Part shown: positions 1 to 64,000 of the stretch, in pieces | Layout of the letters: each line of letters opens with the position of its first letter | Numbering within the stretch: the stretch's first letter is position 1 | DNA from: Aliarcobacter vitoriensis | GTDB lineage: Bacteria; Campylobacterota; Campylobacteria; Campylobacterales; Arcobacteraceae | Assembly: GCF_003316695.1 (NCBI RefSeq) | Contig: NZ_PDKB01000001.1 | Coordinates: forward strand, 124,001 to 188,000 | Length of the DNA stretch: 64,000 nucleotides | Direction: 5' to 3' | The notes under the pieces: generated by a model | The model's input: only the letters and a program-made list of their open reading frames with translations | What the model was told of the DNA's origin: nothing | Database searches by the model: none | Made by a program: the position numbers and the translations under genes

Positions 1-134
1 ATATCAATAGTTGTTGAAGAGTTTATTGGAGCTACAAAAAGTCCTAAACTTTGTCGTACACCCATAGTAATTGCTAAAATAAGAGAAGAAGTGATGATTA
101 AAAGCCATACTGTTTTATTTTGTTGATCAGTCAT
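1..134 (-). CDS. MFS transporter, N-terminal fragment (runs off the window)
   Basis: The reverse strand opens with ATG at 134 and reads MTDQQNKTVWLLIITSSLIL, then a stretch containing GVRQSLGLFVAPI, before leaving the window. A short polar N-terminus followed by a first membrane helix and a G-R-Q-S-x-G-L-F motif is typical of major facilitator superfamily transporters of the NarK/oxalate-formate-like type. Only about 44 residues are visible, so the substrate cannot be named. It diverges from tkt, with about 120 bases of shared intergenic DNA. Confidence 0.6.
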   Translation of the reverse strand, partial: MTDQQNKTVWLLIITSSLILAITMGVRQSLGLFVAPINSSTTID

Positions 135-206
135 TGTAATTCTTTTTTTGGAATTATAAAATTAATATTCTTTTTTTAAACTAAAAAGTATTAAACATAG
201 TTTAGA

Positions 207-212
207 TATAAT
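207..212 (+). promoter_or_regulatory. Probable -10 box of tkt
   Basis: TATAAT lies in the context TTTAGATATAATCGC, about 42 bases before the tkt ATG. The upstream DNA is T-rich without a good TTGACA, as is usual for Campylobacterota vegetative promoters. Confidence 0.55.
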
Positions 213-254
213 CGCTTTAAAATTTCAAAAAAACACTCACTAATTAGGATAATC

Positions 255-2168
255 ATGTCAAAACAACTATTACAAAAACAAGCAGATACAATAAGATTTT
301 TAGCTGCTGATATGGTACAAAGAGCAAACTCTGGACACCCAGGTGCTCCAATGGGATTAGCAGATATTGCAACAGTCTTAAGTAAACATTTAAATATAAA
401 TCCAGCTGATGAAAAATGGCTAAATAGAGATAGACTGGTTTTTTCAGGTGGTCATGCAACAGGATTAGTTTACTCTTTACTTCATTTATGGGGCTTTGAT
501 GTATCTGTAAATGATATGAAAAACTTTAGACAAACTCATTCAAAAACTCCAGGACATCCAGAATATGGACATACTCACGGAATAGAAATCACAACTGGAC
601 CATTGGGACAAGGTATAGCAAATGCCGTTGGTTTTGCAGCAGCTGGAAAATATGCACAAAATTTACTTGGAAATGATGTAATAAATCATAAAGTTTATTG
701 TCTTTGTGGAGATGGAGATTTACAAGAAGGGATTTCTTATGAATCAACTGCAACAGCAGGACATTTAAAACTTGATAATCTTGTAATTATTTATGATAGT
801 AACTCAATTACAATTGAAGGAGATACAAGTATTGCTTGGAGCGAAAATGTTAAAAAAAGATTCCAAGCTATTGATTTTGAAGTAATAGAAATAGATGGAC
901 ACAATTTTGAACAAATTGATAAAGCTTTAGTTCAAGCAAAAAATTCAACACAACCAGTTTTAATAATAGCAAAAACGGTTATTGCAAAAGGTGCAGTTAC
1001 TCTTGAAGGAAGTCACCATTCACATGGAGCTCCACTAGGAGTTGATGAGATAAAACAAGCAAAAATAAAAGCTGGATTTGATCCAGAAGTTGATTTTTTT
1101 GTAAGTGCTGATGTAAAAGGTGCTTTTGATAAATTGATAGTTGGTTCAACTTTACAAAATGCTTGGAATGAAAGTTTGAGTTTGGAAACTAAAGAGAAAA
1201 TAAAAGAGCTACAAAATCCAAATTTTGACTCTATTGTTTATCCAACTTTTGAAGCAGGAACTAGTGTTGCTACAAGAGATTCAAACCATAAAATATTAAA
1301 TGCAATAGCTTCTTTCGTTCCAAGTTTTTTAGGTGGAAGTGCTGATTTAGCTCCATCAAACAAAACTGAATTAAAAGGTATGGGAGATTTCCCAAATGGT
1401 AGAAATATCCATTTTGGTATAAAAGAACACGCAATGGCTGCGATTACAAATGCTATGAATTTATATGGATTATTTAGAGTTTATAGTGCAACTTTTTTTG
1501 TATTTAGTGATTATTTAAAACCAAGTGCAAGAATAGCAGCACTTGCAGGTATTCCTCAACACTTTATTTGGACTCACGATAGTATTGGAGTTGGAGAAGA
1601 TGGACCAACTCATCAACCAATTGAGCATTTAAGTCAATTTAGAGCATTACCAAATTTTTATACATTTAGACCAGCTGATGCTACTGAAAATGTGGATTCT
1701 TGGAAGATTGCACTTAAAATGTCTGCACCTACTGCTTTTGTTTGTTCAAGACAAGGTTTAAAAGTTTTAAAAGATGAAAAAGCTTTTGGAAGTGTTGCAA
1801 ATGGTGGATATTTATTAAAACAAAGAGAGAATGCAACTATAACAATTATGGCAAGTGGAAGTGAAGTAAATTTGGCACTTCAAACAGCTTGTGACTTAGA
1901 AAAAGATGGAATATTTGCAAATATTGTTTCTGTTCCTTGTTTTGATTTACTTTTAGAGCAGGATGAAACTTATATAAATAAAATTATTGATAAAAATACA
2001 AAAGTTTATGCAGTTGAAGCAGCTAGAGGTTTGGAATACTATAAATTTGCTGATGTTGTTTTTGGAATGGAAACTTTTGGAGCAAGTGGAAAAGCCGAAG
2101 ATTTATTTGATGAATTCGGATTTACAGTTGATAAATTAAAAGCAAAAATTTTAGCTGATTTAAAATAG
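255..2168 (+). CDS. tkt: Transketolase
   Basis: Thiamine-diphosphate enzyme of the non-oxidative pentose phosphate pathway, moving two-carbon ketol units between sugar phosphates in the cytosol. At 637 residues it is close to the family norm. Visible motifs are GHPG at 27-30, GPLGQG at 115-120, the TPP/Mg motif GDGDLQEG at 152-159 continuing to DSNSITIEG, and the pyrimidine-domain catalytic Glu in FGIKEHAM near residue 390. DGPTHQPIEHL follows further on. ATG at 255 follows a -10 box at 207-212. Transaldolase (31131) supplies the partner step elsewhere in the window. The next gene starts 24 bases downstream. Confidence 0.97.
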   Translation: MSKQLLQKQADTIRFLAADMVQRANSGHPGAPMGLADIATVLSKHLNINPADEKWLNRDRLVFSGGHATGLVYSLLHLWGFDVSVNDMKNFRQTHSKTPGHPEYGHTHGIEITTGPLGQGIANAVGFAAAGKYAQNLLGNDVINHKVYCLCGDGDLQEGISYESTATAGHLKLDNLVIIYDSNSITIEGDTSIAWSENVKKRFQAIDFEVIEIDGHNFEQIDKALVQAKNSTQPVLIIAKTVIAKGAVTLEGSHHSHGAPLGVDEIKQAKIKAGFDPEVDFFVSADVKGAFDKLIVGSTLQNAWNESLSLETKEKIKELQNPNFDSIVYPTFEAGTSVATRDSNHKILNAIASFVPSFLGGSADLAPSNKTELKGMGDFPNGRNIHFGIKEHAMAAITNAMNLYGLFRVYSATFFVFSDYLKPSARIAALAGIPQHFIWTHDSIGVGEDGPTHQPIEHLSQFRALPNFYTFRPADATENVDSWKIALKMSAPTAFVCSRQGLKVLKDEKAFGSVANGGYLLKQRENATITIMASGSEVNLALQTACDLEKDGIFANIVSVPCFDLLLEQDETYINKIIDKNTKVYAVEAARGLEYYKFADVVFGMETFGASGKAEDLFDEFGFTVDKLKAKILADLK

Positions 2169-2192
2169 AGATTAAAATTAAAAGGAATTAGT

Positions 2193-2546
2193 TTGTTAAA
2201 AGGATTTATCGCTTTGCTAGTTTTTCAATTTCTAGGAGAGTGTATATCAAAACTTTTTGATTTATTAGTTCCTGGTTCTGTAATTGGAATGTTACTTCTT
2301 TTGCTATTTTTATTTATAAGAAATGGTAGTTTTCAAAGTCTTGATAATGCTGTCTCTTTACATTTGAAATATTTACCTTTATTATTTATCCCTGCTGCTA
2401 TGGGAATTATTACCCAAGTTGATATTATTACAAAAGAGTTTTGGGCTATATTTATAGCACTATTTTTTGGTACTTTGATTGCTCTTGTTTTTGCAGCTAA
2501 ACTTATGGATTTTTTAACTTCAAAGGTGAAAAAAGATGAACTTTGA
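2193..2546 (+). CDS. CidA/LrgA family membrane protein
   Basis: Small hydrophobic protein (117 residues) with about four membrane segments and the family motif PGSVIGMLLLLL near residues 27-38. CidA/LrgA proteins are holin- or antiholin-like and are also linked to export of small organic acids such as pyruvate. It starts with TTG, supported by AGGA six bases upstream (2183-2186). Its end overlaps the lrgB-type gene by 11 bases, so the two are translationally coupled as in LrgAB operons. The physiological role here is not visible. Confidence 0.88.
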   Translation: MLKGFIALLVFQFLGECISKLFDLLVPGSVIGMLLLLLFLFIRNGSFQSLDNAVSLHLKYLPLLFIPAAMGIITQVDIITKEFWAIFIALFFGTLIALVFAAKLMDFLTSKVKKDEL

Positions 2547-3249
2547 GGCATTGGCAAATTATATAAATTCAACTCCTCTAATATGGCTAATAGTAACTTT
2601 AGGTGCCTATAAAATTGGAATAATAGTATATGAAAATTTTAATAAACACACTTTACTTCAACCGATAATTATTGCATATATGATTATTTTACCTATTATT
2701 GTATTATTTAATATACCTTTCGAAGAGTATTTTAAAGGTGTGGAGATGATAAACTTTTTTTTAGGACCTGCAACTGTTGCTTTAGCACTTCCTTTATATA
2801 AAAACTTAAAATATATAAAAACTCTTTTTATTCCTATTGTTATAACTCTTATTGTTGCTGGAGTTGCTTCTATAATTGTAGCAGTAGCTCTTTTATATAT
2901 GTTTGGAGCAGATTTACCAACAATTTTATCAATGACAACAAAATCAATAACTGCTCCAATAGCAATCATAACTTCAGAGCAAATTGGAGCAATTCCATCT
3001 TTGGCGGTTGGGTTTGTTTTAATAGCTGGAATTATAGGAGCTTTATTTGGAACTTTGGTATTTAAAATATTTAAAGTTAAATATGAAACTTCAAAAGGTT
3101 TTGCTCTTGGTTTAATATCACATGGAATTGGAACTGCAAGAGCAGTTGAAATTGGAGAAAAAGCTGGTGCTTTTGCTGCACTTGCTATGGGACTTTGTGG
3201 AGTAATTACCGCAATATTTTTACCAATTATAATAAATTTATTAAAGTAA
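2536..3249 (+). CDS. lrgB: LrgB family membrane protein
   Basis: Polytopic membrane protein of 237 residues, the usual LrgB/CidB length, paired with the LrgA-type protein it overlaps. The conserved C-terminal half is recognisable: KSITAPIAI near 136-144, then LISHGIGTARAVEIGE and GAFAALAMGL. Known family roles are control of murein hydrolase activity, or transport of pyruvate or glycolate in other organisms. Which applies here is not visible. The next gene begins 12 bases after the stop. Confidence 0.9.
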   Translation: MNFEALANYINSTPLIWLIVTLGAYKIGIIVYENFNKHTLLQPIIIAYMIILPIIVLFNIPFEEYFKGVEMINFFLGPATVALALPLYKNLKYIKTLFIPIVITLIVAGVASIIVAVALLYMFGADLPTILSMTTKSITAPIAIITSEQIGAIPSLAVGFVLIAGIIGALFGTLVFKIFKVKYETSKGFALGLISHGIGTARAVEIGEKAGAFAALAMGLCGVITAIFLPIIINLLK

Positions 3250-3261
3250 TAAAGGAATTTT

Positions 3262-3621
3262 TTGAAAGAGTCTCTTTTTGTATATGGAACACTTATGCCA
3301 AATTGCCCAAATGCCTATGTTTTAGAAAATATTGTAGGAAAATTTGTACCAGCAATTGTAAAAGGAAAACTAATAGATGCAGGTTGGAGCGCTAGTATGG
3401 GATATCCTGGAATTAGGCTTGAAATGGGAAATGATAATATTCATGGATTTTTATTTTATTCTGATAATTTGATAAACCATTGGGAAAAACTTGATATCTT
3501 TGAAGGTGAAGAGTTTGTAAGAACTCCTATAACTGTAGAAAGATTTGATGAAATAGAGGTTGAAACATATATTTATACATTAAAAGATGAGATAATTGAG
3601 ATGTATGAAGACAAAATATGA
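3262..3621 (+). CDS. Gamma-glutamylcyclotransferase-like (AIG2/GGCT fold) protein
   Basis: 119 residues with the diagnostic N-terminal substrate loop LFVYGTLMP (residues 5-13) and an acidic catalytic-type segment DIFEGEEFVRTPI around residue 78. The fold cyclises gamma-glutamyl amides to 5-oxoproline. The substrate (free gamma-glutamyl amino acids, gamma-Glu-Cys or another amine) cannot be read from sequence. The start is TTG at 3262 with AAAGGA five bases upstream. The stop overlaps the start of the ArsB-type gene (ATGA), so the two are coupled. Confidence 0.85.
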   Translation: MKESLFVYGTLMPNCPNAYVLENIVGKFVPAIVKGKLIDAGWSASMGYPGIRLEMGNDNIHGFLFYSDNLINHWEKLDIFEGEEFVRTPITVERFDEIEVETYIYTLKDEIIEMYEDKI

Positions 3622-4868
3622 TTTTGCCTATTTCTATATTTGTATTAACACTTTTATTTGTGATAATTCAACCCAAAAATATTCAAATAGGAACAAGTGC
3701 AATTATAGGAGCAATTGTTGCTTTACTTTTTGGAGTTGTAGATTTTAGGGATGTTTTAGATGTAACTTCTATTGTTTGGGATGCAACTTTAGCCTTTATT
3801 GGAATTATAATTTTATCTATGGTTTTAGATGAGATTGGCTTTTTTGAGTGGGCTGCACTTAAGATGACAAAATTATCAAATGGAAGTGGAATAAAAATGT
3901 TTATTTATTCTATTTTATTAGGAAGTTTTGTTTCAGCTCTTTTTGCAAATGATGGAGCAGCTTTGATTTTAACACCAATCTTACTTGTAAAAATGAAAAT
4001 TTTACAGCTAAATCATAAAACAATAATAGCTTTTTTACTCGCTGGTGGGTTTATAAGTGATAGTGCTTCGCTTCCTTTTGTATTTTCAAATCTTACAAAT
4101 ATTGTAACAGCAAACTATTTTGATATAGGATTTATAGAATATTTTTTAAATATGATTATTCCATTTATTGTAAGTGTTATTGCTTCAATATTTTTTTTAT
4201 GGTTAATTTTAAGAAAAGATATTCCTAAAAGAGTTGAAATTAGACTTTTAAAAGAACCTAAAAGTGCTATAAAAAATATTAAATTATTCTATTTTTCTTG
4301 GATATTTTTAGCATTCCTGCTTATTGCTTATTTTATTTCTGATTCCTATAAACTTCCTATTTCAATTTTCGCTTTAGGTGGAGCAATTGTATTTTTAATA
4401 ATTGCAAATTTTTCAAAAAGTGTAAAAGCATTAAAAATTATAAAAGATGCTCCTTGGCAAATAGTTTGGTTTAGTATAGGACTTTATATAGTTGTTTATG
4501 GACTTAAGAATGCTGGATTAACAGATGAAATAGCCAAAATTCTACACTTTTTAGCTTTACAAGGAGATACAATTGCTGTACTAGGAACAGGATTTATAAG
4601 TGCAATTTTAAGTGCCGTTATGAATAATTTACCAACTATTATGATTATGGATATAGCATTAAAAGATATAGGTAATAGTTCTATGATTTATGCAAATATT
4701 ATAGGATGTAATCTTGGACCAAAAATGACACCTTTTGGTAGTTTAGCAACACTTCTTTGGCTTTATGTTTTAAGTAAAAAAGGTGTAAAAATAAGCTTTT
4801 GGGAATATAGTAAATTTGGTTTGATTGTTACTCCACCTGTTTTACTACTTGTGTTATTAAGTGTATGA
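3618..4868 (+). CDS. ArsB/NhaD-type ion transporter (probable arsenite efflux permease)
   Basis: 416-residue inner-membrane protein with 10-12 predicted helices. Family signatures of the ArsB/NhaD ion transporter group are ANDGAALILTPILL near residues 109-122 and MNNLPTIMIM in the second half, followed by GCNLGPKMTPFGS. ArsB exports arsenite alone or with an ArsA ATPase; neither arsA nor arsR is adjacent. Related sodium/proton or dicarboxylate carriers share these motifs, so the substrate is inferred. It is coupled to the GGCT-like gene by a 4-base overlap. Confidence 0.75.
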   Translation: MILPISIFVLTLLFVIIQPKNIQIGTSAIIGAIVALLFGVVDFRDVLDVTSIVWDATLAFIGIIILSMVLDEIGFFEWAALKMTKLSNGSGIKMFIYSILLGSFVSALFANDGAALILTPILLVKMKILQLNHKTIIAFLLAGGFISDSASLPFVFSNLTNIVTANYFDIGFIEYFLNMIIPFIVSVIASIFFLWLILRKDIPKRVEIRLLKEPKSAIKNIKLFYFSWIFLAFLLIAYFISDSYKLPISIFALGGAIVFLIIANFSKSVKALKIIKDAPWQIVWFSIGLYIVVYGLKNAGLTDEIAKILHFLALQGDTIAVLGTGFISAILSAVMNNLPTIMIMDIALKDIGNSSMIYANIIGCNLGPKMTPFGSLATLLWLYVLSKKGVKISFWEYSKFGLIVTPPVLLLVLLSV

Positions 4869-4982
4869 GATTTTAATTAAGGATAAAGGTGAAATAAAAT
4901 AGCTTAGTGTGTAAATACAAACTTGATTTAAACCAAATTTTTATTATAAAATAAACACTATTTTGATGATTAAGGATAAAAG

Positions 4983-5390
4983 ATGAAAAATAAATGCTTG
5001 TCTACACTACTTCTTGGAAGTTTGCTTTTTTTTACTCAAGCAAATGCTGATACGGTAAAAGAAGAGATATTAAAAGATGAAACAAAAATCAGTATAAAAC
5101 AACAAGAGTTAAATAAAGATATTGAAGAAGCTAAAGTAAAATATAGTAGTAAACCTTCTAAATTAGAGGAAAAAGAACTGAAATATAAAGAAAAACAAAA
5201 AGAGTTAGATTCCAAAAAGCAAGAGCTAAAATACAAAAAAGATAATATTGAGTTGTTAGAAAAGATTGAAGACAAACGATACCAAATTCATTTAGAAAAA
5301 ATAAAATCTAAACCAGATATTGATAAAATTGAAAAATTAACTAAAGAAAGAAATTCTTTAGAAGAAGAATTTGATAAAAACAGACCATAA
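4983..5390 (+). CDS. Secreted charged coiled-coil protein of unknown function
   Basis: 135 residues beginning with a clear Sec signal peptide (MKNKCLSTLLLGSLLFF...) with probable cleavage after QANA at about residue 22. The mature part is almost entirely Lys/Glu/Asp/Gln-rich helix with heptad-like spacing, so it is probably a periplasmic coiled coil. No enzymatic motif is present. AAGGATAAAAG precedes the ATG, and a separate intergenic region with TATAAA-like sequence suggests its own promoter. It ends at a convergent inverted repeat shared with the DUF350 gene. I do not recognise a characterised homologue. Confidence 0.75.
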   Translation: MKNKCLSTLLLGSLLFFTQANADTVKEEILKDETKISIKQQELNKDIEEAKVKYSSKPSKLEEKELKYKEKQKELDSKKQELKYKKDNIELLEKIEDKRYQIHLEKIKSKPDIDKIEKLTKERNSLEEEFDKNRP

Positions 5391-5395
5391 AAGAA

Positions 5396-5422
5396 ATCGA
5401 TGAGTTTTAGTAACTCATCGAT
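5396..5422. terminator. Bidirectional terminator between the coiled-coil and DUF350 genes
   Basis: Perfect 11-bp stem ATCGATGAGTT / AACTCATCGAT with a 5-base loop. It lies just after the plus-strand stop and overlaps the last codons of the minus-strand DUF350 gene. There is no long T-tract, so efficiency is uncertain. Confidence 0.65.
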
Positions 5423-5811
5423 CCAGCATTTAAAAGACCAATACTGATTGATAAAAATGCCATTAAAATTCCTACTGGAACTACACCTTTATTGATTTTT
5501 TCATTAAAAGAGAATTTTCCACTAATTCTTGTAACAACAAATGCAAAAACAAGCTGAATTACAATAGCAACAGCTCCCCAAAATGCAAAATCTAAATAAG
5601 AAACAGAATTCTCCAAAGCACTATAAAGTGGAATAGAAACCCCAATAATAGCCCCTCCAAAACCTAAAGCAGCAGCTATATTATTTTCTTCAAAAATAAG
5701 ATTATAATCATCGTATGGAGTAACAATAGCATACAAATAAAGAAAAGCAACTACTAAAACGATTGCTGTAAAGAAAAATCCTAGAAAACTTAAAAACAGT
5801 CCGAAATCCAT
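5407..5811 (-). CDS. DUF350 family membrane protein
   Basis: 134-residue hydrophobic protein with about four membrane helices and the family-type GFGGAIIGVSIPLYSALENS segment near residues 50-69. DUF350 (UPF0719) proteins occur in the inner membrane, sometimes beside glutathionylspermidine-synthase-like genes, and have no firmly assigned function. It is monocistronic here: convergent with the coiled-coil gene and divergent from the small ankyrin gene. AAAAAAGGATAAAAA precedes the ATG. Confidence 0.82.
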   Translation of the reverse strand: MDFGLFLSFLGFFFTAIVLVVAFLYLYAIVTPYDDYNLIFEENNIAAALGFGGAIIGVSIPLYSALENSVSYLDFAFWGAVAIVIQLVFAFVVTRISGKFSFNEKINKGVVPVGILMAFLSISIGLLNAGSMSY

Positions 5812-5926
5812 TTTTTATCCTTTTTTTATTTTATTCTATCAAATTTTCATAAAAATTATATAATTTAAGTAAGATTTAAACAACTATATATTACGATATT
5901 CATTATTGATATATAAGGAATACAAA

Positions 5927-6391
5927 ATGTGTAACAATTTACTTTTAGGAAATAGGTTAAATCAAAAAAGTTCTTCAGAGATTTTTACAAATCTCATAGA
6001 AAGTAATAGTTGGGATATTCTTATAAAGATGTTCTCTTTAAATATTTTAGATATAAATAGTAGGGATTGCAAAGGTAGAAATGCTTTGTATTATGCAATC
6101 ATTAAAAATAAATTAGAACTTATAAAAGCATTGGTTGATTTAAGAATTAGCTTATATGTAAGTCCAAATTTGTCAGCTATGAATTTTGCAGTTTATTTGG
6201 ATAATGTTAAAGTTTTAAGATGTCTAAAAAACTGTGGTTTAAATATAGATATGATTGATGAGATTAACTCTACACCTCTTATTTATGCACTTTTATATAA
6301 AAAACAAAATAGTGTAAATTTCTTGATAAGTAATGGTGCAAATTTAGAACATGAAGATTTTATGGGAAATTGTGCAAAAAATTTAGTTTGA
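5927..6391 (+). CDS. Small ankyrin-repeat protein
   Basis: About 154 residues forming three to four degenerate ankyrin repeats, e.g. DCKGRNALYYAIIKNKLELI and INSTPLIYALLYKKQNSVNF, with a final ANLEHEDFMGNCAKNL. I place the start at ATG 5927, six bases after AAGGAA (5915-5920), rather than at an upstream TTG (5906) that lacks a ribosome site. No signal peptide is seen, so it is probably cytoplasmic. It converges on glnD with an 18-base gap. A larger protein built from the same kind of repeat lies on the other side of glnD. Ankyrin repeats bind proteins; the partner is unknown. Confidence 0.8.
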   Translation: MCNNLLLGNRLNQKSSSEIFTNLIESNSWDILIKMFSLNILDINSRDCKGRNALYYAIIKNKLELIKALVDLRISLYVSPNLSAMNFAVYLDNVKVLRCLKNCGLNIDMIDEINSTPLIYALLYKKQNSVNFLISNGANLEHEDFMGNCAKNLV

Positions 6392-6409
6392 TTTATTTGT
6401 TATAAAATT

Positions 6410-8881
6410 TTAAGAGCAAATTAAATCCAATATTTTTTCACTGTTTTTACAAAAATTACCATTTTTTTCTATTAGAAGTAAATCTTTTGCATATCCTTTT
6501 GAAGTAGTAAGCTTAGAGCTTTCTATTTCAATACCAAAATCATCAAAAACTTTTGCTATATAAGCAAATAAACCTTTTTGGTCTTTAGTATGTATTTTCA
6601 TAGATGCTAAATATTCACTATGATTACAATCTATTTTAATATCTTTTCTTTTGATGATTGGTTTTTTAAGTTTTATATCTCTATTCATATCAAAAGAATC
6701 ATTTATAATCTCTTCTATTAAATATAATTCTTCATCTAAAGCTTTTTTAGAAAAAGATATTTCAAAAATTTTCTTTTCATCATATAGTTTAAATATATTC
6801 ATACCATTCATATCTAAATATTGAAGTTTGCCCAATAGATATCCTAAATTTAGAGGAATTTTTCTAGTGATTCTTATCTTTAGATAGTTTTCATTGATGA
6901 TATCAAAACTATAAGTTGATACATCTTTTGCTTTTATTGCAATATCTAAGATATCTACACTTTTTAATCGTAAAAACATCTGGTTGGAAGATATTTGAGA
7001 TATTTTTCTTTTTAATGTATTTGGTAAATCTTGATAATTTGGTAAAGTTTTTATACGATTTAGTTTTGAAACTCTTGTAATACTTGCACGAATTAACTCT
7101 GGGTCTTGAAAAGCTAAAATACTTTTTTTGTATAAAACTTTTAAAAGTTCTGCTGTTGAACTATTAAAAAGATATTTATTAACTGCACAAATATCACAAT
7201 ATGTGAGAACATATAAGATTTTTATCTCATTTATATTTTTGAAAAGACCTATAAAATTTAAAATAGTTTTTTGTGAGTAAATATCTTCATTCATAGAAAT
7301 TCTTGACATTTGGTCGTGGTATCTTATGATATTTGCACCAGTTTTTATAAGTTCATCATCAAAACCAAAGTTTTTCATAGCTTTTTTGAAAATATTTTCT
7401 CCAATTATATGGTGGTCTTTTCTTCTTCCTTTACCAATATCATGATAAAGTGTAACAAGTCTTGTTAATATTTTTTCATCTTTAGTTAAGTTATCATAAA
7501 TATCTTTTATAAAAGAATCGTCTATATTTGTAACAAGTTTTAAAGCTTGTAAAGAGTGAATATCAACAGGATGTCTGTGATAACCATCAAATTGAGATAG
7601 ATGTAAGATTTTCTTAAAATTAGGAAGTAAGATTGATATGAGTTCACTATTATAAAAAAGTTTTAAAATAGGGTATAGATTTTCATTGCATAAAAGAGTT
7701 TTAATATCTTTTTTTATATTTTTACTTATTATTTTTGGTCTTTTTGTTTGACTTGCAAAATATACATAAGATCTATCAAACCCATTTATATTTTGTGGAA
7801 AACTTATCAACTCTTTTAATAAGCTTGAAAGTTTTACACTTTTTCGATTAAAAGAACAAAACAACCTATTTTCTATGATATATATACCTTTTTTGTATCT
7901 ATATTCTTTTAAATTTTTCAAATTCTCTTTATCAAAAAATATTGATTTTACAAATTTAGAACTCATATTTGAGTGAAAATTATGAATTGTATGTAAAGAA
8001 GAAAAAACTTTTGACATACACTCAAATTCATTTTTAAACCCTAGCTTTTTACTTAACTCTGGTAATGTATCAAAAGATATTAAATCAACTTTCTTTTTAT
8101 GAATTGTATGTAGAGTATTTCTTGTTTGAAATATAAAATCTAAAGCATTTGTAAATTTTTTGTAAGAATTTATATTTAATTTTGTTCCTACTAACTCTTT
8201 TGCTTTTTGAACATCATAAACAACATTTAAAATCCAAAAAAGCATATTTGCTTCTCTAATTCCTCCATAACCTTCTTTTAGATTTACTTGCATATCTAAA
8301 GGATGTTTTTTTAATCTTTGAGTGTGCATATAAAGTTGCTCTTCAATAAATTTTCTTTTTTCTATTTGTCTCAAATTTTTTACAAATATTTCAAAATTTT
8401 GGTAAATTCTTTTTGAACCAAAAATATGTCGAGATTCTAAAAGAGAAGTTTTTATTGTAACATCATCTTTTGCTAATCCATAAAGTTCATCAATCTCATC
8501 AAGTCTTACGACTCTTAAACCAAGTTTTAAACCACAATCCCAAGCAAAAGCTACAAATCTTTCTATAATTTTAGAAATATCGTAAGAATGACTATTTTTA
8601 TATAAAATCATAATATCAATATCTGAGTGTAAACATAGTTCAACTCTTGCATAAGAACCTAAAGCTATAAAACTTATGAATCTATTGTTTTTAAAATTTG
8701 AACTTACATAAGAGAATATTTGAAATAAGAATTTATCAATATTTCTAGTATGTTTTTTGAAAAATATTTTACTGTTATTCGTATTTGCACTTTTTAAATA
8801 ATCTAAATAAGTTTTTTTAAATATTTTTGAAGTATCGAAGCTATTTTCACTAAAGTTATTTAAGTGAAAATTCTTAATCAT
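6410..8881 (-). CDS. glnD: Bifunctional uridylyltransferase/uridylyl-removing enzyme GlnD
   Basis: Sensor of glutamine that uridylylates PII and removes the UMP. At 823 residues it is slightly short for GlnD but complete. The nucleotidyltransferase motif GSYARVELCLHSDID is at 75-89. The HD hydrolase domain shows HRHPVDIHSLQ and LVTLYHDIGKGRRKDHH (near 475-490). Two C-terminal ACT-like regions follow, the last containing IHTKDQKGLFAYIAKVF. The PII target with Tyr51 is encoded 3.4 kb away (12287). The start codon lies inside the end of the large ankyrin gene (overlap 8878-8881), implying translational coupling. Confidence 0.93.
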   Translation of the reverse strand: MIKNFHLNNFSENSFDTSKIFKKTYLDYLKSANTNNSKIFFKKHTRNIDKFLFQIFSYVSSNFKNNRFISFIALGSYARVELCLHSDIDIMILYKNSHSYDISKIIERFVAFAWDCGLKLGLRVVRLDEIDELYGLAKDDVTIKTSLLESRHIFGSKRIYQNFEIFVKNLRQIEKRKFIEEQLYMHTQRLKKHPLDMQVNLKEGYGGIREANMLFWILNVVYDVQKAKELVGTKLNINSYKKFTNALDFIFQTRNTLHTIHKKKVDLISFDTLPELSKKLGFKNEFECMSKVFSSLHTIHNFHSNMSSKFVKSIFFDKENLKNLKEYRYKKGIYIIENRLFCSFNRKSVKLSSLLKELISFPQNINGFDRSYVYFASQTKRPKIISKNIKKDIKTLLCNENLYPILKLFYNSELISILLPNFKKILHLSQFDGYHRHPVDIHSLQALKLVTNIDDSFIKDIYDNLTKDEKILTRLVTLYHDIGKGRRKDHHIIGENIFKKAMKNFGFDDELIKTGANIIRYHDQMSRISMNEDIYSQKTILNFIGLFKNINEIKILYVLTYCDICAVNKYLFNSSTAELLKVLYKKSILAFQDPELIRASITRVSKLNRIKTLPNYQDLPNTLKRKISQISSNQMFLRLKSVDILDIAIKAKDVSTYSFDIINENYLKIRITRKIPLNLGYLLGKLQYLDMNGMNIFKLYDEKKIFEISFSKKALDEELYLIEEIINDSFDMNRDIKLKKPIIKRKDIKIDCNHSEYLASMKIHTKDQKGLFAYIAKVFDDFGIEIESSKLTTSKGYAKDLLLIEKNGNFCKNSEKILDLICS

Positions 8882-10809
8882 TTTTTTGAAATCCCTATAT
8901 TAAACTCTAAAATCATATTTTCTGCTAATCTATCTAAATTTGATTTATCATTTTTATCTTGTACATCAAGTGATAAATTCAAAATATTTTTATGGTATCT
9001 TTCCAAAAAAGTTAGTATATTAGGTGATTTTTTATAAGGGTTATTTATAGAAGTTCCCAAATTTATAAGTTCTAATACTGTGTGCTTTTTACCCATAAAT
9101 GCAGCATAATTTATAGGTTTAACACCAAAATAGTCAGCTTTATTTAAAATATCACCATTATAAGAAGAAATAAGTTTTATATAGTTTTCTTTATCTTTAA
9201 AGATTGTTGTGTGTATTATATTTCTTCCCTTCTCATCTACAAAAGTGCAATCAGCTCTTAGATTTAATAGAAGTTTTACAATATCTTCTTTATCGTTTAG
9301 TATTGCAAACTCTAAAGCTGTAAAACCTTTGTCATTTTTACTATTTATATCAACTCCAGCATTTATAAGATTTTTAATTGTCAATAATAACATTCTTCTA
9401 TCTTCTGATTTTTTTGTTAAATCTTGTTCTAAAAGTCTAAAAATTATATTGTTCCCATTTATATCTGTTTCATTTAAATTAATATTTTTTGTTCTTAAGA
9501 TTTTAAATATTGAAATATTAAAATTCAATAAAGTAGGAAAAAATAGTGGTTCATTTTTAGAGTTAAAATTATTTACATTAATATGATAGTTCTTGATAAG
9601 TAATTCTAATATATCTTTATATTGGGCATTTTGTACTATTTGATTTTTATAAATATCTTCTAAAAATATTTCATTTTCAATATTTAAAAGAATATCAATC
9701 AAAATTTCTATTATAGATTTTCCATACTTATTTTTATAATCTAATTTTGCACCTTTTTCAATATATAGTTTTATTAAATCATAATTTTCTATTCCACTAA
9801 AAACTAAAATATCTAGAACAGTTAAAGCTTCTATATTTTGTCTATTTAAGTTTAATTTTTCTAGATTATTTAATAAATAGTGAATTAAATCTCTATCTAA
9901 ACTTCTTGTTATATTAAAAAATATAGTTTCATTTTGATTGTCTATTGCTTGAACATTTATATTAAGTTGAACTAACTCTTTTATTAGTTCTGCTTGAGAA
10001 TCTCTTTTTGATGTTTTTGAAATTTGTAAGAAGTATTCTACAGCTTTCATCAATATATTTTTATTTTCACTATTTTTTATATTTAGATTAAATCCAAGTT
10101 CACTAGCTCTTTTTATAAAATTAATTCCTTTAATGCCTTTTGTAACAATATAAAATAGGTAACTTTGTTGATTAGCATTTATTATTGTTGGATCCGCACC
10201 TTGATTTAATAAATATAAAGCTAAATCGATATTTTTTAGAGAATTATCTAAATGTAAGATAGTATTTCCACTACTATTTTTATGGTTTATATCAATTTTT
10301 TTTAAAGATATTATTTTTTTTATAATATTTAAATTTCCATTTATAATTGCATCAAATAGTACATTGTTCCCATTGTTATCACAATTTGTAAAAAGAGTTG
10401 ATTTTTGTATTAAAAATCTAATAAGTTTATTATTTGAATTGTGTATTGATTCTTGTAAAACTGTTCTATTTTGCTTATTTAAATGGTTTAAATCTGCACC
10501 AAAATCTATTAAAGTATCCAATAGTCTAGTGTCTTTTGAATAAATTGCATAAAATATTGCACTTTCTTTTAAATTATTTTCAAGTTCTATATCTATTTTA
10601 TTTTCTAGCAACCACAAACAAGAATTATATAAATCTTTTTTACAACAAGATAATAATATGGGTTCATCATTAATATATAATGAGTTTAAATCAATTTTTG
10701 ATTTTGTATAGATTTTATTTATGTTTTCGATATTAAATTCAGGATTTATCAACTCTTTTATTAAATCTTCATTTGAATATTTGTTGAAACTATTTAATAA
10801 TCCTAACAT
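8878..10809 (-). CDS. Large ankyrin-repeat protein co-transcribed with glnD
   Basis: 643 residues made almost wholly of ankyrin repeats from about residue 48 to 610. Examples are NLKESAIFYAIYSKDTRLLD, NNGNNVLFDAIINGNLNIIK and NDKGFTALEFAILNDKEDIV, each with the GADxN-type turn (FGADLNHLN, QGADPTIIN, AGVDINSKN). There is no signal peptide or membrane helix, so a cytoplasmic scaffold is likely. It is the first gene of a two-gene minus-strand operon, and its stop overlaps the glnD start by four bases. That coupling makes a role connected with GlnD or PII plausible, but this is inference from position. No catalytic domain is visible. Confidence 0.85.
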   Translation of the reverse strand: MLGLLNSFNKYSNEDLIKELINPEFNIENINKIYTKSKIDLNSLYINDEPILLSCCKKDLYNSCLWLLENKIDIELENNLKESAIFYAIYSKDTRLLDTLIDFGADLNHLNKQNRTVLQESIHNSNNKLIRFLIQKSTLFTNCDNNGNNVLFDAIINGNLNIIKKIISLKKIDINHKNSSGNTILHLDNSLKNIDLALYLLNQGADPTIINANQQSYLFYIVTKGIKGINFIKRASELGFNLNIKNSENKNILMKAVEYFLQISKTSKRDSQAELIKELVQLNINVQAIDNQNETIFFNITRSLDRDLIHYLLNNLEKLNLNRQNIEALTVLDILVFSGIENYDLIKLYIEKGAKLDYKNKYGKSIIEILIDILLNIENEIFLEDIYKNQIVQNAQYKDILELLIKNYHINVNNFNSKNEPLFFPTLLNFNISIFKILRTKNINLNETDINGNNIIFRLLEQDLTKKSEDRRMLLLTIKNLINAGVDINSKNDKGFTALEFAILNDKEDIVKLLLNLRADCTFVDEKGRNIIHTTIFKDKENYIKLISSYNGDILNKADYFGVKPINYAAFMGKKHTVLELINLGTSINNPYKKSPNILTFLERYHKNILNLSLDVQDKNDKSNLDRLAENMILEFNIGISKK

Positions 10810-10989
10810 TACTCTCCCATTTTTAAATAAATTAAATGATTATATAACAATATAAATAATTTTAATGTTAATAAAAATTAATAAACTATTTTATGTTTCG
10901 TTTTTACACATAAATATATACAAAAATATTAAATTTAACACTTTAAGCATAAAATAAGAATATTTTTAACTTTCTTTTATGTTTTTTAG

Positions 10990-10995
10990 GATAAT
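10990..10995 (+). promoter_or_regulatory. Probable -10 box of amt
   Basis: GATAAT lies in TTTAGGATAATATTTTACC. A transcript starting about seven bases later would begin directly at the GC-rich palindrome 11005-11016. The 17-mer from TTAGG to TTTAC also occurs immediately upstream of holA (44703-44719). Confidence 0.5.
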
Positions 10996-11004
10996 ATTTT
11001 ACCG

Positions 11005-11028
11005 TCCAGCGCTGGAGACTTTAATCTC
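11005..11028 (+). promoter_or_regulatory. GC-rich palindrome and overlapping hairpin in the amt leader
   Basis: TCCAGCGCTGGA (11005-11016) is a perfect 12-base palindrome in an otherwise very AT-rich 234-base intergenic region. It overlaps a second possible stem, TGGAGA/TCTCTA (11013-11018 with 11025-11030), so only one of the two can form at a time in RNA. It sits between the -10 box and the AAGGA ribosome site (11032-11036). This could be an operator or a 5' leader element controlling the ammonium channel. Confidence 0.4.
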
Positions 11029-11043
11029 TAAAAGGACTACTTT

Positions 11044-12228
11044 ATGGAAACAATGTCTGATATGTCATATATTATTGACACACTCTACGTACTGTTTGCA
11101 ATGACTTTAGTTGTTTTTATGTATCCTGGCTTTGCTATGTTAGAAGCGGGAATTGTTAGAACAAAAAATGTTACTGCTGTCTTAGTTATAAATATTCTTA
11201 TTTTTGCAATTGCATCATTAGGTTTTGTATTAATTGGTTACTCAGTCGCTTTTGGCGAAGGATTAAATGATGAATCTATTAATTATGCAACGGTTTTATT
11301 TCAAATGGCTTTCGTTGGAAAGGCTATGAACATTATGAGTGGTGGTATTAGTGAAAGAGTTAAAGTTGTACCAATAGCGATATTTACGCTAATTATGGCT
11401 ACAATTTTATATCCATTGGTAGTTAATTTAACTTGGGGAGCAAACTTCTTAAAAGATACTATATTAGATATATCATCTATGCATGATCTAGCTGGATCAA
11501 CAATTATTCATAGTACTGGTGGTTGGGCTTTACTAGCTGCTTTATTGATAATTGGAGCAAGAACAGGGAGATATACTAAAGATGGTGGAGTTAGAGTTAT
11601 TCCAGCTTCAAATGTACCTTTAGTTACTCTTGGTGCTTTACTTTTATGGATTGGTTGGTATGGATTTAATGGTGGAAGTGTTGGGACAATGTCAACTAAA
11701 GCAGATGCTGATTTAGTAGCACTTGTAATCTTAAATACAAATACAGCTGGTTTTGCAGGAGCTATTACTGTAGCAATTATTATGTATGCAATGTACAAAA
11801 AATTTGATATTACTATGATTTTAAATGGTGGATTAGGTGGATTAGTATCAATTACAGCTGGAGCAGATGTAATGGATGTTTATACTCCTATTTTAGTAGG
11901 TGCAATTGGTGGAGCTGTTGTTGTTGCTAGTGTATTTATGTTTGATAAATTAAGAATAGATGATCCTGTTGGGGCTTTATCTGTGCATTTAACAAATGGA
12001 ATTTGGGGAACATTAGCAGTTGGAATTTTTGTTAGTGATATCTCATTCTTAACTCAATTAAAAGGTGTTGTAGTTGTTGCAATATTTGCTTTTGTAAGTT
12101 CTTTTATCTTGTTATTTATATTAAATAAAATTATGCCTATAAGAACGAAAAAAGATGATGAATTACAAGGACTAGATGTTGGAGAATGCGGATTAGAAGC
12201 TTATCCAGAGTTTAAACGAGCATTCTAA
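11044..12228 (+). CDS. amt: Ammonium transporter (Amt family)
   Basis: 394-residue, roughly eleven-helix ammonium channel of the inner membrane. Visible family features are FAMLEAGIVRTKN near 31-43, IHSTGGWALLAAL with the first pore histidine, WIGWYGFNGGS near 201-211, and VHLTNGIWGTLAVG with the second pore histidine. ATG at 11044 has AAGGA seven bases upstream; ATGs at 11053 and 11062 are less likely alternatives. The PII gene follows 58 bases later, the usual partner that plugs the channel when ammonium is plentiful. The order amt-glnK is the reverse of the common glnK-amtB. Confidence 0.95.
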   Translation: METMSDMSYIIDTLYVLFAMTLVVFMYPGFAMLEAGIVRTKNVTAVLVINILIFAIASLGFVLIGYSVAFGEGLNDESINYATVLFQMAFVGKAMNIMSGGISERVKVVPIAIFTLIMATILYPLVVNLTWGANFLKDTILDISSMHDLAGSTIIHSTGGWALLAALLIIGARTGRYTKDGGVRVIPASNVPLVTLGALLLWIGWYGFNGGSVGTMSTKADADLVALVILNTNTAGFAGAITVAIIMYAMYKKFDITMILNGGLGGLVSITAGADVMDVYTPILVGAIGGAVVVASVFMFDKLRIDDPVGALSVHLTNGIWGTLAVGIFVSDISFLTQLKGVVVVAIFAFVSSFILLFILNKIMPIRTKKDDELQGLDVGECGLEAYPEFKRAF

Positions 12229-12247
12229 TATAATATTAGTTTAATAA

Positions 12248-12624
<377 letters not shown>

Positions 12625-12625
<1 letters not shown>

Positions 12626-13647
12626 TGGCAAAAACATTTACTATAAATGAACCACTAGATATGCACTTACATTTAAGAGATAACGACATGCTTCGGCTTG
12701 TCGCTCCTCTTACATCAAAAACTTTTAGTGGTGCTTTAGTTATGCCAAATTTAGTTCCTCCCGTTACTACTAAAGAGGCTTTATTATCTTATAAAAATAG
12801 AATACTTAGTGCATGTAATGGGGATAATTTTATTCCTTTTATGACTTTATTTTTTCAAAACAATTATAGTTATGAATTTTTAGAAGATATAAAAAATGAG
12901 ATTATAGGAATAAAATTATATCCAGCAGGAATTACTACAAACTCTGAAACTGGAGTTTCATCCATGGATATTGAAGTTTTAAGACCAACTTTAGAGATTA
13001 TGAGCCGCCTTGGAATACCTCTTTGTATTCATGGAGAAACAAATGGTTTTGTGATGGATAGAGAAAAAGAATTTATGCCAATTTATGAGAGTTTGGCTAT
13101 TGCTTTTCCAGATTTAAAAATTATTATGGAGCATATTACTACAAAAGATGCAGTGGAACTTCTTGATAAATATCAAAATCTTTTTGCAACTGTAACTTTA
13201 CATCACTTGCTTATAACTTTAGATGATTTAGCTGGTGGTATGTTAAAACCACATTTATTTTGTAAGCCAATAGCTAAAACTCCAATTGATAGAACAGCAC
13301 TTTTAAATGCGGCATTAAAAGCTCATCCAAAACTTATGTTTGGAAGTGATAGTGCTCCTCATCCAAAACATAAAAAAGAGTGTTGTGGCTGTGCTGCAGG
13401 AGTTTTTACTTCACCTATTGCTTTACAAGTATTAGTCGAATTATTTGAAAAACATAATTCTTTAGATAATTTAAATGATTTTGTATCAAATAATGCTAAA
13501 AAAATATATAATCTGAATTTAAAATCAAAAACTATAAATCTGGTAAAAGAAGATTTTATAGTTCCAAATGTTTATGAATATAAAGAAGAGAAAGTTGTAC
13601 CTATGTATTCAGGTGAAACTTTGTCTTGGAGTTTAGAAGACAATTAA
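12625..13647 (+). CDS. pyrC: Dihydroorotase
   Basis: Zinc amidohydrolase interconverting carbamoyl-aspartate and dihydroorotate in pyrimidine synthesis. 340 residues, class II (E. coli-like) size. Metal and active-site motifs are MHLHLR at about 13-18, the carboxylated-lysine region GIKLYPAG, the histidines of CIHGE and MEHITTKDA, and the catalytic aspartate region [19 protein letters not shown] overlaps the PII stop by one base (TAATG), so it is coupled to glnK, an unusual but compact arrangement. A strong terminator follows. Confidence 0.96.
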
Positions 13648-13671
13648 AATAGGCTAATTTTTTAGCCTATT
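13648..13671. terminator. Bidirectional terminator between pyrC and fliM
   Basis: Perfect 10-bp stem AATAGGCTAA / TTAGCCTATT with a TTTT loop, starting at the base after the pyrC stop. Its right arm contains the fliM stop codon and next codons, so both convergent genes end on it. Confidence 0.8.
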
Positions 13672-14777
13672 GGAATAGAACTTGCTTTTCTTTCGCTTAA
13701 AAGTTTTTTGATATTTTCAGCATTTTCTTTAGCCTTTTGATCTCTTTCTTCTCTCATAATTCTAAGTGATTCTAGTGTTTCTTGTTTTTCTTTATCAAGA
13801 TTTGATTTTAGCTCTATTGCTTTTCTATTATTTGATATACCACAAACAGCAGAAAACTTCTCTTTTTTATTAACATAAACTATACTATCCGAAGATGCTG
13901 CATTTTTATTAAATACAATTACATCTCCTTCTTTTAGATTTAAAATTTCTAAGGCTGTCATTTCTGTTTCAGCCATAATAGGCTCTATTTTCATTCTTGC
14001 ACCTGAAATTAGAGTTTTAATGTCTTGTTTACGACTAAGTTTTTTATTTTTACCTTCACTAAAAATCTTATCAACAATTTTATTTAAAAGTGGTTCTATA
14101 TATGAAATAGGATAACAAATAGATAAAAATCCAGAATCTTCATCAATTGTTATTTCAAATACAACTAACAAAACTATATCGTGATCTGAAACAATTTGAA
14201 TAGCATTTGCATTTGTATCACTTGATTCAATTTTGAAATTTAAACTAGATACATCACTCCAAGTTTTGTATAAAATTTTTATGAACATTCTATAAAAATG
14301 TTCAAGAACTTTTATCTCAATTTCAGTTAATTCTCTATCAAGATTATCCATAGTATTAACTGCACCACTTCCTAATAAATCAGCAATTACTTTGTGTGAA
14401 ATTGTAGGGTTACATTCTATTACAATTTTTCCATCAAGTGGTTTCATAGAAAGAGTACTAAGTGAAGTTACTTGAGGAATAGATAATATAAATTCCCCAT
14501 AAGTCATTTGTTCAATTGATGTAAGTTTTACATCAACAACTTTTCTAAGCATTGAAGATAAGTCATTTGTAAATTCTCTTAGCATTTTATCATGCATTGT
14601 TGTAAGAGCTTTTAATTGATCAAGTGTTACTCTATTAGGTTTTTTAAAATCATATATCGAGTAGTTTTTTTCTTTAGCTGTAAATTTATCAAGTGGATTA
14701 GTTCCATCAAAATCATCACCTTGTTCAGCAATATCTAAAAGAGCATCTATTTCATCTTGACTTAAAAATTCTGCCAT
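13662..14777 (-). CDS. fliM: Flagellar motor switch protein FliM
   Basis: C-ring protein of the flagellar switch. 371 residues. The N-terminus AEFLSQDEIDALL (2-14) is the conserved CheY-P binding segment. The middle domain begins around YDFKKPNRVTLDQLKAL, and the C-terminal SpoA-like domain contains LNLKEGDVIVFN. A charged coiled tail (residues about 330-365) extends past the SpoA domain. One base separates it from flgI, with which it forms a minus-strand operon. No fliN or fliY is adjacent. Confidence 0.96.
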   Translation of the reverse strand: MAEFLSQDEIDALLDIAEQGDDFDGTNPLDKFTAKEKNYSIYDFKKPNRVTLDQLKALTTMHDKMLREFTNDLSSMLRKVVDVKLTSIEQMTYGEFILSIPQVTSLSTLSMKPLDGKIVIECNPTISHKVIADLLGSGAVNTMDNLDRELTEIEIKVLEHFYRMFIKILYKTWSDVSSLNFKIESSDTNANAIQIVSDHDIVLLVVFEITIDEDSGFLSICYPISYIEPLLNKIVDKIFSEGKNKKLSRKQDIKTLISGARMKIEPIMAETEMTALEILNLKEGDVIVFNKNAASSDSIVYVNKKEKFSAVCGISNNRKAIELKSNLDKEKQETLESLRIMREERDQKAKENAENIKKLLSERKASSIPIG

Positions 14778-14778
14778 A

Positions 14779-15828
14779 TTATCCTCTTAACTCAATATCA
14801 ACATCAATAGCACCCATCTCTTTTATCATTTTTATAGTGTCAATTATTTCTGTCATTGGTACTTTCATAACTTTCATTGAACGTACTAAATCTGATATTG
14901 TTGGGTCTTTTTTTGTATTTATCATTGCATTATTTATATCAATTACAGGTTTATTTGCAATTCTTACATCATCACCTATATCTTCACCTTTATTTACTGA
15001 AGGATTATTCCAATTTTCTTCAGATAAATCAGATTTATTAATTCTAATTGTAAATGAATCTCTTGCAATTGTAATTGGAGATATAACAACATCTCCACCA
15101 GTTATAATTGATTCTCTGTTTACATCTATAATTAATTTTTTTCTAAATGTCGAATCAAGTTCTATGTTTTCAACCTTAGATATAAAACTTACAATAGACA
15201 TATTTGTAGGTTTGAGAACCTCAATAGTTCTTGTATCAAGTGCGGTTGCCAATCTTTGTCCAAAAGTTTCATTAATCTTTTTTTCTATCAAATCTGCATT
15301 TTTTGCAGAACTTTTTACTAAACTTAATTGAATAGATTTTTCATTTTGTAGTTCATACTCTAGTTCATTTTCAACAGTAGCACCCTCATATATAAAACCT
15401 GTTGTTTTATTATTTGTATTTGCAGTTACAGTTCCTTGTGCAACTGCATAAACATTTCCATCTACACCTTTTAATTGAGTTAGTAAAAGTTCTCCATAAT
15501 CTATTGATGTTGAATCACCAATAGTTGAAACTGTAACTTTTATTTTATCACCTTGTCTTGAAAATGGTGGCAAATCAGCAGTTACCATAACAGCTGCAAT
15601 ATTTTTTGAATTTATAGAACCAGCTGGAATTTTTATATAAGAATTTGTAAGAAGATTTTGTAAACTTTGCATTGTAAATTTTGACTTATCTCCTGTTCCA
15701 GCAAGTCCTACAATCAGTCCATAACCAATTAGTTGATTATCTCTTATTCCTATGACATTTGATATATCTTTAATAGTTTGAGAAAATAAAGAAGATGTTA
15801 GTAGTAAAATAAAAATAAATATTTTCAA
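14779..15828 (-). CDS. flgI: Flagellar P-ring protein FlgI
   Basis: 349-residue periplasmic P-ring subunit. A Sec signal peptide (MKIFIFILLLTSSLFS) is followed by the canonical IGIRDNQLIGYGLIVGLAGTGD. NAMINTKKDPTISDLVRSMK and DIDVELRG-type ends are typical of the family. It is the first gene of the flgI-fliM minus operon and diverges from the acidic flagellar-cluster gene at 15923; flgH, the L-ring partner, lies in that divergent operon. Confidence 0.96.
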   Translation of the reverse strand: MKIFIFILLLTSSLFSQTIKDISNVIGIRDNQLIGYGLIVGLAGTGDKSKFTMQSLQNLLTNSYIKIPAGSINSKNIAAVMVTADLPPFSRQGDKIKVTVSTIGDSTSIDYGELLLTQLKGVDGNVYAVAQGTVTANTNNKTTGFIYEGATVENELEYELQNEKSIQLSLVKSSAKNADLIEKKINETFGQRLATALDTRTIEVLKPTNMSIVSFISKVENIELDSTFRKKLIIDVNRESIITGGDVVISPITIARDSFTIRINKSDLSEENWNNPSVNKGEDIGDDVRIANKPVIDINNAMINTKKDPTISDLVRSMKVMKVPMTEIIDTIKMIKEMGAIDVDIELRG

Positions 15829-15884
15829 AAAAATCCTTCATAAACTTTTAATAATTATTTTATCAAAAATTTAATAAAAAAAGG

Positions 15885-15890
15885 TATAAT
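15885..15890 (+). promoter_or_regulatory. Probable -10 box of the plus-strand flagellar operon
   Basis: TATAAT in AAAAAAAGGTATAATCTAGG, 33 bases before the TTG start at 15923. I see no sigma-28- or sigma-54-like elements here, so the operon appears to use a vegetative-type promoter. Confidence 0.45.
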
Positions 15891-15922
15891 CTAGGCAGTA
15901 TTTTATTTTATTAGGGCAAATA

Positions 15923-17122
15923 TTGAATATTTTTATCTATGGAAATCAAAGTTTTAAAAAAGATATACAAAAAATTTTACAAGATTCAAAAATAAATGAA
16001 GCATTAGAAGATTTAGATATAGTTGAAATAGATGATATTAAAAAATTAAAAGAAAATATAGCTTCAAATCCAAATAATGTATATTTAATTGATGATGATA
16101 AAATAATTAAAAATAAGAGTAAATTTAGTTTTTTGAAACATAAAGATGGTATTGAAGAAGAATTTTTACTTGAATGTGGAGTAGATGATTTATCTATCGA
16201 TTCCTTAGAAGAAATCCCGAATTATATTATAAGAAAGTTTAATAGACAGACCTTACAACAAGAAGATAATCTTGCTATAAAAGATGAAAGCTTAGCATTA
16301 GATTTAGATAGTGAATTATCCAAACTTTTAGAAACTGGAAATCAAGAAGAAACAATAGTTGAAGATGATTTAAATATTGAAGAACCTATAGGATTGGATA
16401 TAAAAGAACTCGATAATTTAATTGAATCTAAAAGCATATATGAAGATAATAAAAATGATAGTAATTTTAATCCACTAGAATCTTTTAGTGAAGATTTTGG
16501 ATTAAATAATATATCTTATGACTATGACGATGACTCCATTTATAATGATAATACAAAAAGTGATGAAGATATTTTATCTGATATTTTAAATTCAACTAAT
16601 TTAGATGAAGATGATTTTCAATCTGTTAGTGAAACTTTTGAAGATGTCAATTTTTTAGATCAAATTTTCCCAAATAAGTCTATTTTAGAAAAAGTTATTG
16701 AAGATAAAAAAAATGAAGATACTTATGATTATTTAGAGAATAACTTTGAAGAGTTGGAAAATATTGAACCTTCAAGATTATTTGAAAATATTGAATTAAA
16801 AGATGAAATTGATGCTACAATAAATCAAAATAACGATATAATTGAAGATTTAGAAGAACATAAACAAGAAATAATTTTAAATGATGCCGAAGAATATGAT
16901 GAGGTACAAGGAGATGATATGAATGATGAATTTTTAGAGTTGGATGGTTTAAATGAACAAGATTTAATTTCTGCTTTAGAAGATATTCCTAATGCTATTA
17001 TTGAAACAAAAAATGTTAATAGTGTAGAACTTGATAGTTCAAATGTTCAAGATATAGCTAGTTTGATTTCTAAATTATTAAATAATAAAACTTTAGAGAT
17101 CACTATTAAAATAAAAGATTAA
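15923..17122 (+). CDS. Highly acidic protein with N-terminal degenerate receiver-like domain, flagellar cluster
   Basis: 399 residues. Residues 1-108 have the strand-helix rhythm of a response-regulator receiver: MNIFIYG, IVEIDD, VYLIDDDKI at 53-61, and LLECGVDDLSIDSLEEI at 82-98, matching the usual GADDYL...LEEL end. It lacks the acidic pair after strand 1 and the KP lysine, so it is probably a pseudo-receiver. Residues about 110-350 are extremely Asp/Glu-rich. A short ordered tail (DIASLISKLLNNKTLEITI) closes it. TTG start, TTAGGG six bases upstream. fliQ starts 2 bases after the stop. Function unknown; context says flagellar. Confidence 0.75.
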   Translation: MNIFIYGNQSFKKDIQKILQDSKINEALEDLDIVEIDDIKKLKENIASNPNNVYLIDDDKIIKNKSKFSFLKHKDGIEEEFLLECGVDDLSIDSLEEIPNYIIRKFNRQTLQQEDNLAIKDESLALDLDSELSKLLETGNQEETIVEDDLNIEEPIGLDIKELDNLIESKSIYEDNKNDSNFNPLESFSEDFGLNNISYDYDDDSIYNDNTKSDEDILSDILNSTNLDEDDFQSVSETFEDVNFLDQIFPNKSILEKVIEDKKNEDTYDYLENNFEELENIEPSRLFENIELKDEIDATINQNNDIIEDLEEHKQEIILNDAEEYDEVQGDDMNDEFLELDGLNEQDLISALEDIPNAIIETKNVNSVELDSSNVQDIASLISKLLNNKTLEITIKIKD

Positions 17123-17124
17123 AT

Positions 17125-17385
17125 ATGGATTTACTAGCAATATCTCAAAATACAGTTAAGCTTATATTATTAATAGGACTTCCATCGCTGATTGTTAGTA
17201 TGATTATAGGACTAGTAATTTCTATTTTTTCTGCTGTTACACAAGTAAATGATGCTTCATTATCTTTCGTTCCAAAGATGATAATTGTTTCAATCTTTAT
17301 ATTAATTACACTTCCTTGGGTTGGTGAACATATGCAATCTTTTACAACAGAACTTTGGAATATAATTTTAATTTTTGGAAGTTAA
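17125..17385 (+). CDS. fliQ: Flagellar export apparatus protein FliQ
   Basis: 86-residue component of the FliPQR export gate in the inner membrane, close to the usual 89. Two hydrophobic hairpin helices are visible, with the family motif MIIGLVISIFSAVTQVND at about 26-43 and MIIVSIFILITLPWVGEHM at about 52-70. It sits within the tight plus-strand operon. fliP and fliR are not in this window, so the export gate genes are split. Confidence 0.95.
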   Translation: MDLLAISQNTVKLILLIGLPSLIVSMIIGLVISIFSAVTQVNDASLSFVPKMIIVSIFILITLPWVGEHMQSFTTELWNIILIFGS

Positions 17386-17387
17386 TT

Positions 17388-17792
17388 TTGATTAATAAAC
17401 TGTACAATCTAAAGAAAAATCAAACAGAACAGAAATTAATAGAAAAATCTACTTTAGAACAAGAAGTTTATAGAATAGATGAAGAGATGCAAACTGTTAA
17501 AAATAGAATAAATACTGCAACTGTTGAAAAATTTGGTTCAATTTCCGATTTTATGATACTAGCTATGCATAAAGATAGTTTAAGATTTTATATAAAAGAA
17601 CTTTTAACAAAAAAAAATACTTTGATAAAAAAAATTGAAGAGCTTTTAAATGACATTATAGAACTTCAAAAAGAGAGTGAACAGTATAAATATATTTTAG
17701 ATGAAGAGAAAAAAGAGAAGAATAAAATTCTTATGGATATGCAAGCTTTGGAATCTGAAGAGTTTATACAAAGTAAATATATAAGGGCTTAA
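17388..17792 (+). CDS. FliJ-like flagellar coiled-coil protein
   Basis: About 134 residues, almost entirely coiled coil, in the position and size range of FliJ, the central stalk of the export ATPase. Sequence identity to FliJ is always low, so the assignment rests on length, coiled-coil character (TLEQEVYRIDEEMQTVKNRI, MHKDSLRFYIKELLTKKNTL) and operon context. I start it at TTG 17388, two bases after the fliQ stop with GGAAG six bases upstream, not at the upstream ATG (17355) inside fliQ. Confidence 0.65.
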   Translation: MINKLYNLKKNQTEQKLIEKSTLEQEVYRIDEEMQTVKNRINTATVEKFGSISDFMILAMHKDSLRFYIKELLTKKNTLIKKIEELLNDIIELQKESEQYKYILDEEKKEKNKILMDMQALESEEFIQSKYIRA

Positions 17793-17793
17793 A

Positions 17794-18285
17794 TTGATTT
17801 ATAGATTTTTAATTACACTTGTTTTTGCAATAACTTTAAATGCAAATGTAGAAACCAGTAGTTCTTTAACTAGACAAAAAATGGAAGTTTTAGAATTAAA
17901 AAATGAGTTAAATAATTTTTATACAGAAAAAGAGAAAGAATATCAAAATAATAAAAAAGAGATAGAAGGAATACTTACTAAAATAGAACAAGAAAAAGCT
18001 GAAATAAAAAGATTATATGAAAAAAATGAGGAAGTTTTAAAAGATATAAGAGCTGAGATTAAGAAAAAATCTATCAGAGTTTTTGAACAGATGAAAGCAA
18101 AAGTAGCGGCAGAAATTTTTGATCAAATGATACTCGAAGGTAAACTTGAAGATGTTTTTGATATAATCCTTAGACTAAAGGAATCAAATATTTCTAATAT
18201 TATGAAGTTTTTAAGCTTGGAGAATGCTTCTATTTTAACACAAAAACTAGAGAGATATAATAAAGACAAAGACAGAAGGGACTAA
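17794..18285 (+). CDS. MotE-like (MgtE N-domain-like) flagellar protein
   Basis: 163 residues. An N-terminal signal or anchor (MIYRFLITLVFAITLNANV) is followed by a long coiled coil (about 30-95) and a small helical domain ending KVAAEIFDQMILEGKLEDVF and ILRLKESNISNIMKFLSLEN. The end domain resembles the MgtE intracellular N-domain used by MotE, a periplasmic chaperone for MotC in related polar flagellates. TTG start with AAGGG upstream and one base after the FliJ-like gene. The MotE role is inferred from architecture and location. Confidence 0.65.
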   Translation: MIYRFLITLVFAITLNANVETSSSLTRQKMEVLELKNELNNFYTEKEKEYQNNKKEIEGILTKIEQEKAEIKRLYEKNEEVLKDIRAEIKKKSIRVFEQMKAKVAAEIFDQMILEGKLEDVFDIILRLKESNISNIMKFLSLENASILTQKLERYNKDKDRRD

Positions 18286-18288
18286 AAA

Positions 18289-18816
18289 ATGGCAGATGAA
18301 AATGAAATAGTAAAAAAACCATCAGATGGTAAGGGATTATTGATAGTTTTATTAGTTCTTGTAATTGTACTGATAATGGCTGTTGCTGGTGGGACATATT
18401 TTCTATTAGATAAAATTTCAAATACTAATTCAAGTAGTGAACAAACAAGTGAGATTCCAATAACGAATAATAACCAATCTTCTGGTGCTGAAGCTAAATT
18501 TAAAGCAGATGTTAATGAATTAGTTTTAAATCTTACAGATTCAAGAGGTAGAGAAAAGATTATGAAGTTATCTTTTTCTATTAGAAGTAGTGACCCTACA
18601 ATTGAAAAAATAGTTCAAGATTATTTAGCTGAGATTACTGATGTGGTTATCACTCAAGTGAGTTCAAGAAGTTCTGAGGAGTTATTGACTGTTGGTGGGA
18701 AAAGTCAATTAAAAGATGAACTAATCAGTGAGATAAATAATATTTTAAACTATGTTACAAGGACAAATAGTAATGTAGTAAGTAATATTTTATTTACTAC
18801 ATTTGTAATAAAATAG
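18289..18816 (+). CDS. fliL: Flagellar basal body-associated protein FliL
   Basis: 175 residues with a short cytoplasmic tail, one membrane helix (about residues 17-39, LLIVLLVLVIVLIMAVAGGT) and a periplasmic FliL domain containing DVNELVLNLTDSRGREKIMK and LSFSIRSSDPTIEKIVQDYL. The family ring-forms around the stator and modulates motor torque. It starts 3 bases after the MotE-like gene and abuts the next gene directly. Confidence 0.9.
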   Translation: MADENEIVKKPSDGKGLLIVLLVLVIVLIMAVAGGTYFLLDKISNTNSSSEQTSEIPITNNNQSSGAEAKFKADVNELVLNLTDSRGREKIMKLSFSIRSSDPTIEKIVQDYLAEITDVVITQVSSRSSEELLTVGGKSQLKDELISEINNILNYVTRTNSNVVSNILFTTFVIK

Positions 18817-19251
18817 ATGATAGTAGCAATAAAGAAAAGAAAAAAAAGTAATAATATTTTAAAAATATTTTTTATTATCTCTCTATTTTTTGGGATAATA
18901 TATTTGGCATATTTAAACCAAGAGAAGAATATTGCAAAATTAGACTTACAGAAAGCTCAAGAAGAAGAATTAAATCTTATAAAATTTGAAAATGAGAAAA
19001 GAGTAAAAGAGCAGCAAGATGCTCAACGAATTATTTTAATAGAAGCTGAAAAAGTTGTAGATTTGGTTGGTCAAGAATATATAGAAGATGTTAAGATTGT
19101 AAAAAATAAGATAGTGTATATTTTTAAACCAAATACAAATATTGAGGCTATTACAATTAGATACGGTGCTATGGCATTAGTAAAAAAAAGTTTTAATGAT
19201 GTTGTAGTTGTAGTAGATATAGAACATATTTTAAAAAGTAGGTTAAAATAA
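18817..19251 (+). CDS. Unknown bitopic protein in the flagellar operon
   Basis: 144 residues: basic N-terminus (KKRKKSNN), one membrane helix at about 15-32, a charged helical stretch (35-75), then a compact alpha/beta C-terminus (EAEKVVDLVGQEYIEDVKIV, FKPNTNIEAITIRYGAMALV, NDVVVVVDIEHIL). ATG follows the fliL stop with no gap, and the stop overlaps flgH by one base. No family is recognised. Co-translation with fliL and flgH suggests a periplasmic basal-body or motor accessory function. Confidence 0.7.
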   Translation: MIVAIKKRKKSNNILKIFFIISLFFGIIYLAYLNQEKNIAKLDLQKAQEEELNLIKFENEKRVKEQQDAQRIILIEAEKVVDLVGQEYIEDVKIVKNKIVYIFKPNTNIEAITIRYGAMALVKKSFNDVVVVVDIEHILKSRLK

Positions 19252-19958
19252 TGAAACAAACTATATTATTAACTATTATAACGATTGTTTTTACAGCTTG
19301 TGGTGCTTTATCTCAACCTGAGATTGATTTTTCAAAACCAGAACAACAAATTCCAAGAGAAATTCCAGTAGTAAAAAGCAAAAAAGGTTCTTTATATTCA
19401 GTTCAAGGAACATCATTATTTGCAGATAAAAAAGATTTACAAATTGGAGATATTATTCAAGTTGAAATTAATGAAGGTTTAACTCAAAAAAGTGACAATA
19501 AAAGAGAGTTAACAAGTGATAGACAAACAGACTATGGTGGAGGGATGTTTGCTGCTATGGGAGGAAATAATTTAAGTGGAGCTGTTGGAAATGCTACTGA
19601 TAAGTTTAATGCAAATCTGGGAGTAAATTTTAATACACAAAGTAGTGATAGTGATAAAGGAAAAGTAAAAACAGAAGTAAAAGAAAATTTTGATACCAAA
19701 ATTTCAGCTGTAATAGAAGAGACTTATCAAAATGGGAACTATTTTATAAAAGGTAATAAAGAAGTTATTTTAGATGGTCAGAAACAAGAAATCATAATAA
19801 CTGGAGTTATTCGTCCTTATGATATATCATCTGATAATTCTATAAATTCATCACAAATTGCTAATTTAAAGTTATTGTATAAGAAAGATGGTGTTGAAGC
19901 AGATATATTACAAGCACCATGGGGAACAAGAATACTAAGAGCGATATGGCCATTTTAA
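19251..19958 (+). CDS. flgH: Flagellar L-ring lipoprotein FlgH
   Basis: 235-residue outer-membrane ring lipoprotein. A lipoprotein signal peptide ends in FTAC (cysteine at about residue 17). Family motifs are GSLYSVQGTSLFADKKDLQI, GDIIQVEINEGLTQKSDNKR and the C-terminal VIRPYDISSDNSINSSQIA. It overlaps the upstream unknown gene by one base. Its periplasmic partner FlgI is in the divergent operon. Confidence 0.95.
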   Translation: MKQTILLTIITIVFTACGALSQPEIDFSKPEQQIPREIPVVKSKKGSLYSVQGTSLFADKKDLQIGDIIQVEINEGLTQKSDNKRELTSDRQTDYGGGMFAAMGGNNLSGAVGNATDKFNANLGVNFNTQSSDSDKGKVKTEVKENFDTKISAVIEETYQNGNYFIKGNKEVILDGQKQEIIITGVIRPYDISSDNSINSSQIANLKLLYKKDGVEADILQAPWGTRILRAIWPF

Positions 19959-20013
19959 ACTAAAATTAAGAAATGTAATGTAATAATTTTAAAGATTATA
20001 CAAAGGAGTTAAT

Positions 20014-21924
20014 ATGTTTTCCACTTTAAGTGTTGCACAAACTGGGCTACATGGTTCAAGATATGCAATAGACAATGTTGGTAATAATCAAGCTAATCAA
20101 AATACTCCTGGGTATAAAAAAAGAGTTGCTAACTTAAGCGAAATTGGTCAATATGGTGTTCATATAACTGGACGTGGACTTAGTTTTGATGGAGTTTCAA
20201 GAGTTACTTCTCAATATATGTATGATAAATTTATACAAGAAAGCACAAAAGCAAACTACTATGATAAATTAACCAATATGCTAGGTGGTGTTGAAACTAT
20301 TTTTAAAGAGACTAATGATAGTGGTTTTTCTATAGATTTAAATAGATATTTTCAATCAGTTGAAAATTTAAGAACAAATCCTAGTTCTCAAGTATATAGA
20401 AGTGCTTTACAAAGTCAAGGTGCAGTTGTTGTTGAATCATTGCAAAATTTGTATACAAGTGTTCAAAAACAGCAATCAATAGAGAGAACAGAATTATCAA
20501 CAGATATTAAGAAAGTGAACCAAATTTTAAAAGAGATTGCTGATACTAATGCAAAAATAGAAAAATATGATCCTTCAGTAAATGATTTATTAGATAAAAG
20601 AGATTTATTAGAACTTGAGTTATCAAAATATGTAGATGTTGATATAAATAGAGATCAAGGTTTTTATGAGATAAAAATTGGTAATGTTGTAGCTTTAAGC
20701 AATGATGTATTTTCAAGACAAATAGAAATAAATGATGTAAAAACTAGTCAGGTAGATAAATATAATCTCTTAAAAACAAATGCAGATGGTTCTACAACAG
20801 TATTTGACTCTTTAAAATATGAAGATGATGGATTATTTACACCAAAAGCACCTTATGATAATGATGATGTTATTACTTATAAACTAAACAATGAGTTTTC
20901 TGTTAGTGTAAGAATAGGTGAAAGCGTTACAGGTGATTGGCTTGGCGATGGTAATATAACTACGATGGTTGTTGATAATGATAATTTAACAAGAGCTATG
21001 ATGGTAAAAATAAACAATGATCCTAATATGAGTAAAGTTGTAACAGCATATAATGGAGAATATGTAGAAGAAAATGGTAAAAAAGTTCCTATGTATCCAA
21101 ATAGTGACAATTATCTTAGAATCGAGTCAAATATAGAAGGTAAAGAAAATGATTTTATAGGTAGTTTTAGTATAGAAAGAAAAACTGGAACAGATATAGA
21201 TTCAAGAGAAAAGATATATAGAAATGAATCAGAAAGTAAAGATGCACAATCTGATACAGTTTTGAGAATTTTGGATCATGATTTGAATTTGAAATCAGGA
21301 ACTATAAAAGCACAAGTAGAGAACTTATCTACTTCAAATTCAAATAATAAATTTCAATCTTATCTTGATATGTTAGATAATTTTGCTCAAACATTAGCAG
21401 ATATTACATCTTCTTACATTAGAGTAGGGCAAGATGATTATGTATATGGTAGAAATGCTTCAGACGAACACAATACTTCACCATTTCCTCCAAATGGTGG
21501 AGATATTGTGGATTTAAATTTATTTAGTGGAGCTAGTGTAAAAACATTGAAATTCAATAAGAATGCAGTAAATGATTTAAAACAAGAAAACCTTGATTAT
21601 TTAGCTTCAATACAATGGAAGAAAGATTTATCTTTCGAAGGTAAAGCACAAGATCCTGATTCTAAAAATGTTACATCATTAACTGAATATTTTAGAAATT
21701 TAAGAGTAGGTGTATCTTCTGATAGAGAAGATTCTAGGTATGCTTATGAAGTACAAGATTCAATATCTCAAAATTTAGGAACATCATACAATGATGTTGT
21801 TAGTGTAAAAAAAGATGATGAGTTGATTGATTTAATGAAATTTCAAGCAGCATTTAGTGCGAATGCACAAGTTATTACAGCAGTTGATGAAATGATACAA
21901 ACTCTTCTTGGTATGAAGAGATAA
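20014..21924 (+). CDS. flgK: Flagellar hook-associated protein 1 (FlgK)
   Basis: 636-residue hook-filament junction protein, longer than enterobacterial FlgK because of an expanded middle region. The N-terminal rod motif MFSTLSVAQTGLHGSRYAID, the NQANQNTPGYKKR signature (28-40) and the C-terminal D0 helix (ELIDLMKFQAAFSANAQVIT) are intact. Exported through the flagellar type III system without a Sec signal. It lies 55 bases after flgH with AAAGGAG before the ATG, and 21 bases before fliD. Confidence 0.94.
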   Translation: MFSTLSVAQTGLHGSRYAIDNVGNNQANQNTPGYKKRVANLSEIGQYGVHITGRGLSFDGVSRVTSQYMYDKFIQESTKANYYDKLTNMLGGVETIFKETNDSGFSIDLNRYFQSVENLRTNPSSQVYRSALQSQGAVVVESLQNLYTSVQKQQSIERTELSTDIKKVNQILKEIADTNAKIEKYDPSVNDLLDKRDLLELELSKYVDVDINRDQGFYEIKIGNVVALSNDVFSRQIEINDVKTSQVDKYNLLKTNADGSTTVFDSLKYEDDGLFTPKAPYDNDDVITYKLNNEFSVSVRIGESVTGDWLGDGNITTMVVDNDNLTRAMMVKINNDPNMSKVVTAYNGEYVEENGKKVPMYPNSDNYLRIESNIEGKENDFIGSFSIERKTGTDIDSREKIYRNESESKDAQSDTVLRILDHDLNLKSGTIKAQVENLSTSNSNNKFQSYLDMLDNFAQTLADITSSYIRVGQDDYVYGRNASDEHNTSPFPPNGGDIVDLNLFSGASVKTLKFNKNAVNDLKQENLDYLASIQWKKDLSFEGKAQDPDSKNVTSLTEYFRNLRVGVSSDREDSRYAYEVQDSISQNLGTSYNDVVSVKKDDELIDLMKFQAAFSANAQVITAVDEMIQTLLGMKR

Positions 21925-21945
21925 ATTTTATAAAAGGAGTAGCAA

Positions 21946-23286
21946 ATGGCAAATGGAATTTTAGGTTTAGGTTCTGGACAAGCAGCATCACTAAATAGTG
22001 ATATGTTAGAAAAATTAAAAGCAGTTGATAGAAAAGCTACGGTTGAACCTTTAGAAAAAAAACTTGAAAATTTTGCTTCTGAAAAAGAGGTAATTTCTAA
22101 AATTAGTACAAAAGTTGATGACCTTTTGAATGCAGTTAGTTTATTTAGTTTAAATCAATCTAGTGGTTCAAATGCTTTCAATCAAAAAAGTGCAAATGTT
22201 TCTGGTGATGGAGTAGTTTTTGATTCAGATGATTTAAGTGCTTTAAAAGTAGGTTCAGTAAGAGTAAAAGTTGAAGAATTAGCAAATAAAGATGTTTGGC
22301 AGACAAATCAATTTGATGGAACTACTACAACAAAAGACAGTAAAGTAAATCAAGGTGCTTTAACTATCAATGGAACAAACATAGATACAACAGATAAATC
22401 ATATAGTGATTTAGTTAAAGAGATAAACAAAATTGATGGAGTACAAGCTTCAATAGTTGAAGATTCAACTGGAAAATTTAGAATATCTATAAAAAGTATG
22501 GAAACTGGAGAGGCAAATAAAATAAAATTTGAAGGTTCAGATGCAACTGCTTTAAATCACCTAGGTTTGAATGTTGAAGCTAATAATGTTCTAAAAGCTC
22601 AAGATATGAAAATGAAAGTTGATGGAGTTGATTACTCAAATAGTTCAAACACTATTACTGTAGATGGACTTAAGATAACTGCTACAAAAACTGGTGGAGA
22701 ATCTACAATTAATATAGAAAATGATACCACAACTTTATCAAAACAGATGCAAGATTTTGCAAATGCTTATAATGATTTAAGAGCTGAAATAGAAAATGAA
22801 ATTTATTCAAGTGAATCAACTGTTGAAGATAAAGGTGCTTTAAGAGATATGTTGTCACAAATTAAAAATAATCTTTTTGGTACAGGAAATAGTGATAAAT
22901 CTTTATTTAGTTTCGGGTTTTCTCTTGATGATAAAAGTGGAGATTTAAATTTTAGTTCAAAAGATTTTGAAGCATCTATAAAAAATGGTACAAAAGATTT
23001 AGAAGATTTATTTGCTGGAGTTCCTGAACAAAAAGGAATAGCTACTTTACTTGATGAAACTATTAGTATTAGTGGAGTTAAAAAAGGTTTAATTGATTAT
23101 GAGTTAAATATGCTTTCAAGAGAAGAAGCTATGAAAAAAGATAAAGAGCTTGCAGAAACAACACTTGAAAATAAATATACTCAAATGGCACAGCAATTTG
23201 CATCATATGGTGTTATAATAAATCAAATGGAGGCATCATTTTCTAGTTTAAAAATGATGATTCAACAATCAGTTGCTTCTAAATAA
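21946..23286 (+). CDS. fliD: Flagellar filament cap protein FliD
   Basis: 446 residues. The N-terminal FliD signature GLGSGQAASLNSDMLEKLKA and the coiled start (VEPLEKKLENFASEKEVISK) are present, as is the C-terminal coiled helix (QMAQQFASYGVIINQMEASF). It caps the growing filament and promotes flagellin folding. AAAAGGAG precedes the ATG. A strong inverted repeat begins in its stop codon, so transcription may end here before fliS. Confidence 0.94.
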   Translation: MANGILGLGSGQAASLNSDMLEKLKAVDRKATVEPLEKKLENFASEKEVISKISTKVDDLLNAVSLFSLNQSSGSNAFNQKSANVSGDGVVFDSDDLSALKVGSVRVKVEELANKDVWQTNQFDGTTTTKDSKVNQGALTINGTNIDTTDKSYSDLVKEINKIDGVQASIVEDSTGKFRISIKSMETGEANKIKFEGSDATALNHLGLNVEANNVLKAQDMKMKVDGVDYSNSSNTITVDGLKITATKTGGESTINIENDTTTLSKQMQDFANAYNDLRAEIENEIYSSESTVEDKGALRDMLSQIKNNLFGTGNSDKSLFSFGFSLDDKSGDLNFSSKDFEASIKNGTKDLEDLFAGVPEQKGIATLLDETISISGVKKGLIDYELNMLSREEAMKKDKELAETTLENKYTQMAQQFASYGVIINQMEASFSSLKMMIQQSVASK

Positions 23287-23307
23287 CAAGGTGTTATAAC
23301 ACCTTGT
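23286..23307 (+). terminator. Inverted repeat after fliD
   Basis: Perfect 22-base palindrome, arms ACAAGGTGTTA and TAACACCTTGT without a spacer, starting on the last base of the fliD stop. Only GTGTTT follows, so termination may be partial. It could instead protect the fliD mRNA 3' end. A TATTATATAC -10-like sequence just downstream may give fliS its own promoter. Confidence 0.6.
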
Positions 23308-23362
23308 GTTTAAGCAAAGATATTATATACTCGAAAAAATGCTAATCTGGAGTTAAATATTT

Positions 23363-23719
23363 ATGGGGATTGAATTATATAATCAACAAAATGCAATATC
23401 AGATGATCCTTATGTTTTAGTTTTAAAACTTTATGAAGGGATAATTAAATATCTTTCATTTGTAAAAAATGCTATACAAGAAGGTGATGTTGAAAAAAAG
23501 TTTACATATATAAATAAATCAATTGCAATTTTTGATGAACTTAGAAATGTACTTGATTTTGATGGTGGTGAAGTGTCTTATTATTTAGATGGTTTATATT
23601 TATATCAAATTGAGACTCTTTTTAGTGCAGGAATTGATGATAATATAAACTCTATTAACCAAGTTATGAAAGTTACACAAGGATTGATTGACGCATGGAA
23701 AGAAGAGACAAATCTTTAA
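23363..23719 (+). CDS. fliS: Flagellin export chaperone FliS
   Basis: 118-residue four-helix chaperone that keeps flagellin monomeric before export. The conserved start MGIELYNQQNAISDDPYVLV and the LKLYEGIIKYLSFV segment (around 22-35) are typical. The C-terminal helix overlaps the start of the next gene by 25 bases. GGAG is 11 bases upstream of the ATG, a slightly long spacing. Confidence 0.92.
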   Translation: MGIELYNQQNAISDDPYVLVLKLYEGIIKYLSFVKNAIQEGDVEKKFTYINKSIAIFDELRNVLDFDGGEVSYYLDGLYLYQIETLFSAGIDDNINSINQVMKVTQGLIDAWKEETNL

Positions 23720-23964
23720 AAATTTTAAATGAGTTAAACTATATAGATTCATTAGATTCGTTTGACAAAGCTAATTCTTTAGTTATTTGGTACAATGATA
23801 ATTTTACACATAATGCAATAGAAGATTTAGATTTAGAGCTTTCTGATTTACTAAGATTTGAAGAACTATTTTATAAAAATTTACAGTTCTTAAAACAACA
23901 ACAAGAAGTAGCAAGAATTGAACTCAATAAAATAAAAAAGATGAAAAGTTTTTTAAAAAATTAA
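23695..23964 (+). CDS. FliT-like small helical protein
   Basis: 89-residue all-helical charged protein overlapping the fliS end by 25 bases, where FliT (FliD chaperone) often lies. Segments are SLVIWYNDNFTHNAIEDLDL and LEELFYKNLQ-like helices ending in KIKKMKSFLKN. Sequence conservation in FliT is too low to be sure, so the call rests on size, helicity and position. Its last 12 bases overlap the convergent tilS gene. Confidence 0.5.
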   Translation: MERRDKSLKILNELNYIDSLDSFDKANSLVIWYNDNFTHNAIEDLDLELSDLLRFEELFYKNLQFLKQQQEVARIELNKIKKMKSFLKN

Positions 23965-24933
23965 GCTTTTTAGCTCTATTCTTTTAATAAAAATGTATTC
24001 TCTTATATTTTTTGGAATTTTTTTTGTTCTACACTCTTCTTTGAATTCTTTTTTCATTGTAATATCAGTTTTTGGGGCAATATAGATAAATTCTTTTGTA
24101 ATAGAAATATTTATTTCATCTGAAATAGTAATCTCTTTTTGTTTTAAAATTTCTTTTCTTTGTAAAAAACTAATCACTATTCCTCTTCTTTTTAAAGATT
24201 TATCTATTATTCTAATATTTAAGTTGTCATCATTTTGATTTTCAAATATTTCTAATTCTTCAATTTTTTTTATAGGATTTATGTTTATACTTAAAGAGTT
24301 TAAATCATTTTGAAGATATTTAAATGAATTTATAACGCCTTGTTTAAATTCATCTAAGAATTTATCTGAAAAATTGTGTCTAAAATAGTTTCTTTTATAC
24401 TTCTCGTCAAAATTTGAATTATCTATAAAATACTTTATATTATTTTTTTGCAAAAAGACTTCTAATTCATATTTTGAAATACTTAAAAGTGGTTTGTAAA
24501 TTTTGTAATTCTCTTTATGTTCAACGTTATTAAATCCAATTAGTTCAATAAGCCCAGCTCCTTTTGATAGTTGCATAAAAAACCACTCTAATTTATCATT
24601 TAATTGGTGAGCAGTTATTAAAATTTCATAAGAGTTTTCTTTTATAATTTCTTCAAAAAAATTGTATCTTATATCTCTAGCAATTTTTTCAAAATTTGAT
24701 AAATCTTTAGTTTGAATATCTTTTATAAAGATTTGTTTATTATATTTTTTTGCTAGTTCTTTTGCATATAAAATTTCATCTTTGGATTGTTTCCTTATAT
24801 TATAATTTACTATTGCAATATCAAAAGGAATATTCTTTTCCAAAAGTAAGAAAAATAGTGCAGTAGAATCAATACCAGCTGAAAAGGCTAAAAGATTTTT
24901 TGATTTTTCAACTACACTAAAATCTAAATTCAT
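23953..24933 (-). CDS. tilS: tRNA(Ile)-lysidine synthetase
   Basis: ATP-pyrophosphatase that converts C34 of the CAU-anticodon isoleucine tRNA to lysidine. 326 residues with the PP-loop SAGIDSTALFFLLL (18-31; the usual SGG is SAG here) and AHQLNDKLEWFFMQLSKGAG at about 108-127. The C-terminal lysidine domain appears short, as in other Campylobacterota. ATG overlaps the rimO stop by four bases (24930-24933), making a rimO-tilS operon, and the 3' end overlaps the FliT-like gene. Confidence 0.93.
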   Translation of the reverse strand: MNLDFSVVEKSKNLLAFSAGIDSTALFFLLLEKNIPFDIAIVNYNIRKQSKDEILYAKELAKKYNKQIFIKDIQTKDLSNFEKIARDIRYNFFEEIIKENSYEILITAHQLNDKLEWFFMQLSKGAGLIELIGFNNVEHKENYKIYKPLLSISKYELEVFLQKNNIKYFIDNSNFDEKYKRNYFRHNFSDKFLDEFKQGVINSFKYLQNDLNSLSININPIKKIEELEIFENQNDDNLNIRIIDKSLKRRGIVISFLQRKEILKQKEITISDEINISITKEFIYIAPKTDITMKKEFKEECRTKKIPKNIREYIFIKRIELKSLIF

Positions 24934-26267
24934 AACTTTATAACTGTTGCAAGTAGTTTATCTCCAGCAAGTTCTGTTACTTTTACAGTATAAACTTGCC
25001 CAAATTTCAACTCTTGTTCACTTTCATTGTCATTTATATAAATTTCTCCATCTATATTTGGAGCCCAAATAGTTTTTCTAGCACTTAATAAATATTCATG
25101 TTCATCACTTTCTCCATCAATGTAAACTTCAAAAGTTTTGCCAATTTCATTTTCTAGGGATATTTGAGTAGTTTGTGCAATTATTTCTCCTAAAATTTCT
25201 GCTCTTTCATCAATTAATTCTTGTGCTATTTTATCGGCTCTTAAAGTAGCAGTTGTACCTTCTTCATCTGAATATGAAAATACATTTGCTCTATCAAAAT
25301 TGAACTCTTCTACATATTTACAAAGTTCTTCAAACTCTTCTTCTTTTTCACCTGGATGTCCAGCAATAAATGTAGTTCTTACAAAAGAGTTTGGTTTACT
25401 TTTCATATGGTTCATAAGCTCATTTAATTTCTCTACCCCTTTCCCTCTTTTCATAATTTTTAGCATATTTTGTGATATATGTTGTAAGGGCATATCAAAA
25501 TAGTTTACAAATATTTTAGAATCAGCAATTTTATCTATTAAACTCACAGTTGTTGTTGATGGATAAAGATATAAAATTCTAGCTGTTTTTATGCCTTCTA
25601 TTTTTTCAACTTCTTCAATTAAAAGTTCAAGACCATTTTTTTCTTCCATATCTCGTAAATATGAAGAAGAATCTTGCGATACAAATGAAAAATCAATAAA
25701 TCCTTTAGAAACTAGATGTTTAACTTCTTTTACAAGGGATTGTAAAGTTCTTGAGTGAAGTTTTCCTTTAAATGAGGGAATTGCACAAAATGAACAGGCT
25801 TGATTACAGCCTTCACTTAATTTTACATAAGCGTGATATGAAGAACCTGTTATTACCCTTTCATTATTTTCACTTGCTAAAAATACTTCATTTGTAAATT
25901 TACTTCTTTTTTCATTTACAAGTAAATCTATTTTGTCATAATCTCCAACCCCTGTAAAAACATCGATTTCAGGAAGTTCACTTTGAAGTTCTTCTTTATA
26001 TCTTTCACTTAAACACCCAGCCATTACTAAAACAGATTCTTTTTTTCTATCTTCGTGTAAATTTAAAATTGTATTAATACTTTCTTGTTTTGCACTATCT
26101 ATAAATCCACATGTATTTACTATGATTACATCAGCATTTTGTGTATCATCTGTTAGTTCATAATCACTCAATCTTCCTAACATTACTTCACTATCAACTA
26201 AGTTTTTTGTACAGCCAAGACTTACCATATGTAGTTTTTTCTTTGGTTTTTGTGTTGAAAATTTCAT
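24930..26267 (-). CDS. rimO: Ribosomal protein S12 methylthiotransferase RimO
   Basis: 445-residue radical-SAM enzyme methylthiolating Asp88 of S12. The N-terminal [4Fe-4S] domain has SLGCTKNLVDSEVMLGRL, CGFIDSAK and MAGCLSERY. The radical-SAM triad is CNQACSFCAIP (about residue 155), with a TRAM domain at the C-terminus. GCTKNLVDSE distinguishes RimO from MiaB, which is encoded separately at 50205. It is the first gene of the rimO-tilS pair. Confidence 0.95.
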   Translation of the reverse strand: MKFSTQKPKKKLHMVSLGCTKNLVDSEVMLGRLSDYELTDDTQNADVIIVNTCGFIDSAKQESINTILNLHEDRKKESVLVMAGCLSERYKEELQSELPEIDVFTGVGDYDKIDLLVNEKRSKFTNEVFLASENNERVITGSSYHAYVKLSEGCNQACSFCAIPSFKGKLHSRTLQSLVKEVKHLVSKGFIDFSFVSQDSSSYLRDMEEKNGLELLIEEVEKIEGIKTARILYLYPSTTTVSLIDKIADSKIFVNYFDMPLQHISQNMLKIMKRGKGVEKLNELMNHMKSKPNSFVRTTFIAGHPGEKEEEFEELCKYVEEFNFDRANVFSYSDEEGTTATLRADKIAQELIDERAEILGEIIAQTTQISLENEIGKTFEVYIDGESDEHEYLLSARKTIWAPNIDGEIYINDNESEQELKFGQVYTVKVTELAGDKLLATVIKL

Positions 26268-26383
26268 TAATCTACTTTATATTTATAATTTTTTGTGAAT
26301 TTTAGCATAATCGTTTATTTTTGTAAATTAATAGAAAATAAGATATTATCATCGTATATATTTTTAATTTACGGAGTATAGAT

Positions 26384-26812
26384 ATGATAAAAAAATCTTT
26401 TTTAAGTATATTATTCATTGCAGTTATTTCAACTTTATTTTTGACTTCTTGTAGTACAAAACAAAATGGATTAGAAAATATGAAAACTTTAAAAAATACA
26501 AAATGGAAAGCTTTAGTTTTAAACAATGTAGATGTTAAAAATGATAGAAAAGTTGCAAATATTAATTTTGAAGAAGATGGAAGAGTATTTGGTAATTTAG
26601 GATGCAATAATTTCTTCTCTAGTTTTAAAGAGGATAATGGTAAATTAACTTTAGCACAAGCTGGAAGTACAATGATGATGTGTCCTGATATGACAACTGA
26701 GCATAACTTTTCGAGTGTATTAAGTAATGTAAAAAGTTATGAAATAAATGGTAAGAATTTACGATTTTTTGATCAAAATAATAAAGAAATAGCAAAATTT
26801 ATAAAAGAGTAA
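26384..26812 (+). CDS. META-domain (HslJ-like) lipoprotein
   Basis: 142 residues with a lipoprotein signal ending in LTSC (Cys23), then a META domain: LKNTKWKALVLNN, INFEEDGRVFGNLGCNNFFS and GSTMMMCPDM, with two conserved cysteines. HslJ-like proteins are envelope stress-associated and their biochemical role is not settled. Monocistronic, with an ACGGAG ribosome site, and convergent with panC through a shared terminator. Confidence 0.88.
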   Translation: MIKKSFLSILFIAVISTLFLTSCSTKQNGLENMKTLKNTKWKALVLNNVDVKNDRKVANINFEEDGRVFGNLGCNNFFSSFKEDNGKLTLAQAGSTMMMCPDMTTEHNFSSVLSNVKSYEINGKNLRFFDQNNKEIAKFIKE

Positions 26813-26831
26813 TTAGAAAATACTCTTTTAT
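26801..26831. terminator. Bidirectional terminator between the META lipoprotein gene and panC
   Basis: Perfect 11-bp stem ATAAAAGAGTA / TACTCTTTTAT with a 9-base loop. The left arm contains the last codons and stop of the plus-strand gene and the right arm reaches the panC stop. The arms supply T-runs in both directions. Confidence 0.75.
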
Positions 26832-27646
26832 AACCAAATATTATCAAGTAATCTTACATTTCCAAATCTTACAACAACTAAAATTATTGTATTTGATGGT
26901 TCTATAATATTAATTTCATTGAAATTTTTATCTACAATGGTAACATATTCTATATCTAAAGAGTTCATAATTTTATATATTTTATCTTTTACCGCTTTGA
27001 TATTTCTTTCTCCACTTGCAATTAACGAACCAGCCATGTAAAGTGATTTTGATATAAGCAAAGCATTCTCTCTTTGAGTTTTATCCAAATAAACATTTCT
27101 TGAACTAAGAGCTAAACCATCAACTTCTCTTACAATATCACAAGGAATAATATTGATTGGTAAAAATAGATTTTTTACCATTTGCTGAATAAGCACCAAC
27201 TGTTGAGCATCTTTTTTCCCAAAATAGGCATTTGTAGGCTGTGTTAAGTTAAATAATTTTAGTACAACTTGTAAAACTCCATCAAAATGACCTGGTCTTG
27301 TGAAACCTTCTAAAACATAGCTATTTTGAGGAGCTTTTATTAAAACTTCTTCATTTGTGTGCATTGTAGAAACTTCTGGCATAAAAAGATAATCCACTTT
27401 GCACATTTGACAAATTTTTATGTCAGCTTCATCCTTTCTAGGATATTTGCTTAAATCTTCATTTGGTAAAAATTGTGTTGGATTTACAAAAATAGATACA
27501 ATTACAATCTCATTTTCTTCTTTTGCCTTTTTTATCAAAGATATATGTCCATTATGTAAAGCACCCATTGTTGGTACAAAACCAACACTTTTCGTTATAT
27601 TTTTTCTAATATTTTGTAACTCTTCTATTGTTTTTATAACTTCCAA
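26828..27646 (-). CDS. panC: Pantoate--beta-alanine ligase
   Basis: Last step of pantothenate synthesis. 272 residues (family about 280). Class motifs are VPTMGALHNGHISLIKKAK (about 23-41), the NPTQFLPNEDLSKYPR segment and GFTRPGHFDGV. TTG start at 27646 after AAGGAA. The ABC permease gene ends 20 bases upstream. No panB or panD is adjacent. Confidence 0.95.
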   Translation of the reverse strand: MEVIKTIEELQNIRKNITKSVGFVPTMGALHNGHISLIKKAKEENEIVIVSIFVNPTQFLPNEDLSKYPRKDEADIKICQMCKVDYLFMPEVSTMHTNEEVLIKAPQNSYVLEGFTRPGHFDGVLQVVLKLFNLTQPTNAYFGKKDAQQLVLIQQMVKNLFLPINIIPCDIVREVDGLALSSRNVYLDKTQRENALLISKSLYMAGSLIASGERNIKAVKDKIYKIMNSLDIEYVTIVDKNFNEINIIEPSNTIILVVVRFGNVRLLDNIWL

Positions 27647-27665
27647 TTTTTTTCCTTATTCAAAT

Positions 27666-28625
27666 TTATTTCTCTTCATAATTTGGATTTAATTTTAGTA
27701 AAACTAAATCAGCAAACATATTTCCTATTAATGTTAAAAATGCTCCAATTATCAGTATTCCCATAATGACTGGATAATCATGACTTAAAGCACTTTGATA
27801 AAATAGCAATCCCATACCATCTATTGAAAATATCGTTTCAAGTATTACACTTCCACCAATAATTCCTGGTAGAGAAAGTCCTAAAAGTGTGATAACTGGC
27901 GGATATAAATTTGGTAAAATATAGTATCTTAAAATCGTTTTTTGGCTTAGTCCTCTTGCACGTGCAAAAAATATATAATCACTTTTTAATATTTCTATTG
28001 TCAAAGCTCGTATATACAAAATCAAACTTCCAATCCCGCCAAAAACTATTATAAATATTGGCAAAAATAAATGCCAAGCAAAATCTAAATAGTAAGTAAA
28101 ACTTCCATCATTTGCTACACTATGAAGTCCAGCTATTGGGAATAGTTCAAATTTTATAGAAAAAATCAATACTAAAACAAGAGCCAAATAAAAAGATGGC
28201 ATTGAAAAACTTAAAAGTGAAAGTTGATTTGTAAATTTATCAAAAAAACTATTTTTTTTCGTAGCTGATTTTATACCAAAATATAGTGAAATAATAAAAA
28301 TAAGTAACATAGAGATAATATTTATAGTTAAAGTTATAGGAATTCTACTTAAAATTTCTTCTTTTACTTTTTCTCCACTTGCAAATGATATACCAAAATC
28401 AAGCTGTAAAATATTTGCGATCCATGAAAAAAACTGTATATATAAAGGTTTGTCAAGTCCATATATAGCTTTTAGTTGTTCTATTGCTTCAGGAGTAATA
28501 TTTGGATTTAACTCTCCACTTGCAAAAAATGAGTTTGGAGCTAAATTTATAGCAATAAAAGATATTAAGCTAATAATAAATAGCATAACAATAATGTATA
28601 ATAGTTTTTTTACAAAGATATTCAT
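27666..28625 (-). CDS. DppB/OppB-type ABC transporter permease
   Basis: 319 residues with six predicted helices. I start it at ATG 28625 (MNIFVKKLLYIIVML); upstream in-frame residues would run into the opposing acpS gene and are low-complexity. Family features are NPNITPEAIEQLKAIYGLDK (about 44-63), SMPSFYLALVLV, and the EAA-type loop ARARGLSQKTILRYYILPN contacting the ATPase. Peptide or nickel permeases are possible (YejB-like). No binding protein, second permease or ATPase is visible nearby, so its partners must be encoded elsewhere. Confidence 0.85.
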   Translation of the reverse strand: MNIFVKKLLYIIVMLFIISLISFIAINLAPNSFFASGELNPNITPEAIEQLKAIYGLDKPLYIQFFSWIANILQLDFGISFASGEKVKEEILSRIPITLTINIISMLLIFIISLYFGIKSATKKNSFFDKFTNQLSLLSFSMPSFYLALVLVLIFSIKFELFPIAGLHSVANDGSFTYYLDFAWHLFLPIFIIVFGGIGSLILYIRALTIEILKSDYIFFARARGLSQKTILRYYILPNLYPPVITLLGLSLPGIIGGSVILETIFSIDGMGLLFYQSALSHDYPVIMGILIIGAFLTLIGNMFADLVLLKLNPNYEEK

Positions 28626-28654
28626 AGGTAAAATTATACAAAAGATAGGATTAA

Positions 28655-29017
28655 ATGATAGGTATAGATATAGTAAGTATAGATAGAATAAAAAAGATGT
28701 ATGATAAGTTTGGTGAGAAGTTTTATGATAGATTTTTGAATAAAGATGAACAAGAGTTTGTAAAATCATATCAAACAGCTGCTGGATTTTGGGCAGCAAA
28801 AGAAGCTGCTAGTAAAGCAATAGGAACTGGAATTGGAGAGATTTGTTCTTTTGATGATATAAAAATAAAAAAAGACAAAAACAATGCTCCAAAGATAAAA
28901 TATAGCAAAAATTTAAGAAAAAAATTTAAAATTAAAAAATCACATCTAAGTATTACTCACGATGGTGGATTTGCAATAGCCGTTGTTGTAAATAGTCTAA
29001 AAAAAGTTAAAATTTGA
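28655..29017 (+). CDS. acpS: Holo-[acyl-carrier-protein] synthase
   Basis: Transfers 4'-phosphopantetheine from CoA to ACP. 120 residues. MIGIDIVSIDRIKKMYDKFG at the N-terminus and FWAAKEAASKAIGTG (about 48-62) supply the Mg-binding Asp and Glu. LSITHDGGFAIAVVV closes the fold. AGGA is four bases before the ATG. Divergent from the ABC permease, with only 29 bases between start codons, so promoters probably overlap. Confidence 0.95.
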   Translation: MIGIDIVSIDRIKKMYDKFGEKFYDRFLNKDEQEFVKSYQTAAGFWAAKEAASKAIGTGIGEICSFDDIKIKKDKNNAPKIKYSKNLRKKFKIKKSHLSITHDGGFAIAVVVNSLKKVKI

Positions 29018-29077
29018 TATAAGTCAAATGATATTAAAAAAATATTTATTAGAATTACACAATCTATTTAAGAACTT

Positions 29078-29122
29078 TTCAAGATGGATACCCCAAATGT
29101 CTCCTAACATATCCATCTTGAA
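29078..29122. terminator. Long perfect stem-loop between acpS and ruvX
   Basis: 13-bp perfect arms TTCAAGATGGATA and TATCCATCTTGAA with a 19-base loop, ending two bases before the ruvX stop. TATTATTTATTTTTA follows on the plus strand. Likely the shared terminator of the convergent genes; the loop is longer than in typical terminators. Confidence 0.65.
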
Positions 29123-29124
29123 TA

Positions 29125-29508
29125 TTATTTATTTTTAGTTAAAAATCTATCTAATATAATTTTTGCGGCTATTGAGTCTATTCTTCCATCTCTTTTATAT
29201 TTTATTTCGCCTTTTATTAAATCTTCAGCCTCAATAGAACTCATATTTTCTTCACAAAATTCATAAGGAATTTTTAGTTCAAGTAAATTCACAAAGTGTT
29301 TTATTCTATTTTGCATATCTTCACTTGAAGTAGGAAATCCAACTATAAGTTTTTCTATTTCCCACTCTTTTAAAAAGGCATTGACATCAGCAGCAGCTTG
29401 GTTTCTATTTTTTCTTAAAATTGCATTTTGAGGTGTTACTATATTACTAGTCAAACAAATAGCAACCCCAATCCTTTTTAATCCAACATCAATACTAGCT
29501 AATTTCAA
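29125..29508 (-). CDS. ruvX: RuvX/YqgF family putative pre-16S rRNA nuclease
   Basis: 127-residue RNase H-like protein. ASIDVGLKRIGVAIC (4-18) carries the first catalytic aspartate, VGFPTSSEDMQNRI the central loop and RIDSIAAKIILDRF the last aspartate. YqgF matures the 16S rRNA 5' end in E. coli, and a Holliday-junction role has also been proposed. TTG start overlapping the upstream gene's stop by four bases. In relatives it often follows dprA, but here dprA is 10 kb away. Confidence 0.9.
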   Translation of the reverse strand: MKLASIDVGLKRIGVAICLTSNIVTPQNAILRKNRNQAAADVNAFLKEWEIEKLIVGFPTSSEDMQNRIKHFVNLLELKIPYEFCEENMSSIEAEDLIKGEIKYKRDGRIDSIAAKIILDRFLTKNK

Positions 29509-30419
29509 GATAAAAGTTCATTTGCTAAGTTAAAATTATTGTTTGAAGTCATAAGATGAATTTTTGGATGAATTTTGTTTATATCATTGAATAAATCTCG
29601 GCTTAATTTCATTCCGATTTTATACTCTTCATCTTCTCCTATATTATGAGCCTTTTCTAACTCATCAATCCAAAATTGTGGCACATGAATACCTGGAACT
29701 TGTGCAGATAAAAATAGTGCTGTTCTAAGTTTTGTGATAGGGAAAAGTCCAAAAATAAGTTGTGCTTTTTTCTTTTCACCTTCCACACCTTCTTTTGCTA
29801 TATCAAAACTCTCTAGCAATTTTTTTGCATTTTCTATATCAAAAACTGGTTGTGTGATAACACCTACTGCTCCATTTTGTATTTTTAAAAACATCTTTTT
29901 CTCTAAAGAACCAAAGCTTTTAGCATAAGAGTTTACAACTCCAAAAGGGAATATTTGTTTTGGTTCTATTTTAAAAGGTCGTCCAGCAAAATCCATACCA
30001 TAATTAAAAGATTTTATCATCTTTAAAAGCATTAGTGAGTTTGCTTCAAATACTCCTTTACTATTTGGTTGGTCACTCATTTTGGCAGGATCTCCTGTTA
30101 GTGCTAAAATTGCTCTTATGTCAAAATCATTTGCCCCTAATAAATCAGATTGCAAAGCTATTTTATTTCTATCTCTCATTGTCATTGTTGCAATAGCTGG
30201 TTTATTAAACTCTTGTTGAAGTTTAACTGCTGCAAATAAAGAGTTATATTTTAATTTTGCTAAAGGACTATCTGTACAAGTAAATCCATCTACTTTTTCA
30301 TTAATTTTGAATTTCTTAATCTTTTCAATAATATTGTGCATAGATGGTTCATGTTGAGGTGTTGTTTCAAGTGTTAAATACTTGTCTTCTTGAAGTTTTT
30401 TGATGAGTGTTTCAAACAT
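29505..30419 (-). CDS. Methylenetetrahydrofolate reductase-family protein (MetF-like)
   Basis: 304 residues with a MetF-type TIM barrel: LTLETTPQHEPSM at the N-terminus replaces the usual FEFFPP motif, then DGFTCTDSP, ILALTGDPA (about residue 108) and GAVGVITQPVFD (about 183-194). The family reduces 5,10-methylene-THF with FAD. The altered N-terminal motif suggests a divergent subgroup, so the exact substrate is uncertain. It overlaps ruvX by four bases and is first in that two-gene operon. Confidence 0.8.
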   Translation of the reverse strand: MFETLIKKLQEDKYLTLETTPQHEPSMHNIIEKIKKFKINEKVDGFTCTDSPLAKLKYNSLFAAVKLQQEFNKPAIATMTMRDRNKIALQSDLLGANDFDIRAILALTGDPAKMSDQPNSKGVFEANSLMLLKMIKSFNYGMDFAGRPFKIEPKQIFPFGVVNSYAKSFGSLEKKMFLKIQNGAVGVITQPVFDIENAKKLLESFDIAKEGVEGEKKKAQLIFGLFPITKLRTALFLSAQVPGIHVPQFWIDELEKAHNIGEDEEYKIGMKLSRDLFNDINKIHPKIHLMTSNNNFNLANELLS

Positions 30420-30500
30420 TTTAAAATATCTTCCTTTTAAACTATTTAGTTAAATTTAGATATTATTATATCTTTTAAAGACTAAAATTAGGGATAATTT

Positions 30501-31127
30501 ATGAAATTAGCAGTTTTTGATTTTGACTCAACACTTATGGATGGAGAAACTATAGATTTTCTTGCAGATGCCTATAATGTTGGGGAAGAAGTAAAAAAAA
30601 TAACTGAAGAAGCTATGAGTGGAAGACTTGATTTTTTTGAATCACTTACTACTAGAGTATCTTTATTAAAAGGTATGCCTTATGATAAAGTTGTACAAAT
30701 TTGTAATAACTTACCTTTGATGAATGGCTCATATGAGTTAATAACTGAATTAAAAAGAATGAACTATAAAGTAGTTTGTTTTAGCGGTGGTTTTAGATTA
30801 GGAACAACTCCTGCTAAAGTAAAATTAGGGCTTGATGCAGATTTTTCAAATATTTTACATGAAAAAGATGGCTTTTTAACAGGACTTGTTGGTGGAGATA
30901 TGATGTTCTCATACTCAAAAGGAGATATGATAGAAAGATTACAATCTCTTTTACAAATAAGTAAAGCAGATACTTTAGTTTGTGGAGATGGTGCAAATGA
31001 TTTGAGTATGTTTGCAAAAGCTGATACAAGAGTGGCTTTTTGTGCAAAAGAGATACTTAAGAAAGAGGCAAATATTGTAGTTGATACAAAAGATTTGACA
31101 AAAATTTTAGATTATATAAAGGCTTGA
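30501..31127 (+). CDS. serB: Phosphoserine phosphatase
   Basis: HAD-family phosphatase releasing L-serine from phosphoserine. 208 residues. Catalytic DFDSTL (7-12), the cap with LLKGMPYDKV, CFSGGFRLGT (motif II region) and GDGANDLSMFAKAD (motif IV) are all present. AGGGAT precedes the ATG. It lies 3 bases before tal and probably shares its transcript. Confidence 0.94.
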   Translation: MKLAVFDFDSTLMDGETIDFLADAYNVGEEVKKITEEAMSGRLDFFESLTTRVSLLKGMPYDKVVQICNNLPLMNGSYELITELKRMNYKVVCFSGGFRLGTTPAKVKLGLDADFSNILHEKDGFLTGLVGGDMMFSYSKGDMIERLQSLLQISKADTLVCGDGANDLSMFAKADTRVAFCAKEILKKEANIVVDTKDLTKILDYIKA

Positions 31128-31130
31128 TTT

Positions 31131-32123
31131 ATGGGATTAAAAGAAGATATAAACTATTCACTTTGGTGTGATTTTATTGAGAGAGATTTTTTAGAAAATA
31201 GATTTCAAGAGATAATAAAAGATGGAATTATCCACGGAGCAACTTCAAATCCAGCAATTTTTGAATCATCAATTACTAGTTCTGTTGCTTACAAACAACA
31301 ACTTGATATGCTTCAAGCAAATAATGAAAAAACAATCTATGAAGAGTTAGCTTTAACAGATATCAAAAGAGCAGCTTTTTTATTGGACAATCTAAATAAA
31401 AAAAATAGTGATGATGGTTTCATCTCTATTGAAGTTGATCCACTTTTGTGTGATGATGCTTCAGCAACTATTGATGAGGGTATAAGATTATACCAATCAA
31501 TCAATGCTGATAATGTAATGATAAAAGTTCCAGCAACACAAGCTGGATATATTGCTATGAGAGAGTTAAGTTCAAGAGGAATACATGTGAATGCAACTTT
31601 GATTTTTTCTCCAGAACAAGCAATTAACTGTGCAAAAGCTTTAGATGAAGGAATAAAAGATTCAAACAAAGATACAAAAGCTGTAATTTCAGTATTTGTT
31701 TCAAGATTTGATAGATTAATGGATAAAGAGTTAAGCCAAAAAGGTTTACAAACTTCAAAACTTGGTATTATGAATGCCATAAAATGCTATCACGAAGTAA
31801 ATAAGTTTGAAAATTCAAATATTAGAACACTTTTTGCAAGTACAGGTGTAAAAGGTAATGAATTAAATCCAAGTTATTATATAGATAACTTAATTTATCC
31901 AAACTCTGTAAATACTGCACCTCTAGCAACTATTGAAGATTGGGTAAAAGATGGTAAAAAAGAAGCATCACCAAGTGTAAGTGAAGTAGAATGTGATAAA
32001 TATTTTGAAACCTTAAAGAAAGAAAATATTGATATGAAAAAAGTCTATGAAAAACTTTTGGAAGATGGTTTAGAAGCATTCAAAATCTCTTTTAGAGATT
32101 TGTTGTCAAAACTTAAACACTAA
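31131..32123 (+). CDS. tal: Transaldolase
   Basis: Transfers dihydroxyacetone units between sugar phosphates, the partner of transketolase (255). 330 residues; HGATSNPAIFESSI at about 35-48, the Schiff-base lysine in MIKVPATQAGYIAM, and NATLIFSPEQA. AFIS-type C-terminus ending LLSKLKH. Three bases after serB. A small hairpin (32135-32151) follows before the DAHP synthase gene. Confidence 0.94.
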   Translation: MGLKEDINYSLWCDFIERDFLENRFQEIIKDGIIHGATSNPAIFESSITSSVAYKQQLDMLQANNEKTIYEELALTDIKRAAFLLDNLNKKNSDDGFISIEVDPLLCDDASATIDEGIRLYQSINADNVMIKVPATQAGYIAMRELSSRGIHVNATLIFSPEQAINCAKALDEGIKDSNKDTKAVISVFVSRFDRLMDKELSQKGLQTSKLGIMNAIKCYHEVNKFENSNIRTLFASTGVKGNELNPSYYIDNLIYPNSVNTAPLATIEDWVKDGKKEASPSVSEVECDKYFETLKKENIDMKKVYEKLLEDGLEAFKISFRDLLSKLKH

Positions 32124-32134
32124 TTAAGTTACAG

Positions 32135-32151
32135 TGGATAAAATTTATCCA
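32135..32151 (+). terminator. Weak hairpin between tal and the DAHP synthase gene
   Basis: TGGATAAA / TTTATCCA with one central base. There is no T-tract, so it is a poor terminator and may only punctuate the transcript. Confidence 0.3.
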
Positions 32152-32176
32152 TTAGATAAGATATAAAGGTAAAAAA

Positions 32177-33529
32177 ATGAAAAATTGGACACCAAATAGT
32201 TGGCGAGATTTCCCTATAAAACAACAACCAACTTATAATGATTTAGAAGCTTTAAAACAAGTAGAAAAAGAGATAGCTTCATATCCTCCATTGATTTTTG
32301 CAGGTGAAGCTCTAAACTTGAAAAAACAACTAGCAAAAGTTGTAAATGGTGAAGCTTTTTTACTTCAAGGTGGAGATTGTGCAGAAAGTTTCAATGCTTT
32401 TAATGCTACAAATATAAAAGATTTATTTAAAGTTATTATGCAAATGGCAGTTGTTCTTACTTTCTCAGGTGGTTGTCCTGTTGTAAAAGTTGGACGAGTT
32501 GCTGGGCAATTTGCAAAACCTAGAAGTTCTGATTTTGAAGATATAAATGGTATAAGTCTTCCATCTTATAGAGGAGATATTATAAATGATATCGATTTTA
32601 CAAGTAGTGCAAGAGAACCTGATGCTCAAAAACTTATAAAAGCATATAACCAAAGTGCAGCAACTATGAACCTTTTAAGAGCATTTGCAAGAGGTGGAAT
32701 GGCTGATTTAAATCAAGTGCATTTATGGAATTTAGATTTCGTAAAAGATAATACTTTAGGTTCAAAATATGAAGAACTTGCAGATAAAATATCTCAAAGT
32801 TTGGCATTTATGAAAGCCTGTGGAATAACAAGTGAAAATACTCCACAATTAAATCAAACTACACTGTTTACATCTCATGAAGCACTTTTGCTAAACTATG
32901 AAGAATCACTTACTAGAAGAGATTCTATAACAAAAGATTGGTTTAACTGTTCGGCACATATGCTTTGGATTGGAGATAGAACAAGAGAGCTTGATGGAGC
33001 TCATTTAGAGTATTTTAGAGGTATAAAAAATCCTATTGGTTGTAAAGTTGGTCCATCTATGAAAGAAGATGAATTAATAAGATTAATAGATGCATTAAAT
33101 CCTGAAAATGAAGCTGGAAGATTGAATTTAATTGTAAGAATGGGAGCAGAAAAAATAGCTGATCATTTCCCAAAACTACTAAAAAAAGTTGAAGATGAAG
33201 GTAAAAAAGTTCTTTGGTCAAGTGATCCAATGCATGGAAATACAATAAAGGCAGAGAATGGTTATAAAACTAGAGATTTTGAATCAATATTGAGTGAAGT
33301 AAAACAATTTTTCCAAATTCATAAGGCTCAAGGTTCTTATGCTGGAGGTATTCATCTTGAGATGACAGGACAAAATGTTACAGAGTGTACAGGAAGTAAA
33401 TCAGCTGCTATTACTCAAGCAGGTTTAGCTGATAGATACCATACTCAATGTGACCCAAGATTAAATGCTGACCAAGCTTTGGAATTAGCATTTATGATAG
33501 CTGATACTTTAAAAGAGGCTAGAAAATAA
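32177..33529 (+). CDS. aroG: Class II 3-deoxy-7-phosphoheptulonate synthase
   Basis: First step of the shikimate pathway, joining erythrose-4-phosphate (made by tkt and tal in this window) and PEP. 450 residues, plant-like class [16 protein letters not shown] at the start, [12 protein letters not shown] (about 60-71), [15 protein letters not shown] and DPMHGNT. AAAGG precedes the ATG. A classical terminator follows the stop. Confidence 0.95.
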
Positions 33530-33534
33530 TTAGT

Positions 33535-33554
33535 AAAAGGATAGTTTTCCTTTT
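33535..33554 (+). terminator. Terminator of the serB-tal-aroG run
   Basis: AAAAGGA / TCCTTTT stem with a 6-base loop beginning six bases after the stop, with the T-run inside the right arm and AT following. Confidence 0.7.
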
Positions 33555-33609
33555 ATACAACATAAATATTTGTAAACTTTATTATTAAAAAATAATTTAA
33601 GGAATAAAT

Positions 33610-34011
33610 ATGACATTATTGGTTCTTTTTATAGTTTTGTGTATTTTTATAGTTATAATATTTTATCTTTTAAGTTTAGATAAGCTAGTAAAATTAATAA
33701 GAGATGAAAATAATGGTATCACTATTATTCATCGAGCTTGGGTTTGGACACAACTCATTCCAATTTGGTCTGTGGTAGCTATAATCGTATATCATATTAA
33801 GATGCTAGAAGCTACAAAAGTTTTAGAGTTAGAGTTGAATTTACCAAAAAATACTATAAAATACCCAGAAATTATAGGTTGGGTTTTTGCCTTAGCATTT
33901 TTGTATAGTTGGATACCAGTTATTGGTGCAATTGTTGGATGTTCTGTATGGATTATTTATTGGGTAAGAATAATTTTAACATCAAAACAAATATATAATT
34001 TGAAAAATTAA
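33610..34011 (+). CDS. Small multi-pass membrane protein, unknown function
   Basis: 133 residues with a long N-terminal helix (2-22), a hydrophobic WVWTQLIPIWSVVAIIVYHI segment (46-65), and a C-terminal hairpin (WVFALAFLYSWIPVIGAIVG onward). The layout recalls DUF4328-type proteins but I cannot confirm a family. AAGGAATAAAT precedes the ATG. It stands alone between two terminators, so it is probably monocistronic. Confidence 0.7.
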   Translation: MTLLVLFIVLCIFIVIIFYLLSLDKLVKLIRDENNGITIIHRAWVWTQLIPIWSVVAIIVYHIKMLEATKVLELELNLPKNTIKYPEIIGWVFALAFLYSWIPVIGAIVGCSVWIIYWVRIILTSKQIYNLKN

Positions 34012-34016
34012 AACAC

Positions 34017-34052
34017 ATAAAAACTAGAAAGATTTTTCTTTCTAGTTTTTAT
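34017..34052. terminator. Strong bidirectional terminator
   Basis: 16-bp perfect arms (34017-34032 and 34037-34052; core ACTAGAAAGA / TCTTTCTAGT) with a TTTT loop and A/T tracts on both sides. The right arm contains the stop of the convergent ArsC/Spx-like gene. Confidence 0.9.
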
Positions 34053-34390
34053 AAAAAAATCTTTTTATACTCTTCTTCATCCCAAGCAACTATAAGCTTA
34101 TCACCATATTCAATAACTGGTCTTTTAAAAATCATAGGTTCTTTACAAAGCCATTCATATTTTCTATTTTCATCTAAATTTAACTCTTTTAAATTTAGAG
34201 TTTTATATTTTGTACCTTTACTATTAAAAAGGATATTTATATCAACTTTTTTTATCCAATTTTTTATTTGAGAAGTTGTTGGTGATTTTTGTTTAAAATC
34301 AAAAAATTCAACTTCGATATTGTTATCTTTAAAGAATTTTAAAGCATTTCTTACACTTCCACAAGTTTTTATACCATAAACTGTAATCAC
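34049..34390 (-). CDS. ArsC/Spx/YffB-family thioredoxin-fold protein
   Basis: About 113 residues. MITVYGIKTCGSVRNALKFF has the single cysteine of the YffB/Spx group rather than a CX2C thioredoxin motif. FKRPVIEYGDKLIVAW near the C-terminus is the family FKRPV signature. I start it at GTG 34390, which has AGGAAA upstream and gives the normal N-terminus. The longer TTG start (34408) lies inside gatC without a ribosome site. True arsenate reductase activity is uncertain; YffB-like proteins often lack it. Confidence 0.8.
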   Translation of the reverse strand: MITVYGIKTCGSVRNALKFFKDNNIEVEFFDFKQKSPTTSQIKNWIKKVDINILFNSKGTKYKTLNLKELNLDENRKYEWLCKEPMIFKRPVIEYGDKLIVAWDEEEYKKIFL

Positions 34391-34400
34391 AATAATTTTC

Positions 34401-34694
34401 CTATTCAATAATTTTTGGAACTATAAAATACCCATTTTCACTTTTTGGAGCATGATTCAAAATATGATTTGATAGTTCTAAATTTTGAGATGAAATATCT
34501 TCTCTTAAAGGTGTTCCCCCACTTACTGTACTGAATGTTGCTTCAATGTTTGATACATCAATATCATTTAAGTTTTCAACAAAATCTAGCATTTGAGAGA
34601 TATCATTTTTCATTTTATCTTTTTTTGATTCATCAAGTTTTAGGCTTGAAAGTTTTTCTAATTTTGCTATTAGTTTATCATCAACTATTGTCAT
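34401..34694 (-). CDS. gatC: Asp/Glu-tRNA amidotransferase subunit C
   Basis: Small subunit of GatCAB, which amidates misacylated Glu-tRNA(Gln) and Asp-tRNA(Asn). About 97 residues: MTIVDDKLIAKLEKLSSLKL, DISQMLDFVENLNDIDVSN and GGTPLREDI are typical. ATG at 34694 has GGA nine bases upstream and is preferred over TTG 34700. gatA and gatB are not adjacent, as is common in this group. Confidence 0.92.
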   Translation of the reverse strand: MTIVDDKLIAKLEKLSSLKLDESKKDKMKNDISQMLDFVENLNDIDVSNIEATFSTVSGGTPLREDISSQNLELSNHILNHAPKSENGYFIVPKIIE

Positions 34695-34742
34695 CTTCAA
34701 ATTTCCTTCAAATTTTAGTTTTTTATTTTATCAAAAAAGAGA

Positions 34743-35867
<1,125 letters not shown>

Positions 35868-35933
35868 TTAAATAAACCTTTTTTTTAAATAAGATTGTAG
35901 TTTATCTAAAATCTACTATTAAACTTTTTAAGA

Positions 35934-35939
35934 TATAAT
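35934..35939 (+). promoter_or_regulatory. -10 box immediately before the RCK-type gene (leaderless candidate)
   Basis: TATAAT in AAGATATAATTTTGCCTATG ends seven bases before the ATG at 35947, and no ribosome site is present. Transcription from this box would start at or next to the A of the start codon. Confidence 0.5.
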
Positions 35940-35946
35940 TTTGCCT

Positions 35947-37374
35947 ATGAAAAAAATATTAATTATACTTGATGGAATTATTGCAAAGAAGTTATTACAG
36001 AGAATTGTTGAAGCAAATACGGGTGATAATAGCTACGATGTAGTTTATATGAATGATATTATTTTACCATCACAAAAGCCTTCAAATTTCACATTTTATA
36101 AGTTTGATCCAACTTCAAATTCAAAACTTTCAATGGTTTTAGAAAAAAATATTCACATAGAAGTTTTGATGGCACTTAACTCAAAAGATGAGATGTTAAG
36201 TGTGATAAAGAATCTTAGAGATTATAAAAAAAATCTTCAAATAACAGTTTTAGATTATTGGGGAATAAAAATAGATGACCCATATTTGAATATATATAGA
36301 GGAATCGAAGTTTTAGCAAATGGAATGGTTGAAAGATTGCCAAATGTTCCAGTTTTAGCCCAAAATATTGGGCTTAAACAAGGTGAAATAATGGAAATAA
36401 AAATTCCATTTGGAAGCTCTTATGCTTATCGTTCTATTGATTCAATAGAGCAAAAACAGTGGAAAATCTTTGGAGTTTATAGAAATCAAAAAATGATAGA
36501 GATAAAACCATTTTTGATTTTAAAACCAAATGATTTAATCTTAGTTATTGGAAAACCTAGTATTTTGATGAATATTTATAATGCCATAGGGAAAACAACA
36601 GGACAATTTCCTATGCCATTTGGAAGCAAAATTTATCTATATTTAGATTTATATTTAGAAAATGAAAAGAGTGTAAAAAAGGCTATTGATGAAGCTAAGT
36701 TTATGAATAATAGACTCAAAAACTCTTTACTTATTATAAAAGTTACACGCCCAACTACTGTTAAAATAATGGAAACAATAAAAGAAGAAGTAAAATATTT
36801 TCCTACAATTATTTTAGAAATTGATTACTCAAATAAAGGTTTTATTCAAATCATTAAAGAGGATAGAAGAAAATACAATATTGGTCTGTTAATGCTTACT
36901 ATGGCTATGTTTAAAAATAAAGAAAATATTAGGTTTTTACTTGATTTAAAAATACCTATTTTTAAATTTGGAAAAGAGAGTTTAAAAGCTGTAAAAAGTG
37001 TAGTTGTAGTTTTAAACGAAAGTGGCTCTTATGAACAAATTTCTCCTGTTGTTTTTGATGTTGCAACACAACTAAAGATAAAAACAAAAATTTTAGATTT
37101 TGATCCAATTGGTGAAAAAGATGCTCAATCAAATCTTATAAATCACTTTGAGAGTCTTGCAAAAATTTTTAATGAGAAACTAGAAATTATAAGAGGTTCT
37201 GAAAATCCAATAAGAGAATTGAAAAAACAAAAAGATATTTTGCAGATTTTACCTTTAAAACAAAAGATGTTTAGAAATCGCTCTTTTATTAAATTTTTCT
37301 ATACAAATAGTGATTTAGTAGCATTTGATATGAATAAATTTAATCAAATTTTAGTTCCAGTATCTGAAGATTAA
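35947..37374 (+). CDS. RCK/TrkA-C domain protein (COG3400-like)
   Basis: 475 residues, soluble. An N-terminal Rossmann-like part (MKKILIILDGIIAKKLLQRI, LQITVLDYWG) is followed by a TrkA-C-like module with PFGSSYAYRSIDSIE and ILKPNDLILVIGKP (about 155-220). The C-terminal half has further alpha/beta segments (VVVVLNESGSYEQISPVVFD) resembling a nucleotide-binding or UspA-type fold. RCK/TrkA-C modules gate potassium uptake systems, but no channel is adjacent and there are no membrane helices. The start at ATG 35947 is seven bases after a -10 box. Confidence 0.7.
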   Translation: MKKILIILDGIIAKKLLQRIVEANTGDNSYDVVYMNDIILPSQKPSNFTFYKFDPTSNSKLSMVLEKNIHIEVLMALNSKDEMLSVIKNLRDYKKNLQITVLDYWGIKIDDPYLNIYRGIEVLANGMVERLPNVPVLAQNIGLKQGEIMEIKIPFGSSYAYRSIDSIEQKQWKIFGVYRNQKMIEIKPFLILKPNDLILVIGKPSILMNIYNAIGKTTGQFPMPFGSKIYLYLDLYLENEKSVKKAIDEAKFMNNRLKNSLLIIKVTRPTTVKIMETIKEEVKYFPTIILEIDYSNKGFIQIIKEDRRKYNIGLLMLTMAMFKNKENIRFLLDLKIPIFKFGKESLKAVKSVVVVLNESGSYEQISPVVFDVATQLKIKTKILDFDPIGEKDAQSNLINHFESLAKIFNEKLEIIRGSENPIRELKKQKDILQILPLKQKMFRNRSFIKFFYTNSDLVAFDMNKFNQILVPVSED

Positions 37375-37387
37375 AAAAAGGAATTTT

Positions 37388-37975
37388 ATGACAAATGAAG
37401 AGCTTTTTCAAGCTAGAACAAATCCAGATTTTTTAAAATATTTGGAAGAAGCAAGACTTAACTCTATAAAATCAAAAAATATAGCTTTGATGTATGAAAC
37501 ACTTGATTCTATGTTAGTTTTAGATTTAGATGAGGACAAAGTAAATGAACTTTATCAAACTATTTTAAAAACAGCTTTTGACAATGTTGAAAAAATCATA
37601 GAAAAAAAAGTTAAGTTAAGTTTAGAAGAAGATAACTTTTTTTATACAAGAGCTTTATATGAACATGCAATTGAAAAATGGACGAACGAAAATTTAAAAG
37701 GTGCAAAAGATTTATTTTTCGTGATTTCTAATATTACTGATGATGAGATTTTACAAAAATCTTTAAATGTTCTATTGATTTTTTTATCAAAAGATACAGA
37801 TTTTGACACTTTTTATGATAAATATGTTTTTAGTGATTCAACAATAGAAGATGAAAAATATGGTTATTTTATTACAAGTTTTAATTTTGATAAAGATGAT
37901 TTTTTAAAGCAAAATAGTGAAATTCTAGAACAAGAGTATAAAAATTTACAATATCTAATAATGGAGAAAAAATAG
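37388..37975 (+). CDS. Conserved-looking helical protein upstream of murC, unknown
   Basis: 195 residues, soluble and mostly helical with acidic patches, e.g. LARTNPDFLKYLEEARLNSI-like start (MTNEELFQARTNPDF) and LYEHAIEKWTNENLKGAKDL. The repeated helical hairpins suggest a TPR-like fold but no clear consensus. AAAAAAGGAATTTT precedes the ATG. The stop shares one base with the murC GTG, so it is coupled to murC. I do not know a characterised function. Confidence 0.75.
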   Translation: MTNEELFQARTNPDFLKYLEEARLNSIKSKNIALMYETLDSMLVLDLDEDKVNELYQTILKTAFDNVEKIIEKKVKLSLEEDNFFYTRALYEHAIEKWTNENLKGAKDLFFVISNITDDEILQKSLNVLLIFLSKDTDFDTFYDKYVFSDSTIEDEKYGYFITSFNFDKDDFLKQNSEILEQEYKNLQYLIMEKK

Positions 37976-39279
37976 TGAGAGTTCATTTTATAGGAATAGG
38001 TGGAATAGGGCTTTCAGCACTAGCAAGATTTTTAAATTTTGATGGACACAATGTAAGTGGGAGTGATATGAAAAGTTCAGCTATCACAAAAGATTTAGAA
38101 AAAGAGGGAATAAAAGTATCTTGCCCTCAAGATGCTACAAATATTAGTGAAGATTTAGATTTAGTTATATATTCGGCTGCTGTTACAGATGAAAATCCAG
38201 AATTAATAGAAGCTAGACTTAAACAAATAAGAACTTTATCGAGAAAAGAAGCACTTCCTATAATTTTAGGAGATAAGAAAAACTATTGCGTTGCAGGAGC
38301 TCATGGTAAATCTACAACAACAGCTATTTTAGCAACTATCTTACAAAGTAGTGCATTAATAGGAGCAATTTCAAAAGAGTTTGGTTCAAACTTTAGATAT
38401 GTAGATAAAGTTGTAGCTTTTGAAGCAGATGAAAGTGATGCTTCTTTTTTACTTTCAAATCCATATTGTGCGATAGTTACAAATGCAGAACCTGAACATA
38501 TGGAGTACTATCACTATGATTATGAAAAATTTTATGAGTCTTATGAAACATTTTTAAGTTTGGCAAAAAAAAGAGTTGTAAATGCCGAAGATAAAGATAT
38601 ACAAAAACTAAAAATTGAAGATGCAATATATCTGTATCCATCAAAAGATATAAAAAACCTTTGTTACACTATAAAAGATGGGCAACCTTGCACAAAATTT
38701 ACTCTAAAAGATTATGGAGAGTTTGAAGTTTGGGGATTTGGTTTTCATATAGCTTTAAATGCCTCTTTAGCAATACTTGCTGCACTTAATGAGCTTGATA
38801 TTGAAACAATTAGAGAAAATCTTTTAAATTATAAAGGAATCAAAAAGAGATTTGATATTGTTCAATCAAATGATAAATTTGTAGTAATAGATGACTATGC
38901 ACATCATCCAACAGAGATAGAAGCGACTATGAAATCAATAGAATTGTATGATAATCTTACAAACTTTAATAATAGAATAGTTCTTTGGCAACCACATAAA
39001 TATTCAAGAACTTCTGATAATTTAGAAGGATTTAAAAAGTGTTTTAGAAGATGTGATGAACTTATCATTTTACCACTTTGGACAGTTGCAGGAGAGAAAA
39101 AAATAGATATAGATTTTGAAAAAGAGTTCGCAGCTTATAATCCTATATTTGCTGATAGAGTTGTAGCTTATGAAGGAAAAATAGAACTTATAAAAGATGA
39201 TAAAATCATCAAAACTTATTATGAAGGAATCTTTTTAGGAGTAGGTGCAGGAGATATAACTTATCAGTTGAGGTATTAA
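37975..39279 (+). CDS. murC: UDP-N-acetylmuramate--L-alanine ligase
   Basis: Adds L-alanine to UDP-MurNAc in peptidoglycan synthesis. 434 residues: HFIGIGGIGLSALARFL (4-20), the ATP loop CVAGAHGKSTTTAIL (about 104-118), FEADESDASF and VIDDYAHHPTEIEATM. GTG start overlapping the upstream stop (TAGTG). At the shorter end of MurC lengths but complete. An imperfect terminator follows (39287-39322). Confidence 0.95.
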   Translation: MRVHFIGIGGIGLSALARFLNFDGHNVSGSDMKSSAITKDLEKEGIKVSCPQDATNISEDLDLVIYSAAVTDENPELIEARLKQIRTLSRKEALPIILGDKKNYCVAGAHGKSTTTAILATILQSSALIGAISKEFGSNFRYVDKVVAFEADESDASFLLSNPYCAIVTNAEPEHMEYYHYDYEKFYESYETFLSLAKKRVVNAEDKDIQKLKIEDAIYLYPSKDIKNLCYTIKDGQPCTKFTLKDYGEFEVWGFGFHIALNASLAILAALNELDIETIRENLLNYKGIKKRFDIVQSNDKFVVIDDYAHHPTEIEATMKSIELYDNLTNFNNRIVLWQPHKYSRTSDNLEGFKKCFRRCDELIILPLWTVAGEKKIDIDFEKEFAAYNPIFADRVVAYEGKIELIKDDKIIKTYYEGIFLGVGAGDITYQLRY

Positions 39280-39286
39280 TATAAAT

Positions 39287-39322
39287 AAAAGTGGCAGTAA
39301 AATTTATTTTACTACTACTTTT
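39287..39322. terminator. Imperfect terminator between murC and dprA
   Basis: Nested arms AAAAGT...AGTAAAA and TTTTACT...ACTTTT with a short internal mismatch and TTTA loop. The right arm covers the dprA stop region. Confidence 0.55.
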
Positions 39323-40077
39323 CCATCTTTTATCTCAATTTTTCCTAATAATTCATATTCAAAAACTTTATCACTATACTTAAAAACAGCTTCATTGTAT
39401 GCAGGATTTGTTTTACAATAATCTAAAAAATCATCTTTTACTTCATCTTTTTGAATAGACCCAAATTGTGATACAAAAGCATCAATATCATAAATAGCTT
39501 TTGCTTTACCTTTTGCTAAAAGTTGATTTGTCCCTTCACTTTCTCCAATTCTATGAGGAAGAACATAAATATCCTTATTCATTTTTATTGCATATTCAAT
39601 ACTTCTCATACTTCCTGATTTTAAATCAGCATATGCAACTATTAAAATATCAGATAATGCAACTATAATTTCATTTCTTATAGCAAAATTTCTTGGTAAT
39701 GAAGGAGTGTTTTGCCTAAATTGACTTAAAACCAATCCTTGCTGTTCAATATCATAAATCATTTTTTTATTTATAGCTGGATAGCGAATATCAAGCCCTG
39801 TTCCACTTACCATAATAGTATTATTAAATCCAGCAGATTTATGAGCAATAGTATCTATTCCTATTGCTCCACCACTTACGATTACATTTCCAGATTGAGA
39901 TAATAAACTTACAATTTTTTGTGTCATATTTGCAGAATATTGGCTTGGATTCCTACTTCCTATTACACCAATTTTTTTTCTTTTTAGTAGTTCTAAATTT
40001 CCTATATAAAATAAATCTTTTGGATATTTACTCATTATCTTGAGTTCTGGAATTGGAACTTCAATATGATTTATCAT
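39304..40077 (-). CDS. dprA: DNA-processing protein DprA
   Basis: RecA loader protecting incoming single-stranded DNA in natural transformation. About 257 residues, a short Campylobacterota-type DprA. The Rossmann core has IGVIGSRNPSQYSANMTQ, VIVSGGAIGIDTIAHKSA, GLDIRYPAIN, RNEIIVALSDILIV and ADLKSGSMRSIEYA, with the C-terminal DUCTNP-like FLDYCKTNPAYNEA and YELLGKIE. I favour ATG 40077; TTG at 40089 overlaps the upstream stop and is also possible. Suggests natural competence. Confidence 0.92.
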   Translation of the reverse strand: MINHIEVPIPELKIMSKYPKDLFYIGNLELLKRKKIGVIGSRNPSQYSANMTQKIVSLLSQSGNVIVSGGAIGIDTIAHKSAGFNNTIMVSGTGLDIRYPAINKKMIYDIEQQGLVLSQFRQNTPSLPRNFAIRNEIIVALSDILIVAYADLKSGSMRSIEYAIKMNKDIYVLPHRIGESEGTNQLLAKGKAKAIYDIDAFVSQFGSIQKDEVKDDFLDYCKTNPAYNEAVFKYSDKVFEYELLGKIEIKDGKVVVK

Positions 40078-40085
40078 AAAAAAAC

Positions 40086-41267
40086 TCAAAGATAAGGAAG
40101 TTGATTTACATAGATTAATTCAACTTCATTTAATAGATTTTTAGACTCTTTTAAAACTTTAAGTGTAATATCATAAGGATGTCCAATTGCTATTGCATAA
40201 CCATTCTTTTTAGCTATATTTATGGCTGATTTTAGTTGTTTTTTAACAGATACAAAATCTCTATCATTATCCAAAAAAACATCTCTTACGATATAAGGCA
40301 TTTTATATTTAATTGATAACTCTTTTGCAGTAGAATTTGGAGAAGTCTTACTATCTACAAATATAAAATTATATTTTTTTAAAGCACGAAATAGTTTATC
40401 CATAGCTTCGTAATTTTGGGTAAATACTGAACCTGTGTGGTTATTTGTATAAATTGCATTTGGATACCACTCTCTCAATTTTTTTACTCTTTTTTCTATT
40501 GTTTCGTAAGAGTCAGTTATATTTAATGTATTTTCCTCAAAATTTTTAAATCCGCTTGAGGCTTGTAGTGGAAAATGTATCATATAAAAGGGTAAATTTT
40601 TTGCAATTTTAGCAGATTCAGGATGCCCTTTTGTTGGAGGTAAAAAAGCCATTGTTACGGGATAACCTAAATTTATGATTTTATCTTTTTGGGTTTTTGT
40701 TACCACATCATCTATTACTATTGCTAATTTTGGTTTAGATTTTGAATCATATTTAAATGAATCTTTTTTTGTTATAAGTGATTTTTTATCTTCTTTTTTT
40801 TGTTTTGGATCTTCAATAATTTCGTCTTTTATTTCAGAAACTGGTTCTTCTTTGATTTCAATATTTTTATTATCTTCTTGTGTGATTTTTTTAGGTTCTT
40901 CTTTTTCTATCTCTTCAACTTTCTTAAATACATCATCTTTTATATCTTTTTTTAGATTTTCTTCATAAGCTTCTTTTTCATCTAATTTTTTTATAGTATC
41001 TATTAAAATATCTTTTTTAGAAGAGTTTATATTTGATAAAACTTCTTCCATCACTTCTTCATTTGTATATAATTTTTTTTCTTTTAAAATATTGTCACTT
41101 TTTTCAATTTTTATATTTTTGATATCTTTATCAAAAAGGAAGTAAGTAACTGCTAAAAATGATAAAATGATTAGTAGTACAATGATAATATTTTTAGCTA
41201 AGTTTTTTTTTCTTAAAGCTTTTTTTACTGGGGATATTTTTCGTTTTTTTCTAGTTTTTTTAGTCAT
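40086..41267 (-). CDS. Divergent polysaccharide deacetylase-fold protein (YibQ-like)
   Basis: 393 residues: a very basic N-terminus (KKTRKKRKISPVKKALRKKN), one membrane helix at about 26-46, a long Lys/Glu/Asp-rich linker (50-165), then a YibQ/DUF610 domain: PKLAIVIDDVVTKTQ, GYPVTMAFLPPTKGHPESA, NHTGSVFTQ and GYAIAIGHPYD. The domain is periplasmic. The family is related to carbohydrate esterases and is linked to cell-wall remodelling, but its substrate is not established. It lies between ilvC and dprA on the same strand, an order I recall from Campylobacter. Confidence 0.85.
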   Translation of the reverse strand: MTKKTRKKRKISPVKKALRKKNLAKNIIIVLLIILSFLAVTYFLFDKDIKNIKIEKSDNILKEKKLYTNEEVMEEVLSNINSSKKDILIDTIKKLDEKEAYEENLKKDIKDDVFKKVEEIEKEEPKKITQEDNKNIEIKEEPVSEIKDEIIEDPKQKKEDKKSLITKKDSFKYDSKSKPKLAIVIDDVVTKTQKDKIINLGYPVTMAFLPPTKGHPESAKIAKNLPFYMIHFPLQASSGFKNFEENTLNITDSYETIEKRVKKLREWYPNAIYTNNHTGSVFTQNYEAMDKLFRALKKYNFIFVDSKTSPNSTAKELSIKYKMPYIVRDVFLDNDRDFVSVKKQLKSAINIAKKNGYAIAIGHPYDITLKVLKESKNLLNEVELIYVNQLPYL

Positions 41268-41308
41268 AAATAAAAAAGATATTTCAAGAGCAAAAGCTCT
41301 TAAAATAA

Positions 41309-42334
<1,026 letters not shown>

Positions 42335-42437
42335 TTATCCTCTGTTTTTAAAAAAATTTAGTAATATTATACAAAAAGCTAACTAAATATAAGATTTAAA
42401 CCACTACAATATAGTTAAATATAAAAAGGATATAAAA

Positions 42438-44285
42438 TTGTTAAAAGAGTTATTTATAAAAATTCAAAAAAATATAAAAGATTTTTCAAATAGTGAAAAA
42501 AAAGAGTTAGAAAAATTTATAAAAGATGAAATTGTAATACAAATAGATGAAAATTATGAGATAAATTCAAAATACAAAATAGCAACTTTAAAAATAGAAA
42601 AAAACTTTGCTATATTGGAAGATTTGCTAACACCACTTAAAAATATAAAAATTGAATTAGATGAATTAAATGGAGCATTTAATAATGATTTAGTTTTAGC
42701 AAAAAGAGTTTTTAATCCAAGAAGTAAAACAAAAGCAAAAATTATAAAGGTAATTGATGGAAAAAAAGCTGAACTTTTGGTATATATTAATGATAAAAAG
42801 TTTTATACACTAAAAGAACATATAGAGTTAAAAAGTAATAAATCTACAAAATACCAAGAAAATGATGTTTTGATTATTGACAATAAAGATTTTGAAGAGA
42901 TTAAATTTATTGGAAATTTAAATGAACCAAAAATAGATGAATTTATATCTTTATACTTAAATGGTGAAACTTATAGAGATGAGATAAAAATTGAACCAGA
43001 ATCTTCAATGAATGATGAAAAACAAAGAGTTGATTTAAGAAATTTACCATTTTGTACTATTGATCCAAATAGTGCAAAAGATCATGATGATGCAATATAT
43101 TATGATGAAAAAAGCCAAATATTATATGTAGCAATAGCAGATGTTTCATTTTTTGTAAAAGAGAATAGTGAACTTGACAACTTGGCATATAAAAAATCGT
43201 CAACTATATATTTGCCTTCAAGAACTTTACCTATGCTTCCTGCTATTTTAAGCGAAAATCTTTGTTCATTAAAAGAGCAAGAAGAACGATATGCTTTTGT
43301 ATTTAAACTGGAATTAGATTTAAAAACTTTGAGTGTTAAAAAATCTGAACTTTTTGAAGCTGTTATCAAATCACATAGGAATTTTTCTTATGGTAGAATA
43401 GACAGAGTTATTGATGGGTATTTTGATACTTATACAAGCTTAGAAAAAGATATTTTTGATTATTTACTTCCTCTTTATGAAGTTACAAAAAAACTTAGAG
43501 CAAAAAGACTAAAAAAAGGTTTTGATTTTAGAACTCAAGAAAATAGACTTAAACTTAAAAATCATCTTTTACAGAGTATAGAAGTTGAAACTTCAACTGC
43601 TTCTCATCAGTTAGTAGAAGAGTGTATGTTATTGGCAAATATTGAAGCTAGTAAGAAAGTTGGAAATATTGGAATTTTTAGAATTCATGAAGAACCATCT
43701 TTTAAAAATATTTCAAAATTAATTGATGATGTAAATATTTTGGGAGTTAAAGCAAAATTACAAGATAGTGTAAATAGTACAATTACACATATCCAAGAAG
43801 AGGCAAAAAAAGCACTTTTAAGTAGTGAAATAGATGAACTGATAATTCAAAGCTTAACTCAAGCAAAATATAGTTCAAAAAATTTAGGGCATTTTGGTTT
43901 AGGATTTTCTTCATATTCTCATTTCACAAGTCCTATAAGAAGATACTCTGATTTGGTTTTACATCGTATGTTAAAAACAAAACAAATACCAAAAGATATA
44001 GATGATATTTGTTTACATATATCAAATCAAGAAAGAAAAATAGATACTATTGTATGGGATTTTGAAGATAGAAAATATGCAAGATGGGCGAAAAATAATA
44101 TTGGAACGGAGTTAAAAGTAAAAGTTGTTGATATTCAAAGAGCTAAAGCTGTTTGTTATGATAAAATGGTTGGATTAAAAGTTGTTTTGGAAAATTATAA
44201 AGCACAAAAACTATTCTCAAAAGTAAAAGTAAGAATAGTTTCTGTAAATATAGCAACTAAAATTATAGTTGCTACAATATTATAA
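42438..44285 (+). CDS. rnr: RNase R/RNase II family 3'-5' exoribonuclease
   Basis: 615 residues, shorter than E. coli RNase R (about 813) and with a reduced N-terminal region. The RNB catalytic centre is FCTIDPNSAKDHDDAIYYD (four-aspartate cluster, about 212-230), with SGxL-type SHFTSPIRRYSDLVLHRML at about 493-511. An S1-like end (ELKVKVVDIQRAKAVCYDKM) closes the protein. TTG start with AAAAGGA upstream. It overlaps the convergent fliW by six bases. Confidence 0.92.
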   Translation: MLKELFIKIQKNIKDFSNSEKKELEKFIKDEIVIQIDENYEINSKYKIATLKIEKNFAILEDLLTPLKNIKIELDELNGAFNNDLVLAKRVFNPRSKTKAKIIKVIDGKKAELLVYINDKKFYTLKEHIELKSNKSTKYQENDVLIIDNKDFEEIKFIGNLNEPKIDEFISLYLNGETYRDEIKIEPESSMNDEKQRVDLRNLPFCTIDPNSAKDHDDAIYYDEKSQILYVAIADVSFFVKENSELDNLAYKKSSTIYLPSRTLPMLPAILSENLCSLKEQEERYAFVFKLELDLKTLSVKKSELFEAVIKSHRNFSYGRIDRVIDGYFDTYTSLEKDIFDYLLPLYEVTKKLRAKRLKKGFDFRTQENRLKLKNHLLQSIEVETSTASHQLVEECMLLANIEASKKVGNIGIFRIHEEPSFKNISKLIDDVNILGVKAKLQDSVNSTITHIQEEAKKALLSSEIDELIIQSLTQAKYSSKNLGHFGLGFSSYSHFTSPIRRYSDLVLHRMLKTKQIPKDIDDICLHISNQERKIDTIVWDFEDRKYARWAKNNIGTELKVKVVDIQRAKAVCYDKMVGLKVVLENYKAQKLFSKVKVRIVSVNIATKIIVATIL

Positions 44286-44654
44286 ATGTACGCATTTATT
44301 TAAAGAAGCTAAATATGGTTCAACTTGTTCGCTTGTAACATATTGACCAATTAGTTTTTCTTTTTCATTTACGAAAATTGGAGCAACCAAGTTTATAATT
44401 GAATGCTCTACAGGATCTTGAGAAACAACTATAAAATAAGTTTCGAAATCATCTTTTGAACTGATTTTTAATTTTTCTAAACTAGATTTATCTATAACAA
44501 AATCAAATGATACTTTATTTAATGCTTTGATATTTATAACAGATATTTTAGTATCTTTATCTAATTTTAAAAATGAGAAAAACTCATCAACTTTTTCGAT
44601 TTCTAAACTTGAATTATTTTCAAAACCTAGTATAGGAAGAACTATTTTGTACAT
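44280..44654 (-). CDS. fliW: Flagellar assembly factor FliW
   Basis: 124 residues. In Campylobacter and Bacillus, FliW binds both flagellin and CsrA, linking flagellin translation to its export. Signature parts are ILGFENNSSLEIEKVDEFF, YFIVVSQDPVEHSIINLVAP (about 76-95) and the C-terminal EKLIGQYVTSEQ. AAGGGG precedes the ATG. Isolated from the main flagellar block and overlapping the 3' end of the exonuclease gene. Confidence 0.93.
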   Translation of the reverse strand: MYKIVLPILGFENNSSLEIEKVDEFFSFLKLDKDTKISVINIKALNKVSFDFVIDKSSLEKLKISSKDDFETYFIVVSQDPVEHSIINLVAPIFVNEKEKLIGQYVTSEQVEPYLASLNKCVHL

Positions 44655-44705
44655 TAAAAACCCCTTAATTAAAAAATAATAAAATTATAATAAAAGAAAA
44701 CTTAG

Positions 44706-44711
44706 GATAAT
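44706..44711 (+). promoter_or_regulatory. -10 box immediately before holA (leaderless candidate)
   Basis: GATAAT in CTTAGGATAATATTTTACTT ends nine bases before the holA ATG. The surrounding 17-mer is identical to the amt promoter core. AGGA in the box is 13 bases from the ATG, too far for a normal ribosome site. Confidence 0.45.
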
Positions 44712-44720
44712 ATTTTACTT

Positions 44721-45701
44721 ATGTATAAAAATGAATTCGATAAATATTTACAACAAAATAAAAAGTTTAATGCTTATATGTTTTATGGGCAATCTACGTT
44801 TTTAATAGAACAATACTCTTCTTTAATTGCAAAAATAGTTGCTTGTGATGATGAGATAGAAAAATTGTATTTTGAAGAGTACAATTTTAAGTATGCTAAA
44901 GATAGGCTTTTACAATCATCACTATTTGCTCCAAATAATGTAATGTTAATAAAAGTTGAGAAGAAAATACCTAAAAAAGAGTTAGATACTTTGATTGAAG
45001 CTTGTAACATAAATAAAGATAGTACTTTGATACTTGCTTGCATGGGTGATACAGATTTTAAATCTATGGAAACAAGTTTTAGTTTAAAAAATAATGCTTG
45101 TGCTGTTAGATTTTTTTCTTTGAATAATAATGAAGCAATAGGTTTTTTGCAAAATGAAGCAAAAAGATTGAAAATTGATTATGAAGATAGTGCTTTAAGT
45201 CATTTATATTTTATGCACAGGCAAGATTTGAGTTTGGCTTCAAATGATTTGAATAAGCTTGCTATTTTAAATGAAAAAATAAGTATTAAAACTATTGATT
45301 TACACTGTTTTGGTGTTGGAACTGTAAATTTTGATGATTTTTTACAAAATCTACTTAATTTTAAGGATATAAGTGAAGATATAAAAAGTTTGTTGGAAGA
45401 GGGGATGAATGAGATTTTCATATTAAATCAAATTGCATCTTTTATTCAACAACTATTTATGATTAGTTCTCATGCAAGAATTTATGCTGTCGCAAATCCT
45501 ATTGAAATTTTAGGATACAATCCACCAAAACATATTTGGGAAAGTAAATCAAAATTAGCAATAAATATAAAACCGAAACAATTTTTAAAGATGTTAGAGT
45601 TTATTTTAAATCTTGAATTAGAGATGAAAACATCAAAAATAGATAATATAAATCTATATCTACAAGCGAGTTTAAGAAAATTTATAGTTTTGTTTAGATA
45701 A
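44721..45701 (+). CDS. holA: DNA polymerase III delta subunit
   Basis: Clamp-loader subunit that opens the beta clamp. 326 residues, weakly conserved as usual: FNAYMFYGQSTFLIEQYSSL at the N-terminus, NNVMLIKVEKKIPKKELDTL, and a C-terminal helical collar (FLKMLEFILNLELEMKTSKI). Start at ATG 44721 next to a -10 box and without a ribosome site. It lies 84 bases before rpsF. Confidence 0.85.
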   Translation: MYKNEFDKYLQQNKKFNAYMFYGQSTFLIEQYSSLIAKIVACDDEIEKLYFEEYNFKYAKDRLLQSSLFAPNNVMLIKVEKKIPKKELDTLIEACNINKDSTLILACMGDTDFKSMETSFSLKNNACAVRFFSLNNNEAIGFLQNEAKRLKIDYEDSALSHLYFMHRQDLSLASNDLNKLAILNEKISIKTIDLHCFGVGTVNFDDFLQNLLNFKDISEDIKSLLEEGMNEIFILNQIASFIQQLFMISSHARIYAVANPIEILGYNPPKHIWESKSKLAINIKPKQFLKMLEFILNLELEMKTSKIDNINLYLQASLRKFIVLFR

Positions 45702-45785
45702 AATCACAAACTTTACAAAAAAATTAATCCTTGCTGATAGACTAGGAAATGTAAAGAAAATCGGCACAATCTATAAGGAGAACAA

Positions 45786-46142
45786 ATGTCAAAATTAAAA
45801 CATTATGAAACAATGTTTATTTTAAAGCCTACATTAACTGAAGAAGAGACTGTAGCACAACTTGAAGGTATTAAAGCACTATTTGAAAAAAATGGAGCGG
45901 AAATTGTTGCAACTGAAAATATTGGAATTAAAGAGTTAGCATACGAAATTGAAAAATGTAAAAGAGGTTACTATTTTGTAGCTTATTTTAAAGCACCAGC
46001 TGCTTCACTTGCTGAAATTGAAAGAAATTATAGAAATAATGAGCAATTAATAAGATTTATTTTTATAAAATATGAGTCTAAAAAAGAAGTTACTTCTTGG
46101 ACAAAAATGAGTGAAGAAGCTATAAAAAGAGCTGCTAAGTAA
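45786..46142 (+). CDS. rpsF: 30S ribosomal protein S6
   Basis: 118 residues: HYETMFILKPTLTEEETVAQ, the GIKELAYEIEKCKRGYYFVA strand-helix (about 57-76) and RNNEQLIRFIFIKY. Starts the conserved rpsF-ssb-rpsR operon. AAGGAG precedes the ATG. The 84-base leader contains a possible bulged stem (45731-45769) that might be an S6:S18 autoregulatory site. Confidence 0.97.
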   Translation: MSKLKHYETMFILKPTLTEEETVAQLEGIKALFEKNGAEIVATENIGIKELAYEIEKCKRGYYFVAYFKAPAASLAEIERNYRNNEQLIRFIFIKYESKKEVTSWTKMSEEAIKRAAK

Positions 46143-46161
46143 TACTTAGAAAGGACCTTAT

Positions 46162-46665
46162 ATGTATAATAAAGTAATTATGGTTGGAAATTTAACTAGA
46201 GATATAGAATTAAGATATTTACCATCTGGTTCTGCTTTAGCTAAAAGTGCTATTGCAACATCTTTTAGATTTAAGTCACAAACTGGTGAACAAAAAGAAG
46301 AAGTTTGTTTTTTAGATTTTAATATGTTTGGAAGAGCAGCTGAAGTTGCTAATCAGTACTTAAAAAAAGGTTCTAAAGTTTTACTAGAAGGAAGACTTGT
46401 ATTTGAACAATGGACTGCACAAGATGGAACTACTAGAAGTAGACATTCATTAAGAGTTGATGAAATGAAAATGTTAGATTCAAAAGGCTCATCAGAACAA
46501 GGTGGGTATAATCAAAACTATAATCAACCTATGCAGAACAACCAATATAATGAACCTTCTAATTCGTATAATAATGATTACAATGGTGCAGGAAGAGAAC
46601 AGCAAAAACCAAGAGTTGAGCAAAATATTCCTGAAATTGATATAGACGACGAAATACCGTTTTAG
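46162..46665 (+). CDS. ssb: Single-stranded DNA-binding protein
   Basis: 167 residues: OB fold starting [20 protein letters not shown], with [20 protein letters not shown] and [21 protein letters not shown] Gln/Asn/Gly/Tyr-rich linker is followed by the acidic tip IDIDDEIPF that recruits partner proteins. Middle gene of rpsF-ssb-rpsR. Confidence 0.97.
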
Positions 46666-46681
46666 AAAAAAGGAGTTAATT

Positions 46682-46948
46682 ATGGCTGAAAGAAGAAAAT
46701 ACGGAAAAAAATCTTGTAAATATACAGAGATGAAAGTTGATTTTATTGACTACAAAAATATAGATTTATTAAAAATTTCAATGAGTGAAAGAGGTAAAAT
46801 TATGCCTAGAAGACTTACTGGAAATTCTAAAAATGCTCAAGAAATGGTAGAAAAAGCTATTAAAAGAGCAAGACATATGGCATTAGTTCCATATATTGTT
46901 GATACAAAAAATATCACAGATACAGCTTACGCAAAAACATTTTTATAA
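46682..46948 (+). CDS. rpsR: 30S ribosomal protein S18
   Basis: 88 residues: [40 protein letters not shown] and [28 protein letters not shown]-type end. AAAAGGAG precedes the ATG. Last gene of the S6-SSB-S18 operon; a strong terminator follows at 46969. Confidence 0.97.
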
Positions 46949-46968
46949 TATATAATTTATAAAAATAT

Positions 46969-46999
46969 AAAAGGAAGGAGATTTTATCTTCTTCCTTTT
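46969..46999 (+). terminator. Strong terminator after rpsR
   Basis: 14-bp stem, 46969-46982 with 46986-46999 (core AAAAGGAAG / CTTCCTTTT, one G-T pair), TTT loop, followed directly by TTT. Confidence 0.9.
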
Positions 47000-47020
47000 T
47001 TTATTTATAAAATAGGACTG

Positions 47021-47221
47021 ATGTTGAAAAATAAACTAAAAATAGCTTTAAAACTTCGTTTTGAGTACTATAATTTATATGAAAATAAAGAGCTAGAGTG
47101 GCATAGAAAGTATAAAAATCATAATTTATATAGTATTGTAGTAGAAAGTTTTAAGTATGATTTTAAAGAAATTAGTGAAAAGATGCCTAAACTTTTAGAA
47201 GAGTTTGAAGAAAAACTATAG
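47021..47221 (+). CDS. Small hypothetical protein downstream of rpsR
   Basis: 66 residues, soluble, aromatic- and charge-rich: LKIALKLRFEYYNLYENKEL, WHRKYKNHNLYSIVVESFKY, ending EEFEEKL. ATG 47021 lies 22 bases after the rpsR terminator with only a weak AGGAC ribosome site. Its stop overlaps the convergent cysS end by six bases. No family recognised. Codon pattern and length make it plausible but not certain. Confidence 0.55.
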   Translation: MLKNKLKIALKLRFEYYNLYENKELEWHRKYKNHNLYSIVVESFKYDFKEISEKMPKLLEEFEEKL

Positions 47222-48619
47222 TTTTTCCCAAACAGTTCCATTTGTTGTATCCATAAGTGAAATGTTCATTGATGATAATTCATCTCTTATTTTATCAGCA
47301 GTTTGGAAATCTTTCATTTTTTTAGCTTCATCTCTTTGTTTTATTAAATCTTCAATCTTTTGTTTTGTCATATCATCAATTCCAAATTGAAAATATGAGT
47401 AAGCATCATTTCCTCCAACACCAATAGAATTTTCTAAAAACTCTATATTTGAAATAATTTCTTTTTTTAAACTTTTGTCTTTAGGATTTGAATCTAGTTT
47501 ATCATTTGCAATATTTATCATTTCATCAATAATTGAAAGAGCTATTGAAGTATTTATATCATCATTTAAAGCATTTAAAATATCTTCTTTAAATTTACCA
47601 TTTACATTTAAAGATTCAACTCCATAAACTCTTTTTTTAAGTCTATAAAGCTTATCAAGTCGTTTTTTAGAAGCTATTAAATCTTCTTCGTTAAAACTTA
47701 AATCAGCTCTATAATGAGTGCTCATAAGATAAAATCTTATAACTTCACCACTGTAAGATTTTAAAACATCTTTTAAGAAAAATGAATTACCTAATGATTT
47801 ACTCATTTTTTCACCATTGATATTTACAAAACCATTATGCATCCAATATTTAGCTAAGTGTTGATTTGTTGCACACCTTGTTTGACTAGCTTCATTTTCG
47901 TGGTGTGGAAAAAGCAAATCTGCTCCTCCAGCATGAATATCTATTTGAAATTCTTCATTCTTATAAGCTAAATGTTTATCAATCATTGCACTACACTCTA
48001 TATGCCATCCAGGACGACCTTTTCCAAAAGTTGCACCAAAACTAATATCATTTTCTTTTTCAAATTTCCATAAAGCAAAATCAGCATTATTTCTTTTTTC
48101 TTTATTTATCTCAACTCTTGAAATAGTATTTTCATCATTTATTTTTTTTGATAAAGTCCCATAATTTGGATCTTTTGAAACATCAAAATAGATACTATCA
48201 CTTGTCTTATATGCTATATCTTTTAAAAGCAGATTTTCAATCATATTTTTCATAGCTTCTAGATTTTCAGTTGCTTTTGGTTCTATGGAATTTGCTAAGA
48301 TATTTAAAGAGTTCATATCATTTTTATATGCTTTTATATAAAAATTTGTGATTTCTTCTAAAGTTTTACCACTCTCATTCATTTTTTTGATGATTTTATC
48401 ATCAATATCAGTAAAATTCTTTGTCATAATTACTTCATAAGCATTTTCTTTTAAAACTCTATGAAGTAAATCAAAAGCAATAGCACTCCTTGCATGACCC
48501 AAATGTGAATCATCGTAAACTGTCGGTCCACAAACATAGATTTTTGCAATATTGGGTTTTATTGAGCTAAATTCTACTTTCTCTTTTTTTGAAGAGTCAT
48601 AAATGTAAAGCTTCTTCAT
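47216..48619 (-). CDS. cysS: Cysteinyl-tRNA synthetase
   Basis: 467-residue class I synthetase. PNIAKIYVCGPTVYDDSHLG contains the HIGH-like HLGH; zinc ligands include the Cys in VYVCGPT, CSAMIDKH and the HHENE motif; EKMSKSLGN is the KMSKS loop (about 266-274). It starts one base after the nusA stop, so the minus-strand operon is nusA-cysS. Confidence 0.97.
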   Translation of the reverse strand: MKKLYIYDSSKKEKVEFSSIKPNIAKIYVCGPTVYDDSHLGHARSAIAFDLLHRVLKENAYEVIMTKNFTDIDDKIIKKMNESGKTLEEITNFYIKAYKNDMNSLNILANSIEPKATENLEAMKNMIENLLLKDIAYKTSDSIYFDVSKDPNYGTLSKKINDENTISRVEINKEKRNNADFALWKFEKENDISFGATFGKGRPGWHIECSAMIDKHLAYKNEEFQIDIHAGGADLLFPHHENEASQTRCATNQHLAKYWMHNGFVNINGEKMSKSLGNSFFLKDVLKSYSGEVIRFYLMSTHYRADLSFNEEDLIASKKRLDKLYRLKKRVYGVESLNVNGKFKEDILNALNDDINTSIALSIIDEMINIANDKLDSNPKDKSLKKEIISNIEFLENSIGVGGNDAYSYFQFGIDDMTKQKIEDLIKQRDEAKKMKDFQTADKIRDELSSMNISLMDTTNGTVWEKL

Positions 48620-48620
48620 T

Positions 48621-49793
48621 TTATTTAAATAGTGCTTCTAATGATGAAGTATCATTAATTTTTACTTCATTTTCTGTATTACTTGTAGCTGAAATATCTT
48701 TATTAGATTCAATTTCTACCAATTCAATATCATATTTTGTAAGCATCGAAGCAAGTCTGATATTTAGCCCAGCTTTTCCTATAGCTTTTGATTTTTGATC
48801 ACTAAATATTGTAACAATAGCTTTACCTTTTTCATTTCCATTTGGAGTTGATTCAACTTTTACACTATTTACTATAGCAGGAGATAAAGATCTTGCAATA
48901 AACATCTCAGGAATAGCTGAATACTCTATACAATCAATACTTTCATTATGCAGTTGACTTGAAACAGAGTTTATTCTTACACCTTTTACACCAACAATAG
49001 CACCAATTGCATCTATTTGAGGATTTGTAGTTGTAAGGGCTATTTTTGATCTAGTTCCAGGAATTCTAGCACTAGCTTCAATTATTATTTTTTGATCTTT
49101 AAGTTCAGGTACTTCCAAAGTTAGAAGATTCTCTAAAAATTTTGGGCTAGTTCTTGATAATTCAACAATAAGACCTAAAGTTTTATCTATATTTACAGAT
49201 TTTACAACAGCATTTAAAGTATCACCAACTTTAAAACTCTCACCTTTAATTCTATTTTTTCTTTGTAGAATACCTTTTATTTCACCAATTTCAATAAAAG
49301 TGCTATCATTTTTATCAATTCTTGTTACAACTCCAGAAACAGTTTTTCCTATTTTTTCTTTGTATTTAGATAAAACATTTTCTTCAACAAATCTTTGAAG
49401 TCTATATTCAAAGTTAGAAGATAAAATTGTTGCGGCATTTCTTCCCATATTCTCAAATTCTAACTCATAACTTACAAAGTCACCTATATCTAAATCAGAA
49501 TTGATATTTTTTGCATCATCAAGAGATATGAAATTTTCATTATTTAAAGGATTTCCTTCTTCATCTTTTGTATCTTCGTTTAATCTTATATCATCATTTG
49601 CAACTACTTCGATTTTTTGAAGAAGTATAAGTTTTTTATTTGCTCTATCAACATTTGCATCAAATATTAAAGAGTGATCAACCATTTTTTGTGCAGTTTT
49701 AATTAAAGCTTCTTTAAGTGCATTTTCAACATCAGTAATTTTTATCCCCTTTTCATAAGCAATAGAGTCTAAAATATCTATTATTTTATCCAT
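48621..49793 (-). CDS. nusA: Transcription termination/antitermination factor NusA
   Basis: 390 residues: N-terminal RNAP-binding domain (MDKIIDILDSIAYEKGIKIT), S1 domain (IGKTVSGVVTRIDKNDSTFI, about 150-215) and two KH domains (RTSPKFLENLLTLEVPELKD, GAIVGVKGVRINSVSSQL, AIGKAGLNIRLASML). I start it at ATG 49793, eight bases after GGGAAA; a further ATG-like extension (49817) lacks support. Heads nusA-cysS. Confidence 0.95.
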   Translation of the reverse strand: MDKIIDILDSIAYEKGIKITDVENALKEALIKTAQKMVDHSLIFDANVDRANKKLILLQKIEVVANDDIRLNEDTKDEEGNPLNNENFISLDDAKNINSDLDIGDFVSYELEFENMGRNAATILSSNFEYRLQRFVEENVLSKYKEKIGKTVSGVVTRIDKNDSTFIEIGEIKGILQRKNRIKGESFKVGDTLNAVVKSVNIDKTLGLIVELSRTSPKFLENLLTLEVPELKDQKIIIEASARIPGTRSKIALTTTNPQIDAIGAIVGVKGVRINSVSSQLHNESIDCIEYSAIPEMFIARSLSPAIVNSVKVESTPNGNEKGKAIVTIFSDQKSKAIGKAGLNIRLASMLTKYDIELVEIESNKDISATSNTENEVKINDTSSLEALFK

Positions 49794-49943
49794 AATAATT
49801 TTCCCTTTTTTTAACATTGAAATGGCAATTGTGATTTTTCAATGCGAGTTTAATACAATAGTATATCAAAAATACCTTTTATACAAATTAAAGCAATTTT
49901 TGAATAGAATATCCGATTAATTATCAAAAAAAAGGTTTAATAA

Positions 49944-50186
49944 ATGGAATTATTACTTGCTAGAAATGAGTTAAATGAAAAGCCAAAAAAAGTACAGTTA
50001 GACAAAATAAAAGATGAGTTAGCTAAAGATAAACAAAAGATTTTTTATTTTGATAAAGACAATTCACATAAAGATATGATGGCTTTAGTTGAAGCTTTAG
50101 AAAAAATCGGATTTAATATATATTTTAGAGAAATAAAATACGGTTTAGCTGATGATGAGTATATGTATGAGGTTCATGCACTTTAA
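49944..50186 (+). CDS. HP0268-family small nuclease-like protein
   Basis: 80 residues, exactly the length of H. pylori HP0268 as I recall it, with matching segments LLLARNELNE, KQKIFYFDKDNSHKDMMALV and a C-terminal YEVHAL. HP0268 has been described as a nicking endonuclease/purine-preferring ribonuclease with a Smr-like fold. The family is essentially confined to Campylobacterota and sits beside miaB in H. pylori too. AAAAAGGTTTAAT precedes the ATG. Divergent from nusA. Confidence 0.85.
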   Translation: MELLLARNELNEKPKKVQLDKIKDELAKDKQKIFYFDKDNSHKDMMALVEALEKIGFNIYFREIKYGLADDEYMYEVHAL

Positions 50187-50204
50187 TTTTAAGTGTTAAA
50201 AAAT

Positions 50205-51509
50205 ATGAGTAAAAAACTATTTATACAGACTTTAGGTTGTCAGATGAATGACACAGATAGTCAGCACATTCAAGCAGAACTTGAAAAGCATAAAGGCTAT
50301 ATTAAAACTGATAAACTAGAAGATGCAGATTTAATTATCATAAATACTTGCTCTGTTAGAGAAAAACCTGTTCAAAAACTATTTTCTGAAATAGGGCAAT
50401 TTAATAAAAAGAAAAAGAATGGTGCAAAAATTGGGGTTTGTGGTTGTACAGCTTCACACTTAGGACAAGATATTATAAAACGAGCACCGTATGTTGATTT
50501 TGTTTTAGGAGCTAGAAATATATCAAAAATAAAAGATGTTGTTGATATAAAAGGTTCAGTTGAAGTTGCTATTACAAATGATGATTCACAATATGAGTTT
50601 GCAACTGCAACATCAAATCAATATAGAACGAGTGTAAATATATCAGTTGGGTGTGATAAAGAGTGTACATACTGTATAGTTCCAAGTACTAGAGGAGAAG
50701 AGATTTCTATTCCACCAGAAATGATAGTTTCTCAAATACAAAAAGCTGTTGACCAAGGTGCTGTTGAAGTTATGCTTTTAGGGCAAAATGTAAACTCTTA
50801 TGGAAGAAGATTTAGCGATAAAAGAGGAAAATATAGTTTTACTAAACTTTTACAAGATATATCAAAGATAGATGGCTTAAAAAGAATAAGATTTACATCT
50901 CCTCATCCTCTACATATGGATGATGAATTTATAGAAGAGTTTGCTAAAAATGAAAAAATTTCAAAGTGTATTCATATGCCACTTCAGAGTGGTTCAACTA
51001 CTATTTTAAAAGCTATGAGAAGAGGATATACAAAAGAATGGTTTTTAAATAGAGCTACAAAACTTAGAAATTTAGTACCAAATTTAAGAATTACAACAGA
51101 TATTATTGTGGCATTTCCTGGTGAAACTCATGAAGATTTTTTAGATACATTAGATGTAGTAAATCAAGTAAAATTTGATCAAATTTTTAATTTTAAATAT
51201 TCTGCTAGACCTGGGACAAAAGCTTTAGAGTTCAAAGATAAAGAGATTGATGATGAAATAGGAAGTTTGAGATTAACACAACTTATTGAACTTCATAAAA
51301 GATATTTGGAAGATTCAATGCCTTCTATGATTGGACAAACTTTAAATGTTTTAGTTGAAAGTCTTAAGCCAAATGGTGAAGTAACAGGTTATACTGACAA
51401 CTATTATCAAGTATTTGCCAAAGGCAGTGATGAGTTATTAGGTAAATTTGTAGATATTAAAATTACAAGTGCAACACGAACTTCATTAAAAGGCGAAGTT
51501 ATAGCTTAA
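50205..51509 (+). CDS. miaB: tRNA-2-methylthio-N6-isopentenyladenosine methylthiotransferase MiaB
   Basis: Radical-SAM enzyme methylthiolating A37 of tRNAs. About 434 residues. FIQTLGCQMNDTDSQ, NTCSVREKPVQKLFSEIG and GVCGCTASHLG carry the auxiliary-cluster cysteines; CDKECTYCIVPSTRGEEIS is the radical-SAM triad (about 145-163); a TRAM domain ends it. ATG 50205 gives MSKKLFIQTLGC, matching relatives, and is preferred over GTG 50193. The stop shares a base with the next start. Confidence 0.96.
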   Translation: MSKKLFIQTLGCQMNDTDSQHIQAELEKHKGYIKTDKLEDADLIIINTCSVREKPVQKLFSEIGQFNKKKKNGAKIGVCGCTASHLGQDIIKRAPYVDFVLGARNISKIKDVVDIKGSVEVAITNDDSQYEFATATSNQYRTSVNISVGCDKECTYCIVPSTRGEEISIPPEMIVSQIQKAVDQGAVEVMLLGQNVNSYGRRFSDKRGKYSFTKLLQDISKIDGLKRIRFTSPHPLHMDDEFIEEFAKNEKISKCIHMPLQSGSTTILKAMRRGYTKEWFLNRATKLRNLVPNLRITTDIIVAFPGETHEDFLDTLDVVNQVKFDQIFNFKYSARPGTKALEFKDKEIDDEIGSLRLTQLIELHKRYLEDSMPSMIGQTLNVLVESLKPNGEVTGYTDNYYQVFAKGSDELLGKFVDIKITSATRTSLKGEVIA

Positions 51510-52120
51510 TGTGGAAATCATTTAAAAAAAGGTTTGCTCCATATTTACTTTATGTATTAGTTAAATTGATATATGCTACAAATAAAAAGGTATATCATCA
51601 TCCTAAAGACGATAAAGAGCCTTTTGTTCTTTGTATGTGGCATGGAGATTTACTTTCTCAGATCTTTAATTATCACTTTTTTAGGAAACATGGAATTATA
51701 AAAGCTATAATTAGTGAAAATAGAGATGGCGAGATTATTTCAAAAATCGCATTTTTATTTGATTGTGGAGCTATTAGAGGTTCTAGTTCTAAGGGTGCTG
51801 CAAAAGTATTTTTAAGTGCTTTAAGAGAATTGAAAGATGGAAATGATGTAGCTATAACTCCTGATGGACCAAGAGGACCTAGGTATAGTGTAGCAGATGG
51901 AATTGTAACAATTTCACAAAAAAGTGGAAAAGATATTAGATGTTTTAATGCTGTTCATACAAAATATTGGCAGTTTAAATCTTGGGATAAGTTTGTTTTA
52001 CCAAAACCATTTGGTAGAATAGATTTTTATATAAGTGAGCCATTTAGTGTTCAAGGACTTGAATTAGAAGAGGCAAAAAATATAATAAAACAGAGAATGT
52101 TAATCCACTCTTTAAAATAA
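51509..52120 (+). CDS. DUF374/lysophospholipid acyltransferase-like protein
   Basis: 203 residues: CMWHGDLLSQIFNYHF (about 42-57) has the H-x4-D-like acyltransferase-type motif, followed by ISENRDGEIISKIAFLFDCG, RGSSSKGAAKVFLSALRELK and the highly conserved ITPDGPRGPRYSVADG. The family is thought to transfer acyl chains to a lipid or lipid A-like acceptor. Coupled to miaB by a one-base overlap; H. pylori has the same order (HP0269-HP0270, from memory). Confidence 0.87.
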   Translation: MWKSFKKRFAPYLLYVLVKLIYATNKKVYHHPKDDKEPFVLCMWHGDLLSQIFNYHFFRKHGIIKAIISENRDGEIISKIAFLFDCGAIRGSSSKGAAKVFLSALRELKDGNDVAITPDGPRGPRYSVADGIVTISQKSGKDIRCFNAVHTKYWQFKSWDKFVLPKPFGRIDFYISEPFSVQGLELEEAKNIIKQRMLIHSLK

Positions 52121-52132
52121 TTAGGGATGCTT

Positions 52133-53707
52133 ATGTTTAAAAAAGAGACTTTTTTCATAAATGCTGTAAAGCAAAATAATCAACTAAAAGTTGAGTACAA
52201 AAAATATTTAAATTCCAAAGAACAAAGTAGTGATAATTCAACTTTTTTGATAGATGGCGATGTATTGCCTGATAATATTGTTCAAAAGATTAATATTTGG
52301 CAAAAAGAGAACGATTTTAGTTATGTTTCTACTATTTTACTAAGTGATACAACAAAACTTATTCCAAAAGCATTATCTTCAAAGGTAAAAGATTGTGAAA
52401 TTGTAAATTTTGATAGTTTATATGATATTGCTGTTTTAAAAACAACATTATTTGAAACACAAAATTATTTTGCAAAAACAGGAGTAGATTTTATATATTC
52501 TGCTTTTCATATTATAAATTCACATATTCAAAAGAATAAATCAAAAAATGAATTACTATTTTTTATATACAATAACAGAGCATATATTTTAATAGTTGAT
52601 AAAAATAGTGTGATAGTTTACAATGAAGTTGTAGATTTATTGACTTTTGATGCTGTAAGACGATCACATTTTTATGAAGATGATTTGGAAGGTCAAAAGC
52701 TTTATGATGAGTTATACTTTCTTGAACTTAGTGAGTTATTACAAAAAATATTGAAAAACTTTCATCAAAAACACAAAGATATTTTTGTACAAAAAATTTC
52801 AATCCTTTTTGCATTAAGAAATCTTACAAAAGAACAATTATCTAATTTAAGTCAAGAATTGATGTTGAAAGTTGATGATTACACTATTGATATTGATGAA
52901 GAATTATTTAAATTATCGCAAGATAATTTAAATCAAAAAAGTTTTATAAAACCACGAAAAAAGAAAAAAAGAAGAGATTTTAGATATGTATTTTTAGTGA
53001 TTTTATTTGCAATATTATTTTATGGAGCATATAAAATATATAGCATGATTGATTTTAAGAATATTGCTATAAAACTAAACTTGATTGAAGCTAAAAAAGA
53101 GTTAGTTTTGGACAAACTTCCTGATCATATTTTGAATAATAGTAAAAAAGAGTTAAGAGTGGAAGCTATTTTCAAATCAATTCCAAATAATTTGATGATA
53201 AATAATTTTATTTTAAACTCAAATAGTGTTGAATTAAAAGTTTTAGCAAAAAATGATGAGAGTTTAAAACTTCTAAATTTAGCTTTAAATTCGATATATT
53301 CAAGTGTAGATTCAAAAAAAGTAGATGAAAAACAATTAGAAAATTTTGAAGCTATTGTTATTGCTAAAAATGAGTTAGAATTGAAAGATGTTACCTATAA
53401 AGTATTTACAAAAGATTATTTACAAGATGAAGATTTTGATGTTGAAAGTATCAATGAACAGTTAAAAATGTTACTTCCTGAAAACTCAATAGTAAAATAT
53501 ATAGATAGATATGATGCATCAAAAGTTGATGTATTTGCTTTTAGTGTAAATGCAATAATAAAAGAACCTAAAGAATTCTTTGAATTATTAACAGATATAA
53601 ATAGTGAATTATATTCTATAACTTTAGCAAATCCAATAGTTATGAAAAATACAAATTTAGGAATAGAAGTAGAGTTTATTTTGGAGTTTAATCAACTGAA
53701 AAACTAA
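52133..53707 (+). CDS. Bitopic membrane protein of GspL/PilM-PilN-like layout, unknown
   Basis: 524 residues. Residues 1-280 are cytoplasmic alpha/beta (MFKKETFFINAVKQNNQLKV, FFIYNNRAYILIVDKNSVIV), then a basic stretch KPRKKKKRRDFR and one membrane helix (about 285-305, YVFLVILFAILFYGAYKIYS). Two repeated periplasmic alpha/beta domains follow (from about 340 and 425). An actin-like cytoplasmic domain plus helix plus ferredoxin-like repeats is the layout of GspL or a PilM-PilN fusion, but no secretion genes are adjacent. Start ATG 52133 has TTAGGG six bases upstream. Confidence 0.65.
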   Translation: MFKKETFFINAVKQNNQLKVEYKKYLNSKEQSSDNSTFLIDGDVLPDNIVQKINIWQKENDFSYVSTILLSDTTKLIPKALSSKVKDCEIVNFDSLYDIAVLKTTLFETQNYFAKTGVDFIYSAFHIINSHIQKNKSKNELLFFIYNNRAYILIVDKNSVIVYNEVVDLLTFDAVRRSHFYEDDLEGQKLYDELYFLELSELLQKILKNFHQKHKDIFVQKISILFALRNLTKEQLSNLSQELMLKVDDYTIDIDEELFKLSQDNLNQKSFIKPRKKKKRRDFRYVFLVILFAILFYGAYKIYSMIDFKNIAIKLNLIEAKKELVLDKLPDHILNNSKKELRVEAIFKSIPNNLMINNFILNSNSVELKVLAKNDESLKLLNLALNSIYSSVDSKKVDEKQLENFEAIVIAKNELELKDVTYKVFTKDYLQDEDFDVESINEQLKMLLPENSIVKYIDRYDASKVDVFAFSVNAIIKEPKEFFELLTDINSELYSITLANPIVMKNTNLGIEVEFILEFNQLKN

Positions 53708-53729
53708 AAGTTTTACCAAACTTTTAGTT
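53702..53729. terminator. Bidirectional terminator overlapping both stops
   Basis: 12-bp perfect arms AACTAAAAGTTT / AAACTTTTAGTT with a TACC loop. The plus-strand stop lies in the left arm and the mqnE stop begins at its end (53713). Confidence 0.85.
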
Positions 53730-54774
53730 CATTATAAATACTATCTCTTTCAACTGGAATAAATCCAGAGTTTCTTATAAGTTCTATAAACTCATTTTGG
53801 ATAACTCCTTTAGCACTAGAAGCTCCAGCAGCACTTTGAATAGACTCTTTTTCTATTGTTCCATCTACATCATTTGCTCCAAACTCTTGAGCAATTAAAG
53901 CTAGTTTTACAGTTGAAGTTGCCCAATATGCTTTTATATTTGGAATATTATCAAGCATTATTCTTGCTATTGCATAAGTTTTTAATATCTCATGAGCAGT
54001 TACAGGTTCTTTTACTTTTAGATAGTTATTTTGAGTTTGAAAAACAAGTGGAATAAAGGCATTAAAGCCACCTGTAATATCTTGTAAATTTCTAAGTCTT
54101 AACATATGGTCAATTCTATGCTCTCTTGATTCTATGTGACCAAAAAGCATTGTTGCATTACTTTTTCTTCCTTTTTCATGCCAAAGCTTATGGATTTCCA
54201 GCCATTGTTCTGAACTAACTTTCCCGCCACAAATTCTTTTTCTTATCTTTTCATCAAATATTTCAGCTCCACCACCTGGCATAGAATCTACACCATATTC
54301 AATCATAGTATTTATGATATCTTCATAACTTAACTGATATTGTTTACTTAAAAAGTGAATTTCAGCTGCAGTTAGAGCTTTTACGTGAATATGAGGAAAG
54401 TTAGTTTTTATCTTTTTGAAAATTTCCATATACCAAGTAAGTCCAGTATGTGGGTTGTGAGCAGATACAATATGAACTTCTTTTATGTCATTTTTTGAAG
54501 AGTTTTTCACAATATTTAAAATTTCTTCATGAGTTAAAGTGTATTGATTTGGATTTTTTCTACTTGCACTATATGCACAAAACTGGCAAACATCTTTACA
54601 AATATTTGTAGGATTTATATGTCTATTTATATTAAAATACGTTTTTTTTTGGTGTTTTTCTTCTCTTATTCTATTCGCATATTTTCCTAAAGTTATTAAA
54701 TCCAAATCATAAAGTTTTATACCATCTTCTAAATTTAATCTTTCATTATTTTCAAGCTTTTTTAAAATATCCAT
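53713..54774 (-). CDS. mqnE: Aminofutalosine synthase MqnE
   Basis: Radical-SAM enzyme joining SAM adenosyl radical and chorismate-derived enolpyruvyl benzoate in the futalosine menaquinone pathway. 353 residues. The [4Fe-4S] motif is CKDVCQFCAYSASRK (about 58-72), with EVHIVSAHNPHTGLTWYMEI, DSMPGGGAEIFDEKIRKRIC and TNATML-like SNATMLFGHIE. The HNPHTGL segment and PGGGAEIF favour MqnE over the related MqnC. Confidence 0.92.
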   Translation of the reverse strand: MDILKKLENNERLNLEDGIKLYDLDLITLGKYANRIREEKHQKKTYFNINRHINPTNICKDVCQFCAYSASRKNPNQYTLTHEEILNIVKNSSKNDIKEVHIVSAHNPHTGLTWYMEIFKKIKTNFPHIHVKALTAAEIHFLSKQYQLSYEDIINTMIEYGVDSMPGGGAEIFDEKIRKRICGGKVSSEQWLEIHKLWHEKGRKSNATMLFGHIESREHRIDHMLRLRNLQDITGGFNAFIPLVFQTQNNYLKVKEPVTAHEILKTYAIARIMLDNIPNIKAYWATSTVKLALIAQEFGANDVDGTIEKESIQSAAGASSAKGVIQNEFIELIRNSGFIPVERDSIYNELKVW

Positions 54775-54780
54775 ATCTAC

Positions 54781-55098
54781 CTACTTACAATCAAAATCTT
54801 TTGTATAAGAGTTATCTTTTTCATGATGAACAAATCCCATACAAGTTTTTTGCATATCATTGTCATAAAAAACAACTTTATATACACTACTTCTTAGTTT
54901 TGTTTGTATATCTTCTACACTTAATTTATTTACAACTTTTAGATTTTGAATATTTTTATGTCCTAAAGTATCTAAAATTTCAGCCATTCTTTGTGTTTTA
55001 AATATTTGGAGAATAAGAAATATTCCAAATGATAAAATTACAATAATTGAGATGATTATAACTGTTTTTTTAGGTAGTTTTCTTACTTCATAACTCAT
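54781..55098 (-). CDS. Small bitopic membrane protein, unknown
   Basis: 105 residues: cytoplasmic MSYEVRKLPKKT, a membrane helix at about 12-30 (VIIISIIVILSFGIFLILQI), and a periplasmic part with two cysteines (KTCMGFVHHEKDNSYTKDFD ending CK) that could form a disulfide. It overlaps the carbonic anhydrase stop by four bases and precedes mqnE by six bases. No family recognised. Confidence 0.7.
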   Translation of the reverse strand: MSYEVRKLPKKTVIIISIIVILSFGIFLILQIFKTQRMAEILDTLGHKNIQNLKVVNKLSVEDIQTKLRSSVYKVVFYDNDMQKTCMGFVHHEKDNSYTKDFDCK

Positions 55099-55742
55099 TT
55101 TTTGTAATCTTCCAGTGGTTTAAATGTACAGTCTTCTCCATCATAATAATCTATAGTTCCATCTTCAATTTTGTAGTACCAACCATGAATTTGAAGTTCG
55201 CTATTTTTAATTTTTTCTACAATATAAGGAAAAGATAAAAGGTTTTCCATTTGATACACAATAGAAACTTTTTCTGTTGTTCTATAAAGTTGTTCTTTAT
55301 CTTCTTTATTTGGTGTTGCAAGAAGAGTATATTCTTTAGCTTTTTTACCAAGTTCTAGCCATTTTTTAACATTTGATAATTCAGGAGAATTTTCTAAATC
55401 TTGATATAAACTTTTACAAGCTCCACAGTGTGAATGTCCACAAACTATAATATGTTTTACATTTAAAACATTTACTGCATATTCAATAGCAGCTGAAGTT
55501 CCGTGATAATCATTGTCTGGATTGTATGGTGGAACAAAATTTCCAACATTTCTTAAAATAAACATATCTCCTGGTTTTGTATCTAGCATCAAATCTGGTG
55601 TTACTCTGCTATCACTACAACCTATAAATAAAACCTCTGGTTTTTGACCTGTTTTTACTAATTGTTTTAAATCTGTTTCATATTTTGAAAATCGTGCTTC
55701 TCTAAACTTTTTATTTCCTTTTATCAAATCATTTATTTGCAT
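55095..55742 (-). CDS. can: Beta-class carbonic anhydrase
   Basis: 215 residues. Zinc and catalytic motifs are FIGCSDSRVTPDLM (Cys and the Asp-Arg dyad, about 39-52) and HIIVCGHSHCGACKSLYQDL (His and Cys ligands, about 96-115). It interconverts CO2 and bicarbonate in the cytosol, useful for carboxylation at low CO2. The start overlaps the bioF-type gene by 14 bases, so the run bioF-can-54781 ORF-mqnE is tightly packed. Confidence 0.94.
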   Translation of the reverse strand: MQINDLIKGNKKFREARFSKYETDLKQLVKTGQKPEVLFIGCSDSRVTPDLMLDTKPGDMFILRNVGNFVPPYNPDNDYHGTSAAIEYAVNVLNVKHIIVCGHSHCGACKSLYQDLENSPELSNVKKWLELGKKAKEYTLLATPNKEDKEQLYRTTEKVSIVYQMENLLSFPYIVEKIKNSELQIHGWYYKIEDGTIDYYDGEDCTFKPLEDYKK

Positions 55743-56832
55743 TGAGTTCCTTTATTAAGTTGCATACCTCTATTAAGTCATTATTTGACACATCAATTTT
55801 CGCTATAAGTCTAATAATTGCATTTTTAACTGTTGGTTGTCGTATAGCTCCTATTAAAAAGCCTTTTCCTTTTAAAGATTTTTGTATCTCCAACACTTTT
55901 TTATTGTCATTTACTAATATTGGAATAATAAGTGATTTTGAACTTATTCCTAAATAGCTTTGAATTATAGTTAATTTTTGTTTAATTTTTTGATTTAATT
56001 TCTTTTTCTTCTTTTGAATATATTTTAAGCTTTCAAGTCCTAAAGCTGTATCAAAAAGTGATGGTGCAGTTGAATATATAATAGGTTTTGCTCTATTTTC
56101 TAAGAATTTTATAATATCTTTTGAAGCTAAGATATATGCTCCATAAGAGCCATAAGCTTTCCCTAAAGTTCCCATTTTTATATGATTTTCTTTTGGTTTT
56201 ATATTGTAATAATCAAAAATACCTAAAAGATTTTTTCCTAGAACACCAGAACTATGAGCTTCATCAACTATTAAAATAGAATCATATTTATCAGCAATGT
56301 CAAAAATCTCTTTTTTGACTAAATCTCCACCCATAGAGTAAACACCTTCTACTGCTATGATATTTCTTCCTATACGATTAGAACTATTGAGTTTATTTTC
56401 CAAATCTTTTTCATCATTGTGATTGAAAACTATTACTTGAGAACTATTTAAAAGTTTTGTAGCTAAAATACCACTTGCATGATAATCTTCATCTATAAAA
56501 AGTGTATCATTTTTTCGTACTAATGCTTCAATCATTGATATATTTGCTAAAAAGCCACTTCCTACTATGATAGCATCTTCAAAGTTATTTATAAAAGCCA
56601 ATTTTTCTTCAAATTCTTTATGAATTTTTGAATATCCATTTACTAGCATAGATGATTTAGGAGAAAAATAGTGATTTCTTAAAACTCTTTTGTAAGCTTT
56701 TTTCAAAAGCTTTTTACTTGTAGAAAGTCCTAAATAATCATTTGAAGCTAAATCGATTAAATTTTTTTCAAAAACTATACGATTTCTTAGGCGGTTTGCT
56801 TTTTCTATAGATTCTAACTCTTTTTGGTACAA
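55729..56832 (-). CDS. bioF: 8-amino-7-oxononanoate synthase-type aminotransferase (alpha-oxoamine synthase)
   Basis: PLP-dependent alpha-oxoamine synthase of 367 residues. DLASNDYLGLSTSKKLLKKA at the N-terminus, EGVYSMGGDLVKKEIFDIAD, VDEAHSSGVLG and the PLP lysine in MGTLGKAYGSYGAYI (about 218-232). BioF uses pimeloyl-ACP and alanine for biotin; KBL-type relatives look similar, so biotin synthesis is likely but not certain. TTG start at 56832 with AAGGA upstream and a -10 box (TATAAT on the minus strand, 56851-56856). Confidence 0.85.
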   Translation of the reverse strand: MYQKELESIEKANRLRNRIVFEKNLIDLASNDYLGLSTSKKLLKKAYKRVLRNHYFSPKSSMLVNGYSKIHKEFEEKLAFINNFEDAIIVGSGFLANISMIEALVRKNDTLFIDEDYHASGILATKLLNSSQVIVFNHNDEKDLENKLNSSNRIGRNIIAVEGVYSMGGDLVKKEIFDIADKYDSILIVDEAHSSGVLGKNLLGIFDYYNIKPKENHIKMGTLGKAYGSYGAYILASKDIIKFLENRAKPIIYSTAPSLFDTALGLESLKYIQKKKKKLNQKIKQKLTIIQSYLGISSKSLIIPILVNDNKKVLEIQKSLKGKGFLIGAIRQPTVKNAIIRLIAKIDVSNNDLIEVCNLIKELNANK

Positions 56833-56943
56833 AAATATTCCTTACATAAAATTATAATAGTACCTAAAAACTGATATTTTAAAGGTTAAGTAAGAAATTT
56901 ATAAATAATTTCTAAATGCTAGATTGTTGCTATTGAAATAACT

Positions 56944-56949
56944 TATAAT
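56944..56949 (+). promoter_or_regulatory. -10-like TATAAT in the yraN-bioF gap, plus strand
   Basis: TATAAT in AACTTATAATTCTTC, upstream of the GC-rich hairpin 56983-57014 on the same strand, with no ORF following. It could drive a small RNA; the -35 region is not convincing. Confidence 0.3.
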
Positions 56950-56982
56950 TCTTCTCTACTAATTAAATTATAGTTAGGAGGG

Positions 56983-57014
56983 CCAGAGGTGTTTATTGCG
57001 ACCTTCACCTTTGG
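56983..57014. other. GC-rich stem-loop in the 186-base yraN-bioF gap
   Basis: Arms CCAGAGGTG (56983-56991) and CACCTTTGG (57006-57014), nine pairs with one G-T, around a 14-base loop, preceded by AGGAGGG. It lies four bases past the yraN stop on the minus strand, but neither strand has a T-tract after it, so a plain intrinsic terminator is a poor fit. It could be a structured RNA element or a factor-assisted terminator. Confidence 0.4.
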
Positions 57015-57018
57015 TTAT

Positions 57019-57351
57019 TTATATAGTTATATTTTCTAAAATTTTTATTTTATCTTTTGTGACGATGATTGCATCAATACAAAAAGCACAATCCAATTCA
57101 TTTTTTTGAATGTAGTATTCAACACTTCTTTTTATTTTTGATAGTTTTTGTTTTGTTAGATTTAATATGGCTGTTTCATAATCATTTGCTGATTTTACTT
57201 CGAAGAAATGATAAACATTTTTTAAGTTTGCTATGATGTCTATTTCACCCAATTTTTTAGCATAAAAGTTTGTTTCAACTATTTCAAAACCTTTATTTTT
57301 TAAAAAGAGAACAGCTTTTTTCTCAGCTTCATCTCCTTTTGATTTACTCAT
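57019..57351 (-). CDS. YraN/UPF0102 family endonuclease-fold protein
   Basis: About 110 residues: SKGDEAEKKAVLFLKNKGFE, ETNFYAKKLGEIDIIANLKN and HFFEVKSA give the E-x(n)-D-x(n)-ExK nuclease-like core (GEIDII...FEVK). Function unproven; the family is widespread and resembles Holliday-junction resolvases. I start it at ATG 57351; a TTG two codons upstream overlaps thiS. Follows thiS on the same strand. Confidence 0.88.
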   Translation of the reverse strand: MSKSKGDEAEKKAVLFLKNKGFEIVETNFYAKKLGEIDIIANLKNVYHFFEVKSANDYETAILNLTKQKLSKIKRSVEYYIQKNELDCAFCIDAIIVTKDKIKILENITI

Positions 57352-57353
57352 TT

Positions 57354-57554
57354 TCAACCACCACCAACAAAGTTTAAAAGCTCTATTATATCATTTTCTT
57401 TTGGTTGAAATTTATTCCAATTGTCTTTCTTTACAATATCCATATTAACAGCACAAGCCATAACTTTATCTGTAATTTGTAAATTATCTATAATTTCTTG
57501 AATTGTTAAATTATCTATAAACTCTTTTGTTTGACCATTTATAATAAGTTTCAT
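57354..57554 (-). CDS. thiS: Sulfur carrier protein ThiS
   Basis: 66-residue ubiquitin-fold protein whose C-terminus is thiocarboxylated for thiazole synthesis. MKLIINGQTKEFIDNLTIQE and ACAVNMDIVKKDNW are typical, and the C-terminal NFVGGG provides the required di-glycine end. thiF, thiG and thiH are not adjacent. It heads the thiS-yraN pair. Confidence 0.92.
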   Translation of the reverse strand: MKLIINGQTKEFIDNLTIQEIIDNLQITDKVMACAVNMDIVKKDNWNKFQPKENDIIELLNFVGGG

Positions 57555-57632
57555 AAACTAATACCTCTTTAAATATTTTAAAAGCTCAGATTATACAAAG
57601 AGTTGGCTTATTTTCAGATGTATAAATAAAAA

Positions 57633-57648
57633 TTACATAATTATGTAA
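57633..57648 (+). promoter_or_regulatory. 16-base perfect palindrome upstream of the pyk promoter
   Basis: TTACATAATTATGTAA, arms TTACATAA / TTATGTAA, centred about 43 bases before the transcription start expected from the -10 box at 57672. That is the usual position of a class II activator site. The sequence is not a standard FNR or CRP box, so the binding protein is unknown. Confidence 0.45.
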
Positions 57649-57671
57649 CTATAAAGTAATCAAGAATGTAA

Positions 57672-57677
57672 TATAAT
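57672..57677 (+). promoter_or_regulatory. Probable -10 box of pyk
   Basis: TATAAT in TGTAATATAATATTGC, 28 bases before the pyk ATG, with AAGGAG (57694-57699) as ribosome site. Confidence 0.6.
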
Positions 57678-57704
57678 ATTGCAACAGTCAAAAAAGGAGA
57701 CTTT

Positions 57705-59198
57705 ATGAAAAAAAAGACAAAAATTTTAGCAACTTTAGGACCAGCTAGTAATAGTTTAGAAATGATTGAAAAGTTAATAGATGCTGGTGCAAATATGTTT
57801 AGATTAAATTTCTCTCATGGAAGTCATGAATATCACTTAGAAACTTTAAATAATATTAGACAAGCCATGAAAAATAAGAAAAAATCTGTTGGTGTTTTAC
57901 AAGATATTTCAGGACCAAAAGTGAGAGTAGGGGATTTAAAAGAGCCATTTTTATTAGAAAAAGATGATATTGTAATTTTTGAAAAAGATGAAATAGTAGG
58001 ATATAAAAAATCTGATAAGGAGTATGTTGTAAGTATAAATTATCCAGATATTTTAGGGAAAATAAAAGTTGATGAATATATATATCTTTATGATGGAACT
58101 ATACGAGCTAGAGTAATTGAAACAAAACCAAAAGTAAAAGCACAAATTGAAAATAATGGAACATTATCAAGTAGAAAAGGTGTTAATTTCCCAAATACAG
58201 TTATTGATATTGAAGTTATTACAAAAAAAGATGAAGTTGATATCGCTTGGGGAGTTGAAAATAAAGTTGATTATTTTGCTATTTCATTTGTTCAAAATGC
58301 AAAAGATATGATAACAGCAAGAAGACTTTTAGGAGATTATAAAGGTAAACTTATAGCAAAAATAGAAAAATTTGATGCAGTTTCAAATATAGATGAAATT
58401 ATCGATGCAAGTGATGGATTGATGGTTGCACGTGGAGATTTAGGAATAGAAGTTCCTTATTATGATGTTCCAACTATTCAAAAAATGCTTATCAAAAAAG
58501 CAAATGCAAGAGGAATACCAGTAATAACTGCAACTCAAATGCTTTTATCAATGACACAAAATGAAAGAGCAACAAGAGCAGAAATCTCAGATGTAGCAAA
58601 TGCTGTTTTAGACGGAAGTGATATTGTAATGTTAAGTGAAGAGAGTGCAGTTGGAGAAAATCCTGAAAATGTAGTTGAAACTATGCATAATATTATTGCA
58701 CAAACAGAGAAAATTTATAATCATGATAAAAGATATAATTTCTCATATTTAGATGAATTTGATGTAATACAAGCAACAGTTACAAAATTAGCAGATGATT
58801 TAGGAGCAGATGGAATTTTATCACTTACAAGTAGTGGAAGTTCAACTAGAAAAATGTCAAGATATCGACCAAAAACTCCTATATATACATTTACACATGA
58901 TAAAGCTACTTTAAATTCTTTAACTGCACTTTGGGGTGTTGAACCTGTAGGAACTTTAAAAGAAGCACAAGCATCTAAAATGATACAAAAAATGTTAAGA
59001 ATGCTTGAGAAAAAAGAGGTTTTAAATAAACAAGGACTTTATATTGCAACTGTTGGTTATCCAGTTGGAATTCCAGGCAGTACGAACACAATTAAAATTT
59101 TAACTTCTGGTGAAATAGAGTATTATATGAACTTTAAAGAAAATAGAGAAAAAGCAAAACAAGAGAAGAAAGCTACAAATTCTAAAGAAGAAGAATAA
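57705..59198 (+). CDS. pyk: Pyruvate kinase
   Basis: Converts PEP and ADP to pyruvate and ATP. 497 residues, slightly long owing to a Lys/Glu-rich tail (REKAKQEKKATNSKEEE). ILATLGPASNSLEMIEKLID, MFRLNFSHGSHEYH (about 31-44), LMVARGDLGIEVP and TATQMLLSM are intact; the C-domain shows SSGSSTRKMSRYRP. Monocistronic between a regulated-looking promoter and a strong terminator. Confidence 0.97.
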   Translation: MKKKTKILATLGPASNSLEMIEKLIDAGANMFRLNFSHGSHEYHLETLNNIRQAMKNKKKSVGVLQDISGPKVRVGDLKEPFLLEKDDIVIFEKDEIVGYKKSDKEYVVSINYPDILGKIKVDEYIYLYDGTIRARVIETKPKVKAQIENNGTLSSRKGVNFPNTVIDIEVITKKDEVDIAWGVENKVDYFAISFVQNAKDMITARRLLGDYKGKLIAKIEKFDAVSNIDEIIDASDGLMVARGDLGIEVPYYDVPTIQKMLIKKANARGIPVITATQMLLSMTQNERATRAEISDVANAVLDGSDIVMLSEESAVGENPENVVETMHNIIAQTEKIYNHDKRYNFSYLDEFDVIQATVTKLADDLGADGILSLTSSGSSTRKMSRYRPKTPIYTFTHDKATLNSLTALWGVEPVGTLKEAQASKMIQKMLRMLEKKEVLNKQGLYIATVGYPVGIPGSTNTIKILTSGEIEYYMNFKENREKAKQEKKATNSKEEE

Positions 59199-59201
59199 AA
59201 G

Positions 59202-59223
59202 AAGAGAGTTTTAAAACTCTCTT
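59202..59223. terminator. Bidirectional terminator between pyk and the response-regulator gene
   Basis: Perfect 11-bp arms AAGAGAGTTTT / AAAACTCTCTT, no loop spacer, followed by TTTT on the plus strand and ending just before the response-regulator stop. Confidence 0.85.
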
Positions 59224-59224
59224 T

Positions 59225-59860
59225 TTACTTTATAAAATATCCCTCATCTGTATTATTGAAAATAAGTTCTTTTGGAAATTTTTTTCTAAGTCTTTTTATT
59301 AAACTTCTAATAGCATCTAAACTTGTAGGTTCATCATCATAAATAAAGTTTTCTATAAGATTATAATCGACAGTTTTACCACGATTATTTATAAGTAATA
59401 ACAAAAGATTTTTTTCATTCTTTGTAAGTTTTATTTCCTTATTTTTACACAATAATTTTTTTAATTTTTTGTCAAATAAAATATCTTCATCAAATTTGAA
59501 TATATCACTATCTTTTCTAAATTTTGTAAGTTTAAATAGTAATTCTTGTATATTAAATGGTTTTTTAATATAGTCATCACAACCTTTTGAATAAGCATCT
59601 TTAATTGTAGAGATATCTATGTTTGCACTCATTATTATAACAATTGATTCTGGATTTATCTTTTTTATATTTTCTAAAAGTAAAATACCATTTAAGTTTG
59701 GTACAAAAATATCCAATATAAAAAGGTCATAAGCATTTTTAATGTTGTTTAATGCCTCTTTCCCATCATAAAAAGAGTCCACATCAAAATCTTCTGTTTC
59801 TAACATATCTTTGATGGACTCATTTAAAGCAAAATCGTCTTCAAGTAAAAATATTTTCAT
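59225..59860 (-). CDS. OmpR-family response regulator
   Basis: 211 residues. Receiver: acidic pocket LEDD (6-9), phospho-acceptor Asp50 in LFILDIFVPNLNG, and switch Lys in DDYIKKPF (about 95-102). A C-terminal winged helix follows (LTKNEKNLLLLLINNRGKTV, SLDAIRSLIKRLRKKFPKE). The spacing of 26 bases after the kinase start of the next gene suggests a pair with the histidine kinase at 59887. Confidence 0.92.
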   Translation of the reverse strand: MKIFLLEDDFALNESIKDMLETEDFDVDSFYDGKEALNNIKNAYDLFILDIFVPNLNGILLLENIKKINPESIVIIMSANIDISTIKDAYSKGCDDYIKKPFNIQELLFKLTKFRKDSDIFKFDEDILFDKKLKKLLCKNKEIKLTKNEKNLLLLLINNRGKTVDYNLIENFIYDDEPTSLDAIRSLIKRLRKKFPKELIFNNTDEGYFIK

Positions 59861-59886
59861 AAAAATCCCCTATATTTAAAATGAAA

Positions 59887-61494
59887 TTAAGATAATATAT
59901 ATCTAAATGTATTTATTGAGTCTTGACTTTCAACTTCGATTTTGAAGTTATATTTTTTACAAATATCACTTACAATTGCAAGTCCTAAGCCATGGCCACC
60001 AGTATTTTTGTCCTCTCTTTTATATCTTTTAAAAATTCCTTTTGGATTGTGTATTTTTTGTCCATTAGAGTGGAATTCTAAAATATTGTCTTTTAAAATA
60101 ATATTTATTGTAGATCCAATATATGAGTATTTTATAGCATTTGATATATTGTTATCAACCAGTCTATTTAACTCTATTTTGCCCATTTTTAAGAAATAAT
60201 TATTGCAGATATCTAGTTTTATAATCCTATTTTGAGTATGTGCAATAGTATCAAAATATTTTACACGGTTTTCTAAAGCTCTTTTTAGATTTATATCTAT
60301 GATTTCATATTCAATTTTATCTTTTGTATGTAAAAATGTCATATCTTCATAAGAATTTTCTAAAGTTCTTATTGCTCCTTCAATTTTATTTGTAAATTTA
60401 TCACTTCCAAATAATTTTTCTCTTAGTTGAGTATTTATACTTATTATTGAAAGGGGAGTTCTTATTTCATGTATTGAGTGGGCAATAAATTTATCTTTAT
60501 AGTTTAATAAAAGTTCTATAGTTCTTAATCTGTAAATTAAGAAAATTGTCAAAGCTCCTATAATAAAAATAATACTAGATAAAAGTCGTATATTTAAAAT
60601 ATCTTCATGGTAAGCATTTTCATTAAAAGTTATATAAAATATTAACTTTACTTTATCAAATATAGGACTATCTTGTATAGAATAAATAATATGAAAATAA
60701 TCATTTTCTATTTTTTCATCATAGGATTGATAATTGAAGTTTTGCAGGACATTGAGTACTTTCTGTGCTTTTTGAAATCTCATTTCTATATCATCAATTC
60801 TATTTTTAGTAGATTTGATATCTTTAAATGTAAAATTACCAATATAATTATCAAAAGATATAAAAGATTCATAACTGTGAATATCTTTATTATCATTTAA
60901 AAAATTTTGAAGTTCTTTTAACTCTTCTTCAAATTCATTATAACTAAAAGATAATTGTAAAATTTTCTTTGAATTTGGTATTTTAGTATTTATATAACTT
61001 GCAAATTTTTGTAGTTCAGATACATATTCAGGTACTGAAACACTTGTAATAATATTCGCATAATCTTTTTTTTCATAGCTTAAATCTTGGCATATATCAA
61101 TAAAAATTGAACTATCTTCAATTATAAGATTTTCATTTAAAATATACAGATTAAAAGGATTGTTTTCATACTCTTTATTAAGTTCATTATAAATAGTATC
61201 CAAACTAAATCCACTTTTTAAAAGTTCTACTGCAAGAGAGTTTTTTTCTAAAATTTTATCTTTGACTAAAGAGTATTTATACAATATTTTTGTGAGTAAA
61301 ACACTACTTTTTTCTTTTATTTGATAAAAAACAACTTCTTGATTCTTTGATTTATTAAGACTTATATTCTTATATAATAAAATATATACAAAAATTGTAA
61401 ATATTAAAAGAATAAAAATATTAATAAATAAAATTGTTGATGATTTTGGTAATTTTATATCCAATTCTTCTCCTAAAAAAGAGATTTTAGACAA
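59887..61494 (-). CDS. Membrane sensor histidine kinase
   Basis: 535 residues: helices at about 20-42 and 305-325 flank a large extracytoplasmic sensor (about 260 residues, Cache-like in size). The H-box is HSIHEIRTPLSIISINTQLR (His about 342), N-box NNISNAIKYS (about 450) and G-box TGGHGLGLAIVSDICKKY (about 498). It is upstream of the response regulator on the same strand; the signal is unknown. ATG 61494 diverges from the small ORF at 61612. Confidence 0.92.
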   Translation of the reverse strand: MSKISFLGEELDIKLPKSSTILFINIFILLIFTIFVYILLYKNISLNKSKNQEVVFYQIKEKSSVLLTKILYKYSLVKDKILEKNSLAVELLKSGFSLDTIYNELNKEYENNPFNLYILNENLIIEDSSIFIDICQDLSYEKKDYANIITSVSVPEYVSELQKFASYINTKIPNSKKILQLSFSYNEFEEELKELQNFLNDNKDIHSYESFISFDNYIGNFTFKDIKSTKNRIDDIEMRFQKAQKVLNVLQNFNYQSYDEKIENDYFHIIYSIQDSPIFDKVKLIFYITFNENAYHEDILNIRLLSSIIFIIGALTIFLIYRLRTIELLLNYKDKFIAHSIHEIRTPLSIISINTQLREKLFGSDKFTNKIEGAIRTLENSYEDMTFLHTKDKIEYEIIDINLKRALENRVKYFDTIAHTQNRIIKLDICNNYFLKMGKIELNRLVDNNISNAIKYSYIGSTINIILKDNILEFHSNGQKIHNPKGIFKRYKREDKNTGGHGLGLAIVSDICKKYNFKIEVESQDSINTFRYILS

Positions 61495-61562
61495 AAAATA
61501 CTTAAAAATAGTAAAATTTATAAAAATTATTTTTTTGCCATACCTTTGACATTTTAGTTTTG

Positions 61563-61568
61563 TATAAT
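61563..61568 (+). promoter_or_regulatory. Probable -10 box of the 46-residue ORF
   Basis: TATAAT in TTTTGTATAATTCTTT, 43 bases before ATG 61612. A TTGACA lies only 11 bases upstream, too close for a standard -35. Confidence 0.45.
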
Positions 61569-61611
61569 TCTTTTAGCCAATAGGTTAATAAAAACAACAC
61601 AAGGAAATATT

Positions 61612-61752
61612 ATGAATAATTCCAAAGTTTTAAATAGTGTTTTTGTAGTAGAAATAATATCATCTAAGGGGCTTGAGTTAGGGACTTCTCTATATTCTTA
61701 TATAGATGAAGAGTTTGAAGAGGATGATGATCAAAATTGGATCAAACTATAA
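61612..61752 (+). CDS. Small acidic 46-residue protein
   Basis: ATG at 61612 with AAGGAA five bases upstream (61601-61606) and a -10 box before it. The product begins MNNSKVLNSVFVVEIISS, then KGLELGTSLYSYIDEEFEED, ending DDQNWIKL. There is no signal peptide, cysteine or membrane helix. It is divergent from the histidine kinase and followed by two hairpins. Good expression signals make a real gene likely, but I recognise no family. Confidence 0.55.
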   Translation: MNNSKVLNSVFVVEIISSKGLELGTSLYSYIDEEFEEDDDQNWIKL

Positions 61753-61771
61753 GTATAATTTTTATTAATTT

Positions 61772-61787
61772 ATAAGGCTAACCTTAT
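61772..61787 (+). terminator. Short hairpin after the 46-residue ORF
   Basis: ATAAGG / CCTTAT with a CTAA loop, 19 bases after the stop. Short but placed as a terminator. Confidence 0.4.
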
Positions 61788-61811
61788 TCTATATTCATTT
61801 AATTAATATTG

Positions 61812-61837
61812 AAGCTAAAAGTTTCACCTTTTAGCTT
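61812..61837. terminator. Stem-loop at the end of the 330-residue membrane-protein gene
   Basis: Perfect 10-bp arms AAGCTAAAAG / CTTTTAGCTT with a 6-base loop, 12 bases past the minus-strand stop. It probably serves convergent transcripts from both sides. Confidence 0.6.
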
Positions 61838-61849
61838 TAATGTCTGTAT

Positions 61850-62842
61850 TTAAAAATTATCAATGACTTTTCTTTTTTCTAATATTTTAGTTTCTTTTAT
61901 TTTTTCTTGATAATTTTGAGATATCTTTTCTAATTCAGTAAATAATGGTTTGTATTGCTCTTTTAATTCCAGTTTTACTTCATTGAGTGAAGATATAATC
62001 TCTTGTTTGAAATCATCTTTATTTAAATATTCATCAGCACTGATAACAATAGCATCTGTACCAAACCAAGTGATTGTACCAAATGCAATTCCACAAAGTG
62101 GTGCAGCTATCCCACAAGTAATACCACCACTAGCAGCTGTTGTACTTGCTGCCAGTTTTGTAGCTGTTTTTCCAGCAGATTTTAAAGCAAGTTTTGCTGA
62201 TATTTTTGAACTTATAGAAATTGCTAATTTTGTGGCTATTGCAGTTGTTAAAATAGTAGCTTTCATATCTAAAAGGTTTGTTTCTAAATTTTCTTTTATA
62301 TTTAACTTTAAATTTTCTAAGCCATTTTTATTTAGTTCTAAATCTACATTTTTAGTTGCTATAATTTCAATATCTTGTAAATGTCTTTGAATTTTTAAAT
62401 ATGAATTATTTACTATTTCTTGAGATAACTTATTTATCGTTTTATCAAAATCTTTACCTAAAAGTTTTTCATTTATAACTTTATTCATATCTCCAAAAGT
62501 AAAAGCAAAAAGTTCAGTATATTCACCTATTACACTATAATGAAAATCTAAATATTTATCTACATTATTATTGATTAGTTCATCAAATGTTTTATCAACA
62601 TTTTCAGTTATGATTTTATCTATATCCTGTTTTGTCATTTCAAGATTTTGTAAAATATCATTATGGTATTTTTCTATATTTTGTTTTAAAGTATCTGTTA
62701 AAACTTCTTGAAATTTCTCTGTTATAGGAGTTTTTAAGATATTCTTTTCTTGATTTATTTCTTGCTTTATTAAAGCAATAGATATCAAAATTACACTAAA
62801 AAAGATTAAAATTATGATTGTATTCCAAAAATATTTAAGCAT
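61850..62842 (-). CDS. Unknown membrane-anchored helical protein with a Gly/Ala-rich hydrophobic segment
   Basis: 330 residues: one N-terminal helix (about 5-25), a long amphipathic coiled region (30-195), then a Gly/Ala/Ser-rich hydrophobic stretch (about 195-270), including TKLAASTTAASGGITCGIAA and PLCGIAFGTITWFGTDAIVI. A charged helical tail ends it. The hydrophobic segment could form a membrane hairpin. Starts one base after the upstream membrane-protein gene. I cannot assign a function. Confidence 0.7.
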   Translation of the reverse strand: MLKYFWNTIIILIFFSVILISIALIKQEINQEKNILKTPITEKFQEVLTDTLKQNIEKYHNDILQNLEMTKQDIDKIITENVDKTFDELINNNVDKYLDFHYSVIGEYTELFAFTFGDMNKVINEKLLGKDFDKTINKLSQEIVNNSYLKIQRHLQDIEIIATKNVDLELNKNGLENLKLNIKENLETNLLDMKATILTTAIATKLAISISSKISAKLALKSAGKTATKLAASTTAASGGITCGIAAPLCGIAFGTITWFGTDAIVISADEYLNKDDFKQEIISSLNEVKLELKEQYKPLFTELEKISQNYQEKIKETKILEKRKVIDNF

Positions 62843-62843
62843 T

Positions 62844-63620
62844 TTATTCCTTTATATTTTTGCTAAAACTTATAGTTTGCACAAAAAAGCGGTTTATTCC
62901 TATGATTGATAAAGCGTTTATAAATATAAATAAAATCCAGATAATAGTTTTTAAATAAGTGGATTCAACTATTTGTGAACTATATTTTGTGAAATACCAA
63001 AAATATGTATCAATTTCTACCTTTATTCTTAAAATATAGTCTAAATATTGACAATTTGAAGATAAAGAGTTGGTAGCAAGATTTAGACTATCTTCTAAAC
63101 TGCTACTAATATAACTTGGTTCATAACTGTTTAAAATATAGAAAATAAATAATATAAAAAGGACTAAAGATGATATTTTAATAGTTATCTCTTTTGTAAA
63201 AATATCTAAATGCTCTTCACGAATAATATTTTTAAATAAAAGTAAAAGTTTATTGTATAAAAAAAATACAAAAGTTATAAAAATTGCTAATACCAAGTAA
63301 AAATACCATTTAAAAGATAAAACACTATAAATTATAGAAATTGTGTAAATAGTAGATAAAAAAATATAAAAAATAAAACTTAAATAAGGGCTTATTACTA
63401 GTTTTGCTAAAAAGCTTTCTTCTTTAAAATAGCAATTCTTAAAGCAAGTTTTTTCTCTCATTCGTTTTTGGAAAAAACTATATGTTAAAAATATAGTAAT
63501 AAAAGTAGGGACTAATAAAAAGTAGCAACCATAATAGTAAAAAAGATTTATAAGTAATAAAATAGAGATTGGAAAAAATATAGAAAAAATAAGTTGTTTG
63601 AAAAGAGAAAGTGTTTTCAC
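62844..63620 (-). CDS. Unknown polytopic membrane protein
   Basis: 258 residues with about six membrane helices (near 8-30, 32-50, 76-99, 103-125, 147-166, 223-245) and a Cys-containing loop (EKTCFKNCYFKEE). GTG start overlapping the argD stop by four bases (GTGA), so it is coupled to argD and followed closely by the 330-residue gene. No family motif is recognised. Confidence 0.7.
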   Translation of the reverse strand: MKTLSLFKQLIFSIFFPISILLLINLFYYYGCYFLLVPTFITIFLTYSFFQKRMREKTCFKNCYFKEESFLAKLVISPYLSFIFYIFLSTIYTISIIYSVLSFKWYFYLVLAIFITFVFFLYNKLLLLFKNIIREEHLDIFTKEITIKISSLVLFILFIFYILNSYEPSYISSSLEDSLNLATNSLSSNCQYLDYILRIKVEIDTYFWYFTKYSSQIVESTYLKTIIWILFIFINALSIIGINRFFVQTISFSKNIKE

Positions 63621-64000
63621 TTTATCTTTTCAACTGCTTTTTGAAGTCTTATAAATCCTTCATCAATTTCTGATTTTGATATAGTTAAAGCTGGTAAAAA
63701 TCTTAAAGTATTATTTCCAGATTTAAGTACCATAACACCACAATCAAATGCAGTTTTGATTAGGTTTGCTAAGGTATCAGCATCTTTTACTCTTAATCCT
63801 CTCATAAGACCTAATCCAACATGAGCTAAGAAAATATCTCTGTTTTGTTCGTAAAGTTCATCTAATTTTTTTATGAAGTATATAATAGTTTCATCTAGTT
63901 TTCCACTATCTTTTAACTCTTCTAATATATCTAAAACTTCCAAACCTGTTGCAGTTACAAGATAGTTTCCTCCAAAAGTAGAACCATGATCACCATAAGT
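63617..64000 (-). CDS. argD: Acetylornithine aminotransferase, C-terminal part (runs off the window)
   Basis: The reverse strand enters reading TYGDHGSTFGGNY, the ArgD G-D-H-G-S-T-F-G-G-N signature of class III PLP aminotransferases. It continues through VGLGLMRGLRV and GNNTLRFLPALTISKSEIDE to the stop. 127 C-terminal residues are visible; the start is beyond base 64000. Role: arginine (and possibly lysine) biosynthesis. The downstream membrane genes overlap it. Confidence 0.9.
   Translation of the reverse strand, partial: TYGDHGSTFGGNYLVTATGLEVLDILEELKDSGKLDETIIYFIKKLDELYEQNRDIFLAHVGLGLMRGLRVKDADTLANLIKTAFDCGVMVLKSGNNTLRFLPALTISKSEIDEGFIRLQKAVEKIK

Follow-up and report, generated by a model that had tools for sequence, protein, structure and literature searches.

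In type III injectisomes, the SctQ genes (YscQ, SpaO, HrcQ) are reported to carry an internal start from which the C-terminal part of the protein, SctQ-C, is produced (PMC4295842; for SpaO, PMC13059759). SctQ-C is described as necessary for assembly of the cytosolic complex and, in Yersinia, as required for secretion (PMC4295842). Pseudo-receivers are described in one source as domains that are recognised computationally as receivers (PMC12632262). The flagellar genes of Arcobacter have been reported to be reshuffled, with several regulators and scaffold parts lost (PMC9321776), and a survey of 52 Arcobacteraceae with FliPQR reported FliO in none of them (PMC12248157).

We analysed a window of 64,000 nucleotides from Aliarcobacter vitoriensis, in which an ORF of 399 aa with a TTG start, referred to hereafter as X, occupies positions 15923-17122 (+) and stops 2 nt 5' of fliQ. 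Among described systems, the nearest design to X appears to be that of SctQ and SctQ-C. Like SctQ as reported, X is encoded with a type III export system, and strong sequence signals predict an in-frame internal start in X that would give its C-terminal part as a second product. Unlike SctQ, X has no SpoA domain, FliM, FliN and FliY are separate genes, and none of the searches made identified the two as relatives. SpoA (FliMN_C, PF01052) had no match in X or in 25 of the C-terminal products (C-proteins); the three PF01052 matches of the genome lie elsewhere. If the short product is made, the internal-start device of the injectisomes would be present in an unrelated flagellar protein.

Organization of the locus

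X had been described from the letters of the DNA as lying directly upstream of fliQ and opposite fliM. The former holds, as fliQ (86 aa, 17125-17385, +) was identified by Pfam (Bac_export_3, E 4.7e-23); the latter was mistaken, as the divergent neighbour of X is flgI (14779-15828, -; Pfam E 1.7e-92) and fliM lies beyond flgI as seen from X. Downstream of X are fliQ, a FliJ-like coiled coil, a small ORF at 17794, fliL and an ORF at 18817, followed farther on by flgH, flgK, fliD and fliS, which were identified by eye. Among the genes scanned, Pfam confirmed FliQ, FliL and FlgI. X gave no significant match in Pfam or NCBIfam. Orthologues were found in Arcobacter cryaerophilus, Poseidonibacter and Malaciobacter.

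The start of X looks weak across the orthologues. The start codon was TTG at 86 of 88 loci and GTG at 2 (ATG 0/88), and at 57 of the 88 the Shine-Dalgarno sequence (SD) was just 3 nt; L125, L138 and L141, which fall outside the start pattern, were left out of these 88 loci. TTG is also used at flgI (64/88), the 17794 ORF (30/47) and FliJ (24/87). Since TTG is common at flgI and the 17794 ORF, it is not by itself special for X. The flgI figure (14779-15828, -) hints that other genes of the cluster may often have weak starts too.

The gene that follows has no SD of its own. Among 84 loci, fliQ began with ATG in 79 and GTG in 5, an SD of at least 4 nt was present in none (0/84), and the start lay between -1 and +14 nt relative to the X stop. 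X adjoins fliQ at all 84 loci measured.

A putative start signal within the ORF

In an alignment of 38 orthologues, a near-invariant Met stands before the conserved C-terminal part and is preceded by (Q/K/E)-G-(D/E). The DNA at this Met reads AAGGAG, 5 nt, ATG. In the window, the AAGGAG lies at 16908-16913 (+), 5 nt 5' of an ATG at 16919 from which a C-protein of 67 aa (16919-17122, +) would be produced.

Of 93 loci examined, 91 have the C part, fused to the N-terminal domain in 83 and split from it in 8; L132 and L139, which are cut off by contig edges, have none. Among the 83 fused orthologues, an in-frame ATG is present near the site in 81, and 77 have in addition an SD of at least 4 nt. 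The perfect AAGGAG was found in 65 of the 83, or 65 of the 81 with an ATG. By comparison, AAGGAG preceded none of 231 other in-frame ATGs of the same ORFs and 1 of 258 in window ORFs of at least 200 aa, the single case being, by position, X's own site. When the seven codons before the ATG were shuffled synonymously, 26.6 perfect sites were expected (sd 4.0) and no draw of 2000 gave more than 39, compared with the 65 observed. The codon after the SD glycine codon begins with G in 69 of the 70 sequences listed, whether it encodes D, E, V or A, and in L025, L026 and L029 AAGGA is kept in another codon phase. These statistics overstate the evidence somewhat because related sequences are not independent; the pattern spans many genera.

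Six of the 83 fused orthologues lack a good site. One has no start (G034), one has lost the middle part (G280), three have the ATG without an SD (G102, G226 and G227) and one has the ATG with a weak SD (G241). FliQ is present in G034, G102, G226 and G227, so the internal start is dispensable in some flagellated lineages. The G241 locus (L133, AGGGGA) was labelled SD-bearing for the tree only and is SD-lacking in all counts; the starts of L136 and L141 were read by eye. Taken on its own, a two-product architecture for X is highly probable. The unusual property of X, as we read these signals, is a second start within the ORF, which the sequence-only reading had not noticed.

Split and fused genes

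In eight genomes (G036, G233, G235, G236, G240, G260, G261 and G262), the N and C parts are adjacent, separate ORFs. Each of the eight C genes has an SD-like sequence and its own start (7 ATG, 1 GTG). The N-protein of these genomes has no C module, so a shared module cannot join the two proteins there. On the tree there were two changes between split and fused; the tree is midpoint-rooted, and its root does not fix the ancestral state. Rows in which the N-domain match began after model position 20 were left out of it. In L036, L144, L136 and L142, the last residues of the N-protein look similar to the first residues of the C-protein, which might point to a repeated short motif; in L144 the repeat-like pair is INEMREDDIVSALSQ and LDEINEDDIVAALSD.

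The comparison of fused and split genomes accounts for both appearances of the C-protein. In fused species it has no separate ORF and is easily missed, and in split species it appears as a small uncharacterised gene.

The N-terminal domain

Residues 1-108 (15923-16246, +) form a conserved domain (91 aligned rows) that had been read as following the receiver pattern. The resemblance of fold stands in part. An AlphaFold2 model of residues 1-110 from 28 sequences was confident (pLDDT 85.8, pTM 0.79), and most of the structures that VIA-align matched to it were receiver domains (Z 7.3-8.6 over ~91 residues), although a few unrelated proteins also appeared, among them a respiratory complex subunit (Z 8.4); by the program's own warning, Z below 8 may reflect only a common arrangement. 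With Foldseek, the model had no match at E ≤ 0.001 (best E 0.079; CheY of Thermotoga, E 0.28, TM 0.47), and none of 28 N-domains matched the Pfam receiver model at E ≤ 10. The N-domain is thus moderately supported by the model as receiver-like, and is not a proven receiver.

The absence of the first acidic pair and of the switch lysine, both claimed earlier, was borne out by the alignment. All 91 N-domains have Tyr6-Gly7 at the acid-pair position after strand 1, and the residues that follow the last putative strand are mostly D and S, with no Lys at 92-96 in most rows. The positions were matched through the strands of the predicted model, not by a residue-level structural alignment. Aligning the Asp region across orthologues showed that an acceptor-like residue, Asp57, is kept at the end of strand 3 (D in 89 rows, E in 2 of 91), so that only part of the receiver active site, the acid pair and the Lys, is missing. 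The full set of a phospho-active receiver (acid pair, acceptor Asp, Thr/Ser, Lys) is not present in the N-domain. Despite the acceptor-like Asp in 89 of 91 rows, the N-domain has likely lost phosphorylation. It is like the pseudo-receivers in combining a predicted receiver-like fold with absence of the acid pair and Lys; it is unlike those described in the source cited above in that Pfam recognised 0 of 28 as receivers and the Asp is kept. An export- or switch-linked adaptor, as proposed from the letters alone, is a possible role for X.

The acidic linker and the C-terminal module

The roughly 240 strongly acidic residues noted earlier correspond to residues 109-332 (16247-16918, +), a linker of 224 residues with a net charge of -58 and 32% D/E. 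Its length varies among orthologues, short motifs recur along it, and its pLDDT is low.

The tail that follows had been taken to be short and ordered. In the model of the full-length protein it is poorly ordered (blocks of pLDDT about 38-59), and it is set apart by the ATG at 16919 as a separately startable unit. The C-protein, 67 aa here, is about 67-90 aa in most genomes and 121 aa in the longest split case. It consists of two conserved stretches, with invariant and near-invariant residues, around a variable middle. No known family was matched in a Pfam scan of 25 C-proteins or in a PDB sequence search.

Of two candidate identities for this module, one was rejected and the other found no support in Pfam. 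As a mimic of the CheY-binding N-terminal peptide of FliM, the module scored no better than shuffled sequence against a profile of 37 FliM N-termini (mean 0.93 over 91 C-proteins, a set in which L136 and L141 are taken from misplaced starts and L035 and L114 have no real start; shuffled -0.71, sd 3.47, with 28% of shuffles scoring at least as high as the mean). A FliN-like start of the tail, suggested by eye, had no SpoA match in the Pfam scans. The FliN of this genome, at L040 (contig C33, 1471-1758), has only 95 aa and is without a long N-terminal extension.

Distribution of X and its link to the flagellum

Among 104 genomes of the Arcobacteraceae, the N-domain was found in 94 and FliQ in 92, and all 92 are among the 94. 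Ten genomes lack both X and FliQ; two (G280 and G281) have the N-domain without FliQ. A search for FlhA covered 13 genomes, namely those 12 that lack FliQ plus a flagellated control. The control and G263 (61% complete) had FlhA, and G242 had a fragment of it spanning 178 positions. In G280 and G281, which are 85-88% complete, neither FliQ nor FlhA was found, and the flagellar stretch of the X locus is largely gone. The N-domain in these two has diverged 2.9-3.8 (G280) and 1.7-2.4 (G281) times as fast as PyrC, compared with 0.7-1.5 times in four flagellated relatives. The faster divergence fits relaxed constraint after loss of flagella. The flagellar link proposed earlier is thus strengthened by the presence of X in 92 of 92 FliQ-bearing genomes and by the faster N-domain divergence in G280 and G281. 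Judged from the genomes compared, X is a real, conserved and flagellum-linked ORF.

No convincing relatives of X were found outside the Arcobacteraceae in 199 genomes of the order (N and C profiles) or 397 of the phylum (N profile). In the phylum search, 38 of 39 matches lay within the family and the only outside match at E < 0.001 was in G215 (7.9e-4 over 46 positions); in the order search, three outside genomes (G126, G211 and G131) fell below 0.001, weakly and over part of the profile. None of the genes preceding fliQ at 30 loci of other families was recognised as X (fliQ itself was unrecognised at 2 of the 30). Searches of PDB sequences gave no match, and no paper among those listed was seen to describe X or an internal start in a flagellar gene of Arcobacter. 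Pfam scores of FliQ were 77-88 bits in the Arcobacteraceae and 89-106 bits in other families of the order, which makes the Arcobacteraceae FliQ the more divergent.

A two-product model and its alternatives

The explanation that we consider probable is that X, a gene specific to the Arcobacteraceae, encodes a cytosolic accessory of flagellar export in the form of two products, and that its translation is coupled to the synthesis of FliQ. What the genomes themselves show is the conserved SD-ATG, the existence of the two parts as separate genes in some species, the junction with fliQ and the co-occurrence with FliQ. The weak TTG start would yield full-length X, with its receiver-like N-domain, acidic linker and C-terminal module, whereas the strong internal SD-ATG would yield the C-terminal module alone, probably in excess. 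Ribosomes terminating at the stop codon common to both products would then be able to initiate the SD-less fliQ, so that the internal start would also feed FliQ synthesis. We infer that the internal start is used, and with it the ratio of products and the coupling: little full-length X, more C-protein, and FliQ made by coupling. The place and manner of action are proposed on the same basis. Both products would most likely act together in the cytosol at the export gate of the flagellum. The C-protein would be the abundant member and full-length X the scarcer partner that brings in the receiver-like domain, while the acidic short motifs strung along full-length X may hold partners. Speaking against this explanation are the six fused orthologues without a good internal site, the frequent TTG starts of flgI and the 17794 ORF, the missing C module of the N-protein in split genomes and the low confidence of the modelled C-protein fold.

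Alternatively, the internal start might serve only to bring ribosomes to fliQ by coupling, the short product being a by-product and the function residing in full-length X. The want of an SD of at least 4 nt at any of 84 fliQ starts, and the closeness of those starts to the stop of X (-1 to +14 nt), fit this idea. Against it stand the conservation of the C module, with invariant and near-invariant residues, and its retention as a gene of its own in eight genomes, both of which are compatible with an added role in coupling; we consider the idea unlikely. That there is no internal initiation in the fused species, with only full-length X made and the SD-ATG either a relic of fusion or a peptide motif whose codons match an SD by coincidence, is decidedly unlikely. 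Split genes exist, so that fusion is a possible history, and 6 of 83 fused orthologues do without a good site; yet a relic should decay, and AAGGAG was found in 65 of 81 cases where 26.6 would be expected from the same peptides, with the G of the following codon kept whatever the residue. It is very improbable that X is no flagellar protein at all, but one with a general part in signalling or in the envelope, and stands in the flagellar operon by chance. X is indeed kept in G280 and G281, where neither FliQ nor FlhA was found and little of the flagellar stretch is left, but in both the N-domain is diverging faster relative to PyrC than in the four flagellated sisters, and X is present in every one of the 92 genomes with FliQ and missing from 10 of the 12 without it.

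The two-product reading bears on what this family has lost. FliO is a membrane protein and an assembly factor of the FliPQR gate. X is acidic, looks cytosolic and had no FliO match in the Pfam scan, in contrast to the membrane-bound FliO, and it adjoins fliQ in a family reported to be without FliO. Tied to fliQ across the flagellated Arcobacteraceae and with a putative hidden second product, X is a concrete candidate for compensating the loss of FliO or regulators; given the reports cited above, this is a fair, if unproven, role. In a more specific proposal, X and the C-protein would replace FliO, the two cytosolic products together controlling how much FliQ is made and how it assembles into the FliPQR gate, while the weak TTG, the strong internal start and the SD-less coupling would fix the ratios; this is in our estimate quite improbable.

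Other observations at the locus

The 18817 ORF (18817-19251, +; 144 aa) has no Pfam match and, by eye, a likely membrane segment near its start. Its homologue still stands beside X in L089 and L076, where most of the flagellar stretch has been lost; in L089 the 18817-type ORF is also strongly diverged. Between X and the 18817-type ORF (L089, 4001-4966; L076, 3331-5464), the flagellar cluster has been largely deleted in place, and L076 retains a remnant of 102 aa that reads as flgI joined to fliM. Near the flagellar cluster of the window, a 643-aa ORF at 8878-10809 (-) appears by eye to encode an ankyrin-repeat protein.
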